Below are positions 1 through 64,000 of a stretch of 64,000 nt of DNA, piece after piece; within the stretch, counting starts at the first letter, position 1; each line of letters starts with the position of its first letter. Below the pieces are notes generated by a model. The model saw nothing but the letters and a program-made list of their open reading frames with translations, was not told the origin of the DNA and ran no database searches. A program made the translations under genes and the position numbers. The stretch is from IMG/VR virus record IMGVR_UViG_3300046557_000512, positions 16,302 through 80,301 of that record, one strand, 5' to 3'. The stretch comes from a virus.

Positions 1-1026
1 GATCATCAGCTTGCGCTTGGCTCGCTGCTCGATCAGGCGGCGAGCGGCGAAGTCCACCGCGCAGCCTTCGATCGTGCTGCCCATCGCGATCGCGCCGGCG
101 GTGTTGTAGACTGCGGCGAACCGACGCTGGATGTCGATCGTGAACGGCTCGCCGAACTCTTTGAACCGGGGGTAGGAAAGCGGCGTAAAGCGGGAGATTG
201 GCGCGAGCGCGTCGGCATGGTCGACCTCAGCCATATATGCCGCGTCAGGCTGGAAGTGCAGCGTCGTGTAGCCGAGCACCTCGAACGGCACGCCGATGCG
301 ATGAAGCACCGATGCGATTGCATAGGCGGACTTTGTCGCCAGCGCGATCCTGGAGCTGCGGTGAGAGCCGCCATTGTAATTGTTGCCCATTGAGCCGGAG
401 CAGTCGATCACCAGACTGACAGCCGTGTCGAGCGCGAGCGCTTCCTGCTTGCGATAGAACACGCGGTCATCGCCGCTCACGACGCGGTGAAGCGACGAGC
501 TGTTTAGCTTTCCCTTGCGCTGCCCCGGCAACCGCACCGATTGCGTGCGGGCTGCGATCAGGCGCGTCAGTTCCTTCTGCAGCGGGCCGACGACCGAGGC
601 GGTGTCGTTCTGCAGGAACTCGAGGGACACGCCGTGCGTGCCAATGTCGGTGAGCTCGTCCAGGTCCTTCGTGAATACGCGATAGGGCTGGTCCGTCTCG
701 GCGATCGAGCGCTCGATGAACGCCGACAACATCTCGTCCATGTCCATCAGCTGGTCGGTGTCGATGTTGATGGGTGTGTCCTGCCCGACGTTCGTGTCGG
801 AGCTGCCTGCGCCTCCGATGCCTTCGTCGGGGATCTCTACGCCGTCATCGTCGTCAGTCCAGGCGCCCAGCTGATCCTCGATGTCGCGCATCTCAATCAG
901 GTGGTCAGCAAAGGCGCTGTCGCTGACCGCGAGCGCTTCCAGATCGCCCTTCAACGCGTCGGGCCAGGCCGACGAATAGGGTCCGTAGCTATCGACGATA
1001 TCGACCGCAGAATGAAAGTCCAGCAC
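1..1026 (-). CDS. CobT-like VWA-domain protein (partial, runs off left edge)
   Basis: An open frame of 342 codons runs to the left window edge without a stop. It starts with GTG at 1026, four bases after the upstream gene's stop, with a GAGGAG ribosome site seven bases before it. The C-terminal part of the visible product carries the VWA metal-site motif DCSGSM (DxSxS type), following an acidic N-terminal half. In phages the CobT-like VWA protein is usually paired with a CobS-like AAA+ ATPase, which I do not see here and would expect beyond the left edge. It is coupled to the HExxH protein upstream, and together they look like the two halves of a split CobT. The cellular target is unknown. 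Confidence 0.75.
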   Translation of the reverse strand, partial: MLDFHSAVDIVDSYGPYSSAWPDALKGDLEALAVSDSAFADHLIEMRDIEDQLGAWTDDDDGVEIPDEGIGGAGSSDTNVGQDTPINIDTDQLMDMDEMLSAFIERSIAETDQPYRVFTKDLDELTDIGTHGVSLEFLQNDTASVVGPLQKELTRLIAARTQSVRLPGQRKGKLNSSSLHRVVSGDDRVFYRKQEALALDTAVSLVIDCSGSMGNNYNGGSHRSSRIALATKSAYAIASVLHRIGVPFEVLGYTTLHFQPDAAYMAEVDHADALAPISRFTPLSYPRFKEFGEPFTIDIQRRFAAVYNTAGAIAMGSTIEGCAVDFAARRLIEQRAKRKLMI

Positions 1027-1029
1027 GCT

Positions 1030-2337
1030 CTAGCTCCTCAAAATCCGTGCGAGTTCGCGACGAGCGTCCCGCAGCATCTGTTCGACCTCCGAAACACCGA
1101 CGTTCAATTCGCCCGCAATTTCGTCGACCGACTTCTTGAGCTTCTTCTGCATGAAAAGAGCGCGTCTGAGGGTGGGATCGAGCATCGCCAGCGCATCCGT
1201 CATCGTGACGTTGCGGTCGCCATCCTCATCGCTGCCGGCAGGCTCGTCATCATCGCGGTCGCCTTGGTCATTTCCAGACCCAGACGATCCGCCGCCGCAG
1301 TTATCCTGTGGACCGTCGTCGCCATCTCCCTCATCAGCGCCGTCTTGCCCATCGTCCGTGTCGTCAGCATCATCCGATTCGGTGCCGGCGCCGTCATCAT
1401 CGCTCTGGTCATCGCCAGCTGGCTCACCGTCGTCAGGCTCACCGCCTTCATCAGACGCATCGCCTTCGTCATCATCGCCCCCTTCGCTGTCATCACCTTC
1501 GTCTTCGCCGTCAGCGCCGGGCTCAGTGCCAGGCTCGTCGTCATCGTTCGGCTGCGTGTCGTTCTCGGCATCGTCCTCGCGCTCGCCTTGGCCGTCGCCG
1601 TCGCCCTTCTGGGGCTCGTCGTCCTGTTCGGGCTCATCATCCTGATTGTCGTCACTGGGGGGCGGGGGAGGAGGGGCGGGAGGAGCCGGCGGTGGCGGGG
1701 GAGGGGGTGGAGGCGTGAGAGCCTTGTCGAGCGCGAGGACGCACGCCAGCACGTCGTCATAGGTTTCCATCGCCTGGATCTGCGTGCCGAAGCCCGGCAG
1801 GCGATCGAGCAGCGGCTTCATGTGTGGCCAATAGGCGTTGCGGTCCATCAGATCGATGAAGACCTTCTGGCCTCCTAGCGCGCGCATTGTCGGCACGAGA
1901 AGCACCGCGGCGATGTGTGACGGGTCTTTGGCCTCGATCGCCTTGTCAACGCCTGGCTGGATCAAAAGCGGGATCCAGTTCACATACATCCGCTCCAGAT
2001 TGTCTTTGGTGCCGGGCAGGTCGCGCGGCAGCATCTTCTCGAGGCGGATATCCTCGAAGATATTGGCCAGTTTGGCCCGCGAGTTGTCATTGGGGATACG
2101 CTTGAACGGCGTATAGAAGATGTGGCCACACTCGTGATCGACATAGCCCTGGAGCGCGTCGATCAGCATCTGCGACGGCTCGTCGGGGATCTCGGGGAGA
2201 TTGAGGTGCGAGACCTTGCCCGTGCGCTTGTCGGCCGCGACGTAAGGTGTGACACCGCGGAAGGTGACCTTGACGCCCCGTCGTGTCAGCATGCTGACGG
2301 TGCGCTTTAGCGCCTCCTTCCTGATACTCGTTTGCAT
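1030..2337 (-). CDS. CobT-like N-terminal HExxH protein
   Basis: The product is 435 aa from the ATG at 2337 (site AGGAG). An in-frame GTG lies 12 codons upstream but inside motif A, so I prefer 2337. The N-terminal third has a putative metal site, HECGH in DHECGHIFYTPF, as in the CobT/peptidase-like family. A proline run follows, then a long Asp/Glu/Gly-rich low-complexity linker. The C-terminus (about the last 50 residues) looks like a sigma-region-4-type helix-turn-helix (DEIAGELNVGVSEVEQML). It is the first gene after motif A copy 1 and is followed four bases later by the VWA gene. No cobalamin genes are nearby, so a role in B12 synthesis is unlikely. Confidence 0.7.
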   Translation of the reverse strand: MQTSIRKEALKRTVSMLTRRGVKVTFRGVTPYVAADKRTGKVSHLNLPEIPDEPSQMLIDALQGYVDHECGHIFYTPFKRIPNDNSRAKLANIFEDIRLEKMLPRDLPGTKDNLERMYVNWIPLLIQPGVDKAIEAKDPSHIAAVLLVPTMRALGGQKVFIDLMDRNAYWPHMKPLLDRLPGFGTQIQAMETYDDVLACVLALDKALTPPPPPPPPPAPPAPPPPPPSDDNQDDEPEQDDEPQKGDGDGQGEREDDAENDTQPNDDDEPGTEPGADGEDEGDDSEGGDDDEGDASDEGGEPDDGEPAGDDQSDDDGAGTESDDADDTDDGQDGADEGDGDDGPQDNCGGGSSGSGNDQGDRDDDEPAGSDEDGDRNVTMTDALAMLDPTLRRALFMQKKLKKSVDEIAGELNVGVSEVEQMLRDARRELARILRS

Positions 2338-2349
2338 GTCGCTCCTCGT

Positions 2350-2373
2350 GCGTGTGTGTTGTTCTATATGCAC
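2350..2373 (-). promoter_or_regulatory. Motif A copy 1
   Basis: Starts GTGCATAT and ends ACACACACGC on the minus strand. It ends 12 bases before the CobT-like start codon at 2337. Confidence 0.75.
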
Positions 2374-2427
2374 TCACTAGCACAAAGCAGCGATCGCACA
2401 AGCTGGCGATCGCGGCTTTTGTGTGGG

Positions 2428-2634
2428 TCATGATCTGGGGACGACGTGGATCGCGACCGATGTGCCGTCGGGGCCTCGATACGCGATCCTATCGATGTCG
2501 AAGATTGCTATGCCACCGGCGTCGAGGAATTGCCGCCTCGTAGGATGTGCCGCCGCGTCGATCTCGGCGAACTCGTCGAAGGGCAGGGGCTCCAGCAAGA
2601 GCTGGAATGCGTAGAGCTGTTGGTCGGTCTGCAC
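2428..2634 (-). CDS. Small protein of unknown function (68 aa)
   Basis: The frame opens with GTG at 2634 behind a strong AAGGAGG site five bases upstream, which is the main reason to accept it. The product is acidic in the first half and has no motif I recognise. It lies between the HTH regulator and the CobT-like operon and could be co-transcribed with the regulator, since the 56-base gap shows no terminator. Confidence 0.6.
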   Translation of the reverse strand: MQTDQQLYAFQLLLEPLPFDEFAEIDAAAHPTRRQFLDAGGIAIFDIDRIAYRGPDGTSVAIHVVPRS

Positions 2635-2690
2635 GTTGTCCTCCTTGGAGAATCAGGCGTGCAGACGCGCATCCAACATTGCAACCGCGA

Positions 2691-3287
2691 TTAGATCGCG
2701 GTCACTGCCTCTTTGAGGGCACGGCGCTGCTTGGGATCCAAGCCATTTTCGACCAGCTCGGGTCGACTTTCCCGAATGACATCCATGATGCCGAGCTCGG
2801 GGATAGTCAGCCAGCGTCGGATCGCCCGCGAGTCCGCGGCCGCTTCCTTCAGCACGCCGTAGTGGTCGCGCGACAGATTCGACAACGGGATGCCGGCGGC
2901 GGCTTGCAGGTCGTCGAAGACCATCTGTTCGTCGTCAGCCATACCCTTAGCCAGGTTCGCCTTCGAGCCCACCAGAATGCGCAGGAAGTCGATGTTGGGA
3001 TATCGCTGCTCAAGCACGGCCAGCAGGAACTCAGCCGCGTCGAGCTTGATGAGCCGAACGAAGTCCGGCACACGCTCGATCGGGATCGGGGCTCGGCCGC
3101 TCGCCATGTGGCTGATCACGACAGACGACTTGTAGCCGAGGTTCTTCGCCAGGGCTCGCTGGCTGATGCCAGAGTCCCTGTCGAGTTTCTCGACGCCGTC
3201 CTTGAACATCCTCGACGCTTTGGTGTGCGCCAGGGGATAGTCGTCGTTCTGTGCTGCGGTCGGCAGCTTGATAACACTTGCGCTCAT
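2691..3287 (-). CDS. Helix-turn-helix regulator, candidate phage repressor
   Basis: The product is 198 aa from the ATG at 3287. The frame extends 23 codons further upstream, but that stretch is motif A copy 2, so the later start, with GGAG 11 bases before it, is preferred. Residues about 35-80 form an XRE/Cro-like HTH (SGISQRALAKNLGYKSSVVISHM), followed by a helical region of unknown fold. It lies between the origin and the CobT-like operon. A copy of the dispersed motif directly in front of it would permit autoregulation, which makes it my best candidate for the protein that reads motif A. Binding is inference only. Confidence 0.6.
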   Translation of the reverse strand: MSASVIKLPTAAQNDDYPLAHTKASRMFKDGVEKLDRDSGISQRALAKNLGYKSSVVISHMASGRAPIPIERVPDFVRLIKLDAAEFLLAVLEQRYPNIDFLRILVGSKANLAKGMADDEQMVFDDLQAAAGIPLSNLSRDHYGVLKEAAADSRAIRRWLTIPELGIMDVIRESRPELVENGLDPKQRRALKEAVTAI

Positions 3288-3306
3288 TTTCTTTCTTACT
3301 CCGTCC

Positions 3307-3330
3307 AATGTTGTGTAGAACGGTATGCAG
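3307..3330 (-). promoter_or_regulatory. Motif A copy 2
   Basis: A diverged copy (CTGCATAC ... ACACAACATT on the minus strand) 19 bases before the start of the HTH regulator. It decides the start choice for that gene. Confidence 0.6.
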
Positions 3331-3438
3331 GTGTTTGATAGCTGCTTCACACACACCCCGCAAGGGGAGAAATGCGCAAGTCAGTCGCCGCAATTCTGCG
3401 AACGAATAGTGAACACCATGCGCGAGATCGCCGCACGG

Positions 3439-3467
3439 ACGGAGCCCCTTCAGGGGCGGAGCTCCGT
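3439..3467. repeat. Nested inverted repeat beside the iterons
   Basis: Outer arms ACGGAGC (3439-3445) and GCTCCGT (3461-3467) enclose a competing inner hairpin GCCCC-TTCA-GGGGC (3444-3457). No T-tract follows on either strand, so it is not a clear terminator. It lies in the 452-base gene-free stretch 3288-3739, which otherwise holds motif A copy 2, an AT-richer segment around 3500-3545 and the downstream iterons. Confidence 0.5.
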
Positions 3468-3563
3468 TCGGGCGGCGCGGTTAAGAGTCACTGTTTGAAT
3501 CTATTTGTTACAGAGTTAGGGTTGCAATTCGCACGTAATTACAAAGCGCTGCGATGCAACATC

Positions 3564-3694
3564 GTGTTCGATAGACGAACCTTTGTGTGCGATAGACGGC
3601 GGTCTGGTGTTCGATAGACGGGTGCCATTGTGTTCGATAGACGGGCGTGGCGACCCTTCGTGTTCGATAGACGGGCGAATGTGTTCGATAGACG
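3564..3694 (+). repeat. Iteron array, six copies, downstream of repA
   Basis: Six copies of GTGTTCGATAGACG (one reads GTGTGC) start at 3564, 3585, 3607, 3630, 3660 and 3681, all on the plus strand. Spacing is 21-23 bases, roughly two helical turns, with one 30-base step. Iterons next to a RepA gene are the standard binding sites of theta-plasmid initiators, so this is a candidate origin arm. Confidence 0.85.
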
Positions 3695-3739
3695 AATGTG
3701 TTGGCTTTTCCGGTGCGCGCGGGTGCCAATTCCGTCGAA

Positions 3740-4834
3740 TCAGGCGTCAGGGTCGAGCTTCATATTGCCTGCGAGTCGGTCCATCAGTTGCCCCAACTGC
3801 TGCGAAAGAGCGGCGCGCTCCTCGGGAGATTGCTCCTCGGCCGCTGGCGGCTCCTCCACTCGTCTATCGGACACAAGCGCCGGCGCGACTGGTCGCCTAT
3901 CGGACACAAGCACAGACTCGATCCTGCGGCCCGGCGACCGGAGAGGGGCTGGTCGTCTATCGGACACATTGAGCCGTCGCGTGAACACTGCCTTGAGCGA
4001 TCCGATGCCGCGGACCTTGCTGATATTCTGAACCGGTTCGTTCGTCGGGTCCCCGATCAGCGCGACATGGAAATGATATTCGGGCAGCTCGTCGTCAGCC
4101 ACCGCCTGGGTGACGATGCGTTTGAAGTTGCGCATGTCGTCGAGCTCGTAGCCGATCTTCTCGGCGAGCCGCGAGAGGTTGATCGCGAAGCTGGTCTTGT
4201 TGCCGCAATGCTTGCGCGCCAGTTCGTAGATGCGGCGCAGCACGCCGGAGGTAAGCTGAAAATAGTCCTGGTCGATCATCAGGATCGTCCGATCGTCGGC
4301 GACCTGGCGGTAGACCCAGTCCTCGAGCTCGACCTCGACCATGCCGAGGACCCTCTTGCCGTTGGGGAGGGTGCGCTCGCTCATGCGCCCCGATTTGATC
4401 CAGGAGAAGAACGTGCGCTCGGTCTGGCCGTTCTTTGTGGTGATGTTGGTGCGGATCGATGTCGACTGCAGCCGATCGAGCGTAAGCGCGAGATCCTCAT
4501 AGGCTCGACCACCCGAGGACCGGCCGCAGGCGACGAAGAAATCGTGCGCGTGGAACCGGACCTTGGGCGATACCTCCTGACCTTCGTTCTGCAGCCTGGT
4601 GATCTGCGAGAAGATGTAGATCAGAAGGTCCTTGTCCCAGATCGTCGCCAAGCCGCGGTGGCCGGGCTGCACCTCGATGCGGGTCGTGCCGTCGTCGTAG
4701 ATGCGCGCCTCGAACGCAGGCTTCTTCGAGATGGAGAAGAAGGGGTATTCCATCAGGCTGAGGACGTCGCGGTAGCTCAGCCGATCCTGGGGATCGAGGA
4801 ACAGATCTTCAACGAGCTTGACCACAGCAGCCAT
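3740..4834 (-). CDS. repA: Replication initiator protein A (RepA-type)
   Basis: The product is 364 aa starting at ATG 4834 with GGGAG upstream. The sequence (for example LSLMEYPFFSISKKP, IEVQPGHRGLATIWDKDLLIY and KSGRMSERTLPNGKR) is that of the alphaproteobacterial plasmid replication initiator A family, with duplicated winged-helix domains that bind iterons and start theta replication. The last 90 or so residues are an unstructured tail with three VSDRR elements, which are iterons read in frame in inverted orientation. Iterons also flank the gene on both sides. ParA and Doc elsewhere in the window support an extrachromosomal prophage state. Confidence 0.85.
   Translation of the reverse strand: MAAVVKLVEDLFLDPQDRLSYRDVLSLMEYPFFSISKKPAFEARIYDDGTTRIEVQPGHRGLATIWDKDLLIYIFSQITRLQNEGQEVSPKVRFHAHDFFVACGRSSGGRAYEDLALTLDRLQSTSIRTNITTKNGQTERTFFSWIKSGRMSERTLPNGKRVLGMVEVELEDWVYRQVADDRTILMIDQDYFQLTSGVLRRIYELARKHCGNKTSFAINLSRLAEKIGYELDDMRNFKRIVTQAVADDELPEYHFHVALIGDPTNEPVQNISKVRGIGSLKAVFTRRLNVSDRRPAPLRSPGRRIESVLVSDRRPVAPALVSDRRVEEPPAAEEQSPEERAALSQQLGQLMDRLAGNMKLDPDA
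3861..3967 (-). repeat. Three iterons inside the repA coding sequence
   Basis: GTGTCCGATAGACG-type copies occur at 3861-3874, 3894-3907 (one mismatch) and 3954-3967 on the minus strand, opposite to the flanking arrays. Each is translated as VSDRR in the RepA tail. Confidence 0.8.
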
Positions 4835-4849
4835 TCGCCACTCCCATTT

Positions 4850-4950
4850 GTGTGCGATAGACGAATCAAGGCTTAGCCGTTTTGTGTGCGATAGACGAAT
4901 CTTTTGTGTGCGATAGACGAGCAGGCGTTAGCCGATGTGTTCGATAGACG
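4850..4950 (+). repeat. Iteron array, four copies, upstream of repA
   Basis: Copies of GTGTGCGATAGACG occur at 4850, 4884 and 4906, and GTGTTCGATAGACG at 4937, all on the plus strand. They lie in the repA leader, so they could serve both as origin and as autoregulatory operators. Confidence 0.85.
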
Positions 4951-4964
4951 AGCCCACATCCCAG

Positions 4965-4996
4965 ATTGATAATAGAGATTATGTTAAATTATCAAT
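4965..4996. promoter_or_regulatory. AT-rich inverted repeat upstream of repA: candidate unwinding element or promoter
   Basis: Perfect 9-bp arms ATTGATAAT (4965-4973) and ATTATCAAT (4988-4996) lie in the most AT-rich stretch near the iterons. Read on the minus strand it also gives TTGATA, 15 bases, TATTAT, a usable sigma-70-like promoter for repA. Both roles are inference. Confidence 0.45.
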
Positions 4997-5005
4997 GGCT
5001 TAGCG

Positions 5006-5509
5006 CTAGATCAGTGTATCACGCCTACGCAGCGCAGCCAAGGCGTCGGCCGACATGGTGCAGACCAGGTTGCGACGGCCGCCGCGGTTCGCGTGGTTGG
5101 TGATCCGCCCTTCATAGTGGCGTTTCAGAAAGCCCGCGGCCTCGAGATCGGGCAGCACGCGGCTGAAATTATCCGCTCCCGATTCGCGAGCTCGCCGTTC
5201 GACCACTCGATCGACCATCTCCTGGGCCTCGAGCAAATCCGCCGGCAGTTGGTCACTGAGCTCATCGCGCACGCGCTTCGCCAGGTCGACGCGGCGGCCG
5301 ACGTTCTCTGCCATCGTCGACAGCCTAGCGCCGACCCAATCGCGCAACGCGAGATCCTTGCCATTGAGTTTGACGAACGGCCCTACCTTGCCGCGGTCGT
5401 CTGCCTGCTCGCAAAGCAGGTTGAGCACCATGAACGCATAGCGCGGCCGGCTGCTCTTATGCGCGAGCGCGTCGAGGATGCTGCCGAGATCCAGGGCCTT
5501 CGTAGCCAT
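5006..5509 (-). CDS. Unknown protein beside the origin (167 aa)
   Basis: I do not recognise the family. The product is mostly helical and charged, with a C-terminal part (about residues 115-160, FSRVLPDLEAAGFLKRHYEG... then basic) that resembles a winged-helix DNA-binding unit. It sits directly upstream of the iteron/repA region, and a 14-bp perfect inverted repeat lies 60-140 bases in front of it, which would suit autoregulation or a copy-control role. Confidence 0.55.
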   Translation of the reverse strand: MATKALDLGSILDALAHKSSRPRYAFMVLNLLCEQADDRGKVGPFVKLNGKDLALRDWVGARLSTMAENVGRRVDLAKRVRDELSDQLPADLLEAQEMVDRVVERRARESGADNFSRVLPDLEAAGFLKRHYEGRITNHANRGGRRNLVCTMSADALAALRRRDTLI

Positions 5510-5568
5510 AGCGCATCTTCACCAGCGCCCTGCCCGCCGCAAGCCCCAAATTCAACGACTCTGTCGCG

Positions 5569-5651
5569 CGTGACAGTTTGCCATTGGACCCTTCGAAAGC
5601 ACATTCTTTGAGCAGATGCTTTTCGGATGCGCTGAAGGCAAACTGTCACGG
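5569..5651. promoter_or_regulatory. 14-bp inverted repeat pair, candidate operator
   Basis: CGTGACAGTTTGCC at 5569-5582 and its exact reverse complement at 5638-5651 are 55 bases apart. Each arm overlaps a smaller dyad (TGTC...GACA and GTCAC..GTGAC). They flank the region in front of the 5006-5509 gene, an arrangement typical of looping operators. Confidence 0.55.
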
Positions 5652-5658
5652 GTGACGG

Positions 5659-6129
5659 TTAGGACCTCCCGTAGCGATGCGTGCGCTTCAGGCCCGGTGT
5701 CGTGCCCCACAATCCGGCCCGCAGCAGGTGCGTGTAGCCGTAGTCGATGCAGACCGGCCGCCCATCGATCATGCCCCAGTTGGTCCACCGGACGTCGTCG
5801 AAGAACGTCGGGACCCGCTTAACCTTCTCGAGGAAGTCAGGTTCATTCTCGAACACCGTCGCCTTCTTCATGATTAGCGCTGAGCCCCAACTGTCGATGC
5901 GGACGCACGGCGCGAACCAGCGCTCCCACTTGGTGCCCTTCACCGCCTGCCATATCTCCCACTCCATCGCGTTGTGGTGGCCAGGCCCGTATTGGATCTT
6001 CAAGACATGTTCCGGCTCGTGCCTCATGTCGTAGACGCGACGATAGGATCCGTCGCCCAGGAGGTTGCCGACGAACAGCTCAAGGGCGCAGTTCTTCAGC
6101 TGCACGATCTCATCGTAGATTGTGGTCAT
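5659..6129 (-). CDS. Minimal protein-kinase-fold phage protein
   Basis: At 156 aa it is far shorter than a standard kinase, yet the landmarks occur in order. There is a glycine-rich loop (LGDGSYRRVYD, residues 24-34), a VLKI strand with a candidate lysine at 44, a hinge-like LIMKK at 85-89, and a C-terminal NWG...VCIDYG stretch (117-131) matching the catalytic-loop asparagine and a DFG-like aspartate. The canonical HRD motif is not evident. Its ATG overlaps the primase stop (ATGA), so it is co-translated with replication genes. It could be an active mini-kinase or a pseudokinase, and its substrate is unknown. Confidence 0.5.
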   Translation of the reverse strand: MTTIYDEIVQLKNCALELFVGNLLGDGSYRRVYDMRHEPEHVLKIQYGPGHHNAMEWEIWQAVKGTKWERWFAPCVRIDSWGSALIMKKATVFENEPDFLEKVKRVPTFFDDVRWTNWGMIDGRPVCIDYGYTHLLRAGLWGTTPGLKRTHRYGRS

Positions 6130-7208
6130 TTGTAAGGGTTCCGCACTTTGATCTTCATTGCGAGGGTTCGGGAATACGGCCGAGCGTTGGCGATCGCGTA
6201 GCGCACCACCGCCGGTTCGACTTCGTTCGGATCACAGCCTTTCGGCAGGAATGCGATGCGCACCTGGAAGCCATGCGCCGTCAGCTGCTGCGCGGCGTCG
6301 ACCGCGGCCGAGAGAGCGTCCGGCGTGCCGTCCCAGATGATCGTAATGATCTTCAGGCCGGCCGCCTTCAACTTGAGCAGCGCGGTCAGCTGGTTGGGCT
6401 GTTCGCCGGTCAGCGTCAGGTTTTTGCCGAAGGATCCAACAGGAACGATCGCGCGCATCGCAGCGTCCTGGTCGAGCGCCTTCTTGGTCGCGATGACGTC
6501 GAAAGCCCCCTCCCCCATCGCAATGTGCGCCGCGCCGATCGCGTTGTGACCATTGTAGAGGAAGCGCGCGGTGCCAGGCAGCCGCGGCGGGAACAGATAC
6601 TTGCGGTCACTCTCTCGGGTGATGTCACGGCCCTGGAAGGTCACCAGCGTTCGGTCGAGATCCCACACCGGGATAATGACGCGGCCGGAGAAGACCATCG
6701 ACTGAGGCGAGCCGTCTTCCTTGGCGTATTTGAACGCGCCGTCGTGGCAGTAGCGCAGCCCGAAATAGCGGGCCAGATCGTTGGTGATACCGCGCTTGTC
6801 GATGTAGGGCAGCGTGCGGCCGTCATGGGTCGGCAGTTCGATCGAGTGCGGCAGCTTGACCTCACCCTCGATCGCCGGCGCGACATCGCGCTTTAGCGCG
6901 CGCTTCTTGGGCTTCCAGCCGCCAAGTTTCGCAATCTCGTCGAACAGCTTGCCGATCGCCTTCGAATCTTCGGTGCCCAGGTGAGCCTTCGCGAACGACC
7001 AGAGATTGAAGGGGCCGCACTTGAAGCAGTTACCGAGACCGCTCTCCACGCCGAGATAGACCTTCCAGTCCTCCGTGCTGCAGCGCGGGCAGACTTTGAC
7101 GTTGAACTGCATGCCCGATCGGCCGGACAAGGGGCCGCGATACTCGAAGCCCTCGTGCTCGAGGAAGTCCTCGGCCGTGACCTGATCGTAGCCCCTCTCC
7201 TCATTCAT
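6126..7208 (-). CDS. DNA primase (DnaG-like, zinc finger plus TOPRIM)
   Basis: At 360 aa, it has an N-terminal zinc-ribbon-like site CPRC (40-43) and CFKC (61-64). A catalytic region follows, with the TOPRIM signature GEGAFDVIATK at about 232-242 and a downstream acidic IIWDG strand near residue 290. It would lay RNA primers for the phage fork and most likely works with the DnaB-type helicase encoded just upstream in the same operon. The ATG overlaps the stop of the 52-aa Cys-rich ORF upstream (ATGA), and its own stop overlaps the kinase-fold gene. Confidence 0.85.
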   Translation of the reverse strand: MNEERGYDQVTAEDFLEHEGFEYRGPLSGRSGMQFNVKVCPRCSTEDWKVYLGVESGLGNCFKCGPFNLWSFAKAHLGTEDSKAIGKLFDEIAKLGGWKPKKRALKRDVAPAIEGEVKLPHSIELPTHDGRTLPYIDKRGITNDLARYFGLRYCHDGAFKYAKEDGSPQSMVFSGRVIIPVWDLDRTLVTFQGRDITRESDRKYLFPPRLPGTARFLYNGHNAIGAAHIAMGEGAFDVIATKKALDQDAAMRAIVPVGSFGKNLTLTGEQPNQLTALLKLKAAGLKIITIIWDGTPDALSAAVDAAQQLTAHGFQVRIAFLPKGCDPNEVEPAVVRYAIANARPYSRTLAMKIKVRNPYK

Positions 7209-7363
7209 GCGTGCGCGACCCTACAGCCTTCGCCAGGCGGCGAGCAGCACTCACACGGCCGACGATGCCAGCCGGCGAACAGGCTGAAGGACCAATGCTC
7301 GCCGGTGCCGAAGCATCGGAAGCAAAGGCCCCACAGTGCGAAGAGTGCATGTGTTATGAACAC
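7205..7363 (-). CDS. Cys-rich 52-aa protein between helicase and primase
   Basis: The frame starts with GTG at 7363, sharing its G with the helicase stop (TAGTG), and ends in a 4-base overlap with the primase start. The product has six cysteines in a CFRCFG ... CECCSPPGEGC arrangement, suggesting a small zinc-binding module, with a hydrophobic N-terminus. The perfect fit between two coupled genes is the main evidence. It may act with primase or helicase, but no family is recognised. A degenerate motif A-like sequence (ATAACACATGCAC) overlaps its first codons. Confidence 0.6.
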   Translation of the reverse strand: MFITHALFALWGLCFRCFGTGEHWSFSLFAGWHRRPCECCSPPGEGCRVAHA

Positions 7364-8712
7364 TACGAGTCGAGCCCGACGAAATTGGTGATGAACCGCA
7401 TGCAGTCAATCTCCTGGTTGAAACGCAGCCGCAGGCCACCCTCGGTGTTACGCATCTCGGAGAAGTAGAGGACGACCTCGCCGTTCTGCTTCTCCTCGGC
7501 GCTCGCGTTGATCGTGATCAGCGCGTCGGCCAGACGGACCTTGTCGTAATCCTCCGCGACGTCCGTGCCGTCGGTGACGTTCTTGGCCGCTTTGCGCGTG
7601 CCTTCTCGGTTGGTCTGGGTGGCGGTCAGGACCGCGGCGTTCATATCCTTCGCGAGCGCACGAAGGTCGCGAGTGATCTGGCTGAGCTCATGTCGCTTGT
7701 CGCTCTCGCGACGCTCAGGCGCCATGATGTCGATATAGTCGACGACGATCATGTCGAAGATGATGCCGTCGGACTCGTAGCGCTTCAGTAGGCGGCGGAG
7801 CTCGGAGACCTTGAGCGTGCCGGTGGGGAAGTCCTGGATCTCCAGGACACCCGCGTGCTGTGCCCATGCGTCGCCAGCAGCTTCGACCTCGACCGCGCGC
7901 TTGCGCAGCTCCTTGACCGGCACGCGCGAGATGTTCGCGTCGAGACGATCCTCGATAATTTCCTTCGAGACTTCGCAGGAGGCGTAGAAGACGTTCTTGC
8001 CGGCGCCGGCCGCGGCTTTGGCAAAGGTGACCAGGCCGGCGGTCTTACCGGACTTGGGTGGCCCCATCAGGATCGACAGTTCCTTGCGGCCCCAGCCGTG
8101 GTGAGGGAACAGATACTGGTCGAGCTGAGGGCAGCCGGTGGTGATGCCTGTTGGGATCGCTGTGCCGGCGGCGAGCGCCTGACGCTTAGCGGCGCGTTCT
8201 TTGATGCGATCCTTGAAGTTGTGGGCGCGCTCGACGTCGACCGAGCCAACGCCGAAGGCCGCGGTCATATTGGTTGCCGCCTTCTCGATCGCGCTGACCT
8301 TCTTCGCGGGATCGATCTGGTCGAGCGCGTCAGCCATATCGAGGGTCGCCCCCTCGATCGCCTTCTCGCGCGCGAACTCTGCGATCTTGTCGATGACGAA
8401 CTGGCGATCGGCCGGCGTGCAAGCGCCAGGCGCATAGAGCGCGCCGAGCAGCCGCTTCGCCTCATCCATATCCGCGACTGTGATCTGCTTCCGCGCCTGA
8501 GCGTCCTTGAACGCCTGGACGTAGGTCTGCAGCGACGGGCACGCGCGGTATTGATCCCAATACTCGCGCTGCACCCAGATCAGCTGCTGCAGCGTGTCGT
8601 TCTCGAAATATTGCGGCTGGATAAGCCCATCAACCGCATGGCAGAACGTGTCATCACGAAGGAAGAAGGAACCGACCTTCTCCTGGAAGGCGGCATCGAA
8701 GGTGTAGCTCAT
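7363..8712 (-). CDS. Replicative DNA helicase (DnaB-like)
   Basis: The product is 449 aa, close to the usual DnaB length. The N-terminal helical domain is followed by a RecA-type core with Walker A GPPKSGKT (217-224) and Walker B DMIVVDYIDIM near 318, then QTNREG and ALITINAS strands typical of the family. It unwinds the template at the fork with the primase two genes downstream. The start at 8712 lies 22 bases after motif A copy 3. Confidence 0.88.
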   Translation of the reverse strand: MSYTFDAAFQEKVGSFFLRDDTFCHAVDGLIQPQYFENDTLQQLIWVQREYWDQYRACPSLQTYVQAFKDAQARKQITVADMDEAKRLLGALYAPGACTPADRQFVIDKIAEFAREKAIEGATLDMADALDQIDPAKKVSAIEKAATNMTAAFGVGSVDVERAHNFKDRIKERAAKRQALAAGTAIPTGITTGCPQLDQYLFPHHGWGRKELSILMGPPKSGKTAGLVTFAKAAAGAGKNVFYASCEVSKEIIEDRLDANISRVPVKELRKRAVEVEAAGDAWAQHAGVLEIQDFPTGTLKVSELRRLLKRYESDGIIFDMIVVDYIDIMAPERRESDKRHELSQITRDLRALAKDMNAAVLTATQTNREGTRKAAKNVTDGTDVAEDYDKVRLADALITINASAEEKQNGEVVLYFSEMRNTEGGLRLRFNQEIDCMRFITNFVGLDS

Positions 8713-8734
8713 TCGTGTCCGCTGCCGTTCGTGT

Positions 8735-8758
8735 GAGTGTGTGTCATTGACTATGCAC
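8735..8758 (-). promoter_or_regulatory. Motif A copy 3
   Basis: GTGCATAG ... ACACACACTC on the minus strand, 22 bases before the helicase start. The flanking CTAG in front of the motif recurs in several copies. Confidence 0.75.
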
Positions 8759-8779
8759 TAGCCCGAATCGACCAAGGGG

Positions 8780-9628
8780 TCAACCCAAGGCTTTCGCGCG
8801 TCGCATTGTGACCTCGGAGAAATGCGCGGCCGCCAGCTCCTCGGGCAGGTGCCGCTTGTGGTAGACCATCACTGCCAATGGGACCGCGGGGTCAGCCACC
8901 ACGCCGCGCTCCTCGATCTGGGCGATCAGCCACCGGCGATAGTCGTCCTGGATCTTGAGCCCGCAATAGTTCTCGATCTCGAATGCCGGATGCGCAGCCG
9001 CGCGCAGCTTGTGCTGGCACTCCGCCTGCCAAAGGTTGATTGTCTCTGCACACATCCGGTCGTTGTAGAGGTGCCACGGCTGGGGAACGCGGTCCCATTG
9101 GCGCTCGAGCGCGTTCTCGATCGCGAGCTTACAGAAGGCGTCATAGGGGATGCCGAACAGGTCGGCCGCGACCATCGCCTTGAACATGCCGACGATGTAT
9201 TGAGAGCCGCGCTCCCAAATGTCGGCCTCAACCTGCTTCGTGAAGATGGCGCCGTAGAGCTTGTTGAACGACGCGACCTCGCCGGCGGTCATGACCTTGC
9301 CGTTCTTGTCTCGCTGCGGGCCTCGTGACATCACGAAGTTGCGCGCGCCCGCCCGCATCGCCTTGAGATACTCGCGATTGAACAACATGAAGCTATGGCC
9401 TGGCGAGAGCCGGCGGTAGTCCCACCAGCGGCTCTCGTAGACCATAGCCATGTCGGCGAAGTGCTGCTTCTTGACGTGCGCCGCCAGGAGCGCCTCGAGC
9501 CTGGCCGAGGGCATGTTGATGCCCTCGAACAGACCAAAGACAGCGAGGTTCAGATCCCAGGGATCATTGGCAAGGGATGCCGAGAAAGTAGGGGGCGGCA
9601 CCGCTTCCAATGTGGTCGTCGTTGTCAT
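8780..9628 (-). CDS. Unknown phage protein (282 aa)
   Basis: I do not recognise the family. The product is helical and rich in Trp and Tyr, without cysteine clusters or P-loop. The ATG at 9628 overlaps the end of the PhoH gene by 65 bases with only a weak site in front (CCGGAAA), so a later start is possible, though no better candidate is obvious. It sits between helicase and PhoH in the replication block and ends just before motif A copy 3. Confidence 0.65.
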   Translation of the reverse strand: MTTTTTLEAVPPPTFSASLANDPWDLNLAVFGLFEGINMPSARLEALLAAHVKKQHFADMAMVYESRWWDYRRLSPGHSFMLFNREYLKAMRAGARNFVMSRGPQRDKNGKVMTAGEVASFNKLYGAIFTKQVEADIWERGSQYIVGMFKAMVAADLFGIPYDAFCKLAIENALERQWDRVPQPWHLYNDRMCAETINLWQAECQHKLRAAAHPAFEIENYCGLKIQDDYRRWLIAQIEERGVVADPAVPLAVMVYHKRHLPEELAAAHFSEVTMRRAKALG

Positions 9629-10364
9629 GTGGTTTCCGGGAGTTGTTGCGGTAGCGCTCGATGACCTCGCGCACGAGGCCGGAGCGGACGATGTCGTCGA
9701 GGGTGAACTCGAACACCGAGACCGACTTCACGCCGCGCATGCGGTCGATCGCGTCAGTGAACCCGTCGATGCCCTGGTATTCACCGAAGCGCTGATGGGC
9801 GTCGCCGTCGACCACGATCTTGCTGTGCTCGCCGATGCGAGTGAGAAACATCTCCATCTCGCGCGGCGTCATGTTCTGCGCCTCGTCGAGCAGCACGAAG
9901 GCGTTCTCGAAGGTGTGGCCCTGTAAGAATGGCACCGGTGCGATCTCGATACGGCCGTTGGCGATATACGCCTCGACGGTTGCGGCGCCGAGGATCTTCT
10001 CGAAGATCTTGCGCACAGGCAGGAAGTAGGGAGCGAACTTCTCCTCCATCGTGCCCTTGAGGAAACCCATCGGGGTTCCAGCCTCGACGTTCGGCCGAGT
10101 TACGATCACTTGGTCGACCACCTTATCGCGCAGCGCGAGAGCAGCCAGGCCGGCGGCACAATGGGTCTTGCCCGTGCCTGCCGGCCCCTTCAGGAATGTC
10201 AGCTGACTGGCGTTGATCGTGGCGATGCAGCGACGCTGTGCGTCGTTCTTCGGCTTGAGCTCGCCGATACCGCGCGCCCGCGGCCCAGGTGCTATTAGCG
10301 CCTCGGTGGGTAAAGCGACGGGAGAGTGACGATCGCGGCGGGTTGGTTTCGAATCACGCTTCAT
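9564..10364 (-). CDS. PhoH-like P-loop ATPase
   Basis: At 266 aa it shows Walker A GPAGTGKT (60-67), VIVTRPNVEAG, Walker B AFVLLDEAQN and the GDAHQRF segment, which together define the PhoH/RNA-helicase-like family common in phages. The exact role is unsettled; RNA metabolism during infection is the usual proposal. The start at 10364 has AAAGGAG upstream and follows motif A copy 4 by 13 bases. An in-frame ATG inside the motif is discounted. Confidence 0.85.
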   Translation of the reverse strand: MKRDSKPTRRDRHSPVALPTEALIAPGPRARGIGELKPKNDAQRRCIATINASQLTFLKGPAGTGKTHCAAGLAALALRDKVVDQVIVTRPNVEAGTPMGFLKGTMEEKFAPYFLPVRKIFEKILGAATVEAYIANGRIEIAPVPFLQGHTFENAFVLLDEAQNMTPREMEMFLTRIGEHSKIVVDGDAHQRFGEYQGIDGFTDAIDRMRGVKSVSVFEFTLDDIVRSGLVREVIERYRNNSRKPHDNDDHIGSGAAPYFLGIPCQ

Positions 10365-10377
10365 GTTTGTCACTCCT

Positions 10378-10401
10378 TTGTGTGTGTCGTCTACCATGCA
10401 C
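10378..10401 (-). promoter_or_regulatory. Motif A copy 4
   Basis: GTGCATGG ... ACACACACAA on the minus strand, merging into the AAAGGAG ribosome site of phoH. It separates phoH from the HNH gene. Confidence 0.75.
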
Positions 10402-10420
10402 CGCGAGCAGCGCAACCGGT

Positions 10421-10972
10421 TTATGCGGTCGCCAGCGATTCTATCAGCTTGTTGCCTTTCGACCGATTGGTTTTTTGCTTGGCGACGCGAAGATTGTTCT
10501 GGACATGGAGACCGCAGACGTTCTTGCCCTGCAGCGGCACGATATGGTCGACCTCGTAGGGCACACCTGTCTGCGCTGATAGCGCGGCGGCGGTCTCATA
10601 GTAGAGGGTGATCGCGTCCTGATCCGCCCATTTCGGCGTCGCTTGGAGTATGCGAGCACGACGTCGCGCAGTCGCAGCGTTAGCCTTGTCTGGATTGTCG
10701 CGGATCCATTGGCGACCGTAGGCCCGCTTCTGCTCGATGTTCGCTTCATTCCAGCGATCGTTGCGGGCTCTCACTTTGTCTTTATTCTCGCGTTGCCATG
10801 TCGCGATGTAGTCGACCTTCGTCAAGCGCACGTCCGCCTCGCAGTCGAGGCAGTTGAAGTTGCCCGTGCGACGCTTGGCGATGTGACCTTTGTTACATGG
10901 CCTGCCCGTAAAATAATGCCGCAAACCTTGGGCCTTAGCATCTTTTCGGGAGATCAGATTCACGCGAACCAT
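10421..10972 (-). CDS. HNH endonuclease, probably free-standing homing type
   Basis: At 183 aa it has an N-terminal Zn-binding segment (CNKGH...CLDCEAD), a basic helical middle and a C-terminal HNH core (VDHIVPLQGKNVCGLHVQNNL). It overlaps the end of the metallophosphoesterase by 13 bases and lies just before the motif A copy that serves phoH, a common kind of place for a mobile homing gene. A DNA-packaging HNH is less likely because it is far from the terminase. Confidence 0.8.
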   Translation of the reverse strand: MVRVNLISRKDAKAQGLRHYFTGRPCNKGHIAKRRTGNFNCLDCEADVRLTKVDYIATWQRENKDKVRARNDRWNEANIEQKRAYGRQWIRDNPDKANAATARRRARILQATPKWADQDAITLYYETAAALSAQTGVPYEVDHIVPLQGKNVCGLHVQNNLRVAKQKTNRSKGNKLIESLATA

Positions 10973-12618
10973 CTACCATTCATCAGCGTTATCAAGCAAC
11001 GCTTCCCGTTCGGGTAAACGAGACAGTGCGTATGGTCCCAAGAGGACATGCCGCGATTGTAACCTTGGTCCAGGCTGCCCGAGACCCCGACCACAACCGC
11101 GCCGTCGATGATCTGCGGACTGTGGGTGTGTCCGCTGATCGACTTGGGTCCGGCGCGTGTGAATTGCTTGGGACTGCCGCGCGATCCATTGGCGCCGAGA
11201 TGCCCGTGCATGGCGCACTCAATGTCGCCGCAAATGATATATGTGTCGTCCTCACCGACAAACTCGATGTTCGCCGTGAGACCAGCTGACAGGTCGTTGA
11301 GCACATGCTCGAACACCGGTGGTGTCTGCACGCCCAGTCCCAGCTGCTGGTAATAGTAGGTCTGACACTCAAGGAAGAAGACCGCGTTCTCAGGGTCCTC
11401 CCGATAGTCGGCCGTCTTGAGCCATGTCACCAGAGCCTGGTCATGATTGGATTCGACGACCACGGAGCGACACCAAGGGCGCGAGGTGTCTACGAGGAAT
11501 TGGGCACAACCCGACAGCGCATCACGCACGTTGGCGGTGTCGTGCGCATGGGTCGCGAACCTAAAATGGTGATCTTTGATTCGGTGGTGGTTTCGAGCGG
11601 TGAAGTCGGACAGATCATGAAAGAACTGGTGACGCGGCCGGAAGCGATCGAGTAGACCGCCCTCGCCCCATGTCGTGCGCTCAACGATCGGGTCGAGCTT
11701 CTCGTGGTGGATGTCCCCATAGACCAGGGCTTCTGCCCGGTGGTCGGTGGTCACGTTGCCGCGCTCCACACGGCGATCGAGGTCGTAGAAGCTGCCGTCG
11801 TCTTCGGCCAGCAGGTGCCGGCAGAAGAACGAGCCATCAGGGTGCAACTCGACGAGCACGCAGCCGATCACATGGTGGAAGCTAGCCTTGATGCCCGCCT
11901 TCTTCTGGACGTAGTTCGGCATTGTGACGAAGCCGGTGGTCATCAGCTGCTTGGTGCGCGCCATCTTGGCCGTCGCAACCGACTGCAACTGGACCTTGGC
12001 GTGCGGGAACACGCCCCACTTATCGCGCGTGTAGGTCTCGAAGCCCGACAGGGGATTGGTGGCCGTAGGAAGCGTATTCATCTCCCCGCAGAACAGGAGA
12101 CCATCGCCTATCTCGACCTGGTCTTGGGTCCAGTATTTCATGATACGCGGGTGCCACCAGTGCTTGTCCGCGTCGTTCTTGTCGTGGCTCTCAAACAGCT
12201 GCTTGTTGTAGGTCGAGCCAGAAATCATGGTCTCGGAATCACCGAGCCACGCCGCATAGGCTTCCATGTTGTCCATGAAGCCGTGGTGGACCTCAGATCC
12301 ATCTTGGCCAGCGCCGAGGAAGAAGTAGCGAACCCCCTGCCCCGGCGCGCGCGGCTTCGGTTTTATCGGATCGGTGCGCGACCACACCGGCACGGTCTTC
12401 ACTTCCTCGACCGGCGCCTTCGGTCGACGCGCGCCGCGGCTGCGATCGATGAGTTCCGCGGTGTCGGCGTCGAGCTCGCGTGCCAGGGTGCGCATCTCGC
12501 CGGCGCGGTTGCGCACGGTCTTGACGCTGACACCCAGCTCGTCGGCCACGTCGTCGATCGTCGGGAACCGCGCGGTGTCGTTGTAGACAGCGGCGAAGCG
12601 ACTATCGAAGGCTCGCAT
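10960..12618 (-). CDS. Metallophosphoesterase with N-terminal HTH (T5 A1-like?)
   Basis: The ATG at 12618 overlaps the lysozyme stop (TGATG), giving 552 aa. The frame is open upstream but there only reads the lysozyme gene out of frame. Residues about 20-45 are HTH-like (IDDVADELGVSVKTVRNRAGEM). The C-terminal two thirds carry calcineurin-type metal motifs: GDIHHEK, ESNHDQA (a GNHD variant), CGDIECAMHGHLG and SGHTHSP. Large phage metallophosphoesterases of this size include the T5 A1 DNA-transfer protein, but that match is from memory. It is translated together with the lysozyme. Confidence 0.65.
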   Translation of the reverse strand: MRAFDSRFAAVYNDTARFPTIDDVADELGVSVKTVRNRAGEMRTLARELDADTAELIDRSRGARRPKAPVEEVKTVPVWSRTDPIKPKPRAPGQGVRYFFLGAGQDGSEVHHGFMDNMEAYAAWLGDSETMISGSTYNKQLFESHDKNDADKHWWHPRIMKYWTQDQVEIGDGLLFCGEMNTLPTATNPLSGFETYTRDKWGVFPHAKVQLQSVATAKMARTKQLMTTGFVTMPNYVQKKAGIKASFHHVIGCVLVELHPDGSFFCRHLLAEDDGSFYDLDRRVERGNVTTDHRAEALVYGDIHHEKLDPIVERTTWGEGGLLDRFRPRHQFFHDLSDFTARNHHRIKDHHFRFATHAHDTANVRDALSGCAQFLVDTSRPWCRSVVVESNHDQALVTWLKTADYREDPENAVFFLECQTYYYQQLGLGVQTPPVFEHVLNDLSAGLTANIEFVGEDDTYIICGDIECAMHGHLGANGSRGSPKQFTRAGPKSISGHTHSPQIIDGAVVVGVSGSLDQGYNRGMSSWDHTHCLVYPNGKRCLITLMNGRWFA

Positions 12619-13115
12619 CAGGCGTCTTGCCCCGTGCGCATCATCTTCTCGAGGCGATCGGCGCGTGCGCCAACCTGGCCGTCCCATTTCGAGTTCGCCA
12701 TGCCATCGGCGGCGGCGCCGTATTTCCCGGTGCGGACGAACTCGAGGGTGTTCTTGAAGCCAGTCAGGCCCTTGATGCCGTTGCCGATGCCCATGTTGAA
12801 GCACATGTTCAGCAGCACACGCTGGCGGACGTCGTCGAGCTTGCGCCACCAAGGCAGCTTGCGGTCGAGGTCGGCTTCGCTGCGCTTGATGTCGTTGAAA
12901 AAGAGATAGTCCGACTGCGCTTGCGTAATGCCGTACTTGATGATGCTGGCGACGGTGATGCCCAACACCCGAGTCTCCTCGGCCGAGATGCCGACGTCGT
13001 CGAGGTTGCGCCCCTTGCCGATCGACAACTTGCCGGCGGTGCAGCGGTAGACGCGAAGCTTGTCGCCTTCGTCACGCGCAATCTCCTGCGCCAGTTTGAG
13101 GTGGTTATAGTCCAT
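12618..13115 (-). CDS. Endolysin, T4-type lysozyme (GH24)
   Basis: At 165 aa it has the usual length. The catalytic region reads DEGDKLRVYRCTAGKLSIG. This is the Glu, 8 residues, Asp/Cys, 5 residues, Thr pattern of the family, here Glu-Cys-Ser, so the T4 Asp20 position is Cys and the Thr26 position Ser. It cleaves the glycan backbone of peptidoglycan. No signal or SAR segment is visible, so release would need the holin encoded next door. The start at 13115 lies seven bases after motif A copy 5; an in-frame GTG inside the motif is discounted. Confidence 0.85.
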   Translation of the reverse strand: MDYNHLKLAQEIARDEGDKLRVYRCTAGKLSIGKGRNLDDVGISAEETRVLGITVASIIKYGITQAQSDYLFFNDIKRSEADLDRKLPWWRKLDDVRQRVLLNMCFNMGIGNGIKGLTGFKNTLEFVRTGKYGAAADGMANSKWDGQVGARADRLEKMMRTGQDA

Positions 13116-13122
13116 GGAAACC

Positions 13123-13146
13123 TCGTGTGTGCCGGACACTATGCAC
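13123..13146 (-). promoter_or_regulatory. Motif A copy 5
   Basis: GTGCATAG ... GCACACACGA on the minus strand, seven bases before the lysozyme start. It overlaps the stop codon of the 31-aa ORF upstream. Confidence 0.75.
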
Positions 13147-13234
13147 TACGGGCGTAGTGGTGCCGTTGGGTTTGGGGAGCGGTGCGCTCCGGGATCAGCA
13201 GCGCGAGGAGCGCCGCGAGGATTGTGCGGCGCAT
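13139..13234 (-). CDS. Possible 31-aa hydrophobic peptide in the lysis cassette
   Basis: The ATG at 13234 overlaps the holin stop (TGATG). The product has a short hydrophobic stretch (ILAALLALLI) after two arginines and then a polar, basic tail. Its stop lies in motif A copy 5. It could be a small lysis modulator, but the frame is short and may be chance. Confidence 0.35.
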   Translation of the reverse strand: MRRTILAALLALLIPERTAPQTQRHHYARSA

Positions 13235-13620
13235 CAATCCTTCTTCATGCCGGGCAGCGACGGAATGATGTCCTTCACGACGTTTGTAATCGTCGTCAAA
13301 GGACTCTCGGCGAACTGCTTCGACGCGTTCATGAAGCCGAGAACGATGTTCTCGGTCATCACGCCGGCGATGCCGGCCGCCGTAAGCTGCCAGGGAAGAC
13401 TGCGGCCCTCCATGATCCACCCCGCCAGCAAAGCGCCGACGCCACCGAACATGCAGCCGGCGGCGAGCTTCAGTGCCGTGCGTCGCGTCGCATCGAAGAT
13501 CGACGCGAGCAACGTGATGAGCGAACCGCCCACGAAGAACAGCGTGTGGCCGATCGCCGACGCGTAGTCGGGGCTTACGCTCGCTGCGATATTGGCCGCG
13601 GCGGCGGCGTTGTTCGACAT
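13234..13620 (-). CDS. Putative holin (128 aa, membrane)
   Basis: The ATG at 13620 overlaps the upstream stop (TAATG). The product has hydrophobic segments at about 24-42 (IGHTLFFVGGSLITLLASIF), 49-65 and 78-95, and ends in a charged tail (GMKKD), a layout usual for class I holins. Position between another membrane protein and the lysozyme supports a lysis role: timed membrane holes that release the endolysin. Either of the two membrane proteins could be holin or antiholin. Confidence 0.6.
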   Translation of the reverse strand: MSNNAAAAANIAASVSPDYASAIGHTLFFVGGSLITLLASIFDATRRTALKLAAGCMFGGVGALLAGWIMEGRSLPWQLTAAGIAGVMTENIVLGFMNASKQFAESPLTTITNVVKDIIPSLPGMKKD

Positions 13621-13970
13621 TATCGGTTGCCCCAGAGATAGACCGGCTCGAGACCGCGCGAGACGATCAGCTTGTGCTTGATGAACAGGTGTGCGGTGAA
13701 GAAGAGAATGCCCATGCCGGCATGAAGCGGCATCCACATGTTGGTGTGCGGGCCGACGTAAAAGAGGCCGTTGAGCAGTGCCCAGAACCCCAACACCGCG
13801 GTGTGTGCGATCGTGAAGATTGTCGAGCAGACCACCCAAACATAGGCGAGAGCGTTTTCACGGCCGCGCAGGATGTCTCGCGGCGTGAAGTGGAAATCGA
13901 CCCCACTCCCGATCGCCAGCAGCCCCGAAATCAGGGCCAGCAGCGAACATGCGAGTGCGAGAGCGATCAT
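13620..13970 (-). CDS. Membrane protein of the lysis cassette (116 aa)
   Basis: Three or four hydrophobic segments are evident: residues 2-21, about 43-66 and 83-97. The product ends with a short polar tail. It is the first gene after motif A copy 6 and is coupled to the putative holin. It could be an antiholin or a second holin; no family is recognised. Confidence 0.6.
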   Translation of the reverse strand: MIALALACSLLALISGLLAIGSGVDFHFTPRDILRGRENALAYVWVVCSTIFTIAHTAVLGFWALLNGLFYVGPHTNMWMPLHAGMGILFFTAHLFIKHKLIVSRGLEPVYLWGNR

Positions 13971-14001
13971 AAGCTGAATTTCTCCATGCAGGTTATCCTA
14001 T

Positions 14002-14025
14002 GCATGTGTGTTGAATAGCATGCAG
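14002..14025 (-). promoter_or_regulatory. Motif A copy 6
   Basis: CTGCATGC ... ACACACATGC on the minus strand, 31 bases before the membrane protein start. It forms a divergent pair with copy 7. Confidence 0.75.
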
Positions 14026-14114
14026 TCTACCACGGGTAGTGGAGCTGTGCAACGGCAACGCAACGTTTGGATTGGTGCGAGGTCATCGTGCGGGCTACCT
14101 TGAAAACCGGGTAT

Positions 14115-14138
14115 GTGCATGGTAGATAACACAACTGC
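14115..14138 (+). promoter_or_regulatory. Motif A copy 7
   Basis: GTGCATGG ... ACACAACTGC on the plus strand, 68 bases before the start of the forward gene at 14207. It is 89 bases from the oppositely oriented copy 6. Confidence 0.7.
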
Positions 14139-14206
14139 GTGTTATACTCAACAGCGGTTGCACGCCGTCAACGCGTTTCACCACCCATCGGAGTTCACCA
14201 AACAAA

Positions 14207-14644
14207 ATGCTCGAATTTAACCTTGCTGACGGCAACGCTTTGGACATCCCGGCGGCCAGTATCTCGATGTTCGAGAGCCTGACGGCCGTGAAGAACGAAG
14301 CCTACCCCGACGCCAAATCGTTCATCCGCTATTCGATCGGCGAGATGGACTACCAAGCCCTGCTGACCGACAGCTTCGACGACGTCATTCGTGTCCTCGA
14401 CATCAACGTCCGGCCTGGCCCCTGGCTCATCCTGACCAACGCCAACGGCAACAAGCTTGGCGTGATCGCCGGCAATATCCTGGCACGTAAGGGCCTGCCG
14501 TCCGGCGAGACCGAACTATCGATCGCGCTGAATCAGAACGGCCAGATCGGCGACTTCACCGTCAGCGAGACCCGCGACACCGTCAAGACGATGATGGGCG
14601 ACCTCAATCGGCCGGCCGGTCTCATCGAAATACCCACCGCTTAA
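14207..14644 (+). CDS. Unknown forward gene between lysis and tail blocks (145 aa)
   Basis: The ATG at 14207 has GGAG 12 bases upstream. The soluble acidic product has no motif I recognise; its tail-proximal location suggests a virion or moron function, without proof. Together with the next gene it forms the only plus-strand unit in the left 44 kb, with its own motif A copy and terminator. That arrangement suggests expression separate from the late genes. Confidence 0.7.
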   Translation: MLEFNLADGNALDIPAASISMFESLTAVKNEAYPDAKSFIRYSIGEMDYQALLTDSFDDVIRVLDINVRPGPWLILTNANGNKLGVIAGNILARKGLPSGETELSIALNQNGQIGDFTVSETRDTVKTMMGDLNRPAGLIEIPTA

Positions 14645-14667
14645 CCCCACAAACCAGGAGAAGGACC

Positions 14668-14943
14668 TTGGATATTCCCGAAAACCCCACCCCCGAAGAA
14701 CTGGAGGAAATGCGAGCTGCCGTCGAAGCCGAAGATCAACGCATTGCCCAGGAAGCTATTGCGGCTCGCGCCGCTAAGCTTGCTCCCTTGCGTGCGATCC
14801 TCGACTCGAACGGCTTCAAGACCGTCTTGAACGGCCTGCGCGACATTCGCGACGGAGGCACCCTCTCGGAGGAGCCGAACATTGCTCCTCACCTCGATGC
14901 ACTGGTGACCATCATGCCAGTGCTGGATACCAACGCGAACTAA
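14668..14943 (+). CDS. Small helical unknown protein (91 aa)
   Basis: The start is TTG at 14668 behind a strong AGGAG. The first half is a charged coiled-coil-like helix (PEELEEMRAAVEAEDQRIAQEA). It is co-transcribed with 14207-14644 and followed directly by an intrinsic terminator. The family is unknown. Confidence 0.65.
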   Translation: MDIPENPTPEELEEMRAAVEAEDQRIAQEAIAARAAKLAPLRAILDSNGFKTVLNGLRDIRDGGTLSEEPNIAPHLDALVTIMPVLDTNAN

Positions 14944-14949
14944 GACGAA

Positions 14950-14972
14950 GGGGGCCGGAAGGCCCCCTTTTA
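14950..14972 (+). terminator. Intrinsic terminator of the 14207-14943 unit
   Basis: Stem GGGGGCC-GGAA-GGCCCCC followed by TTTTAG, seven bases after the stop. The convergent minus-strand gene ends inside it. Confidence 0.85.
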
Positions 14973-15416
14973 GTATTCTAGCGCTGGCGGTTCGGGCCAG
15001 ACGACTTCTTCTGGCGATCCAAAGTCGATCGCGATCCGATGCAGAGCGCGGATCATCACCCGCACCTGAGCCTGGCATCCCGGCGTAAGCGGGGAGCACC
15101 CCTCATCCACAGCCCAGCGCCAGCGATCGATGCGCAGATTGCGCTCTGATCGCACATGATCCCCCATCGGTGTATCCCAAGGGTTGGCGGCAGCGCGCGC
15201 CGCGGCGTCCGCCTGTTCGGCTTCAGCAGCGATCTCGCGCTGAGTGTGAATGATGCAGCAGGCGCAATAACCCTTCTCTCCATCTTCGTCAGGCACGATC
15301 GCGAAAGCCGGCAGACTCTTGCCACAGCCCCCGCATTCGTAACCGGCAGGGTCGAGCTTGGATGGGTCGACCCCCGCGGCGATCGCGTGATCTTCGAGAT
15401 TGATATAATCGGTCAC
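14970..15416 (-). CDS. Tail fibre assembly chaperone-like protein with zinc site
   Basis: At 148 aa, it has an N-terminal CGGCGK ... CACC zinc-ribbon-like pair. The C-terminal part (RSERNLRIDRWRWAVDEG, SPLTP, then GSPEEVVWPEPP) matches the Phage_TAC/XkdW-type tail fibre assembly chaperones, which end in PxxVxWPxxP. It lies at the end of the fibre operon, where such chaperones usually are. It would assist folding or attachment of the long fibre encoded two genes upstream. Confidence 0.65.
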   Translation of the reverse strand: MTDYINLEDHAIAAGVDPSKLDPAGYECGGCGKSLPAFAIVPDEDGEKGYCACCIIHTQREIAAEAEQADAAARAAANPWDTPMGDHVRSERNLRIDRWRWAVDEGCSPLTPGCQAQVRVMIRALHRIAIDFGSPEEVVWPEPPALEY

Positions 15417-15417
15417 G

Positions 15418-15753
15418 CTATGGTCTCACAGTCACGGTGGATTTCTGGCTGGCGGGCGTGGCAGAGCGTTCACCTGACCCGGCGCCCTGTGCCTGCCAGA
15501 TGAGATGCGAGAAGGCGCTCAGAGCTGCTGCGGTGCCTGAGTAGCCGTCGATCGTGAGACCGACTGCCTGGACCCCGCTGCCCATCTGAACGACGATGTC
15601 CTCAAACCAGTTGAGCGTGGCCGTGTTTGAGCCCGTCGTGCCCTGCGACACCGAGACGTTGTCCTGCATGATTTTCTGCCAGACGCCGGCCTTCTTGGCC
15701 CAGATGCCCACGGTGACGGTGCCGTTATATTCCCACGAACCGGGGACAGACAT
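15418..15753 (-). CDS. Small tail-fibre-associated protein (111 aa)
   Basis: The beta-rich sequence (GSWEYNGTVTVGIWAKKAGVWQ...) is rich in Gly, Ser, Thr and Val, as in fibre tips and receptor-binding accessory domains. It lies directly between the 1737-aa fibre and its chaperone. The product is probably a minor fibre component; the family is unknown. Confidence 0.6.
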   Translation of the reverse strand: MSVPGSWEYNGTVTVGIWAKKAGVWQKIMQDNVSVSQGTTGSNTATLNWFEDIVVQMGSGVQAVGLTIDGYSGTAAALSAFSHLIWQAQGAGSGERSATPASQKSTVTVRP

Positions 15754-15768
15754 TTCAATCGTTCCTTA

Positions 15769-18700
15769 TCAGTCGGGGATGAATGACGAGTGGAGGGTGA
15801 TCGTGCCGGAGAATTGCAGCCGGTAGTTGCCGTCTGTCGCGTCGGGCGAGCTCGACTTGTCGATTTGCAGAGTTGGTCCGCTCCCTGGCGCCGTCGAGGT
15901 CGTCAGGTCGTAGTTCGACGGGCTTGCCGGCGTCAGGATACGAAGACGAGCCGTGAAGCCGGTAGAGGTCAGACTGTCGGCGTAGAGCTTGTAGGTCTCG
16001 CCAGCGGAAAGTGGCGCCAGGTTGTTCTGCTTGAAATCGAGCGCAGGCAGAGCTCCAAGATCCGTGCCGAAGCTGACGACGTCGCCATCCGAGACAAGGA
16101 AATCCTTCGACTTCAGCGCTACAGGCCAGCCTTGCCCGGAGCCGAGACGAATGAACGCGCCGGCCTGAAGACCCCCGGTAAAGACGGCGTTGCCGCCGAC
16201 CATCTGGAGCGTGAGCGTCCAGCCGGCGGTGGTCTGATTATAGAGCGAGATGTTGGACGCGCCGATCGCGACGTCCGACGTCAGAGTTCCATTGTCATCC
16301 TTTGCACGGAAGCTGATGAACGCAGCCGCGGCGCCAGCCACAACTTCCTTTTGGGCGTAGGCTTCGACCTTGCCGTTGACCGTAACAAGCGCTCCCTCGG
16401 TCGTGGTGACCCGCGACGACAGCGACGTGATGCTCGACGTAGCTGCCTGCGACGCAATCTCCTGGTCGGTCGCAGCACGGAATGATGCCCGATACCATTC
16501 GATCACCTTGGCCGCGCGCGTCAGTTGGGCCCAGTTCGACAAGGCGAACAGAACAGGCTCGGTTGCCGCTGCGTCTTGCAAGCGAACCAGTTTCGCGAAA
16601 CGATACGTGGTGCCCGCGACGCCTGCACCGACCGCGTTGCCGCTGCTGTCGGGATCAGAGAAAAAGTCGATCCGACCCACATCCACCTGATAGGAATTGC
16701 TGCTGTTGTAGCCTTGAAGCAGCATGCTCGACCCGGCCAGCGAACCGCTGATAAGCCTGACTTCTGCTTCCAGCACATACCAGCCGAGACGAAGCGTGCC
16801 TTGACCCATTGCGGTAGTGTTGTTCCAGCTCTGCTGATGTCCGCATTCTTCGGCGGCCGCCACCGTATCGCGAATGGCGAAGCCACCGCGAGGGCTGGTT
16901 ACGCGGGCGCGCGTGGCTGCACCGGTGTAGGCCCAAACGCTCCAATTATCGGGCGGGTTCGACGCGTTCGCCCACGCGTTGAAGAGCGGGTTGACGTTGA
17001 TCGAGTTGGCGCCGATCGTCGCGGCCAGGTTGGCGCTCGACAGCGCGGCAGCTGCGCTGGCCGACGATGCCGCTGCGAAGCTCTGCGCATTGGTCGCGCT
17101 GGTCGATGCGTTGCCCGCTTGCGTGGAGGCCGTGACGGCCGAGCCGGCCGCGGCAGTCGCGCTGTTCGACGCGTTCGTGGCGGACGTGTTTGCGTTCGAG
17201 GCTTGGGTGCTTGCAGTGGACGCGCTGCTCGAGGCGTTGCCGGCGCTGGTGTTGGCGGCGGTGGCCGATCCGCTGGCGGCAGTTGCAGACGTCCCCGCGT
17301 TGGTCGCGCTGGTCGAGGCATTCGACGCGGACGTCGCAGCGGCGGTCGCGGATCCAGCTGCATTGAACTGATCGGTGACGTCCTCGAACTTGCACGAGGC
17401 CAGCTGATAGGTGTTGCTCGCATTGAGCGCGGCAAAGATCGGCCTGATATAAACGCCACCGGCAGCAATGACCGTATCGCCCGACACCTCAGTGACGCGC
17501 GTCACCCAGGTGTTCTGGGTCAGGATGCCACTGCCCGTGGAGATATTGGTCGCCTGATTATAGGCGTCGTTCAGGTAGGTTAGGTAGCAGGCGAACTGAG
17601 GGCTGCCGACCGGCACGTTTGTGACGCGCGCCGTCATCGTGACGCGATAGCGCCTGCCCGCCTGCGCCTTCATCACGCCGATCGACGAGTAATAGGTCGA
17701 GCCCGCACCGTCGACTTCGAACACCTTGCCGATGCCCGTAACCGTTGGGAACCGGAAGGTGGCGTTGGTCTGTATCGACACCCTGGTCGCCGGGTCTCCC
17801 GTATAGCCGGCCTGCCAGAACTTGCCCTCTTGCGTGAAGTCGCTGGGGAAGGTCGCGGCGGCGCTTTGAAGCGCGCCTGCTGCCGAGCTCGAGGCCGAGA
17901 CCTGGGAAGCCAGCGCAGCACTCGCGCTGTTCGACGCGTTGGTCGCCTGGGTGCTCGCGGTAGAGGCGCTACCAGACGCAGCCGTCGCCGAGCCAGCCGC
18001 AGCCGTTGCCGAATTGGATGCGTTGGTCGCCTGCGTGGACGCTGTGTTGGCCGAGCCGGCCGCATTCGTCGCCGAAGTGGCCGCGGTGGTTGCACTGGTC
18101 GAAGCATTGCCGGCGCTGGTCGAGGCGTTCGTGGCGCTGGTCTGTGCAGCACTCGCGCTGGTCGAGGCATTCGTGGCGCTGGTCGAAGCAGTGCTGGCCG
18201 AGCTGGCCGCTGCCGACGCACTCCCCGCAGCGGCGGATTGCTCGGTGATGTCGCGGATGTAAAGCGCGGTGACATCGACACGGGCCGCGGTTGCAAGGTT
18301 GGCCCCAGTGACATCGCGGTTGGTCAGAAGGCCCAACCGAAATACTTCCCCGGCAACCCCAGACGTCGTCGTGTCATAGGTCCAGGTGAGCGTCTGAACG
18401 GTGCCGTCGAGGAGAACGTAGGGAGACAGAACAACGTTGCCGCTATTGGCCTTCGCCGCGTTGAAGCGCGTCAGATATGCGCCCGCGTAGTTTGCGGCCG
18501 ATCCCGATACCTTCTTGATGACCGCGACAAGCTGATACTTGCGACCAGGCGCCCACACGATCTTGCTGTTGCACCAGGCGCCCCACGGATACGAAGCGGC
18601 CGCGGTGTCGAGCTGGATCGTCTTTCCGTCCGTCGACATGGTGTTAGCCGGCAGCGAACCATCGGCGTAGTTGGTGAACGCCTGCGTGAAGATCCCAGCC

Positions 18701-20982
18701 GACACGGACTGCGGGAACGTGCTGGCGAGCGACGACATCGCGTCTGAGGCGCTGTTACTGGCAACTGTGGCGCTCGAAGCCGCCGCGCTCGCTGAACCCG
18801 ACGCATTCGTGGCACTGGTCGAAGCTTGACCCGCTGACGTGCTCGCATTGCCCGCCGAGGTGTTTGCAGCGGTTGCGGAGGTCTGCGCGGCAGTTGCCTG
18901 CTGACCAGCGGTTGTCGCGGACGACGCGGCATTCGAAGCCGACGTGCTCGCAGCGGTCGCGCTGGTGGCTGCATTGGTGGCGCTGGTGCCGGCGTTGGTT
19001 GCTGCCGTCGTAGCCACCCCGGCCTGCGTGGTGGCCGTCGATGCACTGCCGGTCGCACTGGTCGCGCTGTTCGACGCGTTCGTCGCATAGGTGTTGGCGT
19101 TGCTCGCCGAGGTGCTGGCGTTAGTGGCGCTGGTCGAGGCGGCCGACGCGGATGTGCCAGCGGCGGTCGCGGATCCAGCCGCGCTCGAGGCAGAGGTTGC
19201 CGCGGCGTTGGCGCTGTTGGACGCCGCCGTCTGCGCGGTGACGTCTGTGATCGTCAGGCGGCGGATTTGAACCGTCGTCGATGTCGCGCCCCCAGCGAAG
19301 GCTTGTGCATACGGGCGCAGCCACACTGAGCCGGCCGGCCAGGCGGCAATCCCAGCACTGGCAGTGTCGCTGACAGTGACCGACATGGTCTGAACGGAGC
19401 CGTTCATGACCGGCCCGTTGTTGGTCCCGGCTCCGACCGAAGCGTAGGATGCGTCGAGTCCCCGCACGTTCATTTGCACGGTAGTCGACGCGTTGCCAGT
19501 GCCGACGATCGCGGTCTGCTGGTATTCGACCTCGAACTTGTAGATCTTGCCCGGCGTCGCTGGAACGACGGCGCGTGTGGTAAAGATGAATGAGCTGCCA
19601 GAGACGACCGTCTGCTGGTAAACAGGCCCGTAGCCCGCCGCTGTCGCGTTCGACGGCAACCCAGCGCTCGAGGACGGCGAGCCTGCGATGGAACCCAGCA
19701 CGAAGTAGTCCCCAGTGCCGTCGTAGCGGTCAGGGAGCGTCTTCACGGCGTTGATATTGGCCGATACCTGCGAAGCAGCAGCAGCGGCGGCTGAGTTGCT
19801 CGAGTTGGTGGCGCCCGTGCTGGCCGTCGTGGCGGAACCGGCCGCAGCAGTCGCGCTGTTGCCGGCGTTGGTCGCGCTGGTCTGCGCTTGGGTGCGGGCC
19901 GTCTCAGCCGCGGTTTGTGCGGCGACCGATGCTGCGCGGGCGGTGTCCGAATTGGTAGCGGCTGTTTGAGCGGCGGTCTGTGCGCTCTGAGCGGCCGTCA
20001 GCGCCGTTTGAGCGGCACCCTGGGCCGCGGTGGCGTTGGTCGCCGCCGTGTTCGCGGTGTCGCGGTAGCCCTGCGCGGAGGTCGCGCTGGTGGCCGCGGC
20101 GGCAGCGCTGGCGGCGGCTGCCGCGGTGCTCCCGTAGGTCGCTTCCAGCTGATCCTGGCGCGTGGTGATGTCGTCGATGTTCTCGAGGACGGTGTCGACG
20201 GGGATGCCGCCTACATGGTGCGTGTCGTTAGAGGTGCCCTGCCCCGTGATGACGTCGCCGTCGTGGATGAGGTTGCCGTTGCTATCCCTGATGTTGCCGG
20301 CATGGCCCATGTCGTTCCCGAGAGAGCCGCCGACGGTCGCGCCGTCTTCGGGTTTCCCAGGGCCGGTGACGCCGCCCCAGTTCGCCAGCTGGCTCGCGCG
20401 ATCAGCAAGAGACGCGTCGAGATCGGCCTGCTTCGCCGCGACCGCTGCGAACGCAGTTTGGAAGTCTGCTTGAACGATGCCGGGCGTGTCGCCAGTGAAG
20501 TCGTTCCACGCGGGCTTTCCACCGGCCGACAGGGTGTTGAGGTAGACATCGAGCGCCGTCTTGGCGGCGAGCAAAGCGGAGCGCGCGCTATCCAGACCAC
20601 CAAGCTGCACTGCCTTGGCGGCCGAAGCGGCCACACTGGCCGCGATCTGGTTGTAGGTCGTGACCAGCGAGGGTTTCTCGCCGCGCGAGAGGATCCCGTC
20701 GCTCGTGATGCCAGCGAGGTCACTAATGACCTGACTGGCAGCGACGCTCATGATCGTACCGGTCACGTCGCCGGCGAAGGCGACGTTTGCCAGCGGCTGA
20801 TAATGCGCGCTCTTGGCGCCGATCAGGTTGCTGTAAATTGCCCCGCCCGCGGCGATGTCAGCATCGACCCGGCGGTAGGCGCGAACCTGGAAGGTGTAGA
20901 ACCGATCGGCGGCCACGCCGGGGAGGATGATCGAGCGCTTGTTGGGCTGGACGAACACACTGGTGGCTGCGGGGGTCGGCAT
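15769..20982 (-). CDS. Very long modular tail fibre protein (1737 aa)
   Basis: An N-terminal region continues the fibronectin-like character of the J-like protein. Then long Ala/Ser/Thr/Asn linkers (SATNAS-type heptad-like repeats) alternate with four beta-sandwich modules. The modules end in related signatures (TITDVTAQ, YIRDITEQ, KFEDVTDQ, then a diverged RAATDQE), which points to internal duplication. The modules resemble carbohydrate-binding jelly rolls, and the last 250 or so residues look like a fibre tip. It would mediate host recognition. Motif A copy 8 is 19 bases upstream of the ATG at 20982. Confidence 0.8.
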   Translation of the reverse strand: MPTPAATSVFVQPNKRSIILPGVAADRFYTFQVRAYRRVDADIAAGGAIYSNLIGAKSAHYQPLANVAFAGDVTGTIMSVAASQVISDLAGITSDGILSRGEKPSLVTTYNQIAASVAASAAKAVQLGGLDSARSALLAAKTALDVYLNTLSAGGKPAWNDFTGDTPGIVQADFQTAFAAVAAKQADLDASLADRASQLANWGGVTGPGKPEDGATVGGSLGNDMGHAGNIRDSNGNLIHDGDVITGQGTSNDTHHVGGIPVDTVLENIDDITTRQDQLEATYGSTAAAAASAAAAATSATSAQGYRDTANTAATNATAAQGAAQTALTAAQSAQTAAQTAATNSDTARAASVAAQTAAETARTQAQTSATNAGNSATAAAGSATTASTGATNSSNSAAAAAASQVSANINAVKTLPDRYDGTGDYFVLGSIAGSPSSSAGLPSNATAAGYGPVYQQTVVSGSSFIFTTRAVVPATPGKIYKFEVEYQQTAIVGTGNASTTVQMNVRGLDASYASVGAGTNNGPVMNGSVQTMSVTVSDTASAGIAAWPAGSVWLRPYAQAFAGGATSTTVQIRRLTITDVTAQTAASNSANAAATSASSAAGSATAAGTSASAASTSATNASTSASNANTYATNASNSATSATGSASTATTQAGVATTAATNAGTSATNAATSATAASTSASNAASSATTAGQQATAAQTSATAANTSAGNASTSAGQASTSATNASGSASAAASSATVASNSASDAMSSLASTFPQSVSAGIFTQAFTNYADGSLPANTMSTDGKTIQLDTAAASYPWGAWCNSKIVWAPGRKYQLVAVIKKVSGSAANYAGAYLTRFNAAKANSGNVVLSPYVLLDGTVQTLTWTYDTTTSGVAGEVFRLGLLTNRDVTGANLATAARVDVTALYIRDITEQSAAAGSASAAASSASTASTSATNASTSASAAQTSATNASTSAGNASTSATTAATSATNAAGSANTASTQATNASNSATAAAGSATAASGSASTASTQATNASNSASAALASQVSASSSAAGALQSAAATFPSDFTQEGKFWQAGYTGDPATRVSIQTNATFRFPTVTGIGKVFEVDGAGSTYYSSIGVMKAQAGRRYRVTMTARVTNVPVGSPQFACYLTYLNDAYNQATNISTGSGILTQNTWVTRVTEVSGDTVIAAGGVYIRPIFAALNASNTYQLASCKFEDVTDQFNAAGSATAAATSASNASTSATNAGTSATAASGSATAANTSAGNASSSASTASTQASNANTSATNASNSATAAAGSAVTASTQAGNASTSATNAQSFAAASSASAAAALSSANLAATIGANSINVNPLFNAWANASNPPDNWSVWAYTGAATRARVTSPRGGFAIRDTVAAAEECGHQQSWNNTTAMGQGTLRLGWYVLEAEVRLISGSLAGSSMLLQGYNSSNSYQVDVGRIDFFSDPDSSGNAVGAGVAGTTYRFAKLVRLQDAAATEPVLFALSNWAQLTRAAKVIEWYRASFRAATDQEIASQAATSSITSLSSRVTTTEGALVTVNGKVEAYAQKEVVAGAAAAFISFRAKDDNGTLTSDVAIGASNISLYNQTTAGWTLTLQMVGGNAVFTGGLQAGAFIRLGSGQGWPVALKSKDFLVSDGDVVSFGTDLGALPALDFKQNNLAPLSAGETYKLYADSLTSTGFTARLRILTPASPSNYDLTTSTAPGSGPTLQIDKSSSPDATDGNYRLQFSGTITLHSSFIPD

Positions 20983-21001
20983 CCCCGCATTATAGGTTAT
21001 T

Positions 21002-21025
21002 GCATGTGTGTTGTCACCTATGCAC
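21002..21025 (-). promoter_or_regulatory. Motif A copy 8
   Basis: GTGCATAG ... ACACACATGC on the minus strand, immediately after the stop of the J-like gene and 19 bases before the fibre start. Confidence 0.75.
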
Positions 21026-21028
21026 TAG

Positions 21029-24000
21029 CTACGTTGCGGAGCTGGTCACCATCACCTCAAATCCATCGATTGAAGCCTCGTCGCCAGTCCAGCCCCACTC
21101 AAAGCTGATGTCGGCCGAGCCGTCCGTGTTGACAGTGTGATCGACGTCTGTGCCGACCTCAGTTGTAGGCGCCGGGATCGCGGCGCCGTTGCGGTTATTC
21201 TGCGACAGGAAGTCGGCCATGATCGACCCAGGGGCGATCGCGATATCGAACGACTTTTGGACCCAGGGCGACTCCGACGTTTCGCTGACCGAGCGCACCT
21301 GCGCGACCCAGCCGCCCGTTTCGAGGCCGGTGATCGTCACGAGCAGTGAGCTGTGAACGCCAAGGCTGCTCCAGTCGGCCGCGGTCGACTTGCGATACTG
21401 CACCTCATATCCGGTGACGCCGGTCGCGTCGGCCGGCGGCGAGATGACGACGTCCGCTGTGCCGTCGACCTGGAAGTTCTTCGGTACGACCGCGATCTCT
21501 TCGGGCGGATCGAGGTCGGAATAGGTCACAGAGATGGTGCCGCGGACACCAGGGGCCGTCGGCAACGGGGCGCGATCGCCATGCTTGTTGTAGGCGCACA
21601 CGCGAAACTCCACCACGTCGCCGGGGTTCGCGGTCACCATGTATTCAGCGACGTTCACGGCCGAGCCGATCGGACGAAGCGGCCCTCCATTCACGCCCAT
21701 ATAGACGTCCGCACCCGCGTAGTTGCGGATGCCGGCGGCGCTCCAATGGACGCGGGCGCTGATGGACTTGCGGTTGGCCTCGACCAGACGCTCATAGTCG
21801 AACAGCACCGTCTGGACATGACCGACCGCTCGATCTGACAGCGAAGTCACCGGCGTCGGGATCTCGACCTCGGGAGGCCCATACACCAGCTCGTTATATT
21901 CACCGAACGAGAGCTTGCGCTTCTCGATACCAGTGCCTTCGATGCCGATCAGGGTGTAGATCCGCGGCGTATCGGTGACCTCGCCGAAGATGAAATTGCG
22001 TAGAGCGTCAGGCGCCCCCGGCAACGGCGTCGACACATCGACAAAGGTCTGCGTCACCTCGGCGGCGGGCGCCACGACTGGGCACTCGATCACTGCGTCG
22101 GTATCCCAAAACGCAACCTGGGCGCCGACCGTGAAGCCAACGGTGCTGTCGAGCAGGATGGTATCATAGGTCCCGCCCTTCACGAGATCCACAACCTCGG
22201 CGTCCGCGGTGCCGCATGTCACGCGCATCGGCGGCGCAGCCGTCGACAGCGAAGCATTCGTCGGCAGGAGAATGCGATTGCCGACGACGTTCGAGATAAC
22301 CGCCGTGCCGGCGGCCGTGGTGTCAAAATGGACCATCAAGGCATATTGCTTGCCTGGGATCAGGTTGACCTCTTGATCGAGCTGAACACGGGTCGTCGTC
22401 GAGCCAAAAGCCGTGCGGCCACTCTGGCTCCACTCCATCATCGGATGACTGATGAGCGCGTTCTCGCCGATCGTCAGGTTGATCGACTCGAGGCCGGTTT
22501 CGAAATCGATGGAGCGGATCAGGACCCGGTTGGCATAGATGAAACGCCACAGCTGTGCAGTTGCCTGCGCGATGTTGTCGACGCCGGGCAGTTCCAAAGC
22601 CGCCGTGCGCTTGGCTTCGTTGAACAGCACCGCCTTCGGATCGACGTATCGAATCGTCTTCTCTTTGTTGCGGTCGTTCTTGTCATAGAAGGACAGCTCG
22701 AACTCATTCGCGCGATCCGTCATACCCATATAGGTCACCTGGAAGGTGCCCTTGTGGATGTTGCCGGCGCCGAACATCGTTACCGGGTCGCGCGGTCGGT
22801 CGATTGCGACGCTCAAGCGGCGGCCGAGCGGAACAGGGGCCGCATAAGCCACGCGCAAGACGGTCGCCAGCGCGTCGCCCACGTTGCTGGATTCGGCGAA
22901 AACACCGTTGAAAGTGATGCCTTTGTCGACGCAGTATTGAGCGAAATCGACCCACGCCGGCCAGTCGATCTGATCCAACGGGAAGCCGCAACCGCGCTGC
23001 TCGCCGCAAAGGATGTCGAGACAGATCCAAGCGGGGTTGGCTGACCAACGCTTGACCGTCTTGTTACCCTCGACGTCATATTCCTGAAGGATGCAGCCGC
23101 GCGTGCGGGCTGTCACCGTCGGGATTTGGTTGAGCTGTTCGCTCAGCTTGATGCGCAGGCTCAGGTTGGCCGTGCCGCGCAGGGCAACTTGCTCGGTCTG
23201 GATCTCCGCGACGTCGGTGAGATAGACCTCGTCAACCTTGTATTGGTCGGTAGAGGTCGCGGTGGTCCGCCTAATCCGCACCTCGTGATAGGCCAGATTA
23301 AGAGGGCCGCTTTCGAACGACTTTCGAATCGCACGCGTGCGGCTGTCCTGGACCGTGATCTGTCCGGTCTGGTTGTGCGGGTAAACCACGACCTGCGTGA
23401 TCGTCGCCCCAGGGATGTCGATGTTGACGTCCCCGCCGCCGGGGTTCTGGATCTCGTAATAGTCGCCGCCGACCGGAGAAATATCGGTCTGCCCCACGAC
23501 AGACCCGTCACCTGACGGGTCGAAATTATAACCGTATGCGCCAGGATCAGCGATCGTCGGCGACATGGAAATCCATTCGCCACCGTCGATGCGATAGCGT
23601 GCCTCAGCACCCGTCTCCAGTGCGGCGCTCTGCTGGTAGCCCTTGCTGGCCCACACCTTCATCAAGAGCCCGTTGATGAGCGGATTGTTGAACCAATTGC
23701 TATTCTGGTAATTGCTCGGATTGCCGCTCGCGCCCGTCCAACCCGAGACCGGCTGCTTGGTGACAGGGTCGAGCTCGCGGTATTCCATCACGAAGGTGAC
23801 GCTTCGTGTGCTGTAGGTGCCCTTCTTCTTATCGACGTTGACCAGACCCGTCGTGAAGGAGACGTCAAAGCGCACATGATCGACGGGCGTCGTGGTCTGG
23901 TGGATGACGTCAGCCGTGTCGATCTTGACGCTCTTGTTCACCTGGCGCAGCGAACGCCCGAACCAAGGGTTGACGTCCTCGGTCAGCGTCCCCTTCTTGA

Positions 24001-24685
24001 GGATCGTTTGAACGTCGGTGAAGTTGCTGATCGGCTGCTCATTGAGCTCGAGGTCATAGACGCCCTCAATCTCCCCATCGTTGAGCACAGCTCGCAGATA
24101 GAGATACTGATCGTCGCCGACGTTCTCCGTATACGTGTCGGCAAAGTTTCCGCCGGTGCGGAACTCGCCATAAACCACTTGATACGGGATGTTCTCGGTC
24201 GCGCTATTCTTCGCGCCGTCGATACCATAGGAATTATTGTTCTGGTCTGCCGGCGTTTTCGGCTTCGGCGTCAGGAGCAGAGCGTTGATGACCCCGGCGA
24301 CCGCCATTCCGACGGCCAACGCGCCGGGGATGCCGATGATCGGGGCGAGAAAGACGAGTGAGGCCACGACGGCCGCGATCGTCACAACCATGCGAAGGAT
24401 CGACTTCAGGCCGTCGCCTCCCTGCGGGACCAGCAGCAAACCAATGACGTCACCGGCGTCGATCGCCACCGTCTTGGCGTCAGCGAGGTCGACCTCACGC
24501 CCATTGACGAAAACCATCCACTCGCACTCGGCCGGCAAGCCATCGAGATATGTCGCCAGCGGCTGACCCGTTTGATGGACCAGCTCGTGGATCTCGACTG
24601 TCGACGGCGCGAAGACGTCGTAGAGCAGGCGCAGCTCGACCTCATCGGCCGCGCAGGTCGACGCAGGAGCGAGAATTTCCCTCAT
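21029..24685 (-). CDS. Tail tip attachment protein, lambda gpJ-like (central tail hub)
   Basis: At 1218 aa it has an N-terminal ubiquitin-like segment (VFVNGREVDLADAKTVAIDAGD), then two hydrophobic helices (about 97-137) as in gpI/TipI, and then the J-type hub (YGIDGAKNSATENIPYQVVYGEFRTGG and NDGEIEGVYDLELN). Fibronectin-III-like domains lie at the C-terminus. The layout suggests a fusion of tail assembly protein I and gpJ. It closes the tail tip and contacts the host. Its ATG overlaps the NlpC/P60 gene stop by four bases. Confidence 0.85.
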   Translation of the reverse strand: MREILAPASTCAADEVELRLLYDVFAPSTVEIHELVHQTGQPLATYLDGLPAECEWMVFVNGREVDLADAKTVAIDAGDVIGLLLVPQGGDGLKSILRMVVTIAAVVASLVFLAPIIGIPGALAVGMAVAGVINALLLTPKPKTPADQNNNSYGIDGAKNSATENIPYQVVYGEFRTGGNFADTYTENVGDDQYLYLRAVLNDGEIEGVYDLELNEQPISNFTDVQTILKKGTLTEDVNPWFGRSLRQVNKSVKIDTADVIHQTTTPVDHVRFDVSFTTGLVNVDKKKGTYSTRSVTFVMEYRELDPVTKQPVSGWTGASGNPSNYQNSNWFNNPLINGLLMKVWASKGYQQSAALETGAEARYRIDGGEWISMSPTIADPGAYGYNFDPSGDGSVVGQTDISPVGGDYYEIQNPGGGDVNIDIPGATITQVVVYPHNQTGQITVQDSRTRAIRKSFESGPLNLAYHEVRIRRTTATSTDQYKVDEVYLTDVAEIQTEQVALRGTANLSLRIKLSEQLNQIPTVTARTRGCILQEYDVEGNKTVKRWSANPAWICLDILCGEQRGCGFPLDQIDWPAWVDFAQYCVDKGITFNGVFAESSNVGDALATVLRVAYAAPVPLGRRLSVAIDRPRDPVTMFGAGNIHKGTFQVTYMGMTDRANEFELSFYDKNDRNKEKTIRYVDPKAVLFNEAKRTAALELPGVDNIAQATAQLWRFIYANRVLIRSIDFETGLESINLTIGENALISHPMMEWSQSGRTAFGSTTTRVQLDQEVNLIPGKQYALMVHFDTTAAGTAVISNVVGNRILLPTNASLSTAAPPMRVTCGTADAEVVDLVKGGTYDTILLDSTVGFTVGAQVAFWDTDAVIECPVVAPAAEVTQTFVDVSTPLPGAPDALRNFIFGEVTDTPRIYTLIGIEGTGIEKRKLSFGEYNELVYGPPEVEIPTPVTSLSDRAVGHVQTVLFDYERLVEANRKSISARVHWSAAGIRNYAGADVYMGVNGGPLRPIGSAVNVAEYMVTANPGDVVEFRVCAYNKHGDRAPLPTAPGVRGTISVTYSDLDPPEEIAVVPKNFQVDGTADVVISPPADATGVTGYEVQYRKSTAADWSSLGVHSSLLVTITGLETGGWVAQVRSVSETSESPWVQKSFDIAIAPGSIMADFLSQNNRNGAAIPAPTTEVGTDVDHTVNTDGSADISFEWGWTGDEASIDGFEVMVTSSAT

Positions 24686-25059
24686 TGGGGCACGCCGTAT
24701 GTGTAAGCGGCCAAGGGCGTGAACGGCCCCGAGAGGAGCCGCGGCGCGGTTACCCCGCCTTCGATCGCGTGAATGAAGCGGTCAGAGCCGAGGCAGACAC
24801 CGACATGGGCGCCAACACCCTCGAGCCGGAACGTCACCAACGACATCGGCGTGCCCATCGGCACACGCTGCCAACGCGCTTCATTGGCGCTGATCAATGC
24901 AGCCACCTCTTCGTTCGTGCCAGGCGACGTGAAGTCCGGCACGACGATCCCGGCACGACGGAACATCTCGATCGCCAGGCCGTAGCAATCATAGCTGTTC
25001 GGGCCGCGCGCGCCACGCTCAAACGGCTTGCCGAGAAGGTCGATATAGGGCGGGATCAT
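24682..25059 (-). CDS. NlpC/P60 peptidase of the tail tip (gpK-like)
   Basis: The Cys-His core is visible: NSYDCYGLAIEMF (nucleophile Cys) and GAHVGVCLGSDRFIHA (His). It cleaves peptide crosslinks in peptidoglycan during DNA entry. I take the ATG at 25059, giving 125 aa. An in-frame ATG at 25095 would add MANNTHACYDCA, but those codons are motif A copy 9 and its flank. Confidence 0.8.
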   Translation of the reverse strand: MIPPYIDLLGKPFERGARGPNSYDCYGLAIEMFRRAGIVVPDFTSPGTNEEVAALISANEARWQRVPMGTPMSLVTFRLEGVGAHVGVCLGSDRFIHAIEGGVTAPRLLSGPFTPLAAYTYGVPQ

Positions 25060-25075
25060 CGCGCAATCATAACAC

Positions 25076-25099
25076 GCATGCGTGTTGTTTGCCATGCGC
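25076..25099 (-). promoter_or_regulatory. Motif A copy 9
   Basis: GCGCATGG ... ACACGCATGC on the minus strand. It abuts the stop codon of the gpL-like gene and lies 16 bases before the preferred start of the NlpC/P60 gene. Confidence 0.75.
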
Positions 25100-25722
25100 T
25101 AGATATTCATCGGCACAAGGCCGGGCAGCCCGCGGAAGTTGAGGCTGTTGTTCTTCGCCTTGCAGCCGCCGGCGCCCTCCAGGACATAAGTGCAGGTGGT
25201 TTCGGCGCCGGCGTATCCGCAGCCAAAACCCTTGAACCGCCACGCGCAGCGCTCGCGCGACTGACGATACTTGGGGAACTGGATCTGCAGCGGGTTCTCG
25301 GCGCCCAGGGTTGCGGTGATGACGAAGTCCTTGGCCGACGAGCCGAGCACAGAGAAGCGCTCGCGGATCTCGGCGGGGAAGTCGAGGCGGGCAGCGTTGA
25401 CGACCGTGAGAACGACCTCAGAGAAAACGCCGCCGGCGTAAGCCTCGAGCCTCGACTGGATCATCAGGCTGGGATCACGCGCGGTCAACGTGACGTCGGG
25501 AGCCGAACCCTGTTTCTGCACCACGTTGAGGTCGAAGTTGGCCGCGTAATAGATGTTGCCCTCGAACTCGACGTTCTCGGTGTTCGTGACGATGCGGACC
25601 ACCTCCTCCACCACGCGAGTGTTCGGGTTGGTGATGTTGAGGTCGAGCAGAATCAGAAACGCGGTAGCCGACGACAGCTTATTCTTTTCGATGACCGTCG
25701 CGACGGACAGATGGCGAGCCAT
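25099..25722 (-). CDS. Minor tail protein, lambda gpL-like
   Basis: At 207 aa it carries the four-cysteine C-terminal signature of the gpL family (CAWRFKGFGCGYAG, then TTCTYVLEG and GGCKAKNN). In lambda this binds an iron-sulfur cluster. It is part of the tail tip, between the gpM-like and gpK-like proteins, in the standard lambda order M-L-K-I/J. Its ATG overlaps the gpM-like stop. Confidence 0.82.
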   Translation of the reverse strand: MARHLSVATVIEKNKLSSATAFLILLDLNITNPNTRVVEEVVRIVTNTENVEFEGNIYYAANFDLNVVQKQGSAPDVTLTARDPSLMIQSRLEAYAGGVFSEVVLTVVNAARLDFPAEIRERFSVLGSSAKDFVITATLGAENPLQIQFPKYRQSRERCAWRFKGFGCGYAGAETTCTYVLEGAGGCKAKNNSLNFRGLPGLVPMNI

Positions 25723-26096
25723 CAGACCTCCTTCATTTGGAATGTGGGTGACCAGCGCCGGGTCGTGCCGATCGCGCTTGGGTTCCAGTCGGGCTCTTTC
25801 TCGAAGCGGACCTGGCGATCGATACCGACCATGTAGTCGTGATAGATAAACGCGACGGTCGTAGTGTGATCGAGCCAGAACTGGTTGAGCATGTTGAAGT
25901 CGGCCTGGGTGAGGCCGATGAAGCCCGTTGTCACCTGGTCGCGGCCGCGGCGCGTGAACCGCGGACGGCGAGCCTCGTAGCCACCTTCTGCGTCCGCGCG
26001 GATATCCGCAACCTCATTCTTGATGTCGTATTTCGAGGGGCTCTCACCCAGCGAAAGCCCCGCGATCTTGGTGGGGAATGTCGTCGCGACCGTCAC
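25722..26096 (-). CDS. Minor tail protein, lambda gpM-like
   Basis: At 124 aa it reads GLSLGESPSKYDIKNEVADIR at the start and has a small beta-rich body (FNMLNQFWLDHTTTVAFIYHDY), the character of DUF2460/gpM-like tail tip proteins. Its position between tape measure and gpL-like gene fits. The ATG overlaps the tape measure stop. Confidence 0.7.
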   Translation of the reverse strand: MTVATTFPTKIAGLSLGESPSKYDIKNEVADIRADAEGGYEARRPRFTRRGRDQVTTGFIGLTQADFNMLNQFWLDHTTTVAFIYHDYMVGIDRQVRFEKEPDWNPSAIGTTRRWSPTFQMKEV

Positions 26097-29000
26097 TTTC
26101 CTGCCTTCCTCATATTGGCGAAAAGGTCGCGCAGCGGCCCCTGCTTGGTGGCTGCTTCAGTGACGACACCGATCACCCAATCTTTCCCGTTGAAATTGGC
26201 ATCGCCCACGGTGGCGTCGGCGGGCACGCCGGTGTTGTTGATGAACTCGATCTTGACGTTCGGTGCTGCGCCACCCGCGCCGGCGAGCCGGCGACCCAAG
26301 AGATCCTGCTGATCCTCGGTAAGCATCAGCTCCTTTTCCTTGGCGATGATCGGGACCTCACCAGGCATCAGCGGGCGACCGCCGATCTCACCGCCGGTGT
26401 GATACTTGCGGGCGTTCGCGAACACGGCCGGGTCGACCGCACCCCAAGCGGTGGCGGCGCCACCGATCAGGCCGCCAGTGTGGAAGCCGTCGACACTGAC
26501 CGACCCGGTCTGGCCGCCCGAGCCGCCCGATGGGATCACTGCATTGCTCTTGCCACCGAACGCCGCGCCGAGCTGGTCCGTCATGAACGACCCGAGCGAC
26601 ATTGTCCCACCGCCGGCACCAGCCGTCGGGGCCATGCCGAGCGCGGACAAGATCGCGTAAGCGATCACAGCCTTCAAAATGACCTTGAGTAGCGCCTTGA
26701 TCGTGTCGGTGACGAACTTCCCGATATTCAGATTGCCCTCGGCCAGGCCGTCGACCAGGGTCGAGATAGAGTCGGCCATCACCTGCTGGATGTTGTGGCC
26801 GAGCTGCGCCCACTGACGCATCATCTTCGTGGTCTCGGTCTCGTTGTCGCGAGAGACCTTGGCGCCCTCCGCCTTCTTCCAGGCGTTGAACGCGGCTTCC
26901 ATGCGCTTGCGTTCTTCGGTGCCGGCCGCAGTCAGCGAGATCAGCTTGCGTTGGCGATCGACCTCATCCTCGAAGTTCTTCTGACGCGCGGCATCCTCGT
27001 CGAGCAGACCGTTCATGATCTGCCGAGTGGATTCTTCCCAACCGTTGGTGATGTCGGCGGCGTCTGCCGCGTTCATCGCCTTGACGATGTCGTCGACCTT
27101 GCCCTGGACGCGCGTGAGATCGTCGCCCTTCAGACCATCAGTCAGGCCCGCAAAGCGGCTGGTGACCTGCGCGAGACGCTTGTCGGCCTCATAGGTCCCG
27201 GCATTCAGCGAGCTCCACAGCTCCTTGGACTTCGTGGTCGCCTTGGAGAGCTCGTCGTCGAGCTTGTCGTCGACTCCCTTGACGTCCTTCTGGTGCTGAA
27301 GGTTGTCGAGGAGCTTCATGTATTCCCGCATCTGGTCGATGCGGCCTTGGGTGATGCCCTTATATTTGCCCGCGGCGAGCTCGGCGTTGAACCTCTCCAG
27401 GTTGCCCTTGCCGCCAATCAGCTCATCGGAAAGCTGCGCGATTTTACCGGCCGTGGTCGCCAGCGCCTTGTCGAACGCCTTGTTCGGGTCGACCTTGCCC
27501 ATCTCGGACTTGGACTGCTGAAGCGCGTCCTTCAGCGCCATCTGACCGCGGTAGGCGTCCTTCTGCGCGTCGGTCCAGCCGGCGTATTTCGACGATCCGG
27601 CCGCGACCTCGGCGTTGAACTGCGCAAGGTTACCCTTGCCGCCGGCCAGCTGGTCGCGCAGCTTTGCCGCGTTGCCGGCGGCCGTGGCCATCGCATTGTT
27701 GAAGTCGGCGCCCTTGCCGCCTTTGCCTAGCTTTCCAGCGGCATCGTCGGCGGAGTCACCAACCCCGTTGATGTCACCCCGCAGCTGGCGCAGCGCAGCG
27801 CGGCGCGCGTCGCCCTCCATGCCGCCGCCCGACGTAGGGGTGATTTTGGCGAGGTCATCAATGCGCTTGTTGCGATAGTTGCTGGAGGTCGCGTCATACC
27901 ACTTGCGCAGATTCTCCTTGCCGGTCTTATCGTCCGACTTGAGCAGGCTCTTTTTGCGCGCGTATTGGGCCGACAACCGATCGAGGAAGTTGTCGTTGTC
28001 GGAAGTGATGCTCTCATACCACTGGCGCTGGCGGCTACGGAAATCAGCACGAGCGCCCTCCACCTGCGCATTGTTCAGGTCTGCCAGATCCTGATTGAGC
28101 GCAGCCTTCTTCTTCGCACGCTCAGCCGGGCTCAGCGACATCACGCCAAGCTGCTGCATCGCGATGTCGTCGCTGGTCGAACCACTGTAGTTGGCGGTGT
28201 TGCTGGGATCGTCGAGCTGCTTGATCTCCTGGGCGATGCCGGCCTTGCGAGCCATGACGATCGCCGCGTCGCCCGCTTCCTTGAAGCCGGCAGCCATGCG
28301 GCGCGCGGCCGCCGTTGCCTTGTCGGCCTGGGACTCGAACACGCCGCAAGCGGATGCCGCCTGGTAGAGCAGCATCGCGATGATGCCGACCGGCCCCAGG
28401 GCAACACTGACGGCGGCGCCCAACACTTCCGCAGCGACAGCGCCGGCCGCCATTGCCGTGGTCCAGAAACCAGTGGCGACCGTGTCAGCGGCAATCGCGG
28501 CCGTCTCGATCTCGATCGCGGCCGTGGCCGTGGTGGTCGCCACAGTCGCGGCCTCTTGCGCCGTCGCCGAACGCAACGCGGCTTCTGCTGCGATCGCCTC
28601 CGCTTCGGCCACCGCGATGTCTGCCTTCGACAGCATGTTGCGCGCGATCGTCAGACGATTGGTGGCGCGCTCATACGCTGCGAGCGCTTCTGCCCGGCTG
28701 GCGAATTGCCCAGTTTCGGTGCGCCCGGTTTGCAGCACGTTGAGAGCCGCCAGCTGCTCGGCTTCGAGCGTGGCGACCAAGTTCATGCGGGCGACCTGCT
28801 GACCCCTCAGACCCGCGAGCGTGTCTTCGGCGGCCTGCGCGGCGATGCTGGCGCGACGCGCGATCTGGATCGCGGTAGCCTCTTCGGCGACCGCGGTGTT
28901 GGCCATCGCCGTCGCATATTCGGCCTGCGCGGCCGACATGAGCTGGAGCTCACCGCGACCTGCTGCCACGGCGGCATTGTAATTGATCTGCTCCAGCGTC

Positions 29001-30166
29001 GACTGAGAGATGCCGATCGTCGCCAAGCTGAAGTTTCGGAACGCGGCGATCGCGTCGACGACCAGGCCCTTCAGGCGGGCGAACCCAGAGAGCACCGTGT
29101 TGGCTGCCCACATGGTTGCCAGCGCCTGCGCAACAAACAGGATTTCGCCCCGGAAACGGACGACCCATTCGATCACGCTCATCAGCGCGGACGCTACGTT
29201 GGAGACGCCCTGGCCAACCGACTGAAGAAACGCGCGCGCTTCATCGGAACGCATCGCGGCGTTCATTTCCTTGAGCTTGTCGACTACCGTCTTGAAGAAG
29301 CCACCGCCTGGGGTGTCCATGCCGGTGAAGTCGGCCGCGAGCTGGGCGAAGTTCGTCCTGATCTGCGCCATCTGACCGAACAACGTGTCCGCCAGTCGCT
29401 TACCGGAGCCGCGATAGACACGCTCCATTTCCGCGAACATCGCGGCGAGCGCGGGCTTGGCGGCCACGGTGCCCTTGGAGATCTGCTTGACGAGCTCAGG
29501 GATAGATTGCCCCAAGGCATCAGCCATGAGCTGGATCGCCGACGGCACGGCTTCACCGAGCTGCTGGCGAAGTTCCTCCATCGAGACGACGCCCTTACCG
29601 GCCATCTGTTGGATCGCGATCGAGGCGCGGTGCAAAGTTTCGCTGTTGCCGCCAAAGGCCGCCACGGCGTCGACCAGGCCGTGCAGCGAGCCGTTAAGCG
29701 GGTCGATGCCGCCCGACTTGATCTTGACGAACGAGTCCGTCAGTTCCTGGACAGCGAAACCCGACTGACGCGCGATCTTGTAGAGTGCGCTCAGGTTGTT
29801 CGCCGCGTCCTGCTGCTTGCCGAGCTTGGTGGTCGCGTTCGACAGACCTTCCATGAGCACGGTCAGGCGCTCAAGGTCGCCCGCCTGCTTAAAGATCGCG
29901 CCCAGCCACCCGACCGAGACGTCCTTGAGCGTGAGGAACGCGGAACGCGCCTGGCCGAGAATGACGACCAGGTCGCGGAAGCGCTGCATCGGCGTCTGCA
30001 TCGACGAACCGACGCGACCCATCTGACCAGCGAAGCGATCGGCTTCGGCGCCGGCGGAGCGGATGACGCCGCCAAACGACTTAACCTCGCCTGATGCCGA
30101 CGTAAGCTTGCCGGACCAGCGCGAGGTATCGAGGTCGAGGACGACGCTAAGCTTCCGTTCTGTCAT
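26093..30166 (-). CDS. Tape measure protein
   Basis: At 1357 aa it is the second-longest gene of the window. Alpha-helical coiled coil dominates (residues 200-1150), with a hydrophobic segment around 560-620 and a C-terminal helix followed by Gly-rich hinges. The N-terminal region (GLSNATTKLGKQQDAANNL, QQMAGKGVVSMEELRQQLGEAVP) matches the tape_meas_nterm type. It sets tail length and is probably ejected into the envelope. It follows the frameshifting chaperone pair, as in lambda-like phages. Confidence 0.9.
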   Translation of the reverse strand: MTERKLSVVLDLDTSRWSGKLTSASGEVKSFGGVIRSAGAEADRFAGQMGRVGSSMQTPMQRFRDLVVILGQARSAFLTLKDVSVGWLGAIFKQAGDLERLTVLMEGLSNATTKLGKQQDAANNLSALYKIARQSGFAVQELTDSFVKIKSGGIDPLNGSLHGLVDAVAAFGGNSETLHRASIAIQQMAGKGVVSMEELRQQLGEAVPSAIQLMADALGQSIPELVKQISKGTVAAKPALAAMFAEMERVYRGSGKRLADTLFGQMAQIRTNFAQLAADFTGMDTPGGGFFKTVVDKLKEMNAAMRSDEARAFLQSVGQGVSNVASALMSVIEWVVRFRGEILFVAQALATMWAANTVLSGFARLKGLVVDAIAAFRNFSLATIGISQSTLEQINYNAAVAAGRGELQLMSAAQAEYATAMANTAVAEEATAIQIARRASIAAQAAEDTLAGLRGQQVARMNLVATLEAEQLAALNVLQTGRTETGQFASRAEALAAYERATNRLTIARNMLSKADIAVAEAEAIAAEAALRSATAQEAATVATTTATAAIEIETAAIAADTVATGFWTTAMAAGAVAAEVLGAAVSVALGPVGIIAMLLYQAASACGVFESQADKATAAARRMAAGFKEAGDAAIVMARKAGIAQEIKQLDDPSNTANYSGSTSDDIAMQQLGVMSLSPAERAKKKAALNQDLADLNNAQVEGARADFRSRQRQWYESITSDNDNFLDRLSAQYARKKSLLKSDDKTGKENLRKWYDATSSNYRNKRIDDLAKITPTSGGGMEGDARRAALRQLRGDINGVGDSADDAAGKLGKGGKGADFNNAMATAAGNAAKLRDQLAGGKGNLAQFNAEVAAGSSKYAGWTDAQKDAYRGQMALKDALQQSKSEMGKVDPNKAFDKALATTAGKIAQLSDELIGGKGNLERFNAELAAGKYKGITQGRIDQMREYMKLLDNLQHQKDVKGVDDKLDDELSKATTKSKELWSSLNAGTYEADKRLAQVTSRFAGLTDGLKGDDLTRVQGKVDDIVKAMNAADAADITNGWEESTRQIMNGLLDEDAARQKNFEDEVDRQRKLISLTAAGTEERKRMEAAFNAWKKAEGAKVSRDNETETTKMMRQWAQLGHNIQQVMADSISTLVDGLAEGNLNIGKFVTDTIKALLKVILKAVIAYAILSALGMAPTAGAGGGTMSLGSFMTDQLGAAFGGKSNAVIPSGGSGGQTGSVSVDGFHTGGLIGGAATAWGAVDPAVFANARKYHTGGEIGGRPLMPGEVPIIAKEKELMLTEDQQDLLGRRLAGAGGAAPNVKIEFINNTGVPADATVGDANFNGKDWVIGVVTEAATKQGPLRDLFANMRKAGK

Positions 30167-30170
30167 CGCG

Positions 30171-30518
30171 CTATGCCGGGGCCGGCTGATCCTTCGGGGT
30201 TGGGTTGAGTTTTCGCTGGAGCTCCAGGAACTTCGCTTCGTCGAAGCCCTTGATGACGACCGCCGGGGAGCCGACCTGCAGCTTCAGGGCTGCGAACAGT
30301 TCCTTGGCGCCCTCTCCGCTCTGGCCGGCGATTCCGACCTGGAGATTCATCTGGGCTTGCTCTGCCTGGAGCCGGTCGATCTGCTTGTTGGCGGACCAGA
30401 ACATCACCAGGGGCATCTGCATGACTTGTATGTGTGTTAGTCCGTATGCACCGGCGACGCGCCAGAAGAAGAACGGGAGATCTAGCTCTGCGAGCTGGTC
30501 TCCCCCAGCACGTTTCCC
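30171..30518 (-). CDS. gpT-like frameshift extension of the tail assembly chaperone
   Basis: In the -1 frame relative to gpG the sequence is open from the slippery site to the stop at 30171, encoding LDLPFFFWRVAGAYGLT and then MPLVMFWSANKQIDRLQ. Such W/F-rich starts are typical of gpT domains. The second frame has an ATG at 30422 that could give a free 83-aa product, but the open frame and slippery site favour a gpG-gpT fusion that binds the tape measure. Motif A copy 10 is embedded in its codons. Confidence 0.75.
   Translation of the reverse strand, partial: GKRAGGDQLAELDLPFFFWRVAGAYGLTHIQVMQMPLVMFWSANKQIDRLQAEQAQMNLQVGIAGQSGEGAKELFAALKLQVGSPAVVIKGFDEAKFLELQRKLNPTPKDQPAPA
30428..30451 (-). 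promoter_or_regulatory. Motif A copy 10 (inside the gpT frame)
   Basis: GTGCATAC ... ACACACATAC on the minus strand. It is read as AYGLTHI in the frameshifted product, so here the motif is coding DNA, six bases before the ATG at 30422. Confidence 0.65.
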
Positions 30519-30901
30519 TCACTCGTCTCCTCGGGTGCGTATTTCTGGTTGATCTGCTGCGACACGTCGTTCAGCCAGCCGAACACCGCGAACATCTTGG
30601 TGACCGGCATCTGGTCGACCGGAAGAGACGGGAAGAACGCGACCACTGCATCGCGGACCACTTCGACCACCTTGCGCTGGACGTCCTCGATCTCTTCGTC
30701 GGTCGCGCCGGTCGCCCCCAACTTGAGCTTCTGCTCGGCCAGGGCCTGGTGTTCCGCGGCGCGGTTCTGCTGATCGATAAAGCCTTCCACCGTCAGCTGG
30801 ACCATCGTGTGGTCGACGCCTTCGTGCCGAATGGTAAGCATCGACGCAGGCGTCGGCAGCTCGTCAAGATTCAGAATGCGCGGGGACTGGGATTGGGTCA
30901 C
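30482..30901 (-). CDS. Tail assembly chaperone, lambda gpG-like
   Basis: The start is GTG at 30901, giving 139 aa that end shortly after the slippery site. The helical acidic sequence and its position between major tail protein and tape measure match gpG-type chaperones. A minority of ribosomes would shift to -1 near the 3' end to make gpGT. It is not part of the mature virion in lambda. Confidence 0.75.
   Translation of the reverse strand: MTQSQSPRILNLDELPTPASMLTIRHEGVDHTMVQLTVEGFIDQQNRAAEHQALAEQKLKLGATGATDEEIEDVQRKVVEVVRDAVVAFFPSLPVDQMPVTKMFAVFGWLNDVSQQINQKYAPEETSEGNVLGETSSQS
30512..30518 (-). promoter_or_regulatory. Slippery heptamer G GGA AAC for -1 frameshifting
   Basis: Read in the gpG frame the bases are GA[G GGA AAC], a canonical X XXY YYZ site and one base different from lambda's G GGA AAG. 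The -1 frame downstream has no stop for about 115 codons. Confidence 0.8.
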
Positions 30902-30929
30902 AAACTACCGTGGATTTGGAGGAAAGTGT

Positions 30930-30959
30930 GGCGGCCGGCCTGGGGAGGAGCCGGCCGCC
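30930..30959. terminator. Strong hairpin between major tail protein and gpG
   Basis: Perfect 10-bp arms GGCGGCCGGC and GCCGGCCGCC have a 10-base loop. No T-tract follows on the minus strand, so it may attenuate or protect the very abundant tail-tube transcript rather than fully terminate. Confidence 0.6.
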
Positions 30960-30965
30960 AAGGGC

Positions 30966-31502
30966 TTACGAGGACGCCAGGGCCGGGTCGCCGAAGACGG
31001 CGAGCGTGCCCGTGGTCAGATCCACGTAACCGGTGAACTCGACCGTGTAGACGCGCTGGTCGTCGACCTTGTAGGAGAACTGGATGTCCCCCTTGGCGTT
31101 CGCCAGCGGCAGCACGAAGTCCTTCGACTTGTCGCCTTCGGCCATCGCGATCGGGTGAAGAACCAGCGGACCCGCGCCAGCGCGCAGCGAGACGCCGACG
31201 CCCGAGGACAAGGTCAGCTTCTTCTTGCCGAGGTCGGCGCCGGTGCCGGTGACGAGCACCGAACCCGGAATGACAGTGACGAGCTTGGCGAGATCACGCT
31301 CGGCCATCGGGACCTTAACGGTCACCTTGCGGCCCTTGATGATCTCGTCGATCGCGGTATCGCCGAACTGGTCGGCGGTGATCAGCGTGCTCTCGGTGGC
31401 GATCTGGACCTCGCAGCCACCCTTGGTCAGGCCAAGGTCGGCTGCTTTGAAGAAGGCCGTGCAGGGACCCATCTCCAAGTTATCGAATGCGGTGCCGGAC
31501 AT
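30966..31502 (-). CDS. Major tail (tube) protein
   Basis: At 178 aa it starts MSGTAFDNLEMGPC. A beta-sandwich pattern (VPMAERDLAKLVTVIPGSVLVTGTG) follows, typical of siphovirus tube proteins, which open with a short statement of the monomer and a metal-free beta barrel. It lies between the tail terminator and the gpG-like chaperone. AGGAGA lies nine bases before the ATG. It is preceded by motif A copy 11 and followed by the hairpin at 30930. Confidence 0.8.
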   Translation of the reverse strand: MSGTAFDNLEMGPCTAFFKAADLGLTKGGCEVQIATESTLITADQFGDTAIDEIIKGRKVTVKVPMAERDLAKLVTVIPGSVLVTGTGADLGKKKLTLSSGVGVSLRAGAGPLVLHPIAMAEGDKSKDFVLPLANAKGDIQFSYKVDDQRVYTVEFTGYVDLTTGTLAVFGDPALASS

Positions 31503-31545
31503 TTATCAGCTCTCCTGGGAAAATATGCAGCCAGCATCATAGCAC

Positions 31546-31569
31546 GCATGTGTGTTATTTGCCATGCAC
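31546..31569 (-). promoter_or_regulatory. Motif A copy 11
   Basis: GTGCATGG ... ACACACATGC on the minus strand, 43 bases before the major tail protein start. An ATG inside it would open a 19-codon leader ORF starting MANNTHACYD, closed by TGA TAA just before the real ATG. Confidence 0.75.
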
Positions 31570-31572
31570 TAT

Positions 31573-31959
31573 TTACGCACCCTCACCCCACGCGATCTCG
31601 AACGGGATGCCCCACTCTATGGTGCCGGCCCCCGACCGCGGATAGGGGATCGGTTTGGTCCGAGGGTAGACCTGGGTATAAAAGACGTTGTCGATCGTCC
31701 GGCGATAGAATGTCAGCAATTCGGAGATCTGCTGGCACTTTGCCTCGGCAATCTCGACGTCGTCATGGCGGACGATGATCAGGAACTCGCTCTTGTAAAA
31801 GCCGGGCTGCTCGCAGTCGATCGCGTCGCCGGTAAGCGGCGGGCGGATCATCACGCCATCCTGGACGTCCGCCGGCATGGTCAGCAAATACAGGTCCACG
31901 CCAATCTTCGCGATGCCGGCCGCGTCGATCAAGTCTTGCATAGCTCGAAGGTGGATCAC
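31573..31959 (-). CDS. Tail terminator-like protein
   Basis: At 128 aa it has the alpha/beta character and position (between tail-completion and tube genes) of gpU-like tail terminators, for example DLYLLTMPADVQDG ... ISELLTFYRRTIDNVFYTQ. It would cap the tube and join it to the head. Its ATG overlaps the upstream stop by four bases. The call rests mostly on synteny. Confidence 0.6.
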   Translation of the reverse strand: MIHLRAMQDLIDAAGIAKIGVDLYLLTMPADVQDGVMIRPPLTGDAIDCEQPGFYKSEFLIIVRHDDVEIAEAKCQQISELLTFYRRTIDNVFYTQVYPRTKPIPYPRSGAGTIEWGIPFEIAWGEGA

Positions 31960-32384
31960 AGCAGGTCTCCCATAATCACGTCGATAAGGTCGTCGGGCAG
32001 TTCTTCGTCATATTTGTCGAAGGCGCGCTCGAGGAAGTGCGCACCGACTTGCGGCCCCTTGGCCAACGACCGAGCTCCCAGTTTCTCGAATGCGCCCTCC
32101 TCGATGAGATAAGCGTATTCGTCGACGTCCGACCGAGTGATCCCTTGGTTGCCCACCTGGACGGTCACGACCAGCCGACGGTTCGACGACGTCTCTTCGA
32201 TAATCTCGTGCGCAGCCTCAATATCGCCCCTCAAGATTGGCGCGTTGTGCACCGACTCGGCTTTCACCTTGTCCGCGATCTTGCGCATGAAGCGCAGCGC
32301 GCGCGGCGTCGTCACTTGTCCGATACGCTCAAAGGTCGCCCCGACGTCAGTCGCGCTTTCCCCAGGCTTGAAGGTGAAGGTCAC
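31956..32384 (-). CDS. HK97 gp10-like tail completion protein
   Basis: The 142-aa sequence has the pattern of the gp10 family: a helical N-terminus (RALRFMRKIADKVKAESVHNAPILRGD) followed by beta strands (RRLVVTVQVGN) and EYAYLIEEGAF. The family bridges connector and tail. It is translationally coupled to both neighbours. Confidence 0.75.
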   Translation of the reverse strand: MTFTFKPGESATDVGATFERIGQVTTPRALRFMRKIADKVKAESVHNAPILRGDIEAAHEIIEETSSNRRLVVTVQVGNQGITRSDVDEYAYLIEEGAFEKLGARSLAKGPQVGAHFLERAFDKYDEELPDDLIDVIMGDLL

Positions 32385-32737
32385 GACGGCTGCTCGGCAA
32401 TCGCCGCACCCACCTCGATATGATCGAGAGAGCCGGTGACCGCATGAAAGCGCTGGTGGGTCATCGTGATACGGAGACGCACATTGGCGACGACCACGAT
32501 GTCATCGATCGCGATCTTGACGTTCGGCGGGAACAGCAGGTTGGCTGCCGCCTCCTCTTGCTCCGCGGCGCCGCGTGACGCCGAGCTGTCGGCCCGCACG
32601 GAACTGGCGACGGACGATACCTCAAGCTTCACGACTGAACACGGCGTTTTGACCGGCGTGTAATAGACGGCCTTGCCATAACGATCGCGGCGGTTCGACT
32701 TGCGCGACAGCATGCAGAATTTGTTTGGACGGAACAC
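32381..32737 (-). CDS. Head-tail joining (neck) protein
   Basis: At 118 aa, it has a beta-rich C-terminal half (NVKIAIDDIVVVANVRLRITMTHQRF) and sits between the minor capsid and tail completion genes, as head closure proteins do. It starts one base before the upstream stop. The family is uncertain; the call is from synteny. Confidence 0.55.
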   Translation of the reverse strand: MFRPNKFCMLSRKSNRRDRYGKAVYYTPVKTPCSVVKLEVSSVASSVRADSSASRGAAEQEEAAANLLFPPNVKIAIDDIVVVANVRLRITMTHQRFHAVTGSLDHIEVGAAIAEQPS

Positions 32738-33484
32738 TTATTCCTCCACCATGACCAGGCGTGAATCGGATGACGGGTGAAACACCTCGTCGCGGATGTC
32801 GTAGTAGGACGGCAGCTTGCCCTGCCCCGCTTCAGTCGAGACGATCGTGCCGTCCCACTTATTTTGTGGGTTCGGGTTGCTGATCTCGACCCGGTCGATG
32901 CCGGCCTCGGACATCGCAAACAGGAAACCGTCGTTGATCGTCATCAGCAGATGCAAGCGATATTGGTCACGAACGTGCTTCGACGAGCTGTAAGAGCGCC
33001 CTGCGCGGTCTACGAAGCGAAAGTCGAGCGTTGGTGCGTCGAGCATCAGGTTTGCGATCGCGTCGACCTGACGAGCCCCTGAGCGCTGCGCCATGTCGGC
33101 CCGAATCCCAATCGCCGCAATGGCGCGCTTCATCGCCGAGATGTCGCGAGACGCTTGGGCCGCCAGGATCTCCACCAGATAGTCGCCGGTGTTGCCGAAG
33201 TGATCCTGCAGCTCAGTTGGCGCTTCTCCCAAAGGAACCTTCGCTGATTGAAGGCCCTCCTGATACGAGTGATCGCCCATCCCGTAGGTGTCGATACGGA
33301 TGACATCGGCCTCGGACGCCAACCAATCCTTCGCGAACTCCGTGGCGGCGTCGCCGGCTTCCAAGCGGGTGGATCCGTGCGTCGGGTCGTTCCTCAGCGC
33401 GATCTCATATTGTGCGCGCAGTTGGTCAAGAAAACGCTGATAGCGCGCGGTCGCATCGAACGCGCGCTGGGTGATCGGGTTCAT
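32738..33484 (-). CDS. MuF-like minor head protein
   Basis: At 248 aa, it has a helical N-terminal half and a C-terminal stretch (DRAGRSYSSSKHVRDQYR, then GIDRVEISNPN, PSYYDIRDEVFHPSSDSR) that follows the pattern of phage minor capsid/MuF-type domains. The usual metal-binding HPxCRH end is replaced by HPSSDSR, so the putative metal site is lost. It is injected or portal-associated in related phages. No toxin domain is fused to it. Confidence 0.55.
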   Translation of the reverse strand: MNPITQRAFDATARYQRFLDQLRAQYEIALRNDPTHGSTRLEAGDAATEFAKDWLASEADVIRIDTYGMGDHSYQEGLQSAKVPLGEAPTELQDHFGNTGDYLVEILAAQASRDISAMKRAIAAIGIRADMAQRSGARQVDAIANLMLDAPTLDFRFVDRAGRSYSSSKHVRDQYRLHLLMTINDGFLFAMSEAGIDRVEISNPNPQNKWDGTIVSTEAGQGKLPSYYDIRDEVFHPSSDSRLVMVEE

Positions 33485-34287
33485 CCTCGCGCGATCTCGA
33501 TTCGACGATAGACGTATGCGCCGACCTCGCGATACGCGGCCTTGCAGACGGGGCGATCGAGCGCTGGTCGCGAGTTGAACATCATCGAGCTCTCGCCCGT
33601 CGTCTCAGACAGCACCCCATCCTGGCGCCGTGCGCCGATGACATCACCGCCAAGGATGTTGTCGGCTTCGAGGATCTGTGCCCGAGCGAGCGCCTCGCGG
33701 AAATTCGACGGGAGACCCAGAAAATCCTGAGTGGGCATGCTGGCGATGTCGACGACGATCCACGCCGGCGAGCAGCCAATGTCGTCGTCTTCGAACGACG
33801 CATAGTTCCGCGGATCCTGGGCAGCGACACGATAAGCCATGCGCGCCAGCTTGGTGAAGGCACCCTCCATCGCGGATGAGCGATCGCGCGCAGTCGCCAT
33901 ATCCCAGCCCTGCAGCATGCCGCCGATACTTTCGCGCCGCACCAGACTCTGTCCGTAGGTCTGGAAGCTGTTCAGCAGCAGCGTCAGCGTGTCGGCCTTG
34001 CTGATGATATAGTGGGTGTCGACCGTGATCGTCCCACTGGCCGCCGTGAACGCAACACGCAGGCAGCGCGCGCCCCGAATTGCCGAGATCACGTTGAATG
34101 CGCCGGCGATGGTCACATCCAGTTCGACGGCGCTGTCGTCGATCGACGAGATCGTATCGCTTGCGATCTGCGCCTCGTTCTCGTCGAGCAACGTCCACGC
34201 GGCCGCCGTCGGCACGAACGGCGTGCCGTTTTCATCCTCGAACGGGACGGCGAGCTTGACCTCGGTTCCGGCGGTGACGCGCAACAT
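33481..34287 (-). CDS. Putative head-tail connector / structural protein (268 aa)
   Basis: The N-terminal half is beta-rich (VKLAVPFEDENGTPF and similar). The C-terminal half is helical, with a REALARAQILEADNILGGD segment resembling adaptor proteins of the HK97 gp6/SPP1 gp15 type. The position after the capsid operon supports a neck role. The family is not firmly recognised. Confidence 0.5.
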   Translation of the reverse strand: MLRVTAGTEVKLAVPFEDENGTPFVPTAAAWTLLDENEAQIASDTISSIDDSAVELDVTIAGAFNVISAIRGARCLRVAFTAASGTITVDTHYIISKADTLTLLLNSFQTYGQSLVRRESIGGMLQGWDMATARDRSSAMEGAFTKLARMAYRVAAQDPRNYASFEDDDIGCSPAWIVVDIASMPTQDFLGLPSNFREALARAQILEADNILGGDVIGARRQDGVLSETTGESSMMFNSRPALDRPVCKAAYREVGAYVYRRIEIARG

Positions 34288-34832
34288 TACGACGCCAGCT
34301 GCTCGGTCTGCTTCTTCAGGATCGCCGCGACCAGCTCGGTGATGGAGCGACCCTTGGCGTTGATCTTATCGCCGATCTCGCGCAGGCCGGGGATGCCGTC
34401 ATTCGCGCCGATCGCCTCGAGCTCATCGCGGGTATAGACGACCGGCACTTCAGCCTCCGCCTTGCTGCGCGCTTCCTGGAGCGCCGTTGCCTGCTTCTCG
34501 GCCGCTTCCTTGGCGGCGAGTGCCTCGGCTTCGCGGGCGGCGTCGGCCGCATCGGCGTCGGCCTGAAGTCGGATGGCCGACTGCGTCCCGGTCTCGATTT
34601 CGGGCTTCACCGGCATGCCGTCGCCGCGGTAGTTCACCATCATCGATGAGGCGCCGACCTGTTCGCCGTTCGAGCCGTCCTCCAGGACCTCGACCAGGTG
34701 GACGATGCAGCCAATACGCATCATCGCACGGTGACTGACCTCACCCACGGATACGCCGTCCTCGAACATGGTTCCGGTGCCGAGGGGACCGGTGAAAGTC
34801 TCCCAGCCTGGGGAGACGATACGAACCTTCAT
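34287..34832 (-). CDS. Head protein with C-terminal HeH/LEM-like domain (181 aa)
   Basis: The product starts with a beta-rich 70-residue domain, then an Ala/Glu coiled coil (about 85-130). It ends with YTRDELEAIGANDGIPGLR-EIGDKI, a short helix-extended-helix unit often found at the ends of phage capsid-associated proteins and thought to touch DNA. Its leader contains motif A copy 12 and an intrinsic terminator, so expression may depend on read-through. It could be a decoration or connector protein. Confidence 0.5.
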   Translation of the reverse strand: MKVRIVSPGWETFTGPLGTGTMFEDGVSVGEVSHRAMMRIGCIVHLVEVLEDGSNGEQVGASSMMVNYRGDGMPVKPEIETGTQSAIRLQADADAADAAREAEALAAKEAAEKQATALQEARSKAEAEVPVVYTRDELEAIGANDGIPGLREIGDKINAKGRSITELVAAILKKQTEQLAS

Positions 34833-34854
34833 CAGGAATCCTTCAAAACAGAAA

Positions 34855-34882
34855 AGGGGCGATCCCTTTCGAGACCGCCCCT
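34855..34882 (-). terminator. Intrinsic terminator after the capsid gene
   Basis: On the minus strand, arms AGGGGCG and CGCCCCT with a 14-base loop are followed by TTTCTGTTTT. It lies 44 bases beyond the capsid stop, but also downstream of motif A copy 12. Confidence 0.8.
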
Positions 34883-34896
34883 CATTCTAGCAAACT

Positions 34897-34920
34897 GCAT
34901 GCGTGGCGTCTACCACGCAC
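34897..34920 (-). promoter_or_regulatory. Motif A copy 12
   Basis: GTGCGTGG ... CCACGCATGC on the minus strand. It is unusual in lying just upstream of a terminator, 64 bases before the 34287-34832 start. Confidence 0.65.
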
Positions 34921-34925
34921 ACCGA

Positions 34926-35846
34926 TTACAGGTTGGTGACACCACCCAGGCGGGCCAGCGACTTGGTCGACTTGAGCGCCAGGCCGGTATACCACTTGAC
35001 GCGGTAGCGCTCGGCGTCCTTGTTCTGGACCGGGCCGACCGAGCTCACGCGCACGCCGGCGGTCGGGCCGCCATAGATGCCGTGGAGGCCATCGGCCTCG
35101 TTGAAGCGCGCGGCGTAGATCGAGCAGGTGTTGTTGACGCTGGTGCCACGGGTTTCGTCGCCCGCCAGGAAGTCGTTCACCAGGATCGGAACCGAGCGAT
35201 ACGACGGCACCGAGATGGTGCGATCGCCACCCAGCGAGATCGTGACGTGCTCGGGGTTCGTGCCGCCGAGCTGACGCAGCATCGCCGCGATCGCGTCGGT
35301 CGTGCCGCCGCGCATGATCAGCGCGTCCGCGCCGTTCGGGATCATGCGGAGCAGACGATCGAGGTTCTCGAAGGTCAGCGCGCCGCCGTTGGCGCCGGCA
35401 CCGGCGTAGAAGGTCTGGCTCGGATCGACCAGACGCGCAATGCCGTCGAACTCCTTGGCGCGCGCCGAGTTGTCGCCCTGGGCCACCGTGCGGTGGAATT
35501 TGCGCGACATACCCTTGACCTTGGCCGCGATCTGGATCGCGGTCTGGTCGTTGGTGTCCGACATCGTCTCGTCGAGGAAGTTGTCGACGTCGACGTCGCC
35601 GATCAGGATGCGCAGCTTGGCCACGACTTCCTCGAAGGTCGCAGCCTCCTCGTTGATCGTGTCGTTCGGATCGAGGAAGTCACCTTCGCTCAGGGTGCTC
35701 TCGCGGTCATAGACATACGCCTTGCCCACGATGCGCATGAACGGCAGCAACGCGAACATCGCGTCGTTGTCGATGATCTCCTCGACAACGCCCTGTTCGA
35801 GGGCGTTGTTCGACAGCTTTTCGGCTTCAACGCGAAGCAAAGGCAT
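34926..35846 (-). CDS. Major capsid protein
   Basis: At 306 aa it is typical for an HK97-fold capsid of the shorter type. The order portal - scaffold - this gene, the strong AGGAGA site, and the flanking motif A copy and terminator all suit the most abundant virion protein. Its internal strands (NGADALIMRGG, SYRSVPILVNDF) follow the capsid pattern of a core domain that reports a peptide or insertion loop. It self-assembles into the icosahedral shell. Confidence 0.75.
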   Translation of the reverse strand: MPLLRVEAEKLSNNALEQGVVEEIIDNDAMFALLPFMRIVGKAYVYDRESTLSEGDFLDPNDTINEEAATFEEVVAKLRILIGDVDVDNFLDETMSDTNDQTAIQIAAKVKGMSRKFHRTVAQGDNSARAKEFDGIARLVDPSQTFYAGAGANGGALTFENLDRLLRMIPNGADALIMRGGTTDAIAAMLRQLGGTNPEHVTISLGGDRTISVPSYRSVPILVNDFLAGDETRGTSVNNTCSIYAARFNEADGLHGIYGGPTAGVRVSSVGPVQNKDAERYRVKWYTGLALKSTKSLARLGGVTNL

Positions 35847-35905
35847 CGGACTCTCCTAAAAATTTTGTCGAAATTTGTTATCGAGGCATCATCCTACACG
35901 AAGCT

Positions 35906-35929
35906 GCATGTGTTGTAAATACCACACAC
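35906..35929 (-). promoter_or_regulatory. Motif A copy 13
   Basis: GTGTGTGG ... CAACACATGC on the minus strand, 59 bases before the capsid start. Confidence 0.65.
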
Positions 35930-35951
35930 AGCCCGTGCAGAAATGTCACAC

Positions 35952-36821
35952 TTACTTCTTGAGGCTAGCAAGCCCCTCAGCCATGCGTTGATGACGCGAT
36001 TTGTTCAGGTCAGCCTGGCCGCGCTGGTCGCTGCGCGAACCGCCGCCCGGCTTCACCTCGGAGGCAAGCAGCTTGTCCTTGTCGGGGTCCGACGTGATGA
36101 CCTTCTCGATCGCCGCGTTGAACTCCATCGGCTGGCCCTTGGCGTCGACGATCTTGGTGCGACCCTGCTCGCCGCGCGGCTTGGTGTAGACCACGGGCAC
36201 GCCATTCTCGACGTCGACATGCGCACCATACAGCTGGCGAACCTTGCCAATCGGCAGCGTCACCTTTTCGGAGATGAACTTCGACTCGCCGAAAGCGCGA
36301 TCGGCGGTCAGGGTGTCGGCGCGCTGCTCCGCGGCCGTCTTGCCCGATCGTTCCGCGTCACGCTCGCTGATAAGCCGCTGTTTTTCGGCCTCGTGTTCCT
36401 GGACCATGAGCTCGCGCACACGCTCCCAGTTGCCGTCGGCTTCCGCCTTGGCACGCTCGGCGTCGCGTTGGGCAGCTTCGTTGGCGGCTTTGGCTGCGAT
36501 AGCGGCCTTTGCCTCCGCCGGGTCGAGACCCTCGAAGGTCGCGAGCGATGCGTCCCGACGCGCAAGCTCGGCGCGCAGACGCTCGATCTCGGCGGCGTCC
36601 TCATTACCAGCTGCGGCAGCAGCAGCAGCAGCGGCAGCCGCCTCGGCCTCGCGGGCACGGGCAGCTTCGGCTTCACGAGCCGCAGCCGCCGCGGCTGCCT
36701 CCTCGTGACCGGTTTCGTCGCGCATCGGGCGACGCGTCATCCCCGCAACCAAACCCTTGCGGGGCGCAGCGAGGCTCATCGAAGTGCCGGCCATCAGCCG
36801 GCTGCGGGTGTGAATGGTCAT
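35952..36821 (-). CDS. Scaffold protein
   Basis: At 289 aa, a long Ala/Glu/Arg coiled coil (residues 39-165) precedes a small C-terminal domain (LPIGKVRQLYGAHVDVENGVPVVY). The layout is that of capsid scaffolds lying between portal and capsid genes. It would shape the procapsid and then leave. The poly-alanine tracts come from GC-rich repeats. Confidence 0.65.
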   Translation of the reverse strand: MTIHTRSRLMAGTSMSLAAPRKGLVAGMTRRPMRDETGHEEAAAAAAAREAEAARAREAEAAAAAAAAAAAGNEDAAEIERLRAELARRDASLATFEGLDPAEAKAAIAAKAANEAAQRDAERAKAEADGNWERVRELMVQEHEAEKQRLISERDAERSGKTAAEQRADTLTADRAFGESKFISEKVTLPIGKVRQLYGAHVDVENGVPVVYTKPRGEQGRTKIVDAKGQPMEFNAAIEKVITSDPDKDKLLASEVKPGGGSRSDQRGQADLNKSRHQRMAEGLASLKK

Positions 36822-36846
36822 GCAACCTTTACTCTAAATTGTGTAG

Positions 36847-36870
36847 GTGCATGGATAATGCCACACATGC
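36847..36870 (+). promoter_or_regulatory. Motif A copy 14, pointing against the genes
   Basis: GTGCATGG ... CCACACATGC fits on the plus strand although both flanking genes are on the minus strand. Because the motif has GCATG/CATGC at its ends, a weaker minus-strand reading is also possible. Confidence 0.6.
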
Positions 36871-36890
36871 GGCATTTTTGCAACAGCGGC

Positions 36891-38507
36891 TTATGCGCCG
36901 GGCGGCTTCTCGTTGCCTGCGCCCTTGTTGTTCTCGCCCTGCTTACCCTTCTTGCCAGGGATTCCGCCGGCCGGCGCCGGGACACCAGGGCGGCCTGGGA
37001 GAAGCGTGGCTGGATCGGGCTCGACGAGCCAATCATTCTCGATGTCGTCCGCGACCTTCTTCGCCTCCTCGGCCGTGATCTGCGGATACATCTTCTTGGC
37101 CATGCGCGTCATCTGGAGCTTGCGCAGTTCCTTCGGTGCATTCATCACCGCCAGGCGCTGGGCGTTATCCATCTCGTCGGCGAGATTGCGCACATCGAAG
37201 GTCTGAGGATAGCTCACGCAGTCCTCGAAGTCCTCGAGCTCCTGGAGCGCGCCATGCCAACCTTCGACCAGGCGCGCGATGTTCTGCTCTGCGCCCGCCA
37301 GCGCCATCGCCTTGGCAACTAGCATCGCATTCAAGCGCTCGAAATCGTATGCCTTGGCGACACCGGAGCTATTGTCGATACCGACTGAATTGTCCTGCTT
37401 GGTCCGCTCGCCGGCCATGCCGATCGAGTGATAGATCTCGTCGATGATCTTGCTGACCACGGTGACGATGATGCCGGCCTGGCGCGGATCCGGCGACAGA
37501 AATTCAGGCGCTGAACCACCCTCGGCGTTGTAGGCGAACACACGTTTGGTGCCCATCTCATACATCTGCCGCTGGGTGCCAACCTTGCCGCTGTCGTCGT
37601 TGTCGGTCTCGAGCAGCCCCTGGTAGGGGATCGCGAGCTGACTGAAGGTCTGATCCTGGATGATCGCGTCGAGATTCGACAGGTAATTCGCGGCCGCGCG
37701 GTCGAGATACGCGGTATCCTCGATCAGCGCCGGCGAGCTGTAGAGCTCCTCGGACGGATTGTGATCGACCACAACGACGGGCACGGCGCCGAGCTGGTGC
37801 TCGCGGCTGTCCTCGGCCACGATCTGAGCGATGCGATCGCCATTACTCGCCTTGACGATCTCGATCACCGCGGTGAACTCTGGCGTCCAGAGACGGAAGC
37901 GCGGCGTTGATGCACCGCTCGACAGGGGGCTGGAATCGTCGCGCTTGGTTTCGAGCATCAAGAACCAGCTGAGCTCGCCGTCCTCGTCATACGCGAAATC
38001 GAGCGCGTCGATCGGCGAGATGACGAAGGCGTAAACGCGCCCCTTGGACTTCTTCTCGTCTTCCTTGGTGACGATGTTCTCGGGGAAGTTGTTGTCGACG
38101 ACCACATAGCAGCGGCCGAAGGTCGACGACTTGCGCGAGATGGTGTCGATCAACGCATCGATCGGACGCTTCATCAGCGTCGAGTTCTTCCAGAAGCGCT
38201 TGAGGTTTTCGGAAGCGTCTTCCTTGCGGGCGATGTCGCCCTTCAGGACATACTTGTTGACCAGGTTCACGACTTCGCGGGTGTGCGGGAATCGGTAGGC
38301 GCGCTTCTTGCGCGCGTTGAACTCTTTGGTCCCCTCCTTGTGGTAGCGCCACAGGTTCGTGTCGAACCACGACCGGCCGCCCTGGTAGGTCGCGTCAAGG
38401 AAGCGCCAGTGGTCGATCTTCTCCGCGTAGTCGGGGTGACGTCGATCGACCAAGGAGAGCAGCTCCTCGGGCTTAGCGGCCTTCAGTTGATCGAGAGTCA
38501 GGGACAT
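36891..38507 (-). CDS. Portal protein
   Basis: At 538 aa, with SWFDTNLWRYHKEGTKEF, VVNLVNKYVLKGDI and the helical HSIGMAGERTKQDNSVG region, it resembles the DUF4055/SPP1-type portals. The Gly/Pro/Lys-rich tail after residue 495 is disordered. It forms the dodecameric channel for DNA packaging and joins head and tail. It lies directly downstream of the large terminase and after motif A copy 15. Confidence 0.8.
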   Translation of the reverse strand: MSLTLDQLKAAKPEELLSLVDRRHPDYAEKIDHWRFLDATYQGGRSWFDTNLWRYHKEGTKEFNARKKRAYRFPHTREVVNLVNKYVLKGDIARKEDASENLKRFWKNSTLMKRPIDALIDTISRKSSTFGRCYVVVDNNFPENIVTKEDEKKSKGRVYAFVISPIDALDFAYDEDGELSWFLMLETKRDDSSPLSSGASTPRFRLWTPEFTAVIEIVKASNGDRIAQIVAEDSREHQLGAVPVVVVDHNPSEELYSSPALIEDTAYLDRAAANYLSNLDAIIQDQTFSQLAIPYQGLLETDNDDSGKVGTQRQMYEMGTKRVFAYNAEGGSAPEFLSPDPRQAGIIVTVVSKIIDEIYHSIGMAGERTKQDNSVGIDNSSGVAKAYDFERLNAMLVAKAMALAGAEQNIARLVEGWHGALQELEDFEDCVSYPQTFDVRNLADEMDNAQRLAVMNAPKELRKLQMTRMAKKMYPQITAEEAKKVADDIENDWLVEPDPATLLPGRPGVPAPAGGIPGKKGKQGENNKGAGNEKPPGA

Positions 38508-38526
38508 GCGGCCAGTTTAGCACAAT

Positions 38527-38550
38527 GCATGCGTGTTGGCTACCATGCAC
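38527..38550 (-). promoter_or_regulatory. Motif A copy 15
   Basis: GTGCATGG ... ACACGCATGC on the minus strand, 19 bases before the portal start. An ATG inside gives a nine-codon ORF (MVANTHALC). Confidence 0.75.
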
Positions 38551-38553
38551 CAA

Positions 38554-39807
38554 TTACAGGTTGATACCGATCGGCAAACGATAGCGGCGCCCGTAGAGGT
38601 AATGGATCGGATACCCGACGGCGTCCATCATGTGCTCGACCCCCATCGCCTTGTCGACGACCGGTTGGCCGGACTTGTAGATCGTCTGCTCGGCGGACTC
38701 GATGACGTGGCTGCAGGTCCTGTTGACCCGCATGCGGATGGTGCCGTCGGCCGATCGGAACATGGCGTTGACCGCGGCGACACGATCGCTGACGAGCGGG
38801 TGCTTCTTCGGGAAGATGAGCTTGCGATAGCCCTTCTCCCTGAAGATATCCAAGTCGCTTTCGCCGCGGCTGGAGCTCCTGTTCGAGCCGGCGGGGTCGG
38901 GATAGATCGTGATCGCCGACTTGTTGCGGAAATACCGCCTGTCGAGTTCGTCAGCGACCTCCATCGCGTTCGAGTTCGGGAAGTGGATCTCGTCAACGAT
39001 CCATACCTCACCGCTCTCCTGGATCTGCATGATCGCTGCCGACATCGGGTCGACGTTGAAGTCCTGGCCGACGATGATCGGCAACTTGGGATTGTAGAGA
39101 TAATCGCCGACATGCTCGCGCCGGTCGAACTGGTAGTAGACGCGGCCCGACATGCTCTCGAAGGAAGCTTCAAACTCCTGGCGAAAGCTCTTGGGATCCA
39201 TCGAGTTCCGCGCCGTCTCGATTTCCGAGGGCGGGAAGAACGGGCTCATGATCGTCGGAATCTGCCAGCTCATGTATTCCAGCTTGCGCTGGTTTTTCCT
39301 GATCTGGCCGAGACGATACATCTCGTAGAAGTGGTTGAACGACTTGGGGGTGCCGATGATCAGCGCGCGGCCACGGGTCGTCGTCAGCGTCGGGAACAGG
39401 ACCTCCTGCCACACACCGGGACGGAAATCCTGGTATTCGTCCAGGATGAGGAAGTGGAGCGCGCGGCCGCGCAACGTGTCGGGTCGATCGGCGCCCTTGA
39501 GCTGAATGACGACGCCGTTGATGAGACGGATCTCGAGCCGCGTTTCGTGGGTCTTCTTGATCCACGAGGCCGGGATGTTGGCCAGCAGTTCGTCCCACAT
39601 GAGGTCGCGGGCCATCGTGAAGGTCGGCGCCACATACCAAATTATCTTGGGGCCGCGGCCGCGCGCTGCACGAATGATCTCGGCCCGCGCCAGCGTCGTC
39701 TTTCCGAAACGACGGCCGGCGACCAGCGTGCGGAAGCGCGCCGGATGCCTGAACACATCAGCCTGCCCCTTGTGGAGCTTGATGTGCAGCTTGGGCACGT
39801 CGAACAT
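38554..39807 (-). CDS. terL: Terminase large subunit
   Basis: At 417 aa it has the Walker A variant AGRRFGKTT (30-38), Walker B LHFLILDEYQD, the coupling motif IIGTPKSFNH and a C-terminal RNase H-like nuclease with VGQDFNVDP as first acidic site. It pumps and cuts the phage DNA. It follows the small subunit after a 5-base gap. Confidence 0.92.
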   Translation of the reverse strand: MFDVPKLHIKLHKGQADVFRHPARFRTLVAGRRFGKTTLARAEIIRAARGRGPKIIWYVAPTFTMARDLMWDELLANIPASWIKKTHETRLEIRLINGVVIQLKGADRPDTLRGRALHFLILDEYQDFRPGVWQEVLFPTLTTTRGRALIIGTPKSFNHFYEMYRLGQIRKNQRKLEYMSWQIPTIMSPFFPPSEIETARNSMDPKSFRQEFEASFESMSGRVYYQFDRREHVGDYLYNPKLPIIVGQDFNVDPMSAAIMQIQESGEVWIVDEIHFPNSNAMEVADELDRRYFRNKSAITIYPDPAGSNRSSSRGESDLDIFREKGYRKLIFPKKHPLVSDRVAAVNAMFRSADGTIRMRVNRTCSHVIESAEQTIYKSGQPVVDKAMGVEHMMDAVGYPIHYLYGRRYRLPIGINL

Positions 39808-39812
39808 AGCGA

Positions 39813-40376
39813 TCAGACCGAAGTGTCGTCGTCTTCGTCGTCTTCGAGGCCAGCCTGCCAGGCGGCCTCGTTAGCGTCCCTGACGGCCTCGATCTCATCC
39901 TCGGTGTATTCGCCGATGTTCAGGTCGGGCAGCTCGTCTTCGCTCGCTTCGAGCGACGGAATATCCAGGATGGTCCAGCTTTCCTCGCGCGCTTTGGCCA
40001 CGACCTTGATCGCGTTGCCAAGGACGATGAGATCGGCGTTGATGCCGGCGAGCGCCCCGTTCTTCTCTGCGTCGGCAACCTTCCTCATGGTCATCCGCGT
40101 CAGCGCGTTCATGTAGCTGGCGTAGTCCGCCTTGAGCTTGTTGGCCTCGGCGACGCGACGAGCGAGCTCCTCTCGAGCCTTATCATCGACGTCGTTCCGC
40201 ACCTCGTCGAGGCGCGAGTTCTTCTCGATGCCGCGCTCCTTCAGGCCCTTCTCGATCGCCTGGCGCGAAACACCGAAGCGCTCACCAAGCTGGCGCGTGT
40301 TCGCCTCGCCGCGCTCGTAGAGCACGACGATCGTGGCCCATTCGGCGGGCGTCAGGTTGCCGGTGCGGGTCGTCAA
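39813..40376 (-). CDS. terS: Terminase small subunit
   Basis: At 187 aa, an N-terminal HTH (ANTRQLGERFGVSRQAIEKGL) is followed by an oligomerisation helix and an acidic tail that would engage TerL. It recognises the packaging site, which may be the repeat-rich gap upstream of its start. It is preceded by motif A copy 16. Confidence 0.82.
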   Translation of the reverse strand: MTTRTGNLTPAEWATIVVLYERGEANTRQLGERFGVSRQAIEKGLKERGIEKNSRLDEVRNDVDDKAREELARRVAEANKLKADYASYMNALTRMTMRKVADAEKNGALAGINADLIVLGNAIKVVAKAREESWTILDIPSLEASEDELPDLNIGEYTEDEIEAVRDANEAAWQAGLEDDEDDDTSV

Positions 40377-40419
40377 AGGATCGCCCCTACAGCCTGCAGA
40401 TCAACGGAGTTCGCGGAGT

Positions 40420-40443
40420 GCATGTTAGTAATATACCACACAC
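40420..40443 (-). promoter_or_regulatory. Motif A copy 16
   Basis: GTGTGTGG ... ACTAACATGC on the minus strand, 43 bases before terS. Confidence 0.6.
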
Positions 40444-40458
40444 ACCGCGGAAATGGAA

Positions 40459-40616
40459 CTTGCTCGCGCTGCGAGCGATCACCGGGGAGTGTTCGATCAC
40501 CCCTCGCGCATATACGCGTGCGTTGCGCTAGGCGTGCGTGCATGCGCGTATACGCGTGAAAGAGATTCCTAGAATCTAAGAATCTAGAATCAGTATTATA
40601 TTCACTTCGTTCATAT
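40459..40616. other. Repeat-rich gap upstream of terS, candidate pac/cos region
   Basis: The 290-base gap 40377-40666 holds motif A copy 16 and a dense set of repeats. These are a GCTCGC-GCT-GCGAGC hairpin (about 40461-40475), the 10-bp direct repeat TATACGCGTG (40511 and 40549), the palindrome CGCGTATACGCG (40545-40556), tandem AGAATCTA units (40571-40591) and an AT-rich stem ATTATAT/ATATAAT (about 40595-40620). Packaging sites often lie next to terS, so this is a candidate. The cut site itself cannot be seen. Confidence 0.45.
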
Positions 40617-40666
40617 AATGATGACGAGGTCATTTTTTTATCAATTTGGACAGTCATGTTGACCTA

Positions 40667-40954
40667 TTAGATTGTCGGCCTGAAAATCGCATATCCCGCG
40701 GTGGTCGCACTGTAGGTGCGCAAAGAGCGCTTCCGGCGAGTCACGAGCTTGTCCTCGCGAACCAGGCCATGCGCGGCGAGATGCCGAAGGCTGCAGAGCA
40801 TGGCTCCTCGGGTGGTGTTCGGCGCGACGAGGTCGATCAGCTGCATCACGTCGAGCAGGGTGCCGTCGGGGTTTCGCCGGATCAGCGTCTGCATGATCGC
40901 GGTCTGCTTCGGCGTCATCTTGGGCGGCAGGCGCTTGGCGTCCAGCTGCATCAT
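40667..40954 (-). CDS. Small winged-helix protein (95 aa)
   Basis: The sequence (KMTPKQTAIMQTLIRRN, LLDVMQLID, CSLRHLAAHGLVRED, then a basic RRKRSLRTY wing) has the pattern of a MarR-like winged helix without dimerisation helices. It is the last gene of the ParB/ABC/GNAT module, coupled by ATGA. It may regulate that module or the adjacent terminase operon. Confidence 0.65.
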   Translation of the reverse strand: MMQLDAKRLPPKMTPKQTAIMQTLIRRNPDGTLLDVMQLIDLVAPNTTRGAMLCSLRHLAAHGLVREDKLVTRRKRSLRTYSATTAGYAIFRPTI

Positions 40955-41880
40955 GGCAGCACCAGGGGCTTGGTCGGATCCTGCGCGTCGAAGGCGCGAA
41001 GCGGCAGCACCGCCGGCAGCGACCGGCCGGTCTCAGGGTTCTGCCAGACGCCGTAGAGCGGGCTCGCAAGCGTCATTTGCTGCAGCTGCCCCAGGCAGTC
41101 GCGCATCGACATGTTCGCGACGCGCCGCTCCCCTACTCCGCCCAGTGATTTGCCGGTCTTTTCGAGGCTCGAGTTCTTGTAATAGAAATCCTTGGTCAGG
41201 CGCTCGATCACCGCGCGCTCGCCCTCGGGCAGCTCCATCCATTCAGCCAGGATCGCTTCAAGATCGGCGGGATCGGCCTTGAACGTCGATCGGAAGAAGC
41301 GGATGCCGACGTCGTACTTGTTCGAGCGCATCGGCTTGACGAACTGGAAGCCTGCGCGGTGCGCGAACTGGTTGTATTTCGACATCGAGGATTGGATCTC
41401 GATGTAGCGTTTGCCCTCCATCCGTGCGGCCAGATTGGTGAAGCGGTATGCGAGACCAGCGCCGCGATACATCGTGTCGACCACGACGCGCGCGACCACC
41501 GACATGTTCGCGTTGATCCACTTCATCCGATATTGATTGGTGATCTTATTGTCCTGGCCGGTGGGCTTCAGCTTCGGAAACAGGACATGGCGTTCCTTCA
41601 GAAGAAGCTTGGGGCTCGCCATCACCAACACGCCGACGAGCTCGTCGCCGAGCTTCAACGTGAAGTGGTGGCTTCCCGCCGGCAGCGTGCCGTGCTGCTT
41701 GTAGTGGAGGCCCTCGAGCACGCGCCAATCCTCGATCGTGCCGCGCTGGACGGTCATGTCGTCGAGCAACGAGAGCTTGGGGCGCGCGATGCCGCGCTCG
41801 AACACCCAAGGTGCTTCGAGCCTTGCAGATTCGGGGTTGTCAGCGATCTGCTTGATCGCTAGATGTGTGTCATTGACCAT
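40951..41880 (-). CDS. GNAT-fold acyltransferase (Mom/COG2401-like)
   Basis: About 309 aa. The core has the GNAT pattern SVVARVVVDTMYRGAGLAYR (acyl-CoA loop), then IEIQSSMSKYNQFAHRAGF. The latter recalls the acetyltransferase half of the COG2401 ABC-ATPase/acetyltransferase fusions. Mu Mom, which hypermodifies adenine, is also a GNAT relative. The start is unclear. The ATG at 41880 lies in motif A copy 17 and overlaps the ABC gene by 11 bases, with no better ATG nearby. The link to the ABC ATPase gene next door suggests a joint function. DNA modification is inference. Confidence 0.6.
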   Translation of the reverse strand: MVNDTHLAIKQIADNPESARLEAPWVFERGIARPKLSLLDDMTVQRGTIEDWRVLEGLHYKQHGTLPAGSHHFTLKLGDELVGVLVMASPKLLLKERHVLFPKLKPTGQDNKITNQYRMKWINANMSVVARVVVDTMYRGAGLAYRFTNLAARMEGKRYIEIQSSMSKYNQFAHRAGFQFVKPMRSNKYDVGIRFFRSTFKADPADLEAILAEWMELPEGERAVIERLTKDFYYKNSSLEKTGKSLGGVGERRVANMSMRDCLGQLQQMTLASPLYGVWQNPETGRSLPAVLPLRAFDAQDPTKPLVLP

Positions 41881-41884
41881 GCAC
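41861..41884 (-). promoter_or_regulatory. Motif A copy 17
   Basis: GTGCATGG ... ACACACATCT on the minus strand. It contains the likely start codon of the GNAT gene and the stop codon of the ABC ATPase gene. Confidence 0.7.
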
Positions 41885-42517
41885 ACGCTCGATAACAATC
41901 CGCTCGTGAAAGCGCTTCGTGATTTTGAGGCTCGGTGCGAGCTCATCGACGAGGTCACTGTGCGTGGTCGCGACGATGAGGGTCTTTCCATTTGCACGCG
42001 CCGCCTTGGCGAGGTTCCAGGCGACAATCTTCGCCGTCGTGCGATCCAGGACCGCACCAAACTCGTCAGCGACCCAGACATCAGCGCCGCATTCGATCAG
42101 CTTGGCGAGGCGGTATCGATATTTCTGCCCGTCGCTGAGCTCTTGGGGCTTGCGAATATAGAGATACGCGTCGGAGAGCCCGGCGATCGAGAGCAGCCGG
42201 ATCGCTTCAGCCATGTTATCGGGACACAGCTGGTCTATGATCGCAACGTCGTTGCACAGCTCGACTTCGTCTATGTTCGCAACCTTCTGGCCAGCAGCCT
42301 CGAGGGCTGCGCTCGTCTCGCGAAGGAGCACAGATTTGCCGGCGCCCGACTGTCCGTTGATGTAGACGACCTCACCAGGCTCAACATCAAACTCCACACC
42401 ATCGAGCACGACAAACTCGCGGTCCTCGAGGCCGAGTCCAAACGCTTCCGCTACCTTGATGACCCGGTCGCTGCGCGTCACGCGGGTCTGGAATGACTTG
42501 TTCAAAGTGATCTTCAT
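41870..42517 (-). CDS. ABC-family ATPase, soluble
   Basis: At 215 aa, it is a single nucleotide-binding domain. It has Walker A NGQSGAGKS (about 54-62), an unusual signature LSDGQKYRYRLAKL, Walker B ADVWVADEF and an H-loop VATTHSD. No membrane partner is encoded nearby, so it is not a transporter. Its partner is most likely the GNAT protein that follows, because the two occur fused in COG2401 proteins. It overlaps the 145-aa gene upstream by four bases. Confidence 0.8.
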   Translation of the reverse strand: MKITLNKSFQTRVTRSDRVIKVAEAFGLGLEDREFVVLDGVEFDVEPGEVVYINGQSGAGKSVLLRETSAALEAAGQKVANIDEVELCNDVAIIDQLCPDNMAEAIRLLSIAGLSDAYLYIRKPQELSDGQKYRYRLAKLIECGADVWVADEFGAVLDRTTAKIVAWNLAKAARANGKTLIVATTHSDLVDELAPSLKITKRFHERIVIERVHGQ

Positions 42518-42951
42518 TCGGCGCCCTCATCGATGAGGCTGTCGTAGCCCATCGCCTTGTCCTGGATGTGGGTTTTGAGCAGGTCACAGCCGCCGAGGAA
42601 CATCGCCAAGTGCTCCTCCAGGCCCGGCGAGAAGATCGTCTCGACATACCCCATGAAGCGCTCGTTGCTTTCGGCGCCCGCGACGATCGCGACGTGCCGT
42701 ATCTCGCCCGATCGCGCGCGGTCGGCGAGCGTCTCGAGCACTTGCGCAGTCATCTCGCGTGCTTCGCGGCGCTCCTCCTCGCCGGTCATGACCGGGCCGC
42801 CGTAGATCGGCAGCACGTTGCTCTCGAGCGGCTCCTCATCGGGTTCAGCGTCGACCAACATGATGACGACCTTTTGCCCAGGGGCAGGCTGAAGAATATC
42901 CGCGGCGAGCTCGCGCAGCGCCTCGAGATCGTGCAGTTCAGGCATGCGCAT
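42514..42951 (-). CDS. Unknown member of the ParB/ABC/GNAT module (145 aa)
   Basis: The acidic alpha/beta product has strands KVVIMLVDAE and HVAIVAGAES separated by a long helix, and no recognised catalytic motif. It overlaps the ParB2 gene by 14 bases and the ABC gene by four, so it is tightly co-translated and probably part of the same complex or pathway. Confidence 0.65.
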   Translation of the reverse strand: MRMPELHDLEALRELAADILQPAPGQKVVIMLVDAEPDEEPLESNVLPIYGGPVMTGEEERREAREMTAQVLETLADRARSGEIRHVAIVAGAESNERFMGYVETIFSPGLEEHLAMFLGGCDLLKTHIQDKAMGYDSLIDEGAE

Positions 42952-43621
42952 TGAGCCATCCTTCGAATGCGTCGAGGCCAGTCTTGCCCGTCTGATCCTC
43001 GATCTTGGCGATGAAGCGCTTGAACAACGGCTCCATCCTGACCGGCACCGCCTTGAAGCCGAATACCTTGGAGATCGGCGTCATCGCGTCATCGACCGCG
43101 GCGACCTTGCCGGCAGTCTCGGCATCTTGCGCATCGATCTCGGCATCGAGATCGCCGGCGAGTCCGCCCATGTTCATTGCCCCCAGGTCCTCGGTCAGGA
43201 ATCCAAGTTCATGATCATCGAGGCCCAGGGACGCGAGATCGACGTCGTCGGCGTTCGCCAGGCGCTCAAGTTCCTCGGCGAGAAAGCCGCTGTCGTATTC
43301 GGTGCCTTGGGTCTTGTTGTCGGCGATACGCGCGGCGTCAGCCTGGTTCTTGCTGAGGTGCTTCGCCCATTTCACCGGGAACTCGACGTGACCCATCTTC
43401 AGCAGGCACTGGAAGCGCTTGTGCCCGGCGATGATGATCCCGTCGATGTCTACGATGATCGGGTTGAACAGACCATATTCGCGGATCGACTTGATCGTCG
43501 CCTCGACGTCTGCACTGGAGTGGATCTTGTTGTTCTTGGCGTAGGGGTGAATGCGGTCGGCCGTCCACATCTCGGTGGGCAGCAACTGCAGGCCGTAGGG
43601 GTCATGTGTGGCGATCACCAT
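42938..43621 (-). CDS. ParB-domain protein 2
   Basis: At 227 aa from the ATG at 43621, which lies in motif A copy 18 and has GAGG about 10 bases upstream. The ParB/Srx core is clear: DRIHPYAKNNKIH, SIREYGLFNPIIVD, then the GHKR nucleotide-binding motif (IIIAGHKR). No HTH or centromere-binding domain follows, so this is the small, phage-type ParB nuclease/CTPase-like class rather than a plasmid partition ParB. It is separated from ParB1 by a zinc-ribbon peptide. Confidence 0.75.
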   Translation of the reverse strand: MVIATHDPYGLQLLPTEMWTADRIHPYAKNNKIHSSADVEATIKSIREYGLFNPIIVDIDGIIIAGHKRFQCLLKMGHVEFPVKWAKHLSKNQADAARIADNKTQGTEYDSGFLAEELERLANADDVDLASLGLDDHELGFLTEDLGAMNMGGLAGDLDAEIDAQDAETAGKVAAVDDAMTPISKVFGFKAVPVRMEPLFKRFIAKIEDQTGKTGLDAFEGWLNAHA

Positions 43622-43625
43622 GCAC
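43602..43625 (-). promoter_or_regulatory. Motif A copy 18
   Basis: GTGCATGG ... CCACACATGA on the minus strand. The ATG in its left part is the likely ParB2 start codon. Confidence 0.65.
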
Positions 43626-43769
43626 TCAATACCTCATCAGGTCGTCAACGCCGGCTGGCTCGACCTCTTCGAAAAACTCGCCTGCATCGCAGCCGTTACA
43701 GGGACGAACCTTGCCGGCGAACACGCAGTCCGAGCACTCATCGAACTTCAGTTCGATATCCTCATCCAT
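43626..43769 (-). CDS. Zinc-ribbon peptide between the two ParB genes (47 aa)
   Basis: The ATG at 43769 has a perfect AAGGAGG site and overlaps the ParB1 stop by eight bases. The product has two CxxC pairs (CSDC and CNGC, about 12 residues apart) in an otherwise acidic chain. Four cysteines so spaced are a classic zinc ribbon. Coupling to both ParB genes suggests it belongs to the module. Confidence 0.7.
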   Translation of the reverse strand: MDEDIELKFDECSDCVFAGKVRPCNGCDAGEFFEEVEPAGVDDLMRY

Positions 43770-44421
43770 CGTCCACCTCCTTACTCAGAATGTGCATGAG
43801 CGCGTCGCCGGCGTTGGTGAGCTCGTCGGCTTGGGTGAACCCCTGGGCCTTCATGACACCGCCGATCAGCGCGCGGGCGCGAGCAGCATCAGCCAGCGTC
43901 AGCTTGAAGCGGAGAATCTCGTGCGTCTTGGGGTCCTTGGTCGGCGCGTCCGTCACCGTGTCCATGTCGCCCGCCTCCATTGGGGCGTCGTCCAGGTCCA
44001 AGCCAGAGATGTCGACGCTCAGCGAAGCGGTGAAGGCCGCGACATCGTGGTCGCTCCAGGGCATCACCGCGGTGATGTCGATATCGTCGAGGTCCTCGAG
44101 CAACGAGGCCATCTTGAGCGCATCGTCGTGACCGTAGCGCGCGTTATCGAGCAGGCCGATCTCCATCGCACGGGCGTCGTCGATCTTGCCGAGGTTCCAG
44201 ATCGGCACCTCGCTGAAATCGAGATGAACCGCCTGCTCGACACGGTGCCAGCCACCGATCGACTGCACCGATCCGTCATCGAGTTCGCGCACCAGGACGG
44301 GTCGAAAGAACCCGTGGCGCCGAAGCGATTCACGGATCTTCAGCTCCGCCTCATGGCTGACCACGTTGGTGTTCCAGGGATTGGGGCGAATTTCCCTGGG
44401 GTCTATTGTGTCATTACGCAT
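43762..44421 (-). CDS. ParB-domain protein 1
   Basis: At 219 aa, it starts PREIRPNPWNTNVVS and has LRRHGFFRPVLVRE and IGGWHRVEQA, the ParB/Srx fold with WHR in place of the usual GHRR. A helical C-terminal part follows. The only in-frame start ahead of the conserved N-terminus is the ATG inside motif A copy 19, with no ribosome site, so a leaderless start is possible. It is the first gene of the 40.7-44.4 kb module. Confidence 0.7.
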   Translation of the reverse strand: MRNDTIDPREIRPNPWNTNVVSHEAELKIRESLRRHGFFRPVLVRELDDGSVQSIGGWHRVEQAVHLDFSEVPIWNLGKIDDARAMEIGLLDNARYGHDDALKMASLLEDLDDIDITAVMPWSDHDVAAFTASLSVDISGLDLDDAPMEAGDMDTVTDAPTKDPKTHEILRFKLTLADAARARALIGGVMKAQGFTQADELTNAGDALMHILSKEVDDG

Positions 44422-44425
44422 GCAC
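44402..44425 (-). promoter_or_regulatory. Motif A copy 19
   Basis: GTGCATGC ... ACACAATAGA on the minus strand. It includes the start codon of ParB1 and is divergent from copy 20. Confidence 0.65.
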
Positions 44426-44511
44426 TAGCGCCGGTGAGGTTTTCATGCCCGCCAGTATAGGCGATCTGCCTACGGAAATCCAGCGTTCTTTACCGAAATC
44501 ATCTACACAAA

Positions 44512-44533
44512 ACGCAGGGTAGATGACACACGC
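44512..44533 (+). promoter_or_regulatory. Motif A copy 20
   Basis: GCAGGGTAG ... ACACACGCAC on the plus strand, a weaker copy. It includes the ATG at 44523 of the SF2 helicase frame. Confidence 0.55.
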
Positions 44534-46139
44534 ACAGTTGCAAACCTACACGCTTTTTGGTAGAGTATTACCGATGAGGCCAGTCGCTCAGTTACTCGCA
44601 AACCCAGTCGTCGCCCAAGTTCGCGGCGTCGACGATGCCGTGCGTCTGCAGCTGTCCGAGGCGATGAGCTACATCATCGAGGGACACGAGCACATGGGTG
44701 CGCCCGGCTGGGATGGTCGCTCGACGCTCTACGACTGGAACACCAACAAATTCCCCGCCGGCTTCCAGGCAACGGCCGAGGCCGTGCTCAAAGCCGCTGG
44801 TTACGACGTTCAGATCCTCAAGCATCCCCTGCCCGCCCCGCTGGGGCCGATGCCCACGCAAGAGAATAGTCTCGTCGACGATTTCGGGCCGAACCCGAGC
44901 TACGACTATCAGTTCCTCGCCCCGCTGATCCTTGAGCGCCACGGCACGATGATTGCGCGCTGCGCGACCGGCGCCGGCAAGAGCCGCATTGCGAAGCTGT
45001 GCATCAAGCGCATCGGCCGCAAGACGCTGTTCATGACCACGCGCCAGGTGCTCCTCTACCAGATGGGGGAAGCGCTCGAGGCGGCCGGCTTCAAGGTCAG
45101 CTATGTCGGCGATGGCTCGTGGGACACCTCCGGCGACGTCGTGCTCGGCATGGTGCAGACGCTTGTCGATCGCCTGACCGAGCAGCCCAAAGGCATCAGC
45201 ATGTCGATGTCGCCCACGCAGATCAGCCAGGCGACGGACAAGTGGCGCGCGCGGCGCGATGAGTGCGTCGATTTCCTCCAGGAGATCGAGTTTGTCATCG
45301 GCGAGGAAGCGCACGAGGCCGGCGGCAACAGCTACTTCACCGTCCTCAAGAATTGCCGCAAGGCCGCGTATCGACTGGCTTTAACCGGCACGCCGATGAT
45401 GCGCGACGGCGAAAGCAACGCGCGTTTGATCGCCATGTTCGGCCCGATCCGAATGGAAGTGACCGAGGAGATGCTGATCCAGCGCGGCATTCTCGCGCGA
45501 CCGATCTTCAAGATCCTCGATTCGGAAGCGCCACCCACCCTGCGCCGCGGCTCCGCGTGGCAGAAAGCCGAGCAGATCGGCATCGTAGACAACATGTGGC
45601 GCAACAAGCGCATTTGCGCTGAAGCGATCCGCGCAAGCCGGTTCGGTCTGTCGACGATGATCCTGGTCAAGCGCAAGGTCCACGGCGAGATCCTGAAAAA
45701 CATCCTCGCCGGCGCGGGCATGCGCGTAGAATACATCTACGGCGACAGCAACAAGACGAAGCGCGACAAGGCGCTGAAAGACATGCGCGACGGCAAGTTG
45801 GATGTGCTGATCGGCTCGACGATCCTTGACGTGGGTGTCGACGTGCCGGCGATCGGCATGTTGATCCTGGCTGGCGGCGGCAAAGCAGAGGTTGCGATCC
45901 GCCAGCGCATCGGTCGCGGGCTCCGCGCGAAGAAGCGCGGCCCCAACGTCTGCTACGTGCTCGATTTCCGCGACAAGATGAACAAGCACCTGGCGGGCCA
46001 CAGCGCCCAGCGGCTCGAGATCCTGAAGCAGACCCCAGGCTTCGCTGAGAACATCCTGCCCAAGGGCAAGGACTTCGACTTCATTGGCGACGGGTTCGTT
46101 GCCGCGAACGACAACACCAGACAGGCAGCTGCAGCGTGA
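44523..46139 (+). CDS. SF2 DNA/RNA helicase (UvsW/RecG-like core)
   Basis: At 538 aa from ATG 44523 (motif A) or 521 aa from ATG 44574. It has Walker A ATGAGKS (148-154), a DEAH variant GEEAH, motif III LTGTP and motif VI IRQRIGRGLR. The closest functional analogue is T4 UvsW, a branch-migration and origin helicase. It leads the plus-strand block and is divergent from the ParB module. Confidence 0.85.
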   Translation: MTHAQLQTYTLFGRVLPMRPVAQLLANPVVAQVRGVDDAVRLQLSEAMSYIIEGHEHMGAPGWDGRSTLYDWNTNKFPAGFQATAEAVLKAAGYDVQILKHPLPAPLGPMPTQENSLVDDFGPNPSYDYQFLAPLILERHGTMIARCATGAGKSRIAKLCIKRIGRKTLFMTTRQVLLYQMGEALEAAGFKVSYVGDGSWDTSGDVVLGMVQTLVDRLTEQPKGISMSMSPTQISQATDKWRARRDECVDFLQEIEFVIGEEAHEAGGNSYFTVLKNCRKAAYRLALTGTPMMRDGESNARLIAMFGPIRMEVTEEMLIQRGILARPIFKILDSEAPPTLRRGSAWQKAEQIGIVDNMWRNKRICAEAIRASRFGLSTMILVKRKVHGEILKNILAGAGMRVEYIYGDSNKTKRDKALKDMRDGKLDVLIGSTILDVGVDVPAIGMLILAGGGKAEVAIRQRIGRGLRAKKRGPNVCYVLDFRDKMNKHLAGHSAQRLEILKQTPGFAENILPKGKDFDFIGDGFVAANDNTRQAAAA

Positions 46140-46414
46140 TCGCGCCGACCGATATCATCATCAAAGCCGTCAACATCAAGCTCGCGAAGGGGGCGCACAC
46201 GCGCGCCAAGGACATAGCTCGCCGCAACCGGCTCAAGCTCCAAGATGTATTCTCCGGGATGCTCTTGCGTCTTCCCGAAGAGGACATCGTTCGCGCGGCA
46301 CGCGAGCATGCGGCCGCCGAGGAGTCGATGCCCAAGGCTGTCCGTGGCGTCGTCGAAAACGCCCACCTCCTCACCGACGCTGACAAGAAGGCGATCATCG
46401 ATGCTCTCTCGTAA
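46136..46414 (+). CDS. Small helical unknown protein (92 aa)
   Basis: The GTG start at 46136 overlaps the helicase stop by four bases. The basic N-terminal half (NIKLAKGAHTRAKDIARRN) and helical end suggest nucleic-acid binding, but no family is recognised. It overlaps the kinase gene by 14 bases. Confidence 0.6.
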   Translation: MIAPTDIIIKAVNIKLAKGAHTRAKDIARRNRLKLQDVFSGMLLRLPEEDIVRAAREHAAAEESMPKAVRGVVENAHLLTDADKKAIIDALS

Positions 46415-46991
46415 CCTGATCGGCTTCGTCGGTCAGCCAGGCCACGGCAAGTCTACCGCGATACGCGTGGCTCAGCGCCTGTTTGGTGCCGTCGCGTTCG
46501 ACACCGGCGCCCCGCTGCGCCGCGGCTGCATGGATCGTTACGGTCTTTCATGGAACGATGTCTTTACCCAAGAGGGCAAGCTGCGCATGGTCCGTCGTCC
46601 GGAGCGTGGCGACGTCGTGACTGTTCGGCAGGCGCTGGGCGACTTCGGCAAGGAGATCGAAGCGACGAGCCCCGACAAGAACATTTGGACCACGATCGCG
46701 GTCGATGATGCGCTGCAGACCTTGTTTCCGCTCATCGTGTTCGACAGCGTTCGCATGGGTCAAGGCGAGGTCATCCAGCGCGCCGGCGGCTTCGTTATCG
46801 AGATTGTCGATCCGCGCAAGCCGAGCAGCTCACACGATTTCGATCAGTACGATCCGCGGTTCGTCAACTGCCGCGTCACGAATAATGGCTCGATCGAAAA
46901 GTTCGAGCAGGATGTCGAGATCGCTTTGCTCTGGGCGATGCTCACCGACGCGCAGCGCGCGGCGTGGGAAGCGTCAGCGAAGGCCGCTTGA
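46401..46991 (+). CDS. Deoxynucleoside monophosphate kinase-like P-loop protein
   Basis: The ATG at 46401 overlaps the preceding gene, giving 196 aa. The P-loop GQPGHGKST (10-18) is followed by FDTGAPLRRGC and IVFDSVRMGQGEVIQRAGG, as in phage dNMP kinases. It would raise dNTP precursors during infection. The upstream extension of the frame is only the shadow of the preceding gene. Confidence 0.65.
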   Translation: MLSRNLIGFVGQPGHGKSTAIRVAQRLFGAVAFDTGAPLRRGCMDRYGLSWNDVFTQEGKLRMVRRPERGDVVTVRQALGDFGKEIEATSPDKNIWTTIAVDDALQTLFPLIVFDSVRMGQGEVIQRAGGFVIEIVDPRKPSSSHDFDQYDPRFVNCRVTNNGSIEKFEQDVEIALLWAMLTDAQRAAWEASAKAA

Positions 46992-47016
46992 CCCGATAAA
47001 TCGACAAGCCTAACGA
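46988..47016 (+). promoter_or_regulatory. Sigma-70-like promoter of parA
   Basis: TTGACC, 17 bases, TAACGA, ending 33 bases before the parA start. A GATCGGTCAATCGATT repeat between promoter and gene could be the ParA/partner operator. No motif A is present here. Confidence 0.55.
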
Positions 47017-47049
47017 TCGGTCAATCGATTCGTTGGCAGGTGGATTTGC

Positions 47050-47685
47050 ATGCTGGTCATCAGTTTCATCAGTCAGAAGGGCGGCGTGGGCAAATCGGTG
47101 CTCGCGCGATTGCTCGCCACTGAGCTCACCGGCGCAGGCTACACCACTCGCATCGCGGACCTGGATGTCCAGCAGGCGACCTCGACCCGCTGGGCCGGGC
47201 TACGGCTGGAGAATGGCCACTCGCCGGCGGTGGACGCGCGCTTCTATAAGTCGGTCGGCCAGGCAATCCGGGAAGCCGAGGGCACCGACGTTCTGATCTT
47301 CGACGGCAAGCCTATCGCGGATGCACAGGCCACCGAGGCCGCGCGCAAATCGAACCTGATCGTTCTTCCCACTGGGGCTAGTCTCGATGACCTGCAGCCC
47401 GCGGCGCAGCTGGTCCACGCTCTGCTGAAAGAGGGCGTGCCGGCGAAGCGTATCCTTATCATGCTGGTCGGCCAGATGACCGAATTGACGGAAGCGGACG
47501 CTCGCACTGTGCTGACCAATGCCGGCATGCGCGTCGCCGTAAGCAAGCTGCGCAAGCTCCCCAGCTATGAGGCTGCATTGGGCCAGGGGCTATCACCAAC
47601 CGAGACATGGGGAAAGCCGGGGCTGCGCGCCGAAGCGGCGGCGGTGGCCGAGGAGATCGTCGACGTGTTGAAGGAGGCCAAGTGA
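47050..47685 (+). CDS. parA: ParA-type partition ATPase
   Basis: At 211 aa it has the deviant Walker A KGGVGKS (10-16), DLDVQQATSTRW and IFDGKPIADAQATEA, which place it in the short ParA (type Ib-like, no HTH) family. It would segregate the circular prophage with the small partner encoded next. AGGTGG precedes the ATG. The companion repA and doc genes support a low-copy plasmid state. Confidence 0.85.
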   Translation: MLVISFISQKGGVGKSVLARLLATELTGAGYTTRIADLDVQQATSTRWAGLRLENGHSPAVDARFYKSVGQAIREAEGTDVLIFDGKPIADAQATEAARKSNLIVLPTGASLDDLQPAAQLVHALLKEGVPAKRILIMLVGQMTELTEADARTVLTNAGMRVAVSKLRKLPSYEAALGQGLSPTETWGKPGLRAEAAAVAEEIVDVLKEAK

Positions 47686-47930
47686 TGACGAAGAAAGATG
47701 AGGCGACCGGGAAGGCTGCCGGCGAGCGCACCGCAAGGTTCGGGCTCGACATTACTCCCCTGCCCGCTCTTTCAGAAGCAGTCGAAGACAAGGACTATTT
47801 CAGCGCCCGCGTTCCCAAGAGCTATATCGCCAAGTTTCGGACTGCGCAGGCCGCCGAGGGAGAGAAGCACGGTTGGCGCTTCTTCATGAAGGTCCTCGAC
47901 TTCTACCTCGAGCACCACTCGCCAAAATAG
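47685..47930 (+). CDS. Small ParA partner, candidate centromere-binding protein
   Basis: The ATG overlaps the parA stop (TGATG), giving 81 aa. A disordered N-terminus is followed by FSARVPKSYIAKFRTAQAAEGE and a long helix. This resembles ribbon-helix-helix proteins, the usual partners of short ParA ATPases. It would bind the centromere, which I place provisionally in the 46992-47049 or 47931-47970 gaps. Confidence 0.6.
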   Translation: MTKKDEATGKAAGERTARFGLDITPLPALSEAVEDKDYFSARVPKSYIAKFRTAQAAEGEKHGWRFFMKVLDFYLEHHSPK

Positions 47931-47959
47931 GTCTTGCGCGGTCCCGCGCTTGATCGTAT

Positions 47960-47983
47960 GTGCATAGTCGATGACACACACTC
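47960..47983 (+). promoter_or_regulatory. Motif A copy 21
   Basis: GTGCATAG ... ACACACACTC on the plus strand. It overlaps the first possible start (47971) of the next gene, with another ATG at 48001. Confidence 0.7.
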
Positions 47984-48267
47984 ACCTAGCCGCGGCTGAC
48001 ATGATCGAGGTTGAATACCCGCCGGTGATCGACACCGACGTGGTCTATGACGAGGGCGCCGAGCAGAGCAAGTTTCTGGTGGGCGCGCTTGCCAATGTGG
48101 ACGCTGAGCTACTGACTAGCGGGTATAGCCAGATTCGGCTCGCCCAGGCCCACGCGAGCCGCGCGCTAGATCTGCTGCGCGACTGCGGCGACGATGTGAG
48201 TGCCCAATATCTGATGCTCATGAACTCGCGCCTTTGGCTCGACCAGGCGAAGGGTGCCCGCGCATGA
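47971..48267 (+). CDS. Unknown protein heading the nucleotide-metabolism operon
   Basis: 98 aa from ATG 47971 (inside motif A) or 88 aa from ATG 48001. Neither has a clear ribosome site. The product is helical and acidic with no recognised motif. It overlaps the next gene by four bases (ATGA) and starts a long coupled operon. Confidence 0.6.
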   Translation: MTHTHLAAADMIEVEYPPVIDTDVVYDEGAEQSKFLVGALANVDAELLTSGYSQIRLAQAHASRALDLLRDCGDDVSAQYLMLMNSRLWLDQAKGARA

Positions 48268-48707
48268 AGCGTCTCAAGGCATGGGCTGTGCGCGCGCGCG
48301 CCAACCAGGAAAGGCGCTTGACGGCCGCCATGCTCCGCCACAACGCGCCGCTGCGCAACAGCTACCTGACGACCATCCAGGAGCGCAATGCCGCGATCGC
48401 CGAATTGGCCACCTTGCGTCAGCGATTGGCGTCGACCGAGGCTGCGTTCGATCTCATGAACCGGTCTTTCGAGAGCCTGCACGCGAGCGCCCAGCAGCTC
48501 ATCGCTCTGCGCGATGAAACCATGCGGCTTTTGCGCTTCTTCGACAGTGAGAACACCCGCGCGCCGGGTGTGATCCAGATCGTGGTGCCAGATAGCGAAG
48601 TGCGCTCTCGAATGCAGCTGCGTTGGATGGCCTTTGTCCGCGCTGCAAACGGCTTGCCGCCCTTCGACGGCGCCGAGCAACTCAGCCCCTCAAGAAGGAC
48701 TCATTGA
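48264..48707 (+). CDS. Coiled-coil protein of unknown function (147 aa)
   Basis: The ATG overlaps the preceding stop. Residues about 35-95 form a heptad-like helix (RNAAIAELATLRQRLASTEAAF), followed by a beta strand GVIQIVVPD. No family is recognised. Its stop overlaps the CMP kinase start. Confidence 0.6.
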   Translation: MKRLKAWAVRARANQERRLTAAMLRHNAPLRNSYLTTIQERNAAIAELATLRQRLASTEAAFDLMNRSFESLHASAQQLIALRDETMRLLRFFDSENTRAPGVIQIVVPDSEVRSRMQLRWMAFVRAANGLPPFDGAEQLSPSRRTH

Positions 48708-49381
48708 TGATTATCACCGTCGACGGCTTGCCGGCGTCCGGCAAGGGCACCCTCGCCCGGCGCCTTGGCGAGATTTACAATCTCCCGGTGCTCGACACCG
48801 GCGCCCTTTGGCGCGTGCTCGCGTTCCAGCTCTCGCAGCTCCAATTCACGGTCGACGTGAATCAGGATCGCCTCGAGGCGGCATGCCACCGCGTGCTCGA
48901 TCAGGGACTGGATTATGATCTGATCGATCAATCTTCGATCCGAACCGAGCATATTGGCCAATTCGCGAGCGTCATTTCCGGCTTCCAAAAGGTGCGCGAT
49001 CGCGTTGACCTGGCGCAGAAGCGCTGGCTGGTCGACAACGGTCAACGCGGCATCCTCGACGGTCGCGAGACGGGTGTGTCGATCGCCCCCCATGCAGACC
49101 ACAAGTTCTTCCTGATGGCCACCGTCGTATTGCGCGCGATCCGCCGCGCCAACCAGCTCGGCGTCTCTGACGACAGCGAGGTCGGCAAGATCATGGAGTC
49201 GATCCAACAGCGCGACGCTCGCGAGATCACCCGTCGCGTCTGCCCAGTCCGGCCGGCGCATGGCGCGCTGGTCATCGATACCACCTCTCGCGGCATTCAA
49301 GCCGTCGTCGACTTGGCCACCGGCTCGATCGACGATCGCATGCGGTGGGAGACATATTCTCTCGAGGTAGCAACGCTATGA
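48707..49381 (+). CDS. cmk: Cytidylate kinase-like (d)NMP kinase
   Basis: The ATG overlaps the preceding stop (TGATG), giving 224 aa. ITVDGLPASGKGT is the CMP kinase P-loop, followed by LPVLDTGALWRVLA and later LDGRETGVSIAPHADHKFFL, both Cmk hallmarks. It phosphorylates CMP/dCMP. With the dCMP deaminase, dNMP kinase and Nudix gene it makes up the phage's nucleotide-pool set. Confidence 0.85.
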   Translation: MIITVDGLPASGKGTLARRLGEIYNLPVLDTGALWRVLAFQLSQLQFTVDVNQDRLEAACHRVLDQGLDYDLIDQSSIRTEHIGQFASVISGFQKVRDRVDLAQKRWLVDNGQRGILDGRETGVSIAPHADHKFFLMATVVLRAIRRANQLGVSDDSEVGKIMESIQQRDAREITRRVCPVRPAHGALVIDTTSRGIQAVVDLATGSIDDRMRWETYSLEVATL

Positions 49382-49800
49382 ATTTCGCAGCACTCATCGC
49401 TTCGCCCTTCATCAAGTTCGGCGGTGTCGCCTTGCTTGTCGCGGGCGTCATCTTCGGCACTCACATGTGGCTAGATCACCGCGACAGCGTGGCCTTTCAG
49501 CGCGGCGTCGACAGCAAGACCGCGGAGGTCGCCCAGGCTGTCACGCGTGCGAACGACAACGCGCGTCTTCTCGAACAAGCGATGGGATCGATGTCCAACG
49601 CAATCGGCGGCCGAGCGAATGCGCAGCAGGCCGCGCTCACCGTCAAACTCGAACCGCTCGTGAAGGAGCTGACCAATGCGATCAATTCTGACCCTAACGC
49701 TCGCTGCGCTTTGTCTGACGGCGTGCGCGGCGCGATCAAAGATCAGCGTGCCACCGTCAACGCCGGCATCGCTGCCAGCGATCCCGGCCAACCTCGATAA
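49378..49800 (+). CDS. Rz-like inner-membrane spanin subunit
   Basis: The ATG overlaps the cmk stop, giving 140 aa. One N-terminal membrane segment (residues 7-28) is followed by a helical periplasmic region, the layout of i-spanins. The o-spanin gene begins inside it in another frame, the classical Rz/Rz1 overlap. The pair fuses inner and outer membranes at the end of lysis. It lies 36 kb from the lysozyme/holin cassette. Confidence 0.7.
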   Translation: MNFAALIASPFIKFGGVALLVAGVIFGTHMWLDHRDSVAFQRGVDSKTAEVAQAVTRANDNARLLEQAMGSMSNAIGGRANAQQAALTVKLEPLVKELTNAINSDPNARCALSDGVRGAIKDQRATVNAGIAASDPGQPR

Positions 49801-49981
49801 GTCGGCGAAGGTCATCCCCGACACGGACCCGCAGACCTACGGTGAAGTGACGCAGGATCACAGCGCGCTGATGAGCGCGTATGGCTCGCTGGCGATCGAC
49901 TACAACAACCTGCTCCTCTGGGGTCGGTGCGTGGTCGCAAAGGCCAACGGCGGCGCGATGCCGGCGAACTGTCCGAAATGA
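49676..49981 (+). CDS. Rz1-like outer-membrane spanin lipoprotein
   Basis: At 101 aa, it has a signal peptide with lipobox LCLTAC (Cys 17), followed by a short Pro/Ser-rich stretch (SVPPSTPASLPAIPA). It overlaps the Rz-like gene by 125 bases in a different frame. Both features define o-spanins. Confidence 0.75.
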   Translation: MRSILTLTLAALCLTACAARSKISVPPSTPASLPAIPANLDKSAKVIPDTDPQTYGEVTQDHSALMSAYGSLAIDYNNLLLWGRCVVAKANGGAMPANCPK

Positions 49982-50163
49982 CGATCCAGATCCCCACCTG
50001 GTTCGCGGTGATCGTGACGATCATGGCGGCGATCCCGACGCTGGTGGGCGCGGGACTAACCTTCTTCGGCCTCGAGCTCTTATGGTGTCGGTATCGCAAG
50101 CGCTTTACCTACTGGCGCAGAAAAATCGACTGGTGGGGCAGTTTTCGCGAAGAAATAGCTTAA
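49978..50163 (+). CDS. Small membrane protein after the spanins (61 aa)
   Basis: The ATG overlaps the Rz1 stop. A long hydrophobic segment (residues 7-36) is followed by a strongly basic, Trp-rich tail (CRYRKRFTYWRRKIDWW). It could be a holin or antiholin working with the spanins; the family is unknown. Confidence 0.6.
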   Translation: MTIQIPTWFAVIVTIMAAIPTLVGAGLTFFGLELLWCRYRKRFTYWRRKIDWWGSFREEIA

Positions 50164-50175
50164 ATAAGTCTTGAC

Positions 50176-50199
50176 GTGTGTGTGTTGTTTGCTATGCAC
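50176..50199 (-). promoter_or_regulatory. Motif A copy 22, inverted relative to the genes
   Basis: GTGCATAG ... ACACACACAC is on the minus strand, while both flanking genes are on the plus strand. It lies six bases before the ligase start. Read on the plus strand the same DNA gives TTGACG, 16 bases, TATGCA. Confidence 0.65.
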
Positions 50200-50204
50200 G
50201 TCTT

Positions 50205-51341
50205 ATGAACGATCAAACGAACATCGTGACCGGCCCGACGCTCTTTAAGCGTGACACGAGCGGACGGGTCAGGGTCTGGCGTGCGGAGCGCCAGGATCAT
50301 TGCCACCGGGTCGTTTCGGGGCTCCAGGACGGCAAGCTCGTGGAGAGCGGCTGGACTGTTTGCGAAGCGACCAACGTAGGTCGCTCGAACGAGCGCGACC
50401 CGGTGGCGCAGTGCGATTTTGAGGTTCGAGCACTCTACGAGTTCAACGTCTCGCGCGATTATCACGCGTCGGTCGACACGATCGACGAACCCAAGTTCTT
50501 CGAGCCCATGCTCGCGAAGAAATACGAAGGATTCGAGCCCGGTTTCGCTCAGCCGAAGCTCGACGGGGTCCGCTGCATTGCCAGGGCGACCGGCCTCTTT
50601 ACCCGACAGGGCAAGCCGATTTCGAGCTGCCCACACATCGTCGAGGCATTGGCGCCCCTATTCGCAGCAGACCCCGATCTCATTCTCGATGGCGAGCTCT
50701 ACAACCACGCGCTGAAGGACGACTTCAACGAGATCATCAGCCTCGTGCGAAAGGCGAAGCCCAAGGCCGACGATCTCCAGGCGACCGCGGCGAAGGTTCA
50801 ATACCACGTCTACGATATGCCGTCGCACCCCAGCGACTTCCATAATCGCTTCAAAAGCCTCGTCGTCAGCATGGCGGCGAGCAGCGCCGGAACGGCGTTC
50901 GCTGAGGGCAATGTTCTGGTCATGGGGCCGGTGCGCACGGTGCTCACGAAGCGCGTCGAGACCGCAGATGATTTCGATGCGCTGCATGGTGAATGGCTCA
51001 CATGCGGTTTCGAAGGGTCAATGTGGCGCGCTGACGCGCCCTACGAGCAGAAGCGCTCCAAGCACCTGCTGAAGCGCAAGGAGTTCCAGGACGCCGAGTA
51101 CGAGTGCGTTCGGATCGAGGAAGGTCTGGGCAACTGGGCCGGCCTAGCAAAGCGGGTGGTCTGTCGACTGCCCGACGGCCGCGAGTTTGGCGCCGGCATC
51201 AAGGGCAACATGGCGCGAGCCAAAGAGCTCCTGAGCGAGACGCACAACGTCGTGACCGTCCAATTCTTCCAACTGACGCCCGACGGGATCCCGCGCTTCC
51301 CCGTCGTGACGAAATTCTGGGGCGCGGAAAGGACCTTATGA
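50205..51341 (+). CDS. ATP-dependent DNA ligase
   Basis: The ATG at 50205 gives 378 aa. The N-terminal 95 residues look like a WGR-type domain (ATNVGRSNERDPVAQCDFEV). The adenylation lysine sits in KLDGVR (118-123), followed by ILDGELYNH, GFEGSMWR and LKRKEF (motifs III-V) and a C-terminal OB fold. It seals nicks in phage DNA. In-frame codons upstream of 50205 lie in motif A copy 22 and are excluded. Confidence 0.88.
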   Translation: MNDQTNIVTGPTLFKRDTSGRVRVWRAERQDHCHRVVSGLQDGKLVESGWTVCEATNVGRSNERDPVAQCDFEVRALYEFNVSRDYHASVDTIDEPKFFEPMLAKKYEGFEPGFAQPKLDGVRCIARATGLFTRQGKPISSCPHIVEALAPLFAADPDLILDGELYNHALKDDFNEIISLVRKAKPKADDLQATAAKVQYHVYDMPSHPSDFHNRFKSLVVSMAASSAGTAFAEGNVLVMGPVRTVLTKRVETADDFDALHGEWLTCGFEGSMWRADAPYEQKRSKHLLKRKEFQDAEYECVRIEEGLGNWAGLAKRVVCRLPDGREFGAGIKGNMARAKELLSETHNVVTVQFFQLTPDGIPRFPVVTKFWGAERTL

Positions 51342-51757
51342 TGACCCGATACATTATCGATGGCCTGGCCAACACGGCCCGGCGCGTCCACCGCGCGATC
51401 CAAGGTCGCGCCCTCGTGCTGCTGTCCGATCACTACATGACGTTGTCGGCCCACTACCTGGCCGCCACTCACGAGATCGACACCCTGGCTGCTCGCCAAC
51501 AGGCCACCGGCGAGCTCCTGAAGCTTCGCGGCGGGACGCTGCGCACGGCCTTCAAGGAGATCGAGATCCTGCGTTCAAAGCTGCAGGAAATCGTCGACGT
51601 CACCGGTGCCGTCGGTGTGCCGAACGGCACGACCCGCAAGGTGGCTCGGATCGCCAAGGCTGCGCTTCAGCCGATCGTGGTTTTCGATGACCAGGCATCC
51701 GCCACCATCTCGAGCATCATCGGCCAGCCGGCGACCGCGGCGAAGTGCGAATCGTGA
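51338..51757 (+). CDS. Unknown helical protein (139 aa)
   Basis: The ATG at 51338 overlaps the ligase stop. The central part (YLAATHEIDTLAARQQATGE, then FKEIEILRSKLQEI) is coiled-coil-like. No motif is recognised. It overlaps the lipoprotein gene by 13 bases. Confidence 0.6.
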   Translation: MMTRYIIDGLANTARRVHRAIQGRALVLLSDHYMTLSAHYLAATHEIDTLAARQQATGELLKLRGGTLRTAFKEIEILRSKLQEIVDVTGAVGVPNGTTRKVARIAKAALQPIVVFDDQASATISSIIGQPATAAKCES

Positions 51758-52017
51758 AGAAGGCCGCTCTCGTAACGCTTGCGATCGTCGCATTGTTCGT
51801 CGCAGGCTGCTCGGATCCGGTCACCGCCAAGCGCGTGGTCGAGGACGCCGGCTACAAGAACGTCCAGATCACTGGCCACCGCTGGTTCGGCTGCGGCGAG
51901 CACGACACCTACAGCACTGGCTGGACCGGGACAGGCGCCACCGGCGGTGAAGTCTCCGGCGTCGTCTGCAGCCATTCGACGATCTTCGGCAAGGCGAACA
52001 CCATCCGCGTCGACTGA
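51745..52017 (+). CDS. Phage/prophage lipoprotein (90 aa)
   Basis: The GTG start is followed by a signal peptide ending in lipobox LFVAGC (Cys 22). The mature part (GYKNVQITGHRWFGCGEHD, GGEVSGVVCS) matches a short lipoprotein type that I remember from many prophages, with two further cysteines likely paired. It is probably periplasm-facing and may act in superinfection exclusion, which is inference. Confidence 0.65.
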   Translation: MRIVKKAALVTLAIVALFVAGCSDPVTAKRVVEDAGYKNVQITGHRWFGCGEHDTYSTGWTGTGATGGEVSGVVCSHSTIFGKANTIRVD

Positions 52018-52080
52018 CCCGTCGAGGGTTGCGTCGAGCAGTGACCCTCGGATCTCCAATCCCGCTCGAACGAAAGGAAC

Positions 52081-52398
52081 ATGCCGCCAATGACTGGCAT
52101 CCCCAAAGCCCCGACGATTAGCCAGGTTGGCCACATCGTCCTCGAAAAGATCGCGGCCGTTGCCGCGTTCATTCTTCCGACCCCCAGCATCGAACGCGCT
52201 GTGCGCGGTCTCAACGCTGCGGTCTACGAACTGCATCGCGCCGAGAAGGCGAGCTCGGCCCGATCGAGCCGCGCGTTCGCCAAGGGCGCCCGCCTCGAGC
52301 AGCGCATGAAGGCGGCCAACGAAGCCGGCGGAAAGCATATCGCCGACGTCACTCGTGCGGCTCGCGTTCGTCGCAAGCTCACCGACCTGACCGCGTAA
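52081..52398 (+). CDS. Unknown basic helical protein (105 aa)
   Basis: The ATG at 52081 has GAAAGGA upstream. An N-terminal hydrophobic stretch (IAAVAAFIL) is followed by an Arg/Lys/Ala-rich helical half. No family is recognised. The preceding gap holds a CGAGGGT/ACCCTCG hairpin (52023-52050). Confidence 0.55.
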   Translation: MPPMTGIPKAPTISQVGHIVLEKIAAVAAFILPTPSIERAVRGLNAAVYELHRAEKASSARSSRAFAKGARLEQRMKAANEAGGKHIADVTRAARVRRKLTDLTA

Positions 52399-52403
52399 AA
52401 GCG

Positions 52404-52724
52404 ATGTCCGTGGCCAGTCGCGTCCTCGATGGAGATGCCTTCTTCAGGTTGGGCATCAAGGGGCGGCGCGACTGGCTGCGCGACCTAAAACCCGACGACG
52501 TGATCGCGGTCACGTCGAAGGACAATCAGATTTCGATGGATGATCAGCTGGGCTGCCAGTTCAAGTCCAATAAGATCATCATCCGCGCACCGGGCGCCCC
52601 AATGCCTGTGATGGCGCCGCCGATTGCGCCTCTCTCTTTCGCCCCAATTTTTAGCGCGCCGCTCGATCTCGATGATCTCGTAGCGGCCACGCACCCTCTC
52701 AAGGAACTTGAAGCAACATGGTGA
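52404..52724 (+). CDS. Unknown protein with proline-rich C-terminal half (106 aa)
   Basis: The first 60 residues look like a small folded domain (RRDWLRDLKPDDVIAVTSKD). A Pro/Ala stretch and a short acidic end follow. No family is recognised. It overlaps the next gene. Confidence 0.55.
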   Translation: MSVASRVLDGDAFFRLGIKGRRDWLRDLKPDDVIAVTSKDNQISMDDQLGCQFKSNKIIIRAPGAPMPVMAPPIAPLSFAPIFSAPLDLDDLVAATHPLKELEATW

Positions 52725-52906
52725 GCACCGAGGCCGTGCAAATCGCGGCCGCGCTTGAGCCCAGCGATGGCTGGTTCAAGCCCGACACAGAAGATCAGAT
52801 CGCCGAGGCGGCCGACACCATGCTTCGTGCCGAAATGCACGCCCACCTCGTCGAGGAGACGCTGCAAGGCGTCATATCCGCGGTGCGCCAGGAGTACGGC
52901 GATTGA
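52718..52906 (+). CDS. Small acidic helical protein (62 aa)
   Basis: The ATG overlaps the preceding gene by seven bases and the stop overlaps the Nudix start (TGATG). The sequence is largely helical and acidic. Function unknown; coupling is the main support. Confidence 0.6.
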   Translation: MVSTEAVQIAAALEPSDGWFKPDTEDQIAEAADTMLRAEMHAHLVEETLQGVISAVRQEYGD

Positions 52907-53349
52907 TGCGCTACGTAGTCGGTCTCGCCTTCTCGGAGGATCGCAATCACCTCGTGATGATCGAGAAGCAGCGGCCGACCTGGCAGGCTGGCTTGCTCAA
53001 CGGCGTCGGCGGCAAGATCGAGCTGGGCGAGCTGCCTCTCGCGGCGATGGTGCGCGAGTTCCGCGAGGAGACCGGCGTGCATATCGCAGCTGATCGCTGG
53101 CAAGCGCTCGCAGAGCTCAGGGGAAGCGATTTCGAACTGTTCTTCTACACGGTCGCGACAGACGACGTGCATGACGTGCAGTCGATCACAGACGAGCGTG
53201 TGGTGAAGGTCGACCCCTGGTTGATACACGCGATGGAGACCGTGTCGAACATCCCGGTGATGGTCGCGCTCGCGCTCGACGACAGCGGCATCGCGAAGCC
53301 CCTCATTATGATCGACGAAAAACCCGAAGCGAAGAAGGCAGCAGCATGA
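52906..53349 (+). CDS. Nudix hydrolase (MutT-like)
   Basis: At 147 aa it has a complete Nudix box, GGKIELGE ... REFREETGV, in the first third. The family hydrolyses nucleoside diphosphates linked to another moiety, such as oxidised dNTPs. With dCMP deaminase and NMP kinases it probably cleans or shapes the dNTP pool. Its stop overlaps the deaminase start. Confidence 0.85.
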   Translation: MRYVVGLAFSEDRNHLVMIEKQRPTWQAGLLNGVGGKIELGELPLAAMVREFREETGVHIAADRWQALAELRGSDFELFFYTVATDDVHDVQSITDERVVKVDPWLIHAMETVSNIPVMVALALDDSGIAKPLIMIDEKPEAKKAAA

Positions 53350-53801
53350 TCGAACAACGCGAGCTCAAGTGGCATCGTCGCTTCCTAGCGATGGCCGACA
53401 TGGTTGCGAGCTGGTCGAAGGACCCCTCGACAAAGGTAGGCGCCGTCATAGCTCGCGGTGACCGCTCGATCGCCAGCGTCGGTTATAACGGCTTCCCGCG
53501 CGGAATGTCGGATGACGCCGCCCTGTATGCTGACCGTGAGACCAAATATTCGCGGATCATTCATGCCGAGGTGAACGCCCTTTTGAATGCGCGCGAGCAG
53601 TTGACCGGCTGCACCATCTACGTTCCGACCGCTCCTTGCGACCGCTGCGCGGCGCAAATCGTCCAGGCCGGCATCGCGCGCGTCGTCTATATCGAGCCGT
53701 CGGCAGACATCCTCAGCCGCTGGGGCGAATCGATGGAGCGCACGAAAGCGATATTCGCAGACGCCGGCGTGGAAGTGCTTGTGCTTCCAGCTGTTGCATA
53801 G
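53346..53801 (+). CDS. dCMP deaminase
   Basis: At 151 aa it has the zinc site HAEVNAL and PCDRCAAQI of the cytidine/deoxycytidylate deaminase family, and STKVGAVIA near the start. It turns dCMP into dUMP for thymidylate synthesis. A thymidylate synthase is not in the window. Confidence 0.88.
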   Translation: MIEQRELKWHRRFLAMADMVASWSKDPSTKVGAVIARGDRSIASVGYNGFPRGMSDDAALYADRETKYSRIIHAEVNALLNAREQLTGCTIYVPTAPCDRCAAQIVQAGIARVVYIEPSADILSRWGESMERTKAIFADAGVEVLVLPAVA

Positions 53802-53817
53802 TAGACGACACACACAC
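53794..53817 (+). promoter_or_regulatory. Motif A copy 23
   Basis: TTGCATAG ... ACACACACAC on the plus strand. It begins inside the last codons of the deaminase gene and ends 13 bases before the next start. Confidence 0.75.
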
Positions 53818-53830
53818 ACGAAAGAGAGAC

Positions 53831-54295
53831 ATGCGTTACTTCATTCATACAGCACCTGACGCGCTCGCGATCGTCGGCGAGGACGGAAGCAAGCTCGAAC
53901 TCACCCCGAGCAAGTTCCTCCAGGCGAGCTCGGTCAACTCTGCGGTCGCCGGCTATCTCAACCGCGACGGCCAGCCGTGCTTGTTCGCGCGCGACCCGAA
54001 GCACGTCGCCGACCTGATGGGCTGGCTTGTCGGGCAATGTATCGACCAGCTGCAGATCGTTCTGCTCGACATGAGCGACGCGCCGATCAAGTGCACCGCG
54101 CCCGGCAACGTGCTGGCGGAAGCCTATGCGTTTGGAGACTTCGTCGTCGACGAAGAGACCACCATTAGTTGCGGGCTCGCCGAGATCCAAGACATCTGCA
54201 CCATCCCGCCCGAGGGTTGGCGCTGCACGCGCGCCGGCGGCCACGAAGGCCCCTGCGCAGCAATCCCGACCGGCGACGGCGTGGTGGGCGACTGA
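53831..54295 (+). CDS. Unknown protein (154 aa)
   Basis: The ATG at 53831 has AAAGAGAG upstream. An alpha/beta N-terminal half is followed by a C-terminal Cys-containing segment (CTIPPEGWRCTRAGGHEGPCAA) that resembles a small zinc-binding loop seen at the ends of phage early proteins. No family is recognised. It is first in a chain of tightly overlapping small genes. Confidence 0.6.
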   Translation: MRYFIHTAPDALAIVGEDGSKLELTPSKFLQASSVNSAVAGYLNRDGQPCLFARDPKHVADLMGWLVGQCIDQLQIVLLDMSDAPIKCTAPGNVLAEAYAFGDFVVDEETTISCGLAEIQDICTIPPEGWRCTRAGGHEGPCAAIPTGDGVVGD

Positions 54296-54618
54296 TGCGC
54301 CTGGTCATCCTCGAGAGCCCCTTTGCCGGCGACGTCGAAGCGAACGTCAGTTATGCCCGCGCCGCGGTGCGCGACAGCCTCACGCGCGGCGAGGCGCCGA
54401 TTGCGAGCCACCTGCTCTACACCCAGCCCGGCATCCTGGACGACGACGTCCCGGTCGAGCGCCAGTGGGGCATTGAAGCGGGGCTCGCGTGGCGTGAGGT
54501 CGCGCACGGCTCCGTGGTCTATGCAGACCGCGGAATCTCGAAGGGCATGCAATACGGCATCGACGCTGCGACCGCCGCCGGCCGGTCAGTAGAGATCAGG
54601 TATCTCGGCCACCAGTGA
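54295..54618 (+). CDS. DUF7768-like, nucleoside deoxyribosyltransferase-type fold
   Basis: The ATG overlaps the preceding stop, giving 107 aa. VILESPFAGDVEANVSYARAA, then SHLLYTQPGILDD and ISKGMQYGIDAA, follow the pattern of short phage proteins related to nucleoside 2-deoxyribosyltransferases. The family often accompanies nucleotide-metabolism genes. Activity is unproven. Confidence 0.6.
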   Translation: MRLVILESPFAGDVEANVSYARAAVRDSLTRGEAPIASHLLYTQPGILDDDVPVERQWGIEAGLAWREVAHGSVVYADRGISKGMQYGIDAATAAGRSVEIRYLGHQ

Positions 54619-54740
54619 TGTTGAAGCTGCGCTACAACCCCTGGAAGGGCTGGTCGTGGCTGCTCGACGACCGCGAATGGTTCGGTCCCTATCCGACGTT
54701 TGAGGCCGCGTTCGAGGACGCGCGCGTGTTCAACCAGTGA
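54618..54740 (+). CDS. Trp-rich 40-aa protein
   Basis: The ATG overlaps the previous stop (TGATG) and the stop overlaps the next GTG start (GTGA). The product is rich in Trp, Tyr and Phe (NPWKGWSWLLDDREWFGPYP). Its exact fit between coupled genes supports it. Confidence 0.6.
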   Translation: MLKLRYNPWKGWSWLLDDREWFGPYPTFEAAFEDARVFNQ

Positions 54741-55099
54741 GCATCTTCGGCTCCGGCATAGACGAGACTGTTAAGGTCAGCGTCGACGACGTTCTGAGCG
54801 TGGTCGAGGCCGAGGAGCAGACGCGCGTAGAGGCTGCAGCCGAGAAGGTCCGCGAACTCCTCGAGGAGGAGGCGCACGACAAGGCGATGGAGCAGGCATA
54901 CGCCGGCCGCGATGGCGCCGAATGGGAGACATTCTCCTTCAGCGACGACATCTTCGACGATCGCGGCCCATTCGTCACACCTCAAACCACCATCGTCACC
55001 AGCACGCCGACAGGCAAGGATGACATGGTGAAATTGCGCTGGGACATGAGCTTCGCCGTTAAGCGCCCAGAGAAGATGTGGGGCATCTCGGCATGCTGA
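54737..55099 (+). CDS. Acidic unknown protein (120 aa)
   Basis: The GTG start overlaps the previous stop by four bases. A Glu-rich helix (residues 24-55) is followed by an aromatic acidic segment. No family is recognised. Confidence 0.6.
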   Translation: MSIFGSGIDETVKVSVDDVLSVVEAEEQTRVEAAAEKVRELLEEEAHDKAMEQAYAGRDGAEWETFSFSDDIFDDRGPFVTPQTTIVTSTPTGKDDMVKLRWDMSFAVKRPEKMWGISAC

Positions 55100-55524
55100 A
55101 GAACATCCGCCTCCTGGTCAGCGGCGGCCGCGACTTCGACGACGATCGCGAGCTCGACCGAGTGCTGAGCGCGATCCACGCCAGCCGCGGCATTGCCGTG
55201 CTCGCCGAAGGTGAGAGTCCAGGTGGCGGCGCCGACATCCTCGCGCGCGGCTGGGCAAACTTCAATCTGATCCCCGTCGAACCCTATCCGATCCTTCAGA
55301 GTGAGGTTGATCTTCTCGGCCCCTCGAGGGCGCCGATGCGTCGCAATCAGCGCATGCTCGACGAGTTCAAACCTGACCTAGCGGTGTGCTTCCCCGGTGG
55401 CAACGGCACCAAGGACATGATGCAGCGCCTGATGGGCAGCGTGCCTTTCATGTGGGCCAAGACCCACCCGATCATCTGCAATGGCGTCCCTGTGCGCCCA
55501 ATCTACGAATGGAATCTGATGTGA
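55093..55524 (+). CDS. SLOG-family protein (YspA/DUF2493-like)
   Basis: The ATG at 55093 overlaps the preceding gene, giving 143 aa. LLVSGGRDFDDDREL, then GGGADILARGWA, APMRRNQRM and AVCFPGGNGTKDM are the DUF2493 landmarks, a Rossmann-like nucleotide-binding fold. SLOG domains are proposed to sense or process nucleotide ligands, so a defence or counter-defence role is possible but unproven. Confidence 0.8.
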   Translation: MLKNIRLLVSGGRDFDDDRELDRVLSAIHASRGIAVLAEGESPGGGADILARGWANFNLIPVEPYPILQSEVDLLGPSRAPMRRNQRMLDEFKPDLAVCFPGGNGTKDMMQRLMGSVPFMWAKTHPIICNGVPVRPIYEWNLM

Positions 55525-55811
55525 GCAAAACGCACCGTCCTATGACCGCCGACGAGACGTTCGTCATGCTGGCATGTGAGCCGTCGCCGGGCTGGCGATC
55601 GTCACCCAAGGTCAACGGGACCCGCGCCGGCAAGATCATGCGTCGCCTGGCCAAGAAGGGCCTGTTCAACGAGCGCTACGAGAAGGCGAACGGCCTGTGG
55701 TGGTTCGAGATGACCGCGCTCGGCCGAGGGATCCACGCGAACCTGCGCATCTACCAAGCCGCGATGGCCAAGGTGATGCTTGAGCGCCAATCGCAGGCAG
55801 CCGCCGGATGA
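55521..55811 (+). CDS. Winged-helix-like small protein (96 aa)
   Basis: The GTG start overlaps the SLOG stop. The sequence (NGTRAGKIMRRLAKKGLFNER, then a WWFEMTALGRG turn) has the helix-strand pattern of a winged helix. It may be a small regulator. Confidence 0.6.
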   Translation: MSKTHRPMTADETFVMLACEPSPGWRSSPKVNGTRAGKIMRRLAKKGLFNERYEKANGLWWFEMTALGRGIHANLRIYQAAMAKVMLERQSQAAAG

Positions 55812-56083
55812 CGCCGACCCGCGACTTCGAGGATTACGACTACATGTCGGGGCGCCCCTATCTCTGCATAGGGACGTGGGAGCACAACGACACGCATCGG
55901 TCGAGCACCTATCGCCACCCGCTCGGCGTCGTCGAGGTCGACGAATACATCTCCGGCAAGCCGATCCTCGCGTTCGGCTTCAATTGGCAAGGCCGCACCT
56001 ATCGCCGGCGCTGGGAGCATAGCTTCGGCGACAAGACGATCGCGCGCCTGGCTCGCGAGTTCGTAGAGGAGATCACCGCTTGA
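55808..56083 (+). CDS. Unknown protein (91 aa)
   Basis: The ATG overlaps the preceding stop by four bases. The beta-rich aromatic sequence (PYLCIGTWEHNDTHRSSTY) ends in a helix. No family is recognised. Confidence 0.6.
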   Translation: MTPTRDFEDYDYMSGRPYLCIGTWEHNDTHRSSTYRHPLGVVEVDEYISGKPILAFGFNWQGRTYRRRWEHSFGDKTIARLAREFVEEITA

Positions 56084-56187
56084 TCGACTATATCTCGCTG
56101 CCGCTGATCGCGGCCGCCATCATCCTCCTCGCGCTGGGCACGAGCTGTCGCTGGTGCGGCGATCGCGTCGACAGGATCACCCGGTGA
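56080..56187 (+). CDS. Tiny membrane peptide (35 aa)
   Basis: The TTG start overlaps the preceding stop and the TGA overlaps the next GTG start. One hydrophobic segment (residues 4-20) is followed by CRWC and a basic end. Coupling on both sides supports expression. Confidence 0.5.
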   Translation: MIDYISLPLIAAAIILLALGTSCRWCGDRVDRITR

Positions 56188-56834
56188 AATACGGCGCCCT
56201 CCCCAAGGATCTCGGCCTGTTCGACATGTCGTTCAGCGAGATGATGTTCTGGATGTATTGCCCGATCGCGACCCCAGATCGCGCCACGACCCTGCCGGCC
56301 AACCTCGAGCAGTTCCGTCCGCTTGTCAGGGCGGCGATCGCGGCCGAGAGCGAGATCAGCTATGGCTTCATGGAGGATTCCTACGTCTACCTGACCGCCA
56401 AGACGCTGTGGGTATCGGGCGACTATATCGGCAATCGCCCTGGCTGGCATAGCGACGGCTACCGCACCGACGACGTCAATTACATCTGGTGCGACCGCGC
56501 GCCGACCGACTTCCTCCACGCCCCAGCGGGCCTTGAGCTCGACGAGGACTGCGACACGTCGCTCCGGCAGATGAACGCCTATGGGCTGCGGCCAGGAATG
56601 TATGGGGCCGAGATCGCCACCTTCCCCGACAAGCACTTGCTGCGGCTCGACGAGTCCGTGATCCACCGATCGCCGGTGAGCTTCGAGCCAGGCATGCGCA
56701 CTTTCGTGAAGGTGTCGATCAGCCGCAGTCGCTATAACCTCATCGGCAATAGCGTGAATCACCATCTCCCAACGGTCGGCGAGATGTTCCCGCGCGGCGA
56801 GAAGCGCAACCACCCGACGAGGGATTACGAATGA
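56184..56834 (+). CDS. 2OG-Fe(II) dioxygenase-like protein (216 aa)
   Basis: The GTG start at 56184 overlaps the preceding stop. The order of landmarks fits a double-stranded beta-helix dioxygenase: HSD in RPGWHSDGY as the HxD pair, and a distal His and Arg in VIHRSPVSFEPGMRTFVKV. It would use 2-oxoglutarate, iron and oxygen. The substrate is unknown; small metabolites, nucleic-acid bases or proteins are all possible. The neighbours are other small early genes. Confidence 0.55.
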   Translation: MKYGALPKDLGLFDMSFSEMMFWMYCPIATPDRATTLPANLEQFRPLVRAAIAAESEISYGFMEDSYVYLTAKTLWVSGDYIGNRPGWHSDGYRTDDVNYIWCDRAPTDFLHAPAGLELDEDCDTSLRQMNAYGLRPGMYGAEIATFPDKHLLRLDESVIHRSPVSFEPGMRTFVKVSISRSRYNLIGNSVNHHLPTVGEMFPRGEKRNHPTRDYE

Positions 56835-57199
56835 AGATCGTCGACGAACCCACTTTCCTGGCGCTGCCCGCCGGCACGCTCTACGCCAAATATGAGCCGA
56901 TCAATTTCGGCGAGCTCGCGATAAAGGACGAGAGCACCCCCGCCAAGGATCCGGCCACCTGGTATCTTCAGGACCTCATTCCTTGGTTCGAGGGCACACA
57001 TGACAGCGGCGCCTGGTTCGATGCCTGGGATGCGATCGGCCGCGGTGAACCCTCGCCGCCCCTCGATTACGACTGCACGGTGAAGGACGGCTGCTACGAG
57101 CACGCCCAGCTGTTCGCGGTGTTCGAGAAGCCGGACGTCGAGGCGCTGATCGCCCGGCTGCAGAAAGCCCTCAGCGACGGGTATCCCGCTTCGGCTTGA
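56831..57199 (+). CDS. Unknown protein (122 aa)
   Basis: The ATG overlaps the dioxygenase-like stop by four bases. The sequence is aromatic and acidic in the middle (WYLQDLIPWFEGTHDSGAW), with a helical end. No family is recognised. It overlaps the convergent gene at 57171. Confidence 0.6.
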   Translation: MKIVDEPTFLALPAGTLYAKYEPINFGELAIKDESTPAKDPATWYLQDLIPWFEGTHDSGAWFDAWDAIGRGEPSPPLDYDCTVKDGCYEHAQLFAVFEKPDVEALIARLQKALSDGYPASA

Positions 57200-57332
57200 A
57201 CAGGCGCCCCGACTTGTTCGCGAAAAAGAACGCCTCGACGTCCTGCTGCCAGGTGCGCACGATCGGAATCTCCGGCATAAGCTCAGGCGGAAGCCCGATC
57301 GGAATGCCGTAATCGTCGTCTTCAATGTCCAT
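57171..57332 (-). CDS. Possible small minus-strand gene (53 aa)
   Basis: The ATG at 57332 gives an acidic N-terminus followed by a basic end (FKPKRDTRR). It is convergent to the preceding gene with a 29-base overlap. No clear ribosome site is seen, so this is tentative. Confidence 0.35.
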   Translation of the reverse strand: MDIEDDDYGIPIGLPPELMPEIPIVRTWQQDVEAFFFANKSGRLFKPKRDTRR

Positions 57333-57441
57333 GCGCACATGAGAACATAGAAAGAACGATTCGTGAAGGGCCACCGCGACCTTTGGGCGAACCTAATGGG
57401 GTTTCTGGCAAACTTGCCAACCCGGCTTAGTCAACCATTTC

Positions 57442-57470
57442 TTGACTCGCGCGTTCTACACACCATAACA
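57442..57470 (+). promoter_or_regulatory. Sigma-70-like promoter of the toxin-antitoxin operon
   Basis: TTGACT, 17 bases, ATAACA. The -35 is one arm of AGTCAA/TTGACT, and a TGGCAA/TTGCCA dyad lies just upstream (about 57407-57420). No motif A is present. Confidence 0.6.
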
Positions 57471-57477
57471 TGTTGCT

Positions 57478-57497
57478 GTGCGATAACGTTATCGCAC
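57478..57497. promoter_or_regulatory. 20-bp perfect palindrome, operator of the toxin-antitoxin operon
   Basis: GTGCGATAAC and its exact reverse complement GTTATCGCAC abut with no spacer. It sits just after the -10 element and 24 bases before the antitoxin start, where conditional-cooperativity operators of Phd/Doc systems bind. Confidence 0.75.
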
Positions 57498-57521
57498 GAC
57501 AGACGTGAAAGGAGGACGGAC

Positions 57522-57674
57522 ATGGCAATGAGCAAATTCCTCCTCGTAGAGGACACCCAGACCAAGCGCCCGGTGCGCATGGCGAAGCCGACGGGCCGCA
57601 AGGTCAATCCGGCTGAGGCGGTCGCTCTCACGCTCGCTCGCTATCCCAACGTGATGGCGCATCTCGCGGAATGA
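57522..57674 (+). CDS. Putative antitoxin of the Doc toxin (50 aa)
   Basis: The ATG has a strong GGAGG site, and the stop overlaps the toxin start by four bases. The product has a basic centre (KPTGRKVNPAEAVALTLARYP). P1 Phd is longer (73 aa) and has a DNA-binding N-terminus; this peptide does not resemble it closely, so it may be a different antitoxin type. Position in front of a Doc gene and behind a palindrome is the main evidence. Confidence 0.6.
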   Translation: MAMSKFLLVEDTQTKRPVRMAKPTGRKVNPAEAVALTLARYPNVMAHLAE

Positions 57675-58138
57675 GCCAAGAGCCTGAGTGGATCTCGGTT
57701 GAAGACCTGATCGGCTTCAACCAACAGATCGTCGCGTCCTCGACGCCACCCGAGCCCCACTTAATCGTGATCTCAGGAGCGATCGAGGCGGCTCAGGCTT
57801 CGCCCGTCAACCACTACCACTATGACGGCGTGGAAGACATCGTCGCGCTCGCAGCCCAGCTATGCCTGGCGGTGTCGCGCGCCCACGCATTCCAGCAGGG
57901 CAACAAGCGCACTGGCTTCGTCGCGATGCACGAGTTCCTGCGCATCAACGGCTACATGCTCGATGTGCCCGACACGACGGCGTTCTCGGATCTCATGATC
58001 CGGCTGCTCGAGGACGACGGCCTGCTCCCGCTGTTCATGCATCTGATCGACGAGCACCTGGTCGATGTCGAGGACGACGATGTCGACTTCAGCGAGGTTA
58101 TCGTCGTGCCCTTCGGCACGCTGGGCGATCAGGACTAG
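57671..58138 (+). CDS. doc: Doc-type (Fic-fold) toxin
   Basis: At 155 aa, the core motif is HAFQQGNKRTGF (from His 72). It follows the Doc pattern, with NKR where canonical Fic proteins have GNGR. P1 Doc is a kinase that inactivates EF-Tu and serves as the plasmid addiction toxin of that phage-plasmid. Here it would likewise stabilise the prophage plasmid together with parA and repA. The C-terminus is a long acidic extension. Confidence 0.82.
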   Translation: MSQEPEWISVEDLIGFNQQIVASSTPPEPHLIVISGAIEAAQASPVNHYHYDGVEDIVALAAQLCLAVSRAHAFQQGNKRTGFVAMHEFLRINGYMLDVPDTTAFSDLMIRLLEDDGLLPLFMHLIDEHLVDVEDDDVDFSEVIVVPFGTLGDQD

Positions 58139-58205
58139 CCAACAGCAGGCGCCGGCAGAGCGGTAATGCAAAGCGACCCCTGATCGCTTTGCCAGGTGCT
58201 GTCGA

Positions 58206-58390
58206 AGGATGGCTCGGAGCCGAACGGCACCCCTCCCCTCAAGAATCGACTGGGCCGAGGATGGCTTGGGCGTCCGAAATCTGTGGCATCGTTCGGACAG
58301 CGCATCGGCGGATGGCGTGGGTCGGCCGGGGACGCGGAACCGCGGGTCGAGCTGGGGGCACGGGGCAGCGAGCATACCGGAGGATGGCTG
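58206..58390 (+). repeat. Four GGATGGC-type repeats in a gene-free gap
   Basis: GGATGGC occurs at about 58207, 58259, 58310 and 58382, each followed by a variant of TCGG/TTGGG/GTGGG/TGGG. Steps are about 52, 51 and 72 bases. The gap 58139-58501 shows no credible gene. Open frames across it read low-complexity sequence. Confidence 0.35.
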
Positions 58391-58464
58391 GGTCGCGCGG
58401 GAGCTCGGCTAATAGGCGGCATCCGGGTGAGGCGAACGGGAAATTTTCTAGGACTTCTTGACGG

Positions 58465-58493
58465 GGTGGTGCCCTCTTGCGGAGGGCACCACC
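58465..58493. terminator. Strong hairpin after gene 58502-59371
   Basis: Perfect 12-bp arms GGTGGTGCCCTC and GAGGGCACCACC with a five-base loop, nine bases beyond the stop of the minus-strand gene. It lacks a T-tract but is well placed as a transcript end. Confidence 0.6.
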
Positions 58494-58501
58494 GAGTCGC
58501 G

Positions 58502-59371
58502 TCAAGCGGTCACGGTCGCGTCGGTCGCTTGCGTCATGTAGCGATTGCGGAACAGCTGGTAGAACCCATGATCGCGGTTGATGCTGATACCCCCGCGCGC
58601 ATGCTCTACCGTGCAGATGGTAGCGAGGCCCAGCACGTCGAGCACGTTGCGCACCTGGCTGCTCTGCGTGTCACGTCCACCGGACATGAACTTGTGCTGA
58701 TAGTCGCGCAAGTAAGCTGCTAGCTCTGCGTCGTTCACCAGCTTGTCAAAGCTAGCGTTCGACAGAAACGCGCGGTTGACCTTGTTACCGATCGGTGACG
58801 CGTCACGGTCTGCGACAGCGATAGAACAAGCGATGAACGCTTGCGTCACACGCTGAAAGCGCGATGCGTTACCGCAGATGAACGCACACACCTCAGTCAC
58901 CTTGTCGAGGCCCTTAGCGGTGAACTCGTTATTCGACATCACCTTGCGACGAATGACGTTCACCGGTTCGACGTTGAGGGCGAGGAAGCCGCGAGCGACA
59001 GCAACCGCGTTAGCGAGCATGTTGCGCTTTGCTTTAGCGTAGCTGGATGCGCTGTCATTGAGATCGAGACCCCGCGACTCTTCGAACGTGTCACGCGCCG
59101 CAAAGGTAGCGCGAATGTCGTCGATCATGGTGTCCACCGTGCCTTGATCGAACGAAAGCGCGATATCGCGCAACGACTGCATTGCGTCGCTATCGGTAAC
59201 GTCAATCACCGGTGTGTCGCTGTCGGTCGGTGCGAGCGCTTCAAGCACCGCATTGACGTCGACTTGATCGGTCGCGGTCAGCGTGTCGATCGTGATGGTT
59301 TCGAGGGCGACATTGGTTTCGTCGGTCACGTTGACGACAACCGGGGCTTGCTTGCGAGTGCGCTTAGTCAT
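58502..59371 (-). CDS. Unknown protein (289 aa) with atypical base use
   Basis: The first 75 residues are Thr/Asp/Val-rich and disordered. The rest is helical with a few cysteines and ends in a His/Arg stretch (HARGGISINRDHGFYQLFRNRY). Codon choice (many AGC, GCT, TTG, GAA-ending codons) seems less GC-biased than that of its neighbours. It has both a motif B hairpin in its leader and motif A copy 24 further up. No family is recognised. Confidence 0.6.
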   Translation of the reverse strand: MTKRTRKQAPVVVNVTDETNVALETITIDTLTATDQVDVNAVLEALAPTDSDTPVIDVTDSDAMQSLRDIALSFDQGTVDTMIDDIRATFAARDTFEESRGLDLNDSASSYAKAKRNMLANAVAVARGFLALNVEPVNVIRRKVMSNNEFTAKGLDKVTEVCAFICGNASRFQRVTQAFIACSIAVADRDASPIGNKVNRAFLSNASFDKLVNDAELAAYLRDYQHKFMSGGRDTQSSQVRNVLDVLGLATICTVEHARGGISINRDHGFYQLFRNRYMTQATDATVTA

Positions 59372-59396
59372 GGTGAGAACCTTTCAAGTGTGTGTT

Positions 59397-59412
59397 ACCG
59401 CACCGCTGCGGT
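59397..59412 (-). promoter_or_regulatory. Motif B hairpin 1 (gene 58502-59371)
   Basis: Stem ACCGCA/TGCGGT with loop GCGG on the minus strand, followed by GAAAGG and the ATG at 59371. A CTAAAG -10-like hexamer lies just upstream. Confidence 0.6.
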
Positions 59413-59562
59413 GACACCTTTAGAGGACGATTCGCTGTGCGGGGCAAGGGTCAAAATGTCCTGCAATTATAGATATTTCCGGGATAGTTTCGGACCATAT
59501 CAGCGAATCACCTAATCGATTGATCGATTCGTCATGCATATAGAGCGCGCTTCGCTCAATCT

Positions 59563-59586
59563 GGATGTGTGTTGTTGACTCTGCAC
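59563..59586 (-). promoter_or_regulatory. Motif A copy 24
   Basis: GTGCAGAG ... ACACACATCC on the minus strand, 191 bases before the gene that ends at 59371. It is the most distant copy from a start. Confidence 0.6.
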
Positions 59587-59612
59587 CGAATCACTCCTAG
59601 CTAGTGATTCGT

Positions 59613-59630
59613 CGGTGCAGCGGTGCACCG
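59613..59630 (+). promoter_or_regulatory. Motif B hairpin 2 (gene 59649-59801)
   Basis: Seven-bp stem CGGTGCA/TGCACCG with loop GCGG on the plus strand, followed by GAAAGG and the ATG at 59649. GTGATT lies three bases before the stem. Confidence 0.65.
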
Positions 59631-59648
59631 CTTTTGAAAGGTCTTCAG

Positions 59649-59801
59649 ATGGTCGACTTCTGGTGCATCTTCGCAGTGCTGAGCGCGTTTGCGATGGTCG
59701 TTCTCCTGGTCAAGCTGATCGACATGCGGGACGCGCGCACCATGACGCGCCGGCATCACCGGGTGCGGATCAACAAACTCGCAGATTTCCGCGGTCGGTA
59801 A
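59649..59801 (+). CDS. Single-pass membrane protein (50 aa)
   Basis: A hydrophobic segment (residues 4-23) is followed by a very basic tail (RRHHRVRINK). The ATG follows GAAAGG and a motif B hairpin. The longer frame upstream runs through the hairpin and is rejected. Function unknown; the topology suits small phage membrane modulators. Confidence 0.6.
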   Translation: MVDFWCIFAVLSAFAMVVLLVKLIDMRDARTMTRRHHRVRINKLADFRGR

Positions 59802-59877
59802 AACGGTCGCACGCTAGGGCCGCGCGTCCCTGGTGGCGCGCGGTCATGCGCAGCGCCCCGCGCGCTCCCTGGGCATC

Positions 59878-59921
59878 CCTCGGCCCCGCGCGCGCGCCAC
59901 TGGTCCCATGGATCCCCTAGG
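59878..59921. repeat. CCNNGG block 1
   Basis: CCATGG at 59906 and CCTAGG at 59916 are exactly 10 bases apart. CCTCGG lies at 59878. The 359-base gap 59802-60160 has no credible gene and holds this block, block 2 and a terminator. Confidence 0.5.
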
Positions 59922-60014
59922 CCCCGCGCTGCCCGATCCTTTCGCCGATCCGCGCCATCACCGGGCTAGCCGTATACCGCCACAGCCATAGCCGTTCACA
60001 AAGGCAGCCTTTCG

Positions 60015-60075
60015 CCGTGGGAGCCCGCGGGCACCGAGCTTGCGCCGATCCATGGGTGCCCTAGGCATGCCATGG
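60015..60075. repeat. CCNNGG block 2
   Basis: CCGTGG 60015, CCGCGG 60025, CCATGG 60050, CCTAGG 60060 and CCATGG 60070. The last three are on an exact 10-base period. Confidence 0.55.
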
Positions 60076-60097
60076 CGCGCCACCCGGCACTCTCGCG

Positions 60098-60123
60098 AAA
60101 AAGGCGGCACCATTGGCACCGCC
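60098..60123 (-). terminator. Intrinsic terminator of the 60161-60507 pair
   Basis: On the minus strand a 9-bp stem (with two G-U pairs) GGCGGTGCC-AAT-GGTGCCGCC is followed by TTTTT, 38 bases after the stop at 60161. Confidence 0.75.
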
Positions 60124-60160
60124 TCTCCCGTGGTGTGGATGATCGCGCGTATGGCGCGGA

Positions 60161-60298
60161 TTACTTGCCCTTCATGCGACCTCCCTTTCTGCGCGCCCAC
60201 CTGGCCCGCCTTTCCTCTCGATCCACAGCGGGCTCGCCGAACGCGAGATCCATGAAAACGATGGCGCTCGACACGCGGTCACGCTCGCGCCGGCTCAT
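60161..60298 (-). CDS. Basic 45-aa protein
   Basis: The ATG overlaps the preceding st​op by four bases. The product is Arg-rich with an amphipathic middle (SSAIVFMDLAFGEP). It is the second gene of a two-gene unit that ends at a clear terminator. Function unknown. Confidence 0.55.
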   Translation of the reverse strand: MSRRERDRVSSAIVFMDLAFGEPAVDREERRARWARRKGGRMKGK

Positions 60299-60507
60299 TT
60301 CGAGCCAAACCCGCAGCGCAGCTTGAGCTTGCCGGAGATCCGCGGAGCTGATGCGAGCTCGGTCGTGGTGACCACGCCCTGCTCGACCTCGCCACGGATC
60401 GCGCGGTCCCAGTCGCGCTTACGCATGCCGTTGGTCTCTCCCACGCCGACGCGCGAGACTGCTCCCCCGTTGCCCAGGTAAGCTGTGACCAGATCCTTCG
60501 TTCCCAT
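60295..60507 (-). CDS. Small basic protein (70 aa)
   Basis: The ATG has GAGAGG six bases upstream and follows motif B hairpin 3. The product (TKDLVTAYLGNGGAVSRVGVG, then KLKLRCGFGSK) is basic. No family is recognised. It is coupled to 60161-60298. Confidence 0.6.
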   Translation of the reverse strand: MGTKDLVTAYLGNGGAVSRVGVGETNGMRKRDWDRAIRGEVEQGVVTTTELASAPRISGKLKLRCGFGSK

Positions 60508-60527
60508 GATTGACCTCTCATTCGTGA

Positions 60528-60543
60528 TCAGCACCGCTGCTGA
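60528..60543 (-). promoter_or_regulatory. Motif B hairpin 3 (gene 60295-60507)
   Basis: Stem TCAGCA/TGCTGA with loop GCGG on the minus strand. TCAAAT lies three bases before the stem. Confidence 0.6.
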
Positions 60544-60634
60544 CCATTTGAGAGTGCGCGATCGCGCGTAGGCGGTCGGGTGGCGAATGAGAGGGAGCGC
60601 GCTGGCATCGAGAAACGCCTGGTGCCAGCGGACC

Positions 60635-60711
60635 CCTCGGAAACGCCTGGTGCGCGTGGACCGGGTGCCTGCATGCCATGGACTGCCTCGGGAAGCCTAG
60701 GCTCGCCATGG
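60635..60711. repeat. CCNNGG block 3
   Basis: CCATGG 60676, CCTCGG 60686, CCTAGG 60696 and CCATGG 60706 follow an exact 10-base period, with CCTCGG also at 60635. It is in the 340-base gap 60508-60847, which also holds the hairpin AAGGCGA/TCGCCTT near 60731-60760. No credible gene is seen there. Confidence 0.6.
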
Positions 60712-60847
60712 ATCATCGGCGCACAAGACAAAGGCGACCGAGGGAGCCCCGATCGCCTTGTCCCGCACCCAGGGGTTGAAAGGTCCTAAGACACCCTGGC
60801 TACTCGGTTCGTATATCTTGGCGCGCTAGGACCCGGCGCGCAAGTGA

Positions 60848-61027
60848 TTAGCCGACGTCGATCGGCATGATCGTGATTTCGGTGGGGCCATCGGACGCCT
60901 GGAGTTCGGCGAGAATGGGGTCGAGCGCGGTCATCATGGACTCGTCTGTATCGAGCCCCTCGATGCCAACCTCGATCACCGCGGCGAGTGCGACACGCTG
61001 GATGCCGGTGAGTTGGAAGCAAGCCAT
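60848..61027 (-). CDS. Small protein (59 aa)
   Basis: The ATG overlaps the preceding stop (TGATG). A beta-alpha-beta-like pattern (VALAAVIEVGIEG, MMTALDPILAELQAS, EITIMPIDVG) suggests a tiny compact fold. It is last in a three-gene coupled unit. Function unknown. Confidence 0.6.
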   Translation of the reverse strand: MACFQLTGIQRVALAAVIEVGIEGLDTDESMMTALDPILAELQASDGPTEITIMPIDVG

Positions 61028-61212
61028 CAGCGCTTGTCCTCGACGACACAGCGGAAGCGCGCGGTCACCCGCGAACCGGGGCCATCGTATAGCCGCGCAT
61101 TCACCGCCTTGGCGATGGCACGCTGACAGTCGGCCGGCGACCGGAAGCTGTCGAGCTGATAGATATTGCCGACGCCATTGATCGTCAGCACCATGACCAG
61201 GATGTGGAGCAT
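61027..61212 (-). CDS. Small exported protein (61 aa)
   Basis: The ATG overlaps the preceding stop. An N-terminal hydrophobic stretch (LHILVMVLTI) is followed by a polar part with two cysteines (DCQRAIAKAV ... FRCVVED) that could form a disulfide after export. Function unknown. Confidence 0.6.
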   Translation of the reverse strand: MLHILVMVLTINGVGNIYQLDSFRSPADCQRAIAKAVNARLYDGPGSRVTARFRCVVEDKR

Positions 61213-61289
61213 CAGCGCATGTCCTCGATGAAGCACACGCCGGCGGGGATGACCGCCAGCACGAGCATGATGATGCCGATGAAGTCCAT
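61212..61289 (-). CDS. 25-aa membrane peptide
   Basis: The ATG follows GAAAGG and motif B hairpin 4. The product is one hydrophobic segment (FIGIIMLVLAVIPAGVCFI) with a short acidic end. Its stop overlaps the next start. The motif B leader and coupling are the reasons to accept so short a frame. Confidence 0.5.
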   Translation of the reverse strand: MDFIGIIMLVLAVIPAGVCFIEDMR

Positions 61290-61312
61290 GTTTCGCGTCC
61301 TTTCGATACCGC

Positions 61313-61326
61313 GAGCACCGCTGCTC
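61313..61326 (-). promoter_or_regulatory. Motif B hairpin 4 (genes 60848-61289)
   Basis: Stem GAGCA/TGCTC with loop GCGG on the minus strand. A second related hairpin, GCACC-AGC-GGTGC, lies directly upstream (61331-61343). Confidence 0.6.
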
Positions 61327-61382
61327 ACGAGTATTGAATGCACCGCTGGTGCGCGGAACGCGGGTGGCTTATATATCTGGCA

Positions 61383-61466
61383 CCTCGGGATACCGCGGTT
61401 GCGCCGTGCAACGCCTCGGCGAGCCTAGGGTGCCCATGGGAGTTCGCGTGCCGCGGGGAGCCGTGG
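61383..61466. repeat. CCNNGG block 4
   Basis: CCTCGG 61383, CCGCGG 61393, then CCTCGG 61414, CCTAGG 61424 and CCATGG 61434 on an exact 10-base period, then CCGCGG 61451 and CCGTGG 61461. It lies in the 424-base gap 61290-61713, where I see no credible gene. Confidence 0.6.
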
Positions 61467-61713
61467 GAGTGTTGGCGCGAGAGGGAATGCGCTGGTGTGG
61501 CGGTGCCGCGGGGATAGCGGGAGTTCGTGGGGTCGGCGGCTGGCTCGGGTGCGCGAGAAGCCAATTGACAGAGGCTTGGCGCCCGCCGACCACCCTACCA
61601 TCGGCACGACCCGCTATACCCGCTCTGCCCCTTACGCTCCCCTAGCCTGCACGCTGCCCGTGCTCTCTCATTCTCTAGGTTGCCGCAACCACGGTGCCCT
61701 CTAGCTTAGCGCT

Positions 61714-61902
61714 CTATACGCTCTCTGCCCCTATGGTTCCTCTATACGTTGAACCACCTGCCCATGCGCTCAGCGCTGCTCCCAGGAGACCGAGGATCCC
61801 TGGTGCCGTGTCTCCTACCCATAGCGCTCCTATAGCGTTCGACAGCATCATCCCTGCCGAGATCAGTGCGAGCTTGGGTGCTAGGGTTGCTATGGTGTTC
61901 AT
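61714..61902 (-). CDS. Small membrane protein (62 aa)
   Basis: The ATG has AGGGGAAGG upstream and overlaps the preceding stop by four bases. Two hydrophobic segments are present (residues 9-28 and 32-47). It is the last gene of the long coupled operon that begins at 63642. Function unknown. Confidence 0.6.
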   Translation of the reverse strand: MNTIATLAPKLALISAGMMLSNAIGALWVGDTAPGILGLLGAALSAWAGGSTYRGTIGAESV

Positions 61903-62219
61903 GCTTGCCTTCCCCTCTCGAAGTCCTCTTGCGACTGCCACACCCCTTTGATCCCTTTACGGTTGAGCGATGCCAGTCTGCGTTCTTCCCTGGTGGGTGG
62001 TGGAGCTCCGAGCCTGTTATCGTTGATGTGCTGCCTCAATGCGTCTCTTGCCGCGATCGATCGTTGACGGGCTTGCCGGTGAGTGTCGCATTGCTGGTTA
62101 TGGCGCCATTGATCCTTGCAGATAGGACACGTCCTCCATCCCTCCCCGATCTCGCGTTGGGTTTCGCGTTCGGCTTTCAGCTCGGTCTTGATGCGCTCAT
62201 AGGTGGCCTGGTCCATCAT
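61899..62219 (-). CDS. Zinc-site protein (106 aa)
   Basis: The ATG at 62219 overlaps the preceding stop. A charged N-terminal helix leads to CPICKDQWRHNQQCDTH, a CxxC ... CxxH zinc-finger-like site, followed by a basic half. This suggests a nucleic-acid-binding protein. No family is recognised. Confidence 0.6.
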   Translation of the reverse strand: MMDQATYERIKTELKAERETQREIGEGWRTCPICKDQWRHNQQCDTHRQARQRSIAARDALRQHINDNRLGAPPPTREERRLASLNRKGIKGVWQSQEDFERGRQA

Positions 62220-62539
62220 GCCTCGAGATTCTTGGGTGGGATGCGTTCGACCAGCCTGAGCTCGCCGTCGATGTTGAGGTAGCGTTCGATCGTGCCATCT
62301 GCGAACACGCCGTAGCCGCTCCACCACTTCCATGCCGTCGGTTCCTCGGGTTCGGTGACCTCTATGGTGTCGATCGCCTCGCCATTCTTGAAGCGCGTGA
62401 TCTTGTGGATCCTGGGTTTGCCCAGCGTGCCTCCTACGAACATGGCGCCGTCGAAGCCTTCGATATGCGGCTTCAGCCAATCGGGCGCTTTCGCCATGTC
62501 GATTCCGGTGAACGGCTTGCTGATCTGCGGAATGGTCAT
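62216..62539 (-). CDS. Unknown protein (107 aa)
   Basis: I take the ATG at 62539 with GGAAAG upstream, overlapping the preceding stop. The beta-rich, Trp-containing product (HKITRFKNGEAIDTIEVTE, AWKWWSGYGVFADG) has no recognised motif. Confidence 0.6.
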   Translation of the reverse strand: MTIPQISKPFTGIDMAKAPDWLKPHIEGFDGAMFVGGTLGKPRIHKITRFKNGEAIDTIEVTEPEEPTAWKWWSGYGVFADGTIERYLNIDGELRLVERIPPKNLEA

Positions 62540-62715
62540 TTGCTTTCCAGTTCCCATCTCAGAGCCTGTGCGGTCACGATCGCGATAGGTCGGTCGCCGC
62601 CAATTTGCTCGCTGCTCGGTTCCAAGTCGATGACGAGGGTCGCCTTGCCGAAGATGTATGTGTGGCCGTTTAGCCTGACCTCGCCGGGGCCGAGGGTGAG
62701 GTTCATCTTCTTCAT
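62536..62715 (-). CDS. Small beta-rich protein (59 aa)
   Basis: ATGA overlaps on both sides fix its limits. The product (LTLGPGEVRLNGHTYIFGKA, then LVIDLEP) is probably a compact beta fold. Function unknown. Confidence 0.6.
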   Translation of the reverse strand: MKKMNLTLGPGEVRLNGHTYIFGKATLVIDLEPSSEQIGGDRPIAIVTAQALRWELESK

Positions 62716-62996
62716 GCCGCTGCCTTATTCTCATCGACCCACTTGGTCAGCCATGCGTCATAGGCATCGTGGTCGACCAGGGAGGCGCTCTGTCCTGATC
62801 CGCGCGGGCCGGGCATGAACGCCTCGGGGTGCTCGCACTGGAAGTCCCTGATGCGGTCCCTGTTCCAGAACGTGAAGCCGCCATCGAACGCCGGCGTGTT
62901 GAGCTTGCCGCGATCGATGGCGGCCTGATCCTCAGGGCTGTTGCCGTGCGCACGCGCGTAATTGGCGTAGCGCGGGTTGTCGCCTAGTTCGGTCAC
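62712..62996 (-). CDS. Unknown protein (94 aa)
   Basis: The sequence (DNPRYANYARAHGNSPEDQ, then GGFTFWNRDRIRDFQ, and YDAWLTKWVDENK) resembles short proteins seen in early regions of many phages. No function is known. The stop overlaps the next gene. Confidence 0.6.
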   Translation of the reverse strand: MTELGDNPRYANYARAHGNSPEDQAAIDRGKLNTPAFDGGFTFWNRDRIRDFQCEHPEAFMPGPRGSGQSASLVDHDAYDAWLTKWVDENKAAA

Positions 62997-62999
62997 GTT

Positions 63000-63221
63000 C
63001 TACTCCTCGTGTTTGGTCCAGCCAGCTTTCGCCGCTGCGCTGTGCGCCTCGATCGCGCGCTCGATTGACTTCTGGGCGTCGCGGAGCTGAGACCATGCGT
63101 ATGATGGGTCGGACAGCTCGCCGAAGCCGTTATAGACGCGGCCGTCGAAATAACTGAGCGCCTGGCTCGCCTTCTCCGTTGCCTCGACGATGATGTTGGT
63201 CTGCTCCTTGGCGATCGTCAT
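63000..63221 (-). CDS. Helical small protein (73 aa)
   Basis: Largely one or two helices (EQTNIIVEATEKASQALSYF, LRDAQKSIERAIEAHSAAA). The ATG overlaps the preceding stop by four bases. Function unknown. Confidence 0.6.
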   Translation of the reverse strand: MTIAKEQTNIIVEATEKASQALSYFDGRVYNGFGELSDPSYAWSQLRDAQKSIERAIEAHSAAAKAGWTKHEE

Positions 63222-63418
63222 CCTCGGTCAATCCTTGCTTGCCGCAGCGTGTCATTGCTGCCTGCCTCTATATGAGCATATGCCTTGGCGGCGTCGAGAA
63301 GCGCTTCCCTGAAGCCGATGTGCGTCAGGTAGCGCAGGGCTGTGTTGGTGGAGACCGGCGTCTTGGTCGCCATGCTGGTGACGAACGCCTCGATCGCCCC
63401 GTCCTCTGCGACGCTCAT
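63218..63418 (-). CDS. Helical small protein (66 aa)
   Basis: The ATG overlaps the preceding stop. The sequence (TALRYLTHIGFREALLDAAKA) is helical, with no motif. Function unknown. Confidence 0.6.
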   Translation of the reverse strand: MSVAEDGAIEAFVTSMATKTPVSTNTALRYLTHIGFREALLDAAKAYAHIEAGSNDTLRQARIDRG

Positions 63419-63642
63419 GCCGCGGTGAGGTTCTGGCTATAGGTGGAGACCAGCTCATCCACTTTGTCGTAGCGAATCGTCTCGACGGGCTTGAACTCAT
63501 TTTCGATTTCGCTGACCAGCGCTGCCAGGTCTTTTTCGTTGCCGCGATACGCGTTGCTCTCGACGGTGTGAGCCTCCTGGCCCGCCTCACCGAGGATTGC
63601 GACCATTCCTCTGCCGCGCTCGTTTGCGTAATAAAGCCTCAT
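63415..63642 (-). CDS. First gene of the right-end operon (75 aa)
   Basis: The ATG at 63642 is preceded by GAAAGG and motif B hairpin 5. The alpha/beta product (MRLYYANERGRGMVAILGEAG ) has no recognised family. Its stop overlaps the next start, beginning a chain of eight coupled genes. Confidence 0.6.
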   Translation of the reverse strand: MRLYYANERGRGMVAILGEAGQEAHTVESNAYRGNEKDLAALVSEIENEFKPVETIRYDKVDELVSTYSQNLTAA

Positions 63643-63663
63643 GCCTTCAACCTTTCACTACGC

Positions 63664-63677
63664 CAGCACCGCTGCTG
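63664..63677 (-). promoter_or_regulatory. Motif B hairpin 5 (operon 61714-63642)
   Basis: Stem CAGCA/TGCTG with loop GCGG on the minus strand. TAGAAT, a good -10 hexamer, lies three bases before the stem. Confidence 0.65.
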
Positions 63678-63690
63678 ACGATTCTACTAT

Positions 63691-63704
63691 GTGTTCGATC
63701 GACG
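63691..63704 (+). repeat. Iteron-like single site
   Basis: GTGTTCGATCGACG differs from the repA iteron by one base. It lies just upstream of the -10-like hexamer of the right-end operon, where a -35 or operator would be. One isolated copy may be chance. Confidence 0.35.
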
Positions 63705-63723
63705 AGGCATGCGGGTGGCATCA

Positions 63724-63999
63724 TCAGAAGATCGCTCTTGCCGCGAGATCGTCCTCATCCTTGTCGCGCTCGCGGGTTTCGGCGCGGATCTCTGAGCGCA
63801 TGATGGCGCAAGGGAGAATCTGGTCGGCCGGGCAAGCATCTTCGCCGAGCCAATTCTCGAGCCTGGTAAGCGTGCCTTCGTTGTCCTCATAGACCGAAGC
63901 AGCGCGCTCCAGCGCGTCGTGGACGCATGGGAAGTCCTCATAGAGGTGCGTGCCATCGGGATCGTCCCAATGCAGCCGCATAGTCCGCGCCTCCATCAT
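63724..63999 (-). CDS. Unknown protein at the right edge (91 aa)
   Basis: Possible starts are ATG 63999, 63996 or 63981, and the frame may begin beyond the window. The acidic product (LHWDDPDGTHLYEDFPCVHDA) contains two further cysteines. Function unknown. Confidence 0.5.
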   Translation of the reverse strand: MMEARTMRLHWDDPDGTHLYEDFPCVHDALERAASVYEDNEGTLTRLENWLGEDACPADQILPCAIMRSEIRAETRERDKDEDDLAARAIF

Positions 64000-64000
64000 G

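Follow-up and report, generated by a model that had tools for sequence, protein, structure and literature searches.

Hairpin promoters of the N4 virion RNA polymerase are small hairpins located just upstream of early phage genes. In T4-type phages, C(UUCG)G hairpins with a variable stem and a fixed tetraloop recur in the mRNA leaders of one genome, and the gene 32 mRNA is stabilized by such a 5' hairpin (PMC8948821). Stem-loops at the 5' end, of the ompA/papA type, block RppH and RNase E (PMC3997798). The SAS/ESAS elements of cluster K mycobacteriophages lie beside the start codons of many non-structural genes, at 11–19 copies per genome and mostly in one orientation; SAS is a fixed 13-mer, GGGATAGGAGCCC, that contains the Shine-Dalgarno core, and RNA pairing of the extended repeats (ESAS) is little supported according to the authors (PMC3203893). 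Repeated start-associated phage elements were described years ago, but without a mechanism.

We analyzed hairpins with a GCGG loop in a Sphingomonas phage lineage. Like the T4-type hairpins, they combine a variable stem with a fixed tetraloop in phage mRNA leaders and recur within one genome; however, their loop, which A-U or C-G closes, is GCGG(U) and not UUCG (A-GCGG-U in 54/54 tetraloop sites, instead of the CUUCGG of the T4 type), and here each transcription unit has a single hairpin, with its loop at a fixed distance from the promoter. As with SAS/ESAS, an element is repeated at the start codons of many genes, but the GCGG-loop element precedes the Shine-Dalgarno sequence, has another sequence, and strongly conserves its pairing. 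The predicted place of the stem, at the 5' terminus, matches the ompA/papA type, whereas here the loop does not vary and many units make up a putative phage regulon. In contrast to the N4 promoters, the hairpin is located downstream of a separate promoter-like element and tolerates wobble on the sense strand, and the T run that follows the hairpin of an intrinsic terminator is replaced by a Shine-Dalgarno sequence and a start codon. We regard the GCGG-loop hairpin as a kind of phage leader hairpin outside any named family, with SAS/ESAS as the nearest published pattern. No description of this hairpin was found in the literature searched, and Rfam 15 gave no match at the gathering cut-off for the window and five relative loci.

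Hairpins in the window and in related genomes

The window, the whole 64,000-nt stretch of DNA that was analyzed, comprises bases 16302–80301 of an 80,301-bp IMG/VR record (G0; coordinates marked G0 are those of the whole record). Tape-measure, J-type tail, and portal proteins are encoded by the record, indicating that G0 is a siphophage; an N4-like phage was rejected because these siphophage tail genes are present. The G0 portal protein is approximately 49% identical to those of SSU5-type phages and Rhizobium phage RHEph10. The five hairpins described in a sequence-only reading of the window were present at the positions it had given, each followed by the GAAAGG (GAGAGG in unit 3) and ATG that it had noted. 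The hairpins, their scores with covariance model R1, and the genes behind them are as follows.

59397–59412, minus strand: hairpin 1, ACCGCA.GCGG.TGCGGT, loop at 59403–59406, 23.1 bits; leader of a 289-aa protein gene
58502–59371, minus strand: 289-aa protein gene behind hairpin 1
59613–59630, plus strand: hairpin 2, CGGTGCA.GCGG.TGCACCG, loop at 59620–59623, 25.1 bits
59649–59801, plus strand: 50-aa ORF behind hairpin 2
60525–60546, minus strand: hairpin 3, TGGTCAGCA.GCGG.TGCTGATCA, loop at 60534–60537, nine pairs including one G-U, 26.4 bits
60295–60507, minus strand: 70-aa ORF behind hairpin 3
61309–61330, minus strand: hairpin 4, TCGTGAGCA.GCGG.TGCTCGCGG, loop at 61318–61321, nine pairs including two G-U, 26.1 bits
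61212–61289, minus strand: 25-aa hydrophobic mini-ORF behind hairpin 4
63661–63680, minus strand: hairpin 5, CGTCAGCA.GCGG.TGCTGGCG, loop at 63669–63672, eight pairs including one G-U, 24.7 bits
63415–63642, minus strand: 75-aa ORF behind hairpin 5

Hairpin 2 is the sole one of the five on the opposite strand; nearly all hairpins of one array share one strand. The exact sequence GCAGCGGTGC occurred five times in the window versus 0.45 times expected, a count reached in 0/100 shuffles, and A.GCGG.T hairpins with at least five Watson-Crick pairs also numbered five versus 0.2 expected (0/200 shuffles). The compensated outer stems listed in the sequence-only reading were borne out, but its stem lengths were not, the true stems comprising 6–9 pairs including G-U. 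The GCA/TGC pairs that it called constant were so within the window; across relatives, however, TCA/TGA and GAA/TTC also occurred, and A-GCGG-U, or just GCGGU, was invariant and nothing more. In unit 4, a second partial core copy, CCAGCGGTGC (within GCACCAGCGGTGC, 61340–61349, minus strand), was observed approximately 25 nt upstream of hairpin 4, in its promoter spacer.

Seven related genomes were compared, namely, G0, the IMG/VR contigs G1, G2, G8, G9, and G10, and G11, a 119-kb Sphingomonas MAG contig; the relatives were located by an IMG/VR pattern scan followed by a composite scan. G1 (IMGVR_UViG_3300031413_000005) is a 109-kb contig whose portal protein is 74% identical to that of G0. The hairpin array of G1 crosses the contig joint, so that the end of the G0 record probably falls within the array of G0. 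Approximately 126 bp near both ends of the G1 contig are identical, which makes circularity or circular permutation of this contig probable. An 855-kb contig of Sphingomonas sp. NFR04 also contains the hairpin units of G2.

Further matches were found in the relatives, giving 61 start-associated hairpins in the seven genomes (54 tetraloop sites with relaxed stems and seven sites lacking the A). Tetraloop hairpins next to start codons were also surveyed without bias in these genomes; A.GCGG.T accounted for 46 of the 76 found, and no other closing-plus-loop hexamer appeared more than twice. Because covariance-model E-values are rough and overstate matches in GC-rich genomes, the distribution is judged by clustering beside start codons and not by single hits. 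Among 301 Sphingomonadaceae genomes, a start-associated cluster was detected in one only, the phage-carrying MAG; covariance hits in these genomes were mostly single, those whose surroundings were inspected were mostly not start-associated, and a host-wide motif was rejected. Further collection scans of other phage groups yielded incidental hits only, and no recurrent leader loop was detected in the first 100 kb of RHEph10, which lies outside the lineage.

Stem covariation and the constant loop

The covariation that the sequence-only reading saw in the five stems was significant across the sites, with a score of 0.731 (shuffles, 0.134 ± 0.024; slid registers, no higher than 0.159); in the same analysis, double-change cells numbered 96 versus 26.9. 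Since the shuffle control leaves relatedness in place and sites within one genome could be mutual copies, a comparison of orthologous leaders was added. Across 14 disjoint orthologous gene pairs, 28 double compensatory changes, two wobble changes, and no broken pairs were counted, and the A-GCGG-U core was changed in 0/84 columns whereas the spacer was changed in 56/84. Four relatives, for example, have an orthologue of hairpin 1 in which the stem changes are compensated. When sites were picked on pairs 2-3 only, pairs 4–6 were Watson-Crick in 155/165 cases (53, 53, and 49 of 55 for pairs 4, 5, and 6, respectively), with four G-U and no A-C; this 4:0 ratio, although made up of small numbers, suggests that only the sense strand tolerates wobble. 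In seven sites the A is lost and GCGGU is kept as a five-base loop closed by C-G. Folding prediction gave a median weakest-pair probability of 0.91 for the inner stem. The RNA structure of the GCGG-loop hairpin is strongly supported. Loops of the form A-GAGG-U in place of A-GCGG-U were observed in G1 at 107525 (plus strand), 3822 (minus strand), and about 107250 (minus strand), and one of these leaders apparently belongs to the 289-aa orthologue; at least this orthologue has a different leader, which weighs against the mechanism proposed below.

An inverted repeat near the predicted transcription start might also serve as an operator at which a dimeric repressor binds the DNA. However, the stem keeps its complementarity with almost no constraint on its sequence, and the center AGCGGT is asymmetric and has one orientation relative to the gene, so that we consider an operator the least probable of the explanations weighed here.

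In nearly all units the loop lies 23–36 nt from the start codon with the Shine-Dalgarno sequence in between, a place from which the hairpin could act directly on the ribosome as a translational enhancer or standby site. The Shine-Dalgarno sequence is predicted to be only about half accessible (median 0.54), and a direct translational role without a factor is possible for this reason. Against this, the spacer is variable, as seen in the 56 changed columns, and we know of no clear anti-Shine-Dalgarno match for GCGGU; a direct action on the ribosome is thus quite improbable.

Upstream element and predicted transcription start

A GC-rich element with the consensus GCCACCCGCATSCC was detected 46–48 nt upstream of the loop in approximately 38 units, with a mean score of 11.6 versus 6.6 in shuffled sequence. 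Between this element and the stem are A-rich -10-like hexamers (CATAAC, TCTAAA, and GATAAC types), aligned and assigned by eye, that end approximately 13–16 nt before the loop. The following elements lie in the window.

60571–60584, minus strand: promoter-like element of unit 3, GCCACCCGACCGCC, 47 nt before the loop
61355–61368, minus strand: upstream element of unit 4, GCCACCCGCGTTCC
63706–63719, minus strand: upstream element of unit 5, GCCACCCGCATGCC
63686–63691, minus strand: proposed -10 hexamer of unit 5, CATAGT, placed by alignment with relatives

From the fixed spacing between element and loop, together with the A-rich hexamers, transcription is predicted to begin at the stem base. A -10 hexamer 3–5 bases before the hairpin, as given in the sequence-only reading (in unit 5 this would be TAGAAT), would instead have transcription start inside the stem. 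The hairpin is also present behind other promoter types and the element is present a few times without a hairpin, indicating that the hairpin is a leader module and not part of the promoter.

Hairpins that recur at fixed spacing closely upstream of start codons could instead act as DNA, either as a single-stranded hairpin promoter for a phage polymerase, as in N4, or as a cruciform. This explanation is very improbable: the tail proteins (tape-measure, J-type) mark a siphophage, the hairpin lies downstream of the promoter-like element and is also found without it, and the G-U cells without A-C cells mean that mismatches would fall on the template strand. A search for phage-type RNA polymerase (PF00940) gave no hit, with the control equally silent, and the large ORFs encoded tail proteins.

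A Sigma70_r2 search for a phage sigma factor behind the promoter also gave no hit. RHEph10 has a sigma-like gene between cobS and the DNA polymerase gene; the G0 gene at this position was rejected as a candidate and looks like a different, cysteine-bearing protein. At G0 10654–18626 (minus strand, partly left of the window), a CobS/CobT-like pair adjoins a PolIII-type DNA polymerase, as in RHEph10, and the intervening sigma-like gene of RHEph10 is absent from this locus.

Just before the stem, GANTC (the CcrM site) occurred in 19/61 leaders, versus approximately one expected, and an ACACA-like stretch in 20; in the window, GANTC is located at about 63680–63684. GANTC is depleted approximately 1.8- to 3.6-fold in these phage genomes, and GcrA is encoded in both host genomes searched and not in the six viral records. 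A link between the GANTC of hairpin leaders and host cell-cycle methylation is possible.

Proposed mechanism and downstream genes

The GCGG-loop hairpin looks like a previously undescribed common tag on dozens of Sphingomonas-phage messages, either read by something or protective. We propose that it is a cis-acting RNA element at the 5' ends of mRNAs from arrayed small genes, probably expressed early, in this phage lineage. Each unit would be transcribed from a promoter of its own, starting where the stem begins, and the emerging RNA would fold into a hairpin of 6–9 bp, with GCGG(U) as its loop, that immediately precedes the Shine-Dalgarno sequence. The stem would take away the single-stranded 5' end required by RppH and RNase E, and the invariant loop would provide a docking site for an RNA-binding factor that acts in trans and comes from the phage or the host; such a factor would unite these mRNAs into a single regulon, most probably through their protection or through control of their translation. 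This mechanism, in which a trans factor reads the loop of a 5'-terminal hairpin and the stem shields the end, is probably correct, because the stem varies yet pairs, the loop is fixed, wobble is tolerated on the sense strand, the start codon is close, and the distance to the promoter-like element is fixed. The start, the early timing, the binding factor, and its effect are what we infer within this best explanation. More tentatively, a phage-wide RNA regulon may exist in which a phage or Sphingomonas protein reads GCGGU and switches or protects many mRNAs together.

A pure 5' mRNA stabilizer would need no binding factor, as the stem alone would block 5'-end-dependent decay and the loop would be fixed by best folding or shared ancestry. 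The 5'-terminal position predicted from element spacing and -10-like hexamers agrees with this explanation, 5' stems have a known effect (PMC3997798), and the T4 UUCG hairpins likewise pair free stems with a fixed loop (PMC8948821). In contrast, the loop is the same in 84/84 orthologous columns despite turnover of the stem and the spacer, and GCGGU persists where the loop size differs. Moreover, AGCGGU is to our knowledge not an extra-stable loop, and the phrase "GCGG tetraloop" was not found in the literature searched. Stabilization by the stem alone is therefore rather unlikely; the invariant loop favors a binding partner over simple stability, and both together are possible. Since covariation backs the structure and the loop is fixed, the search for a partner of the loop can begin directly, with a list of its candidate regulon at hand. 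For the annotation of Sphingomonas phages, which are poorly studied, the analysis also supplies a covariance model along with a promoter-like motif.

The scanned genes behind the hairpins encode small phage proteins without assigned function, and no binding protein for the GCGG loop was found. Orthologues of the 70-aa ORF in G1, G2, and G11 also carry the hairpin. The 289-aa protein was rejected as the RNA-binding factor, its model being modest (pLDDT 70.5) and PDB and BFVD giving no informative match; it has no relative in PHROGs, Pfam, PDB, INPHARED, or PLSDB. Its gene occurs in six genomes, where it is always the last (promoter-distal) unit of the array, and the family shares a nearly invariant TQSSQxRNVLDVLG stretch.
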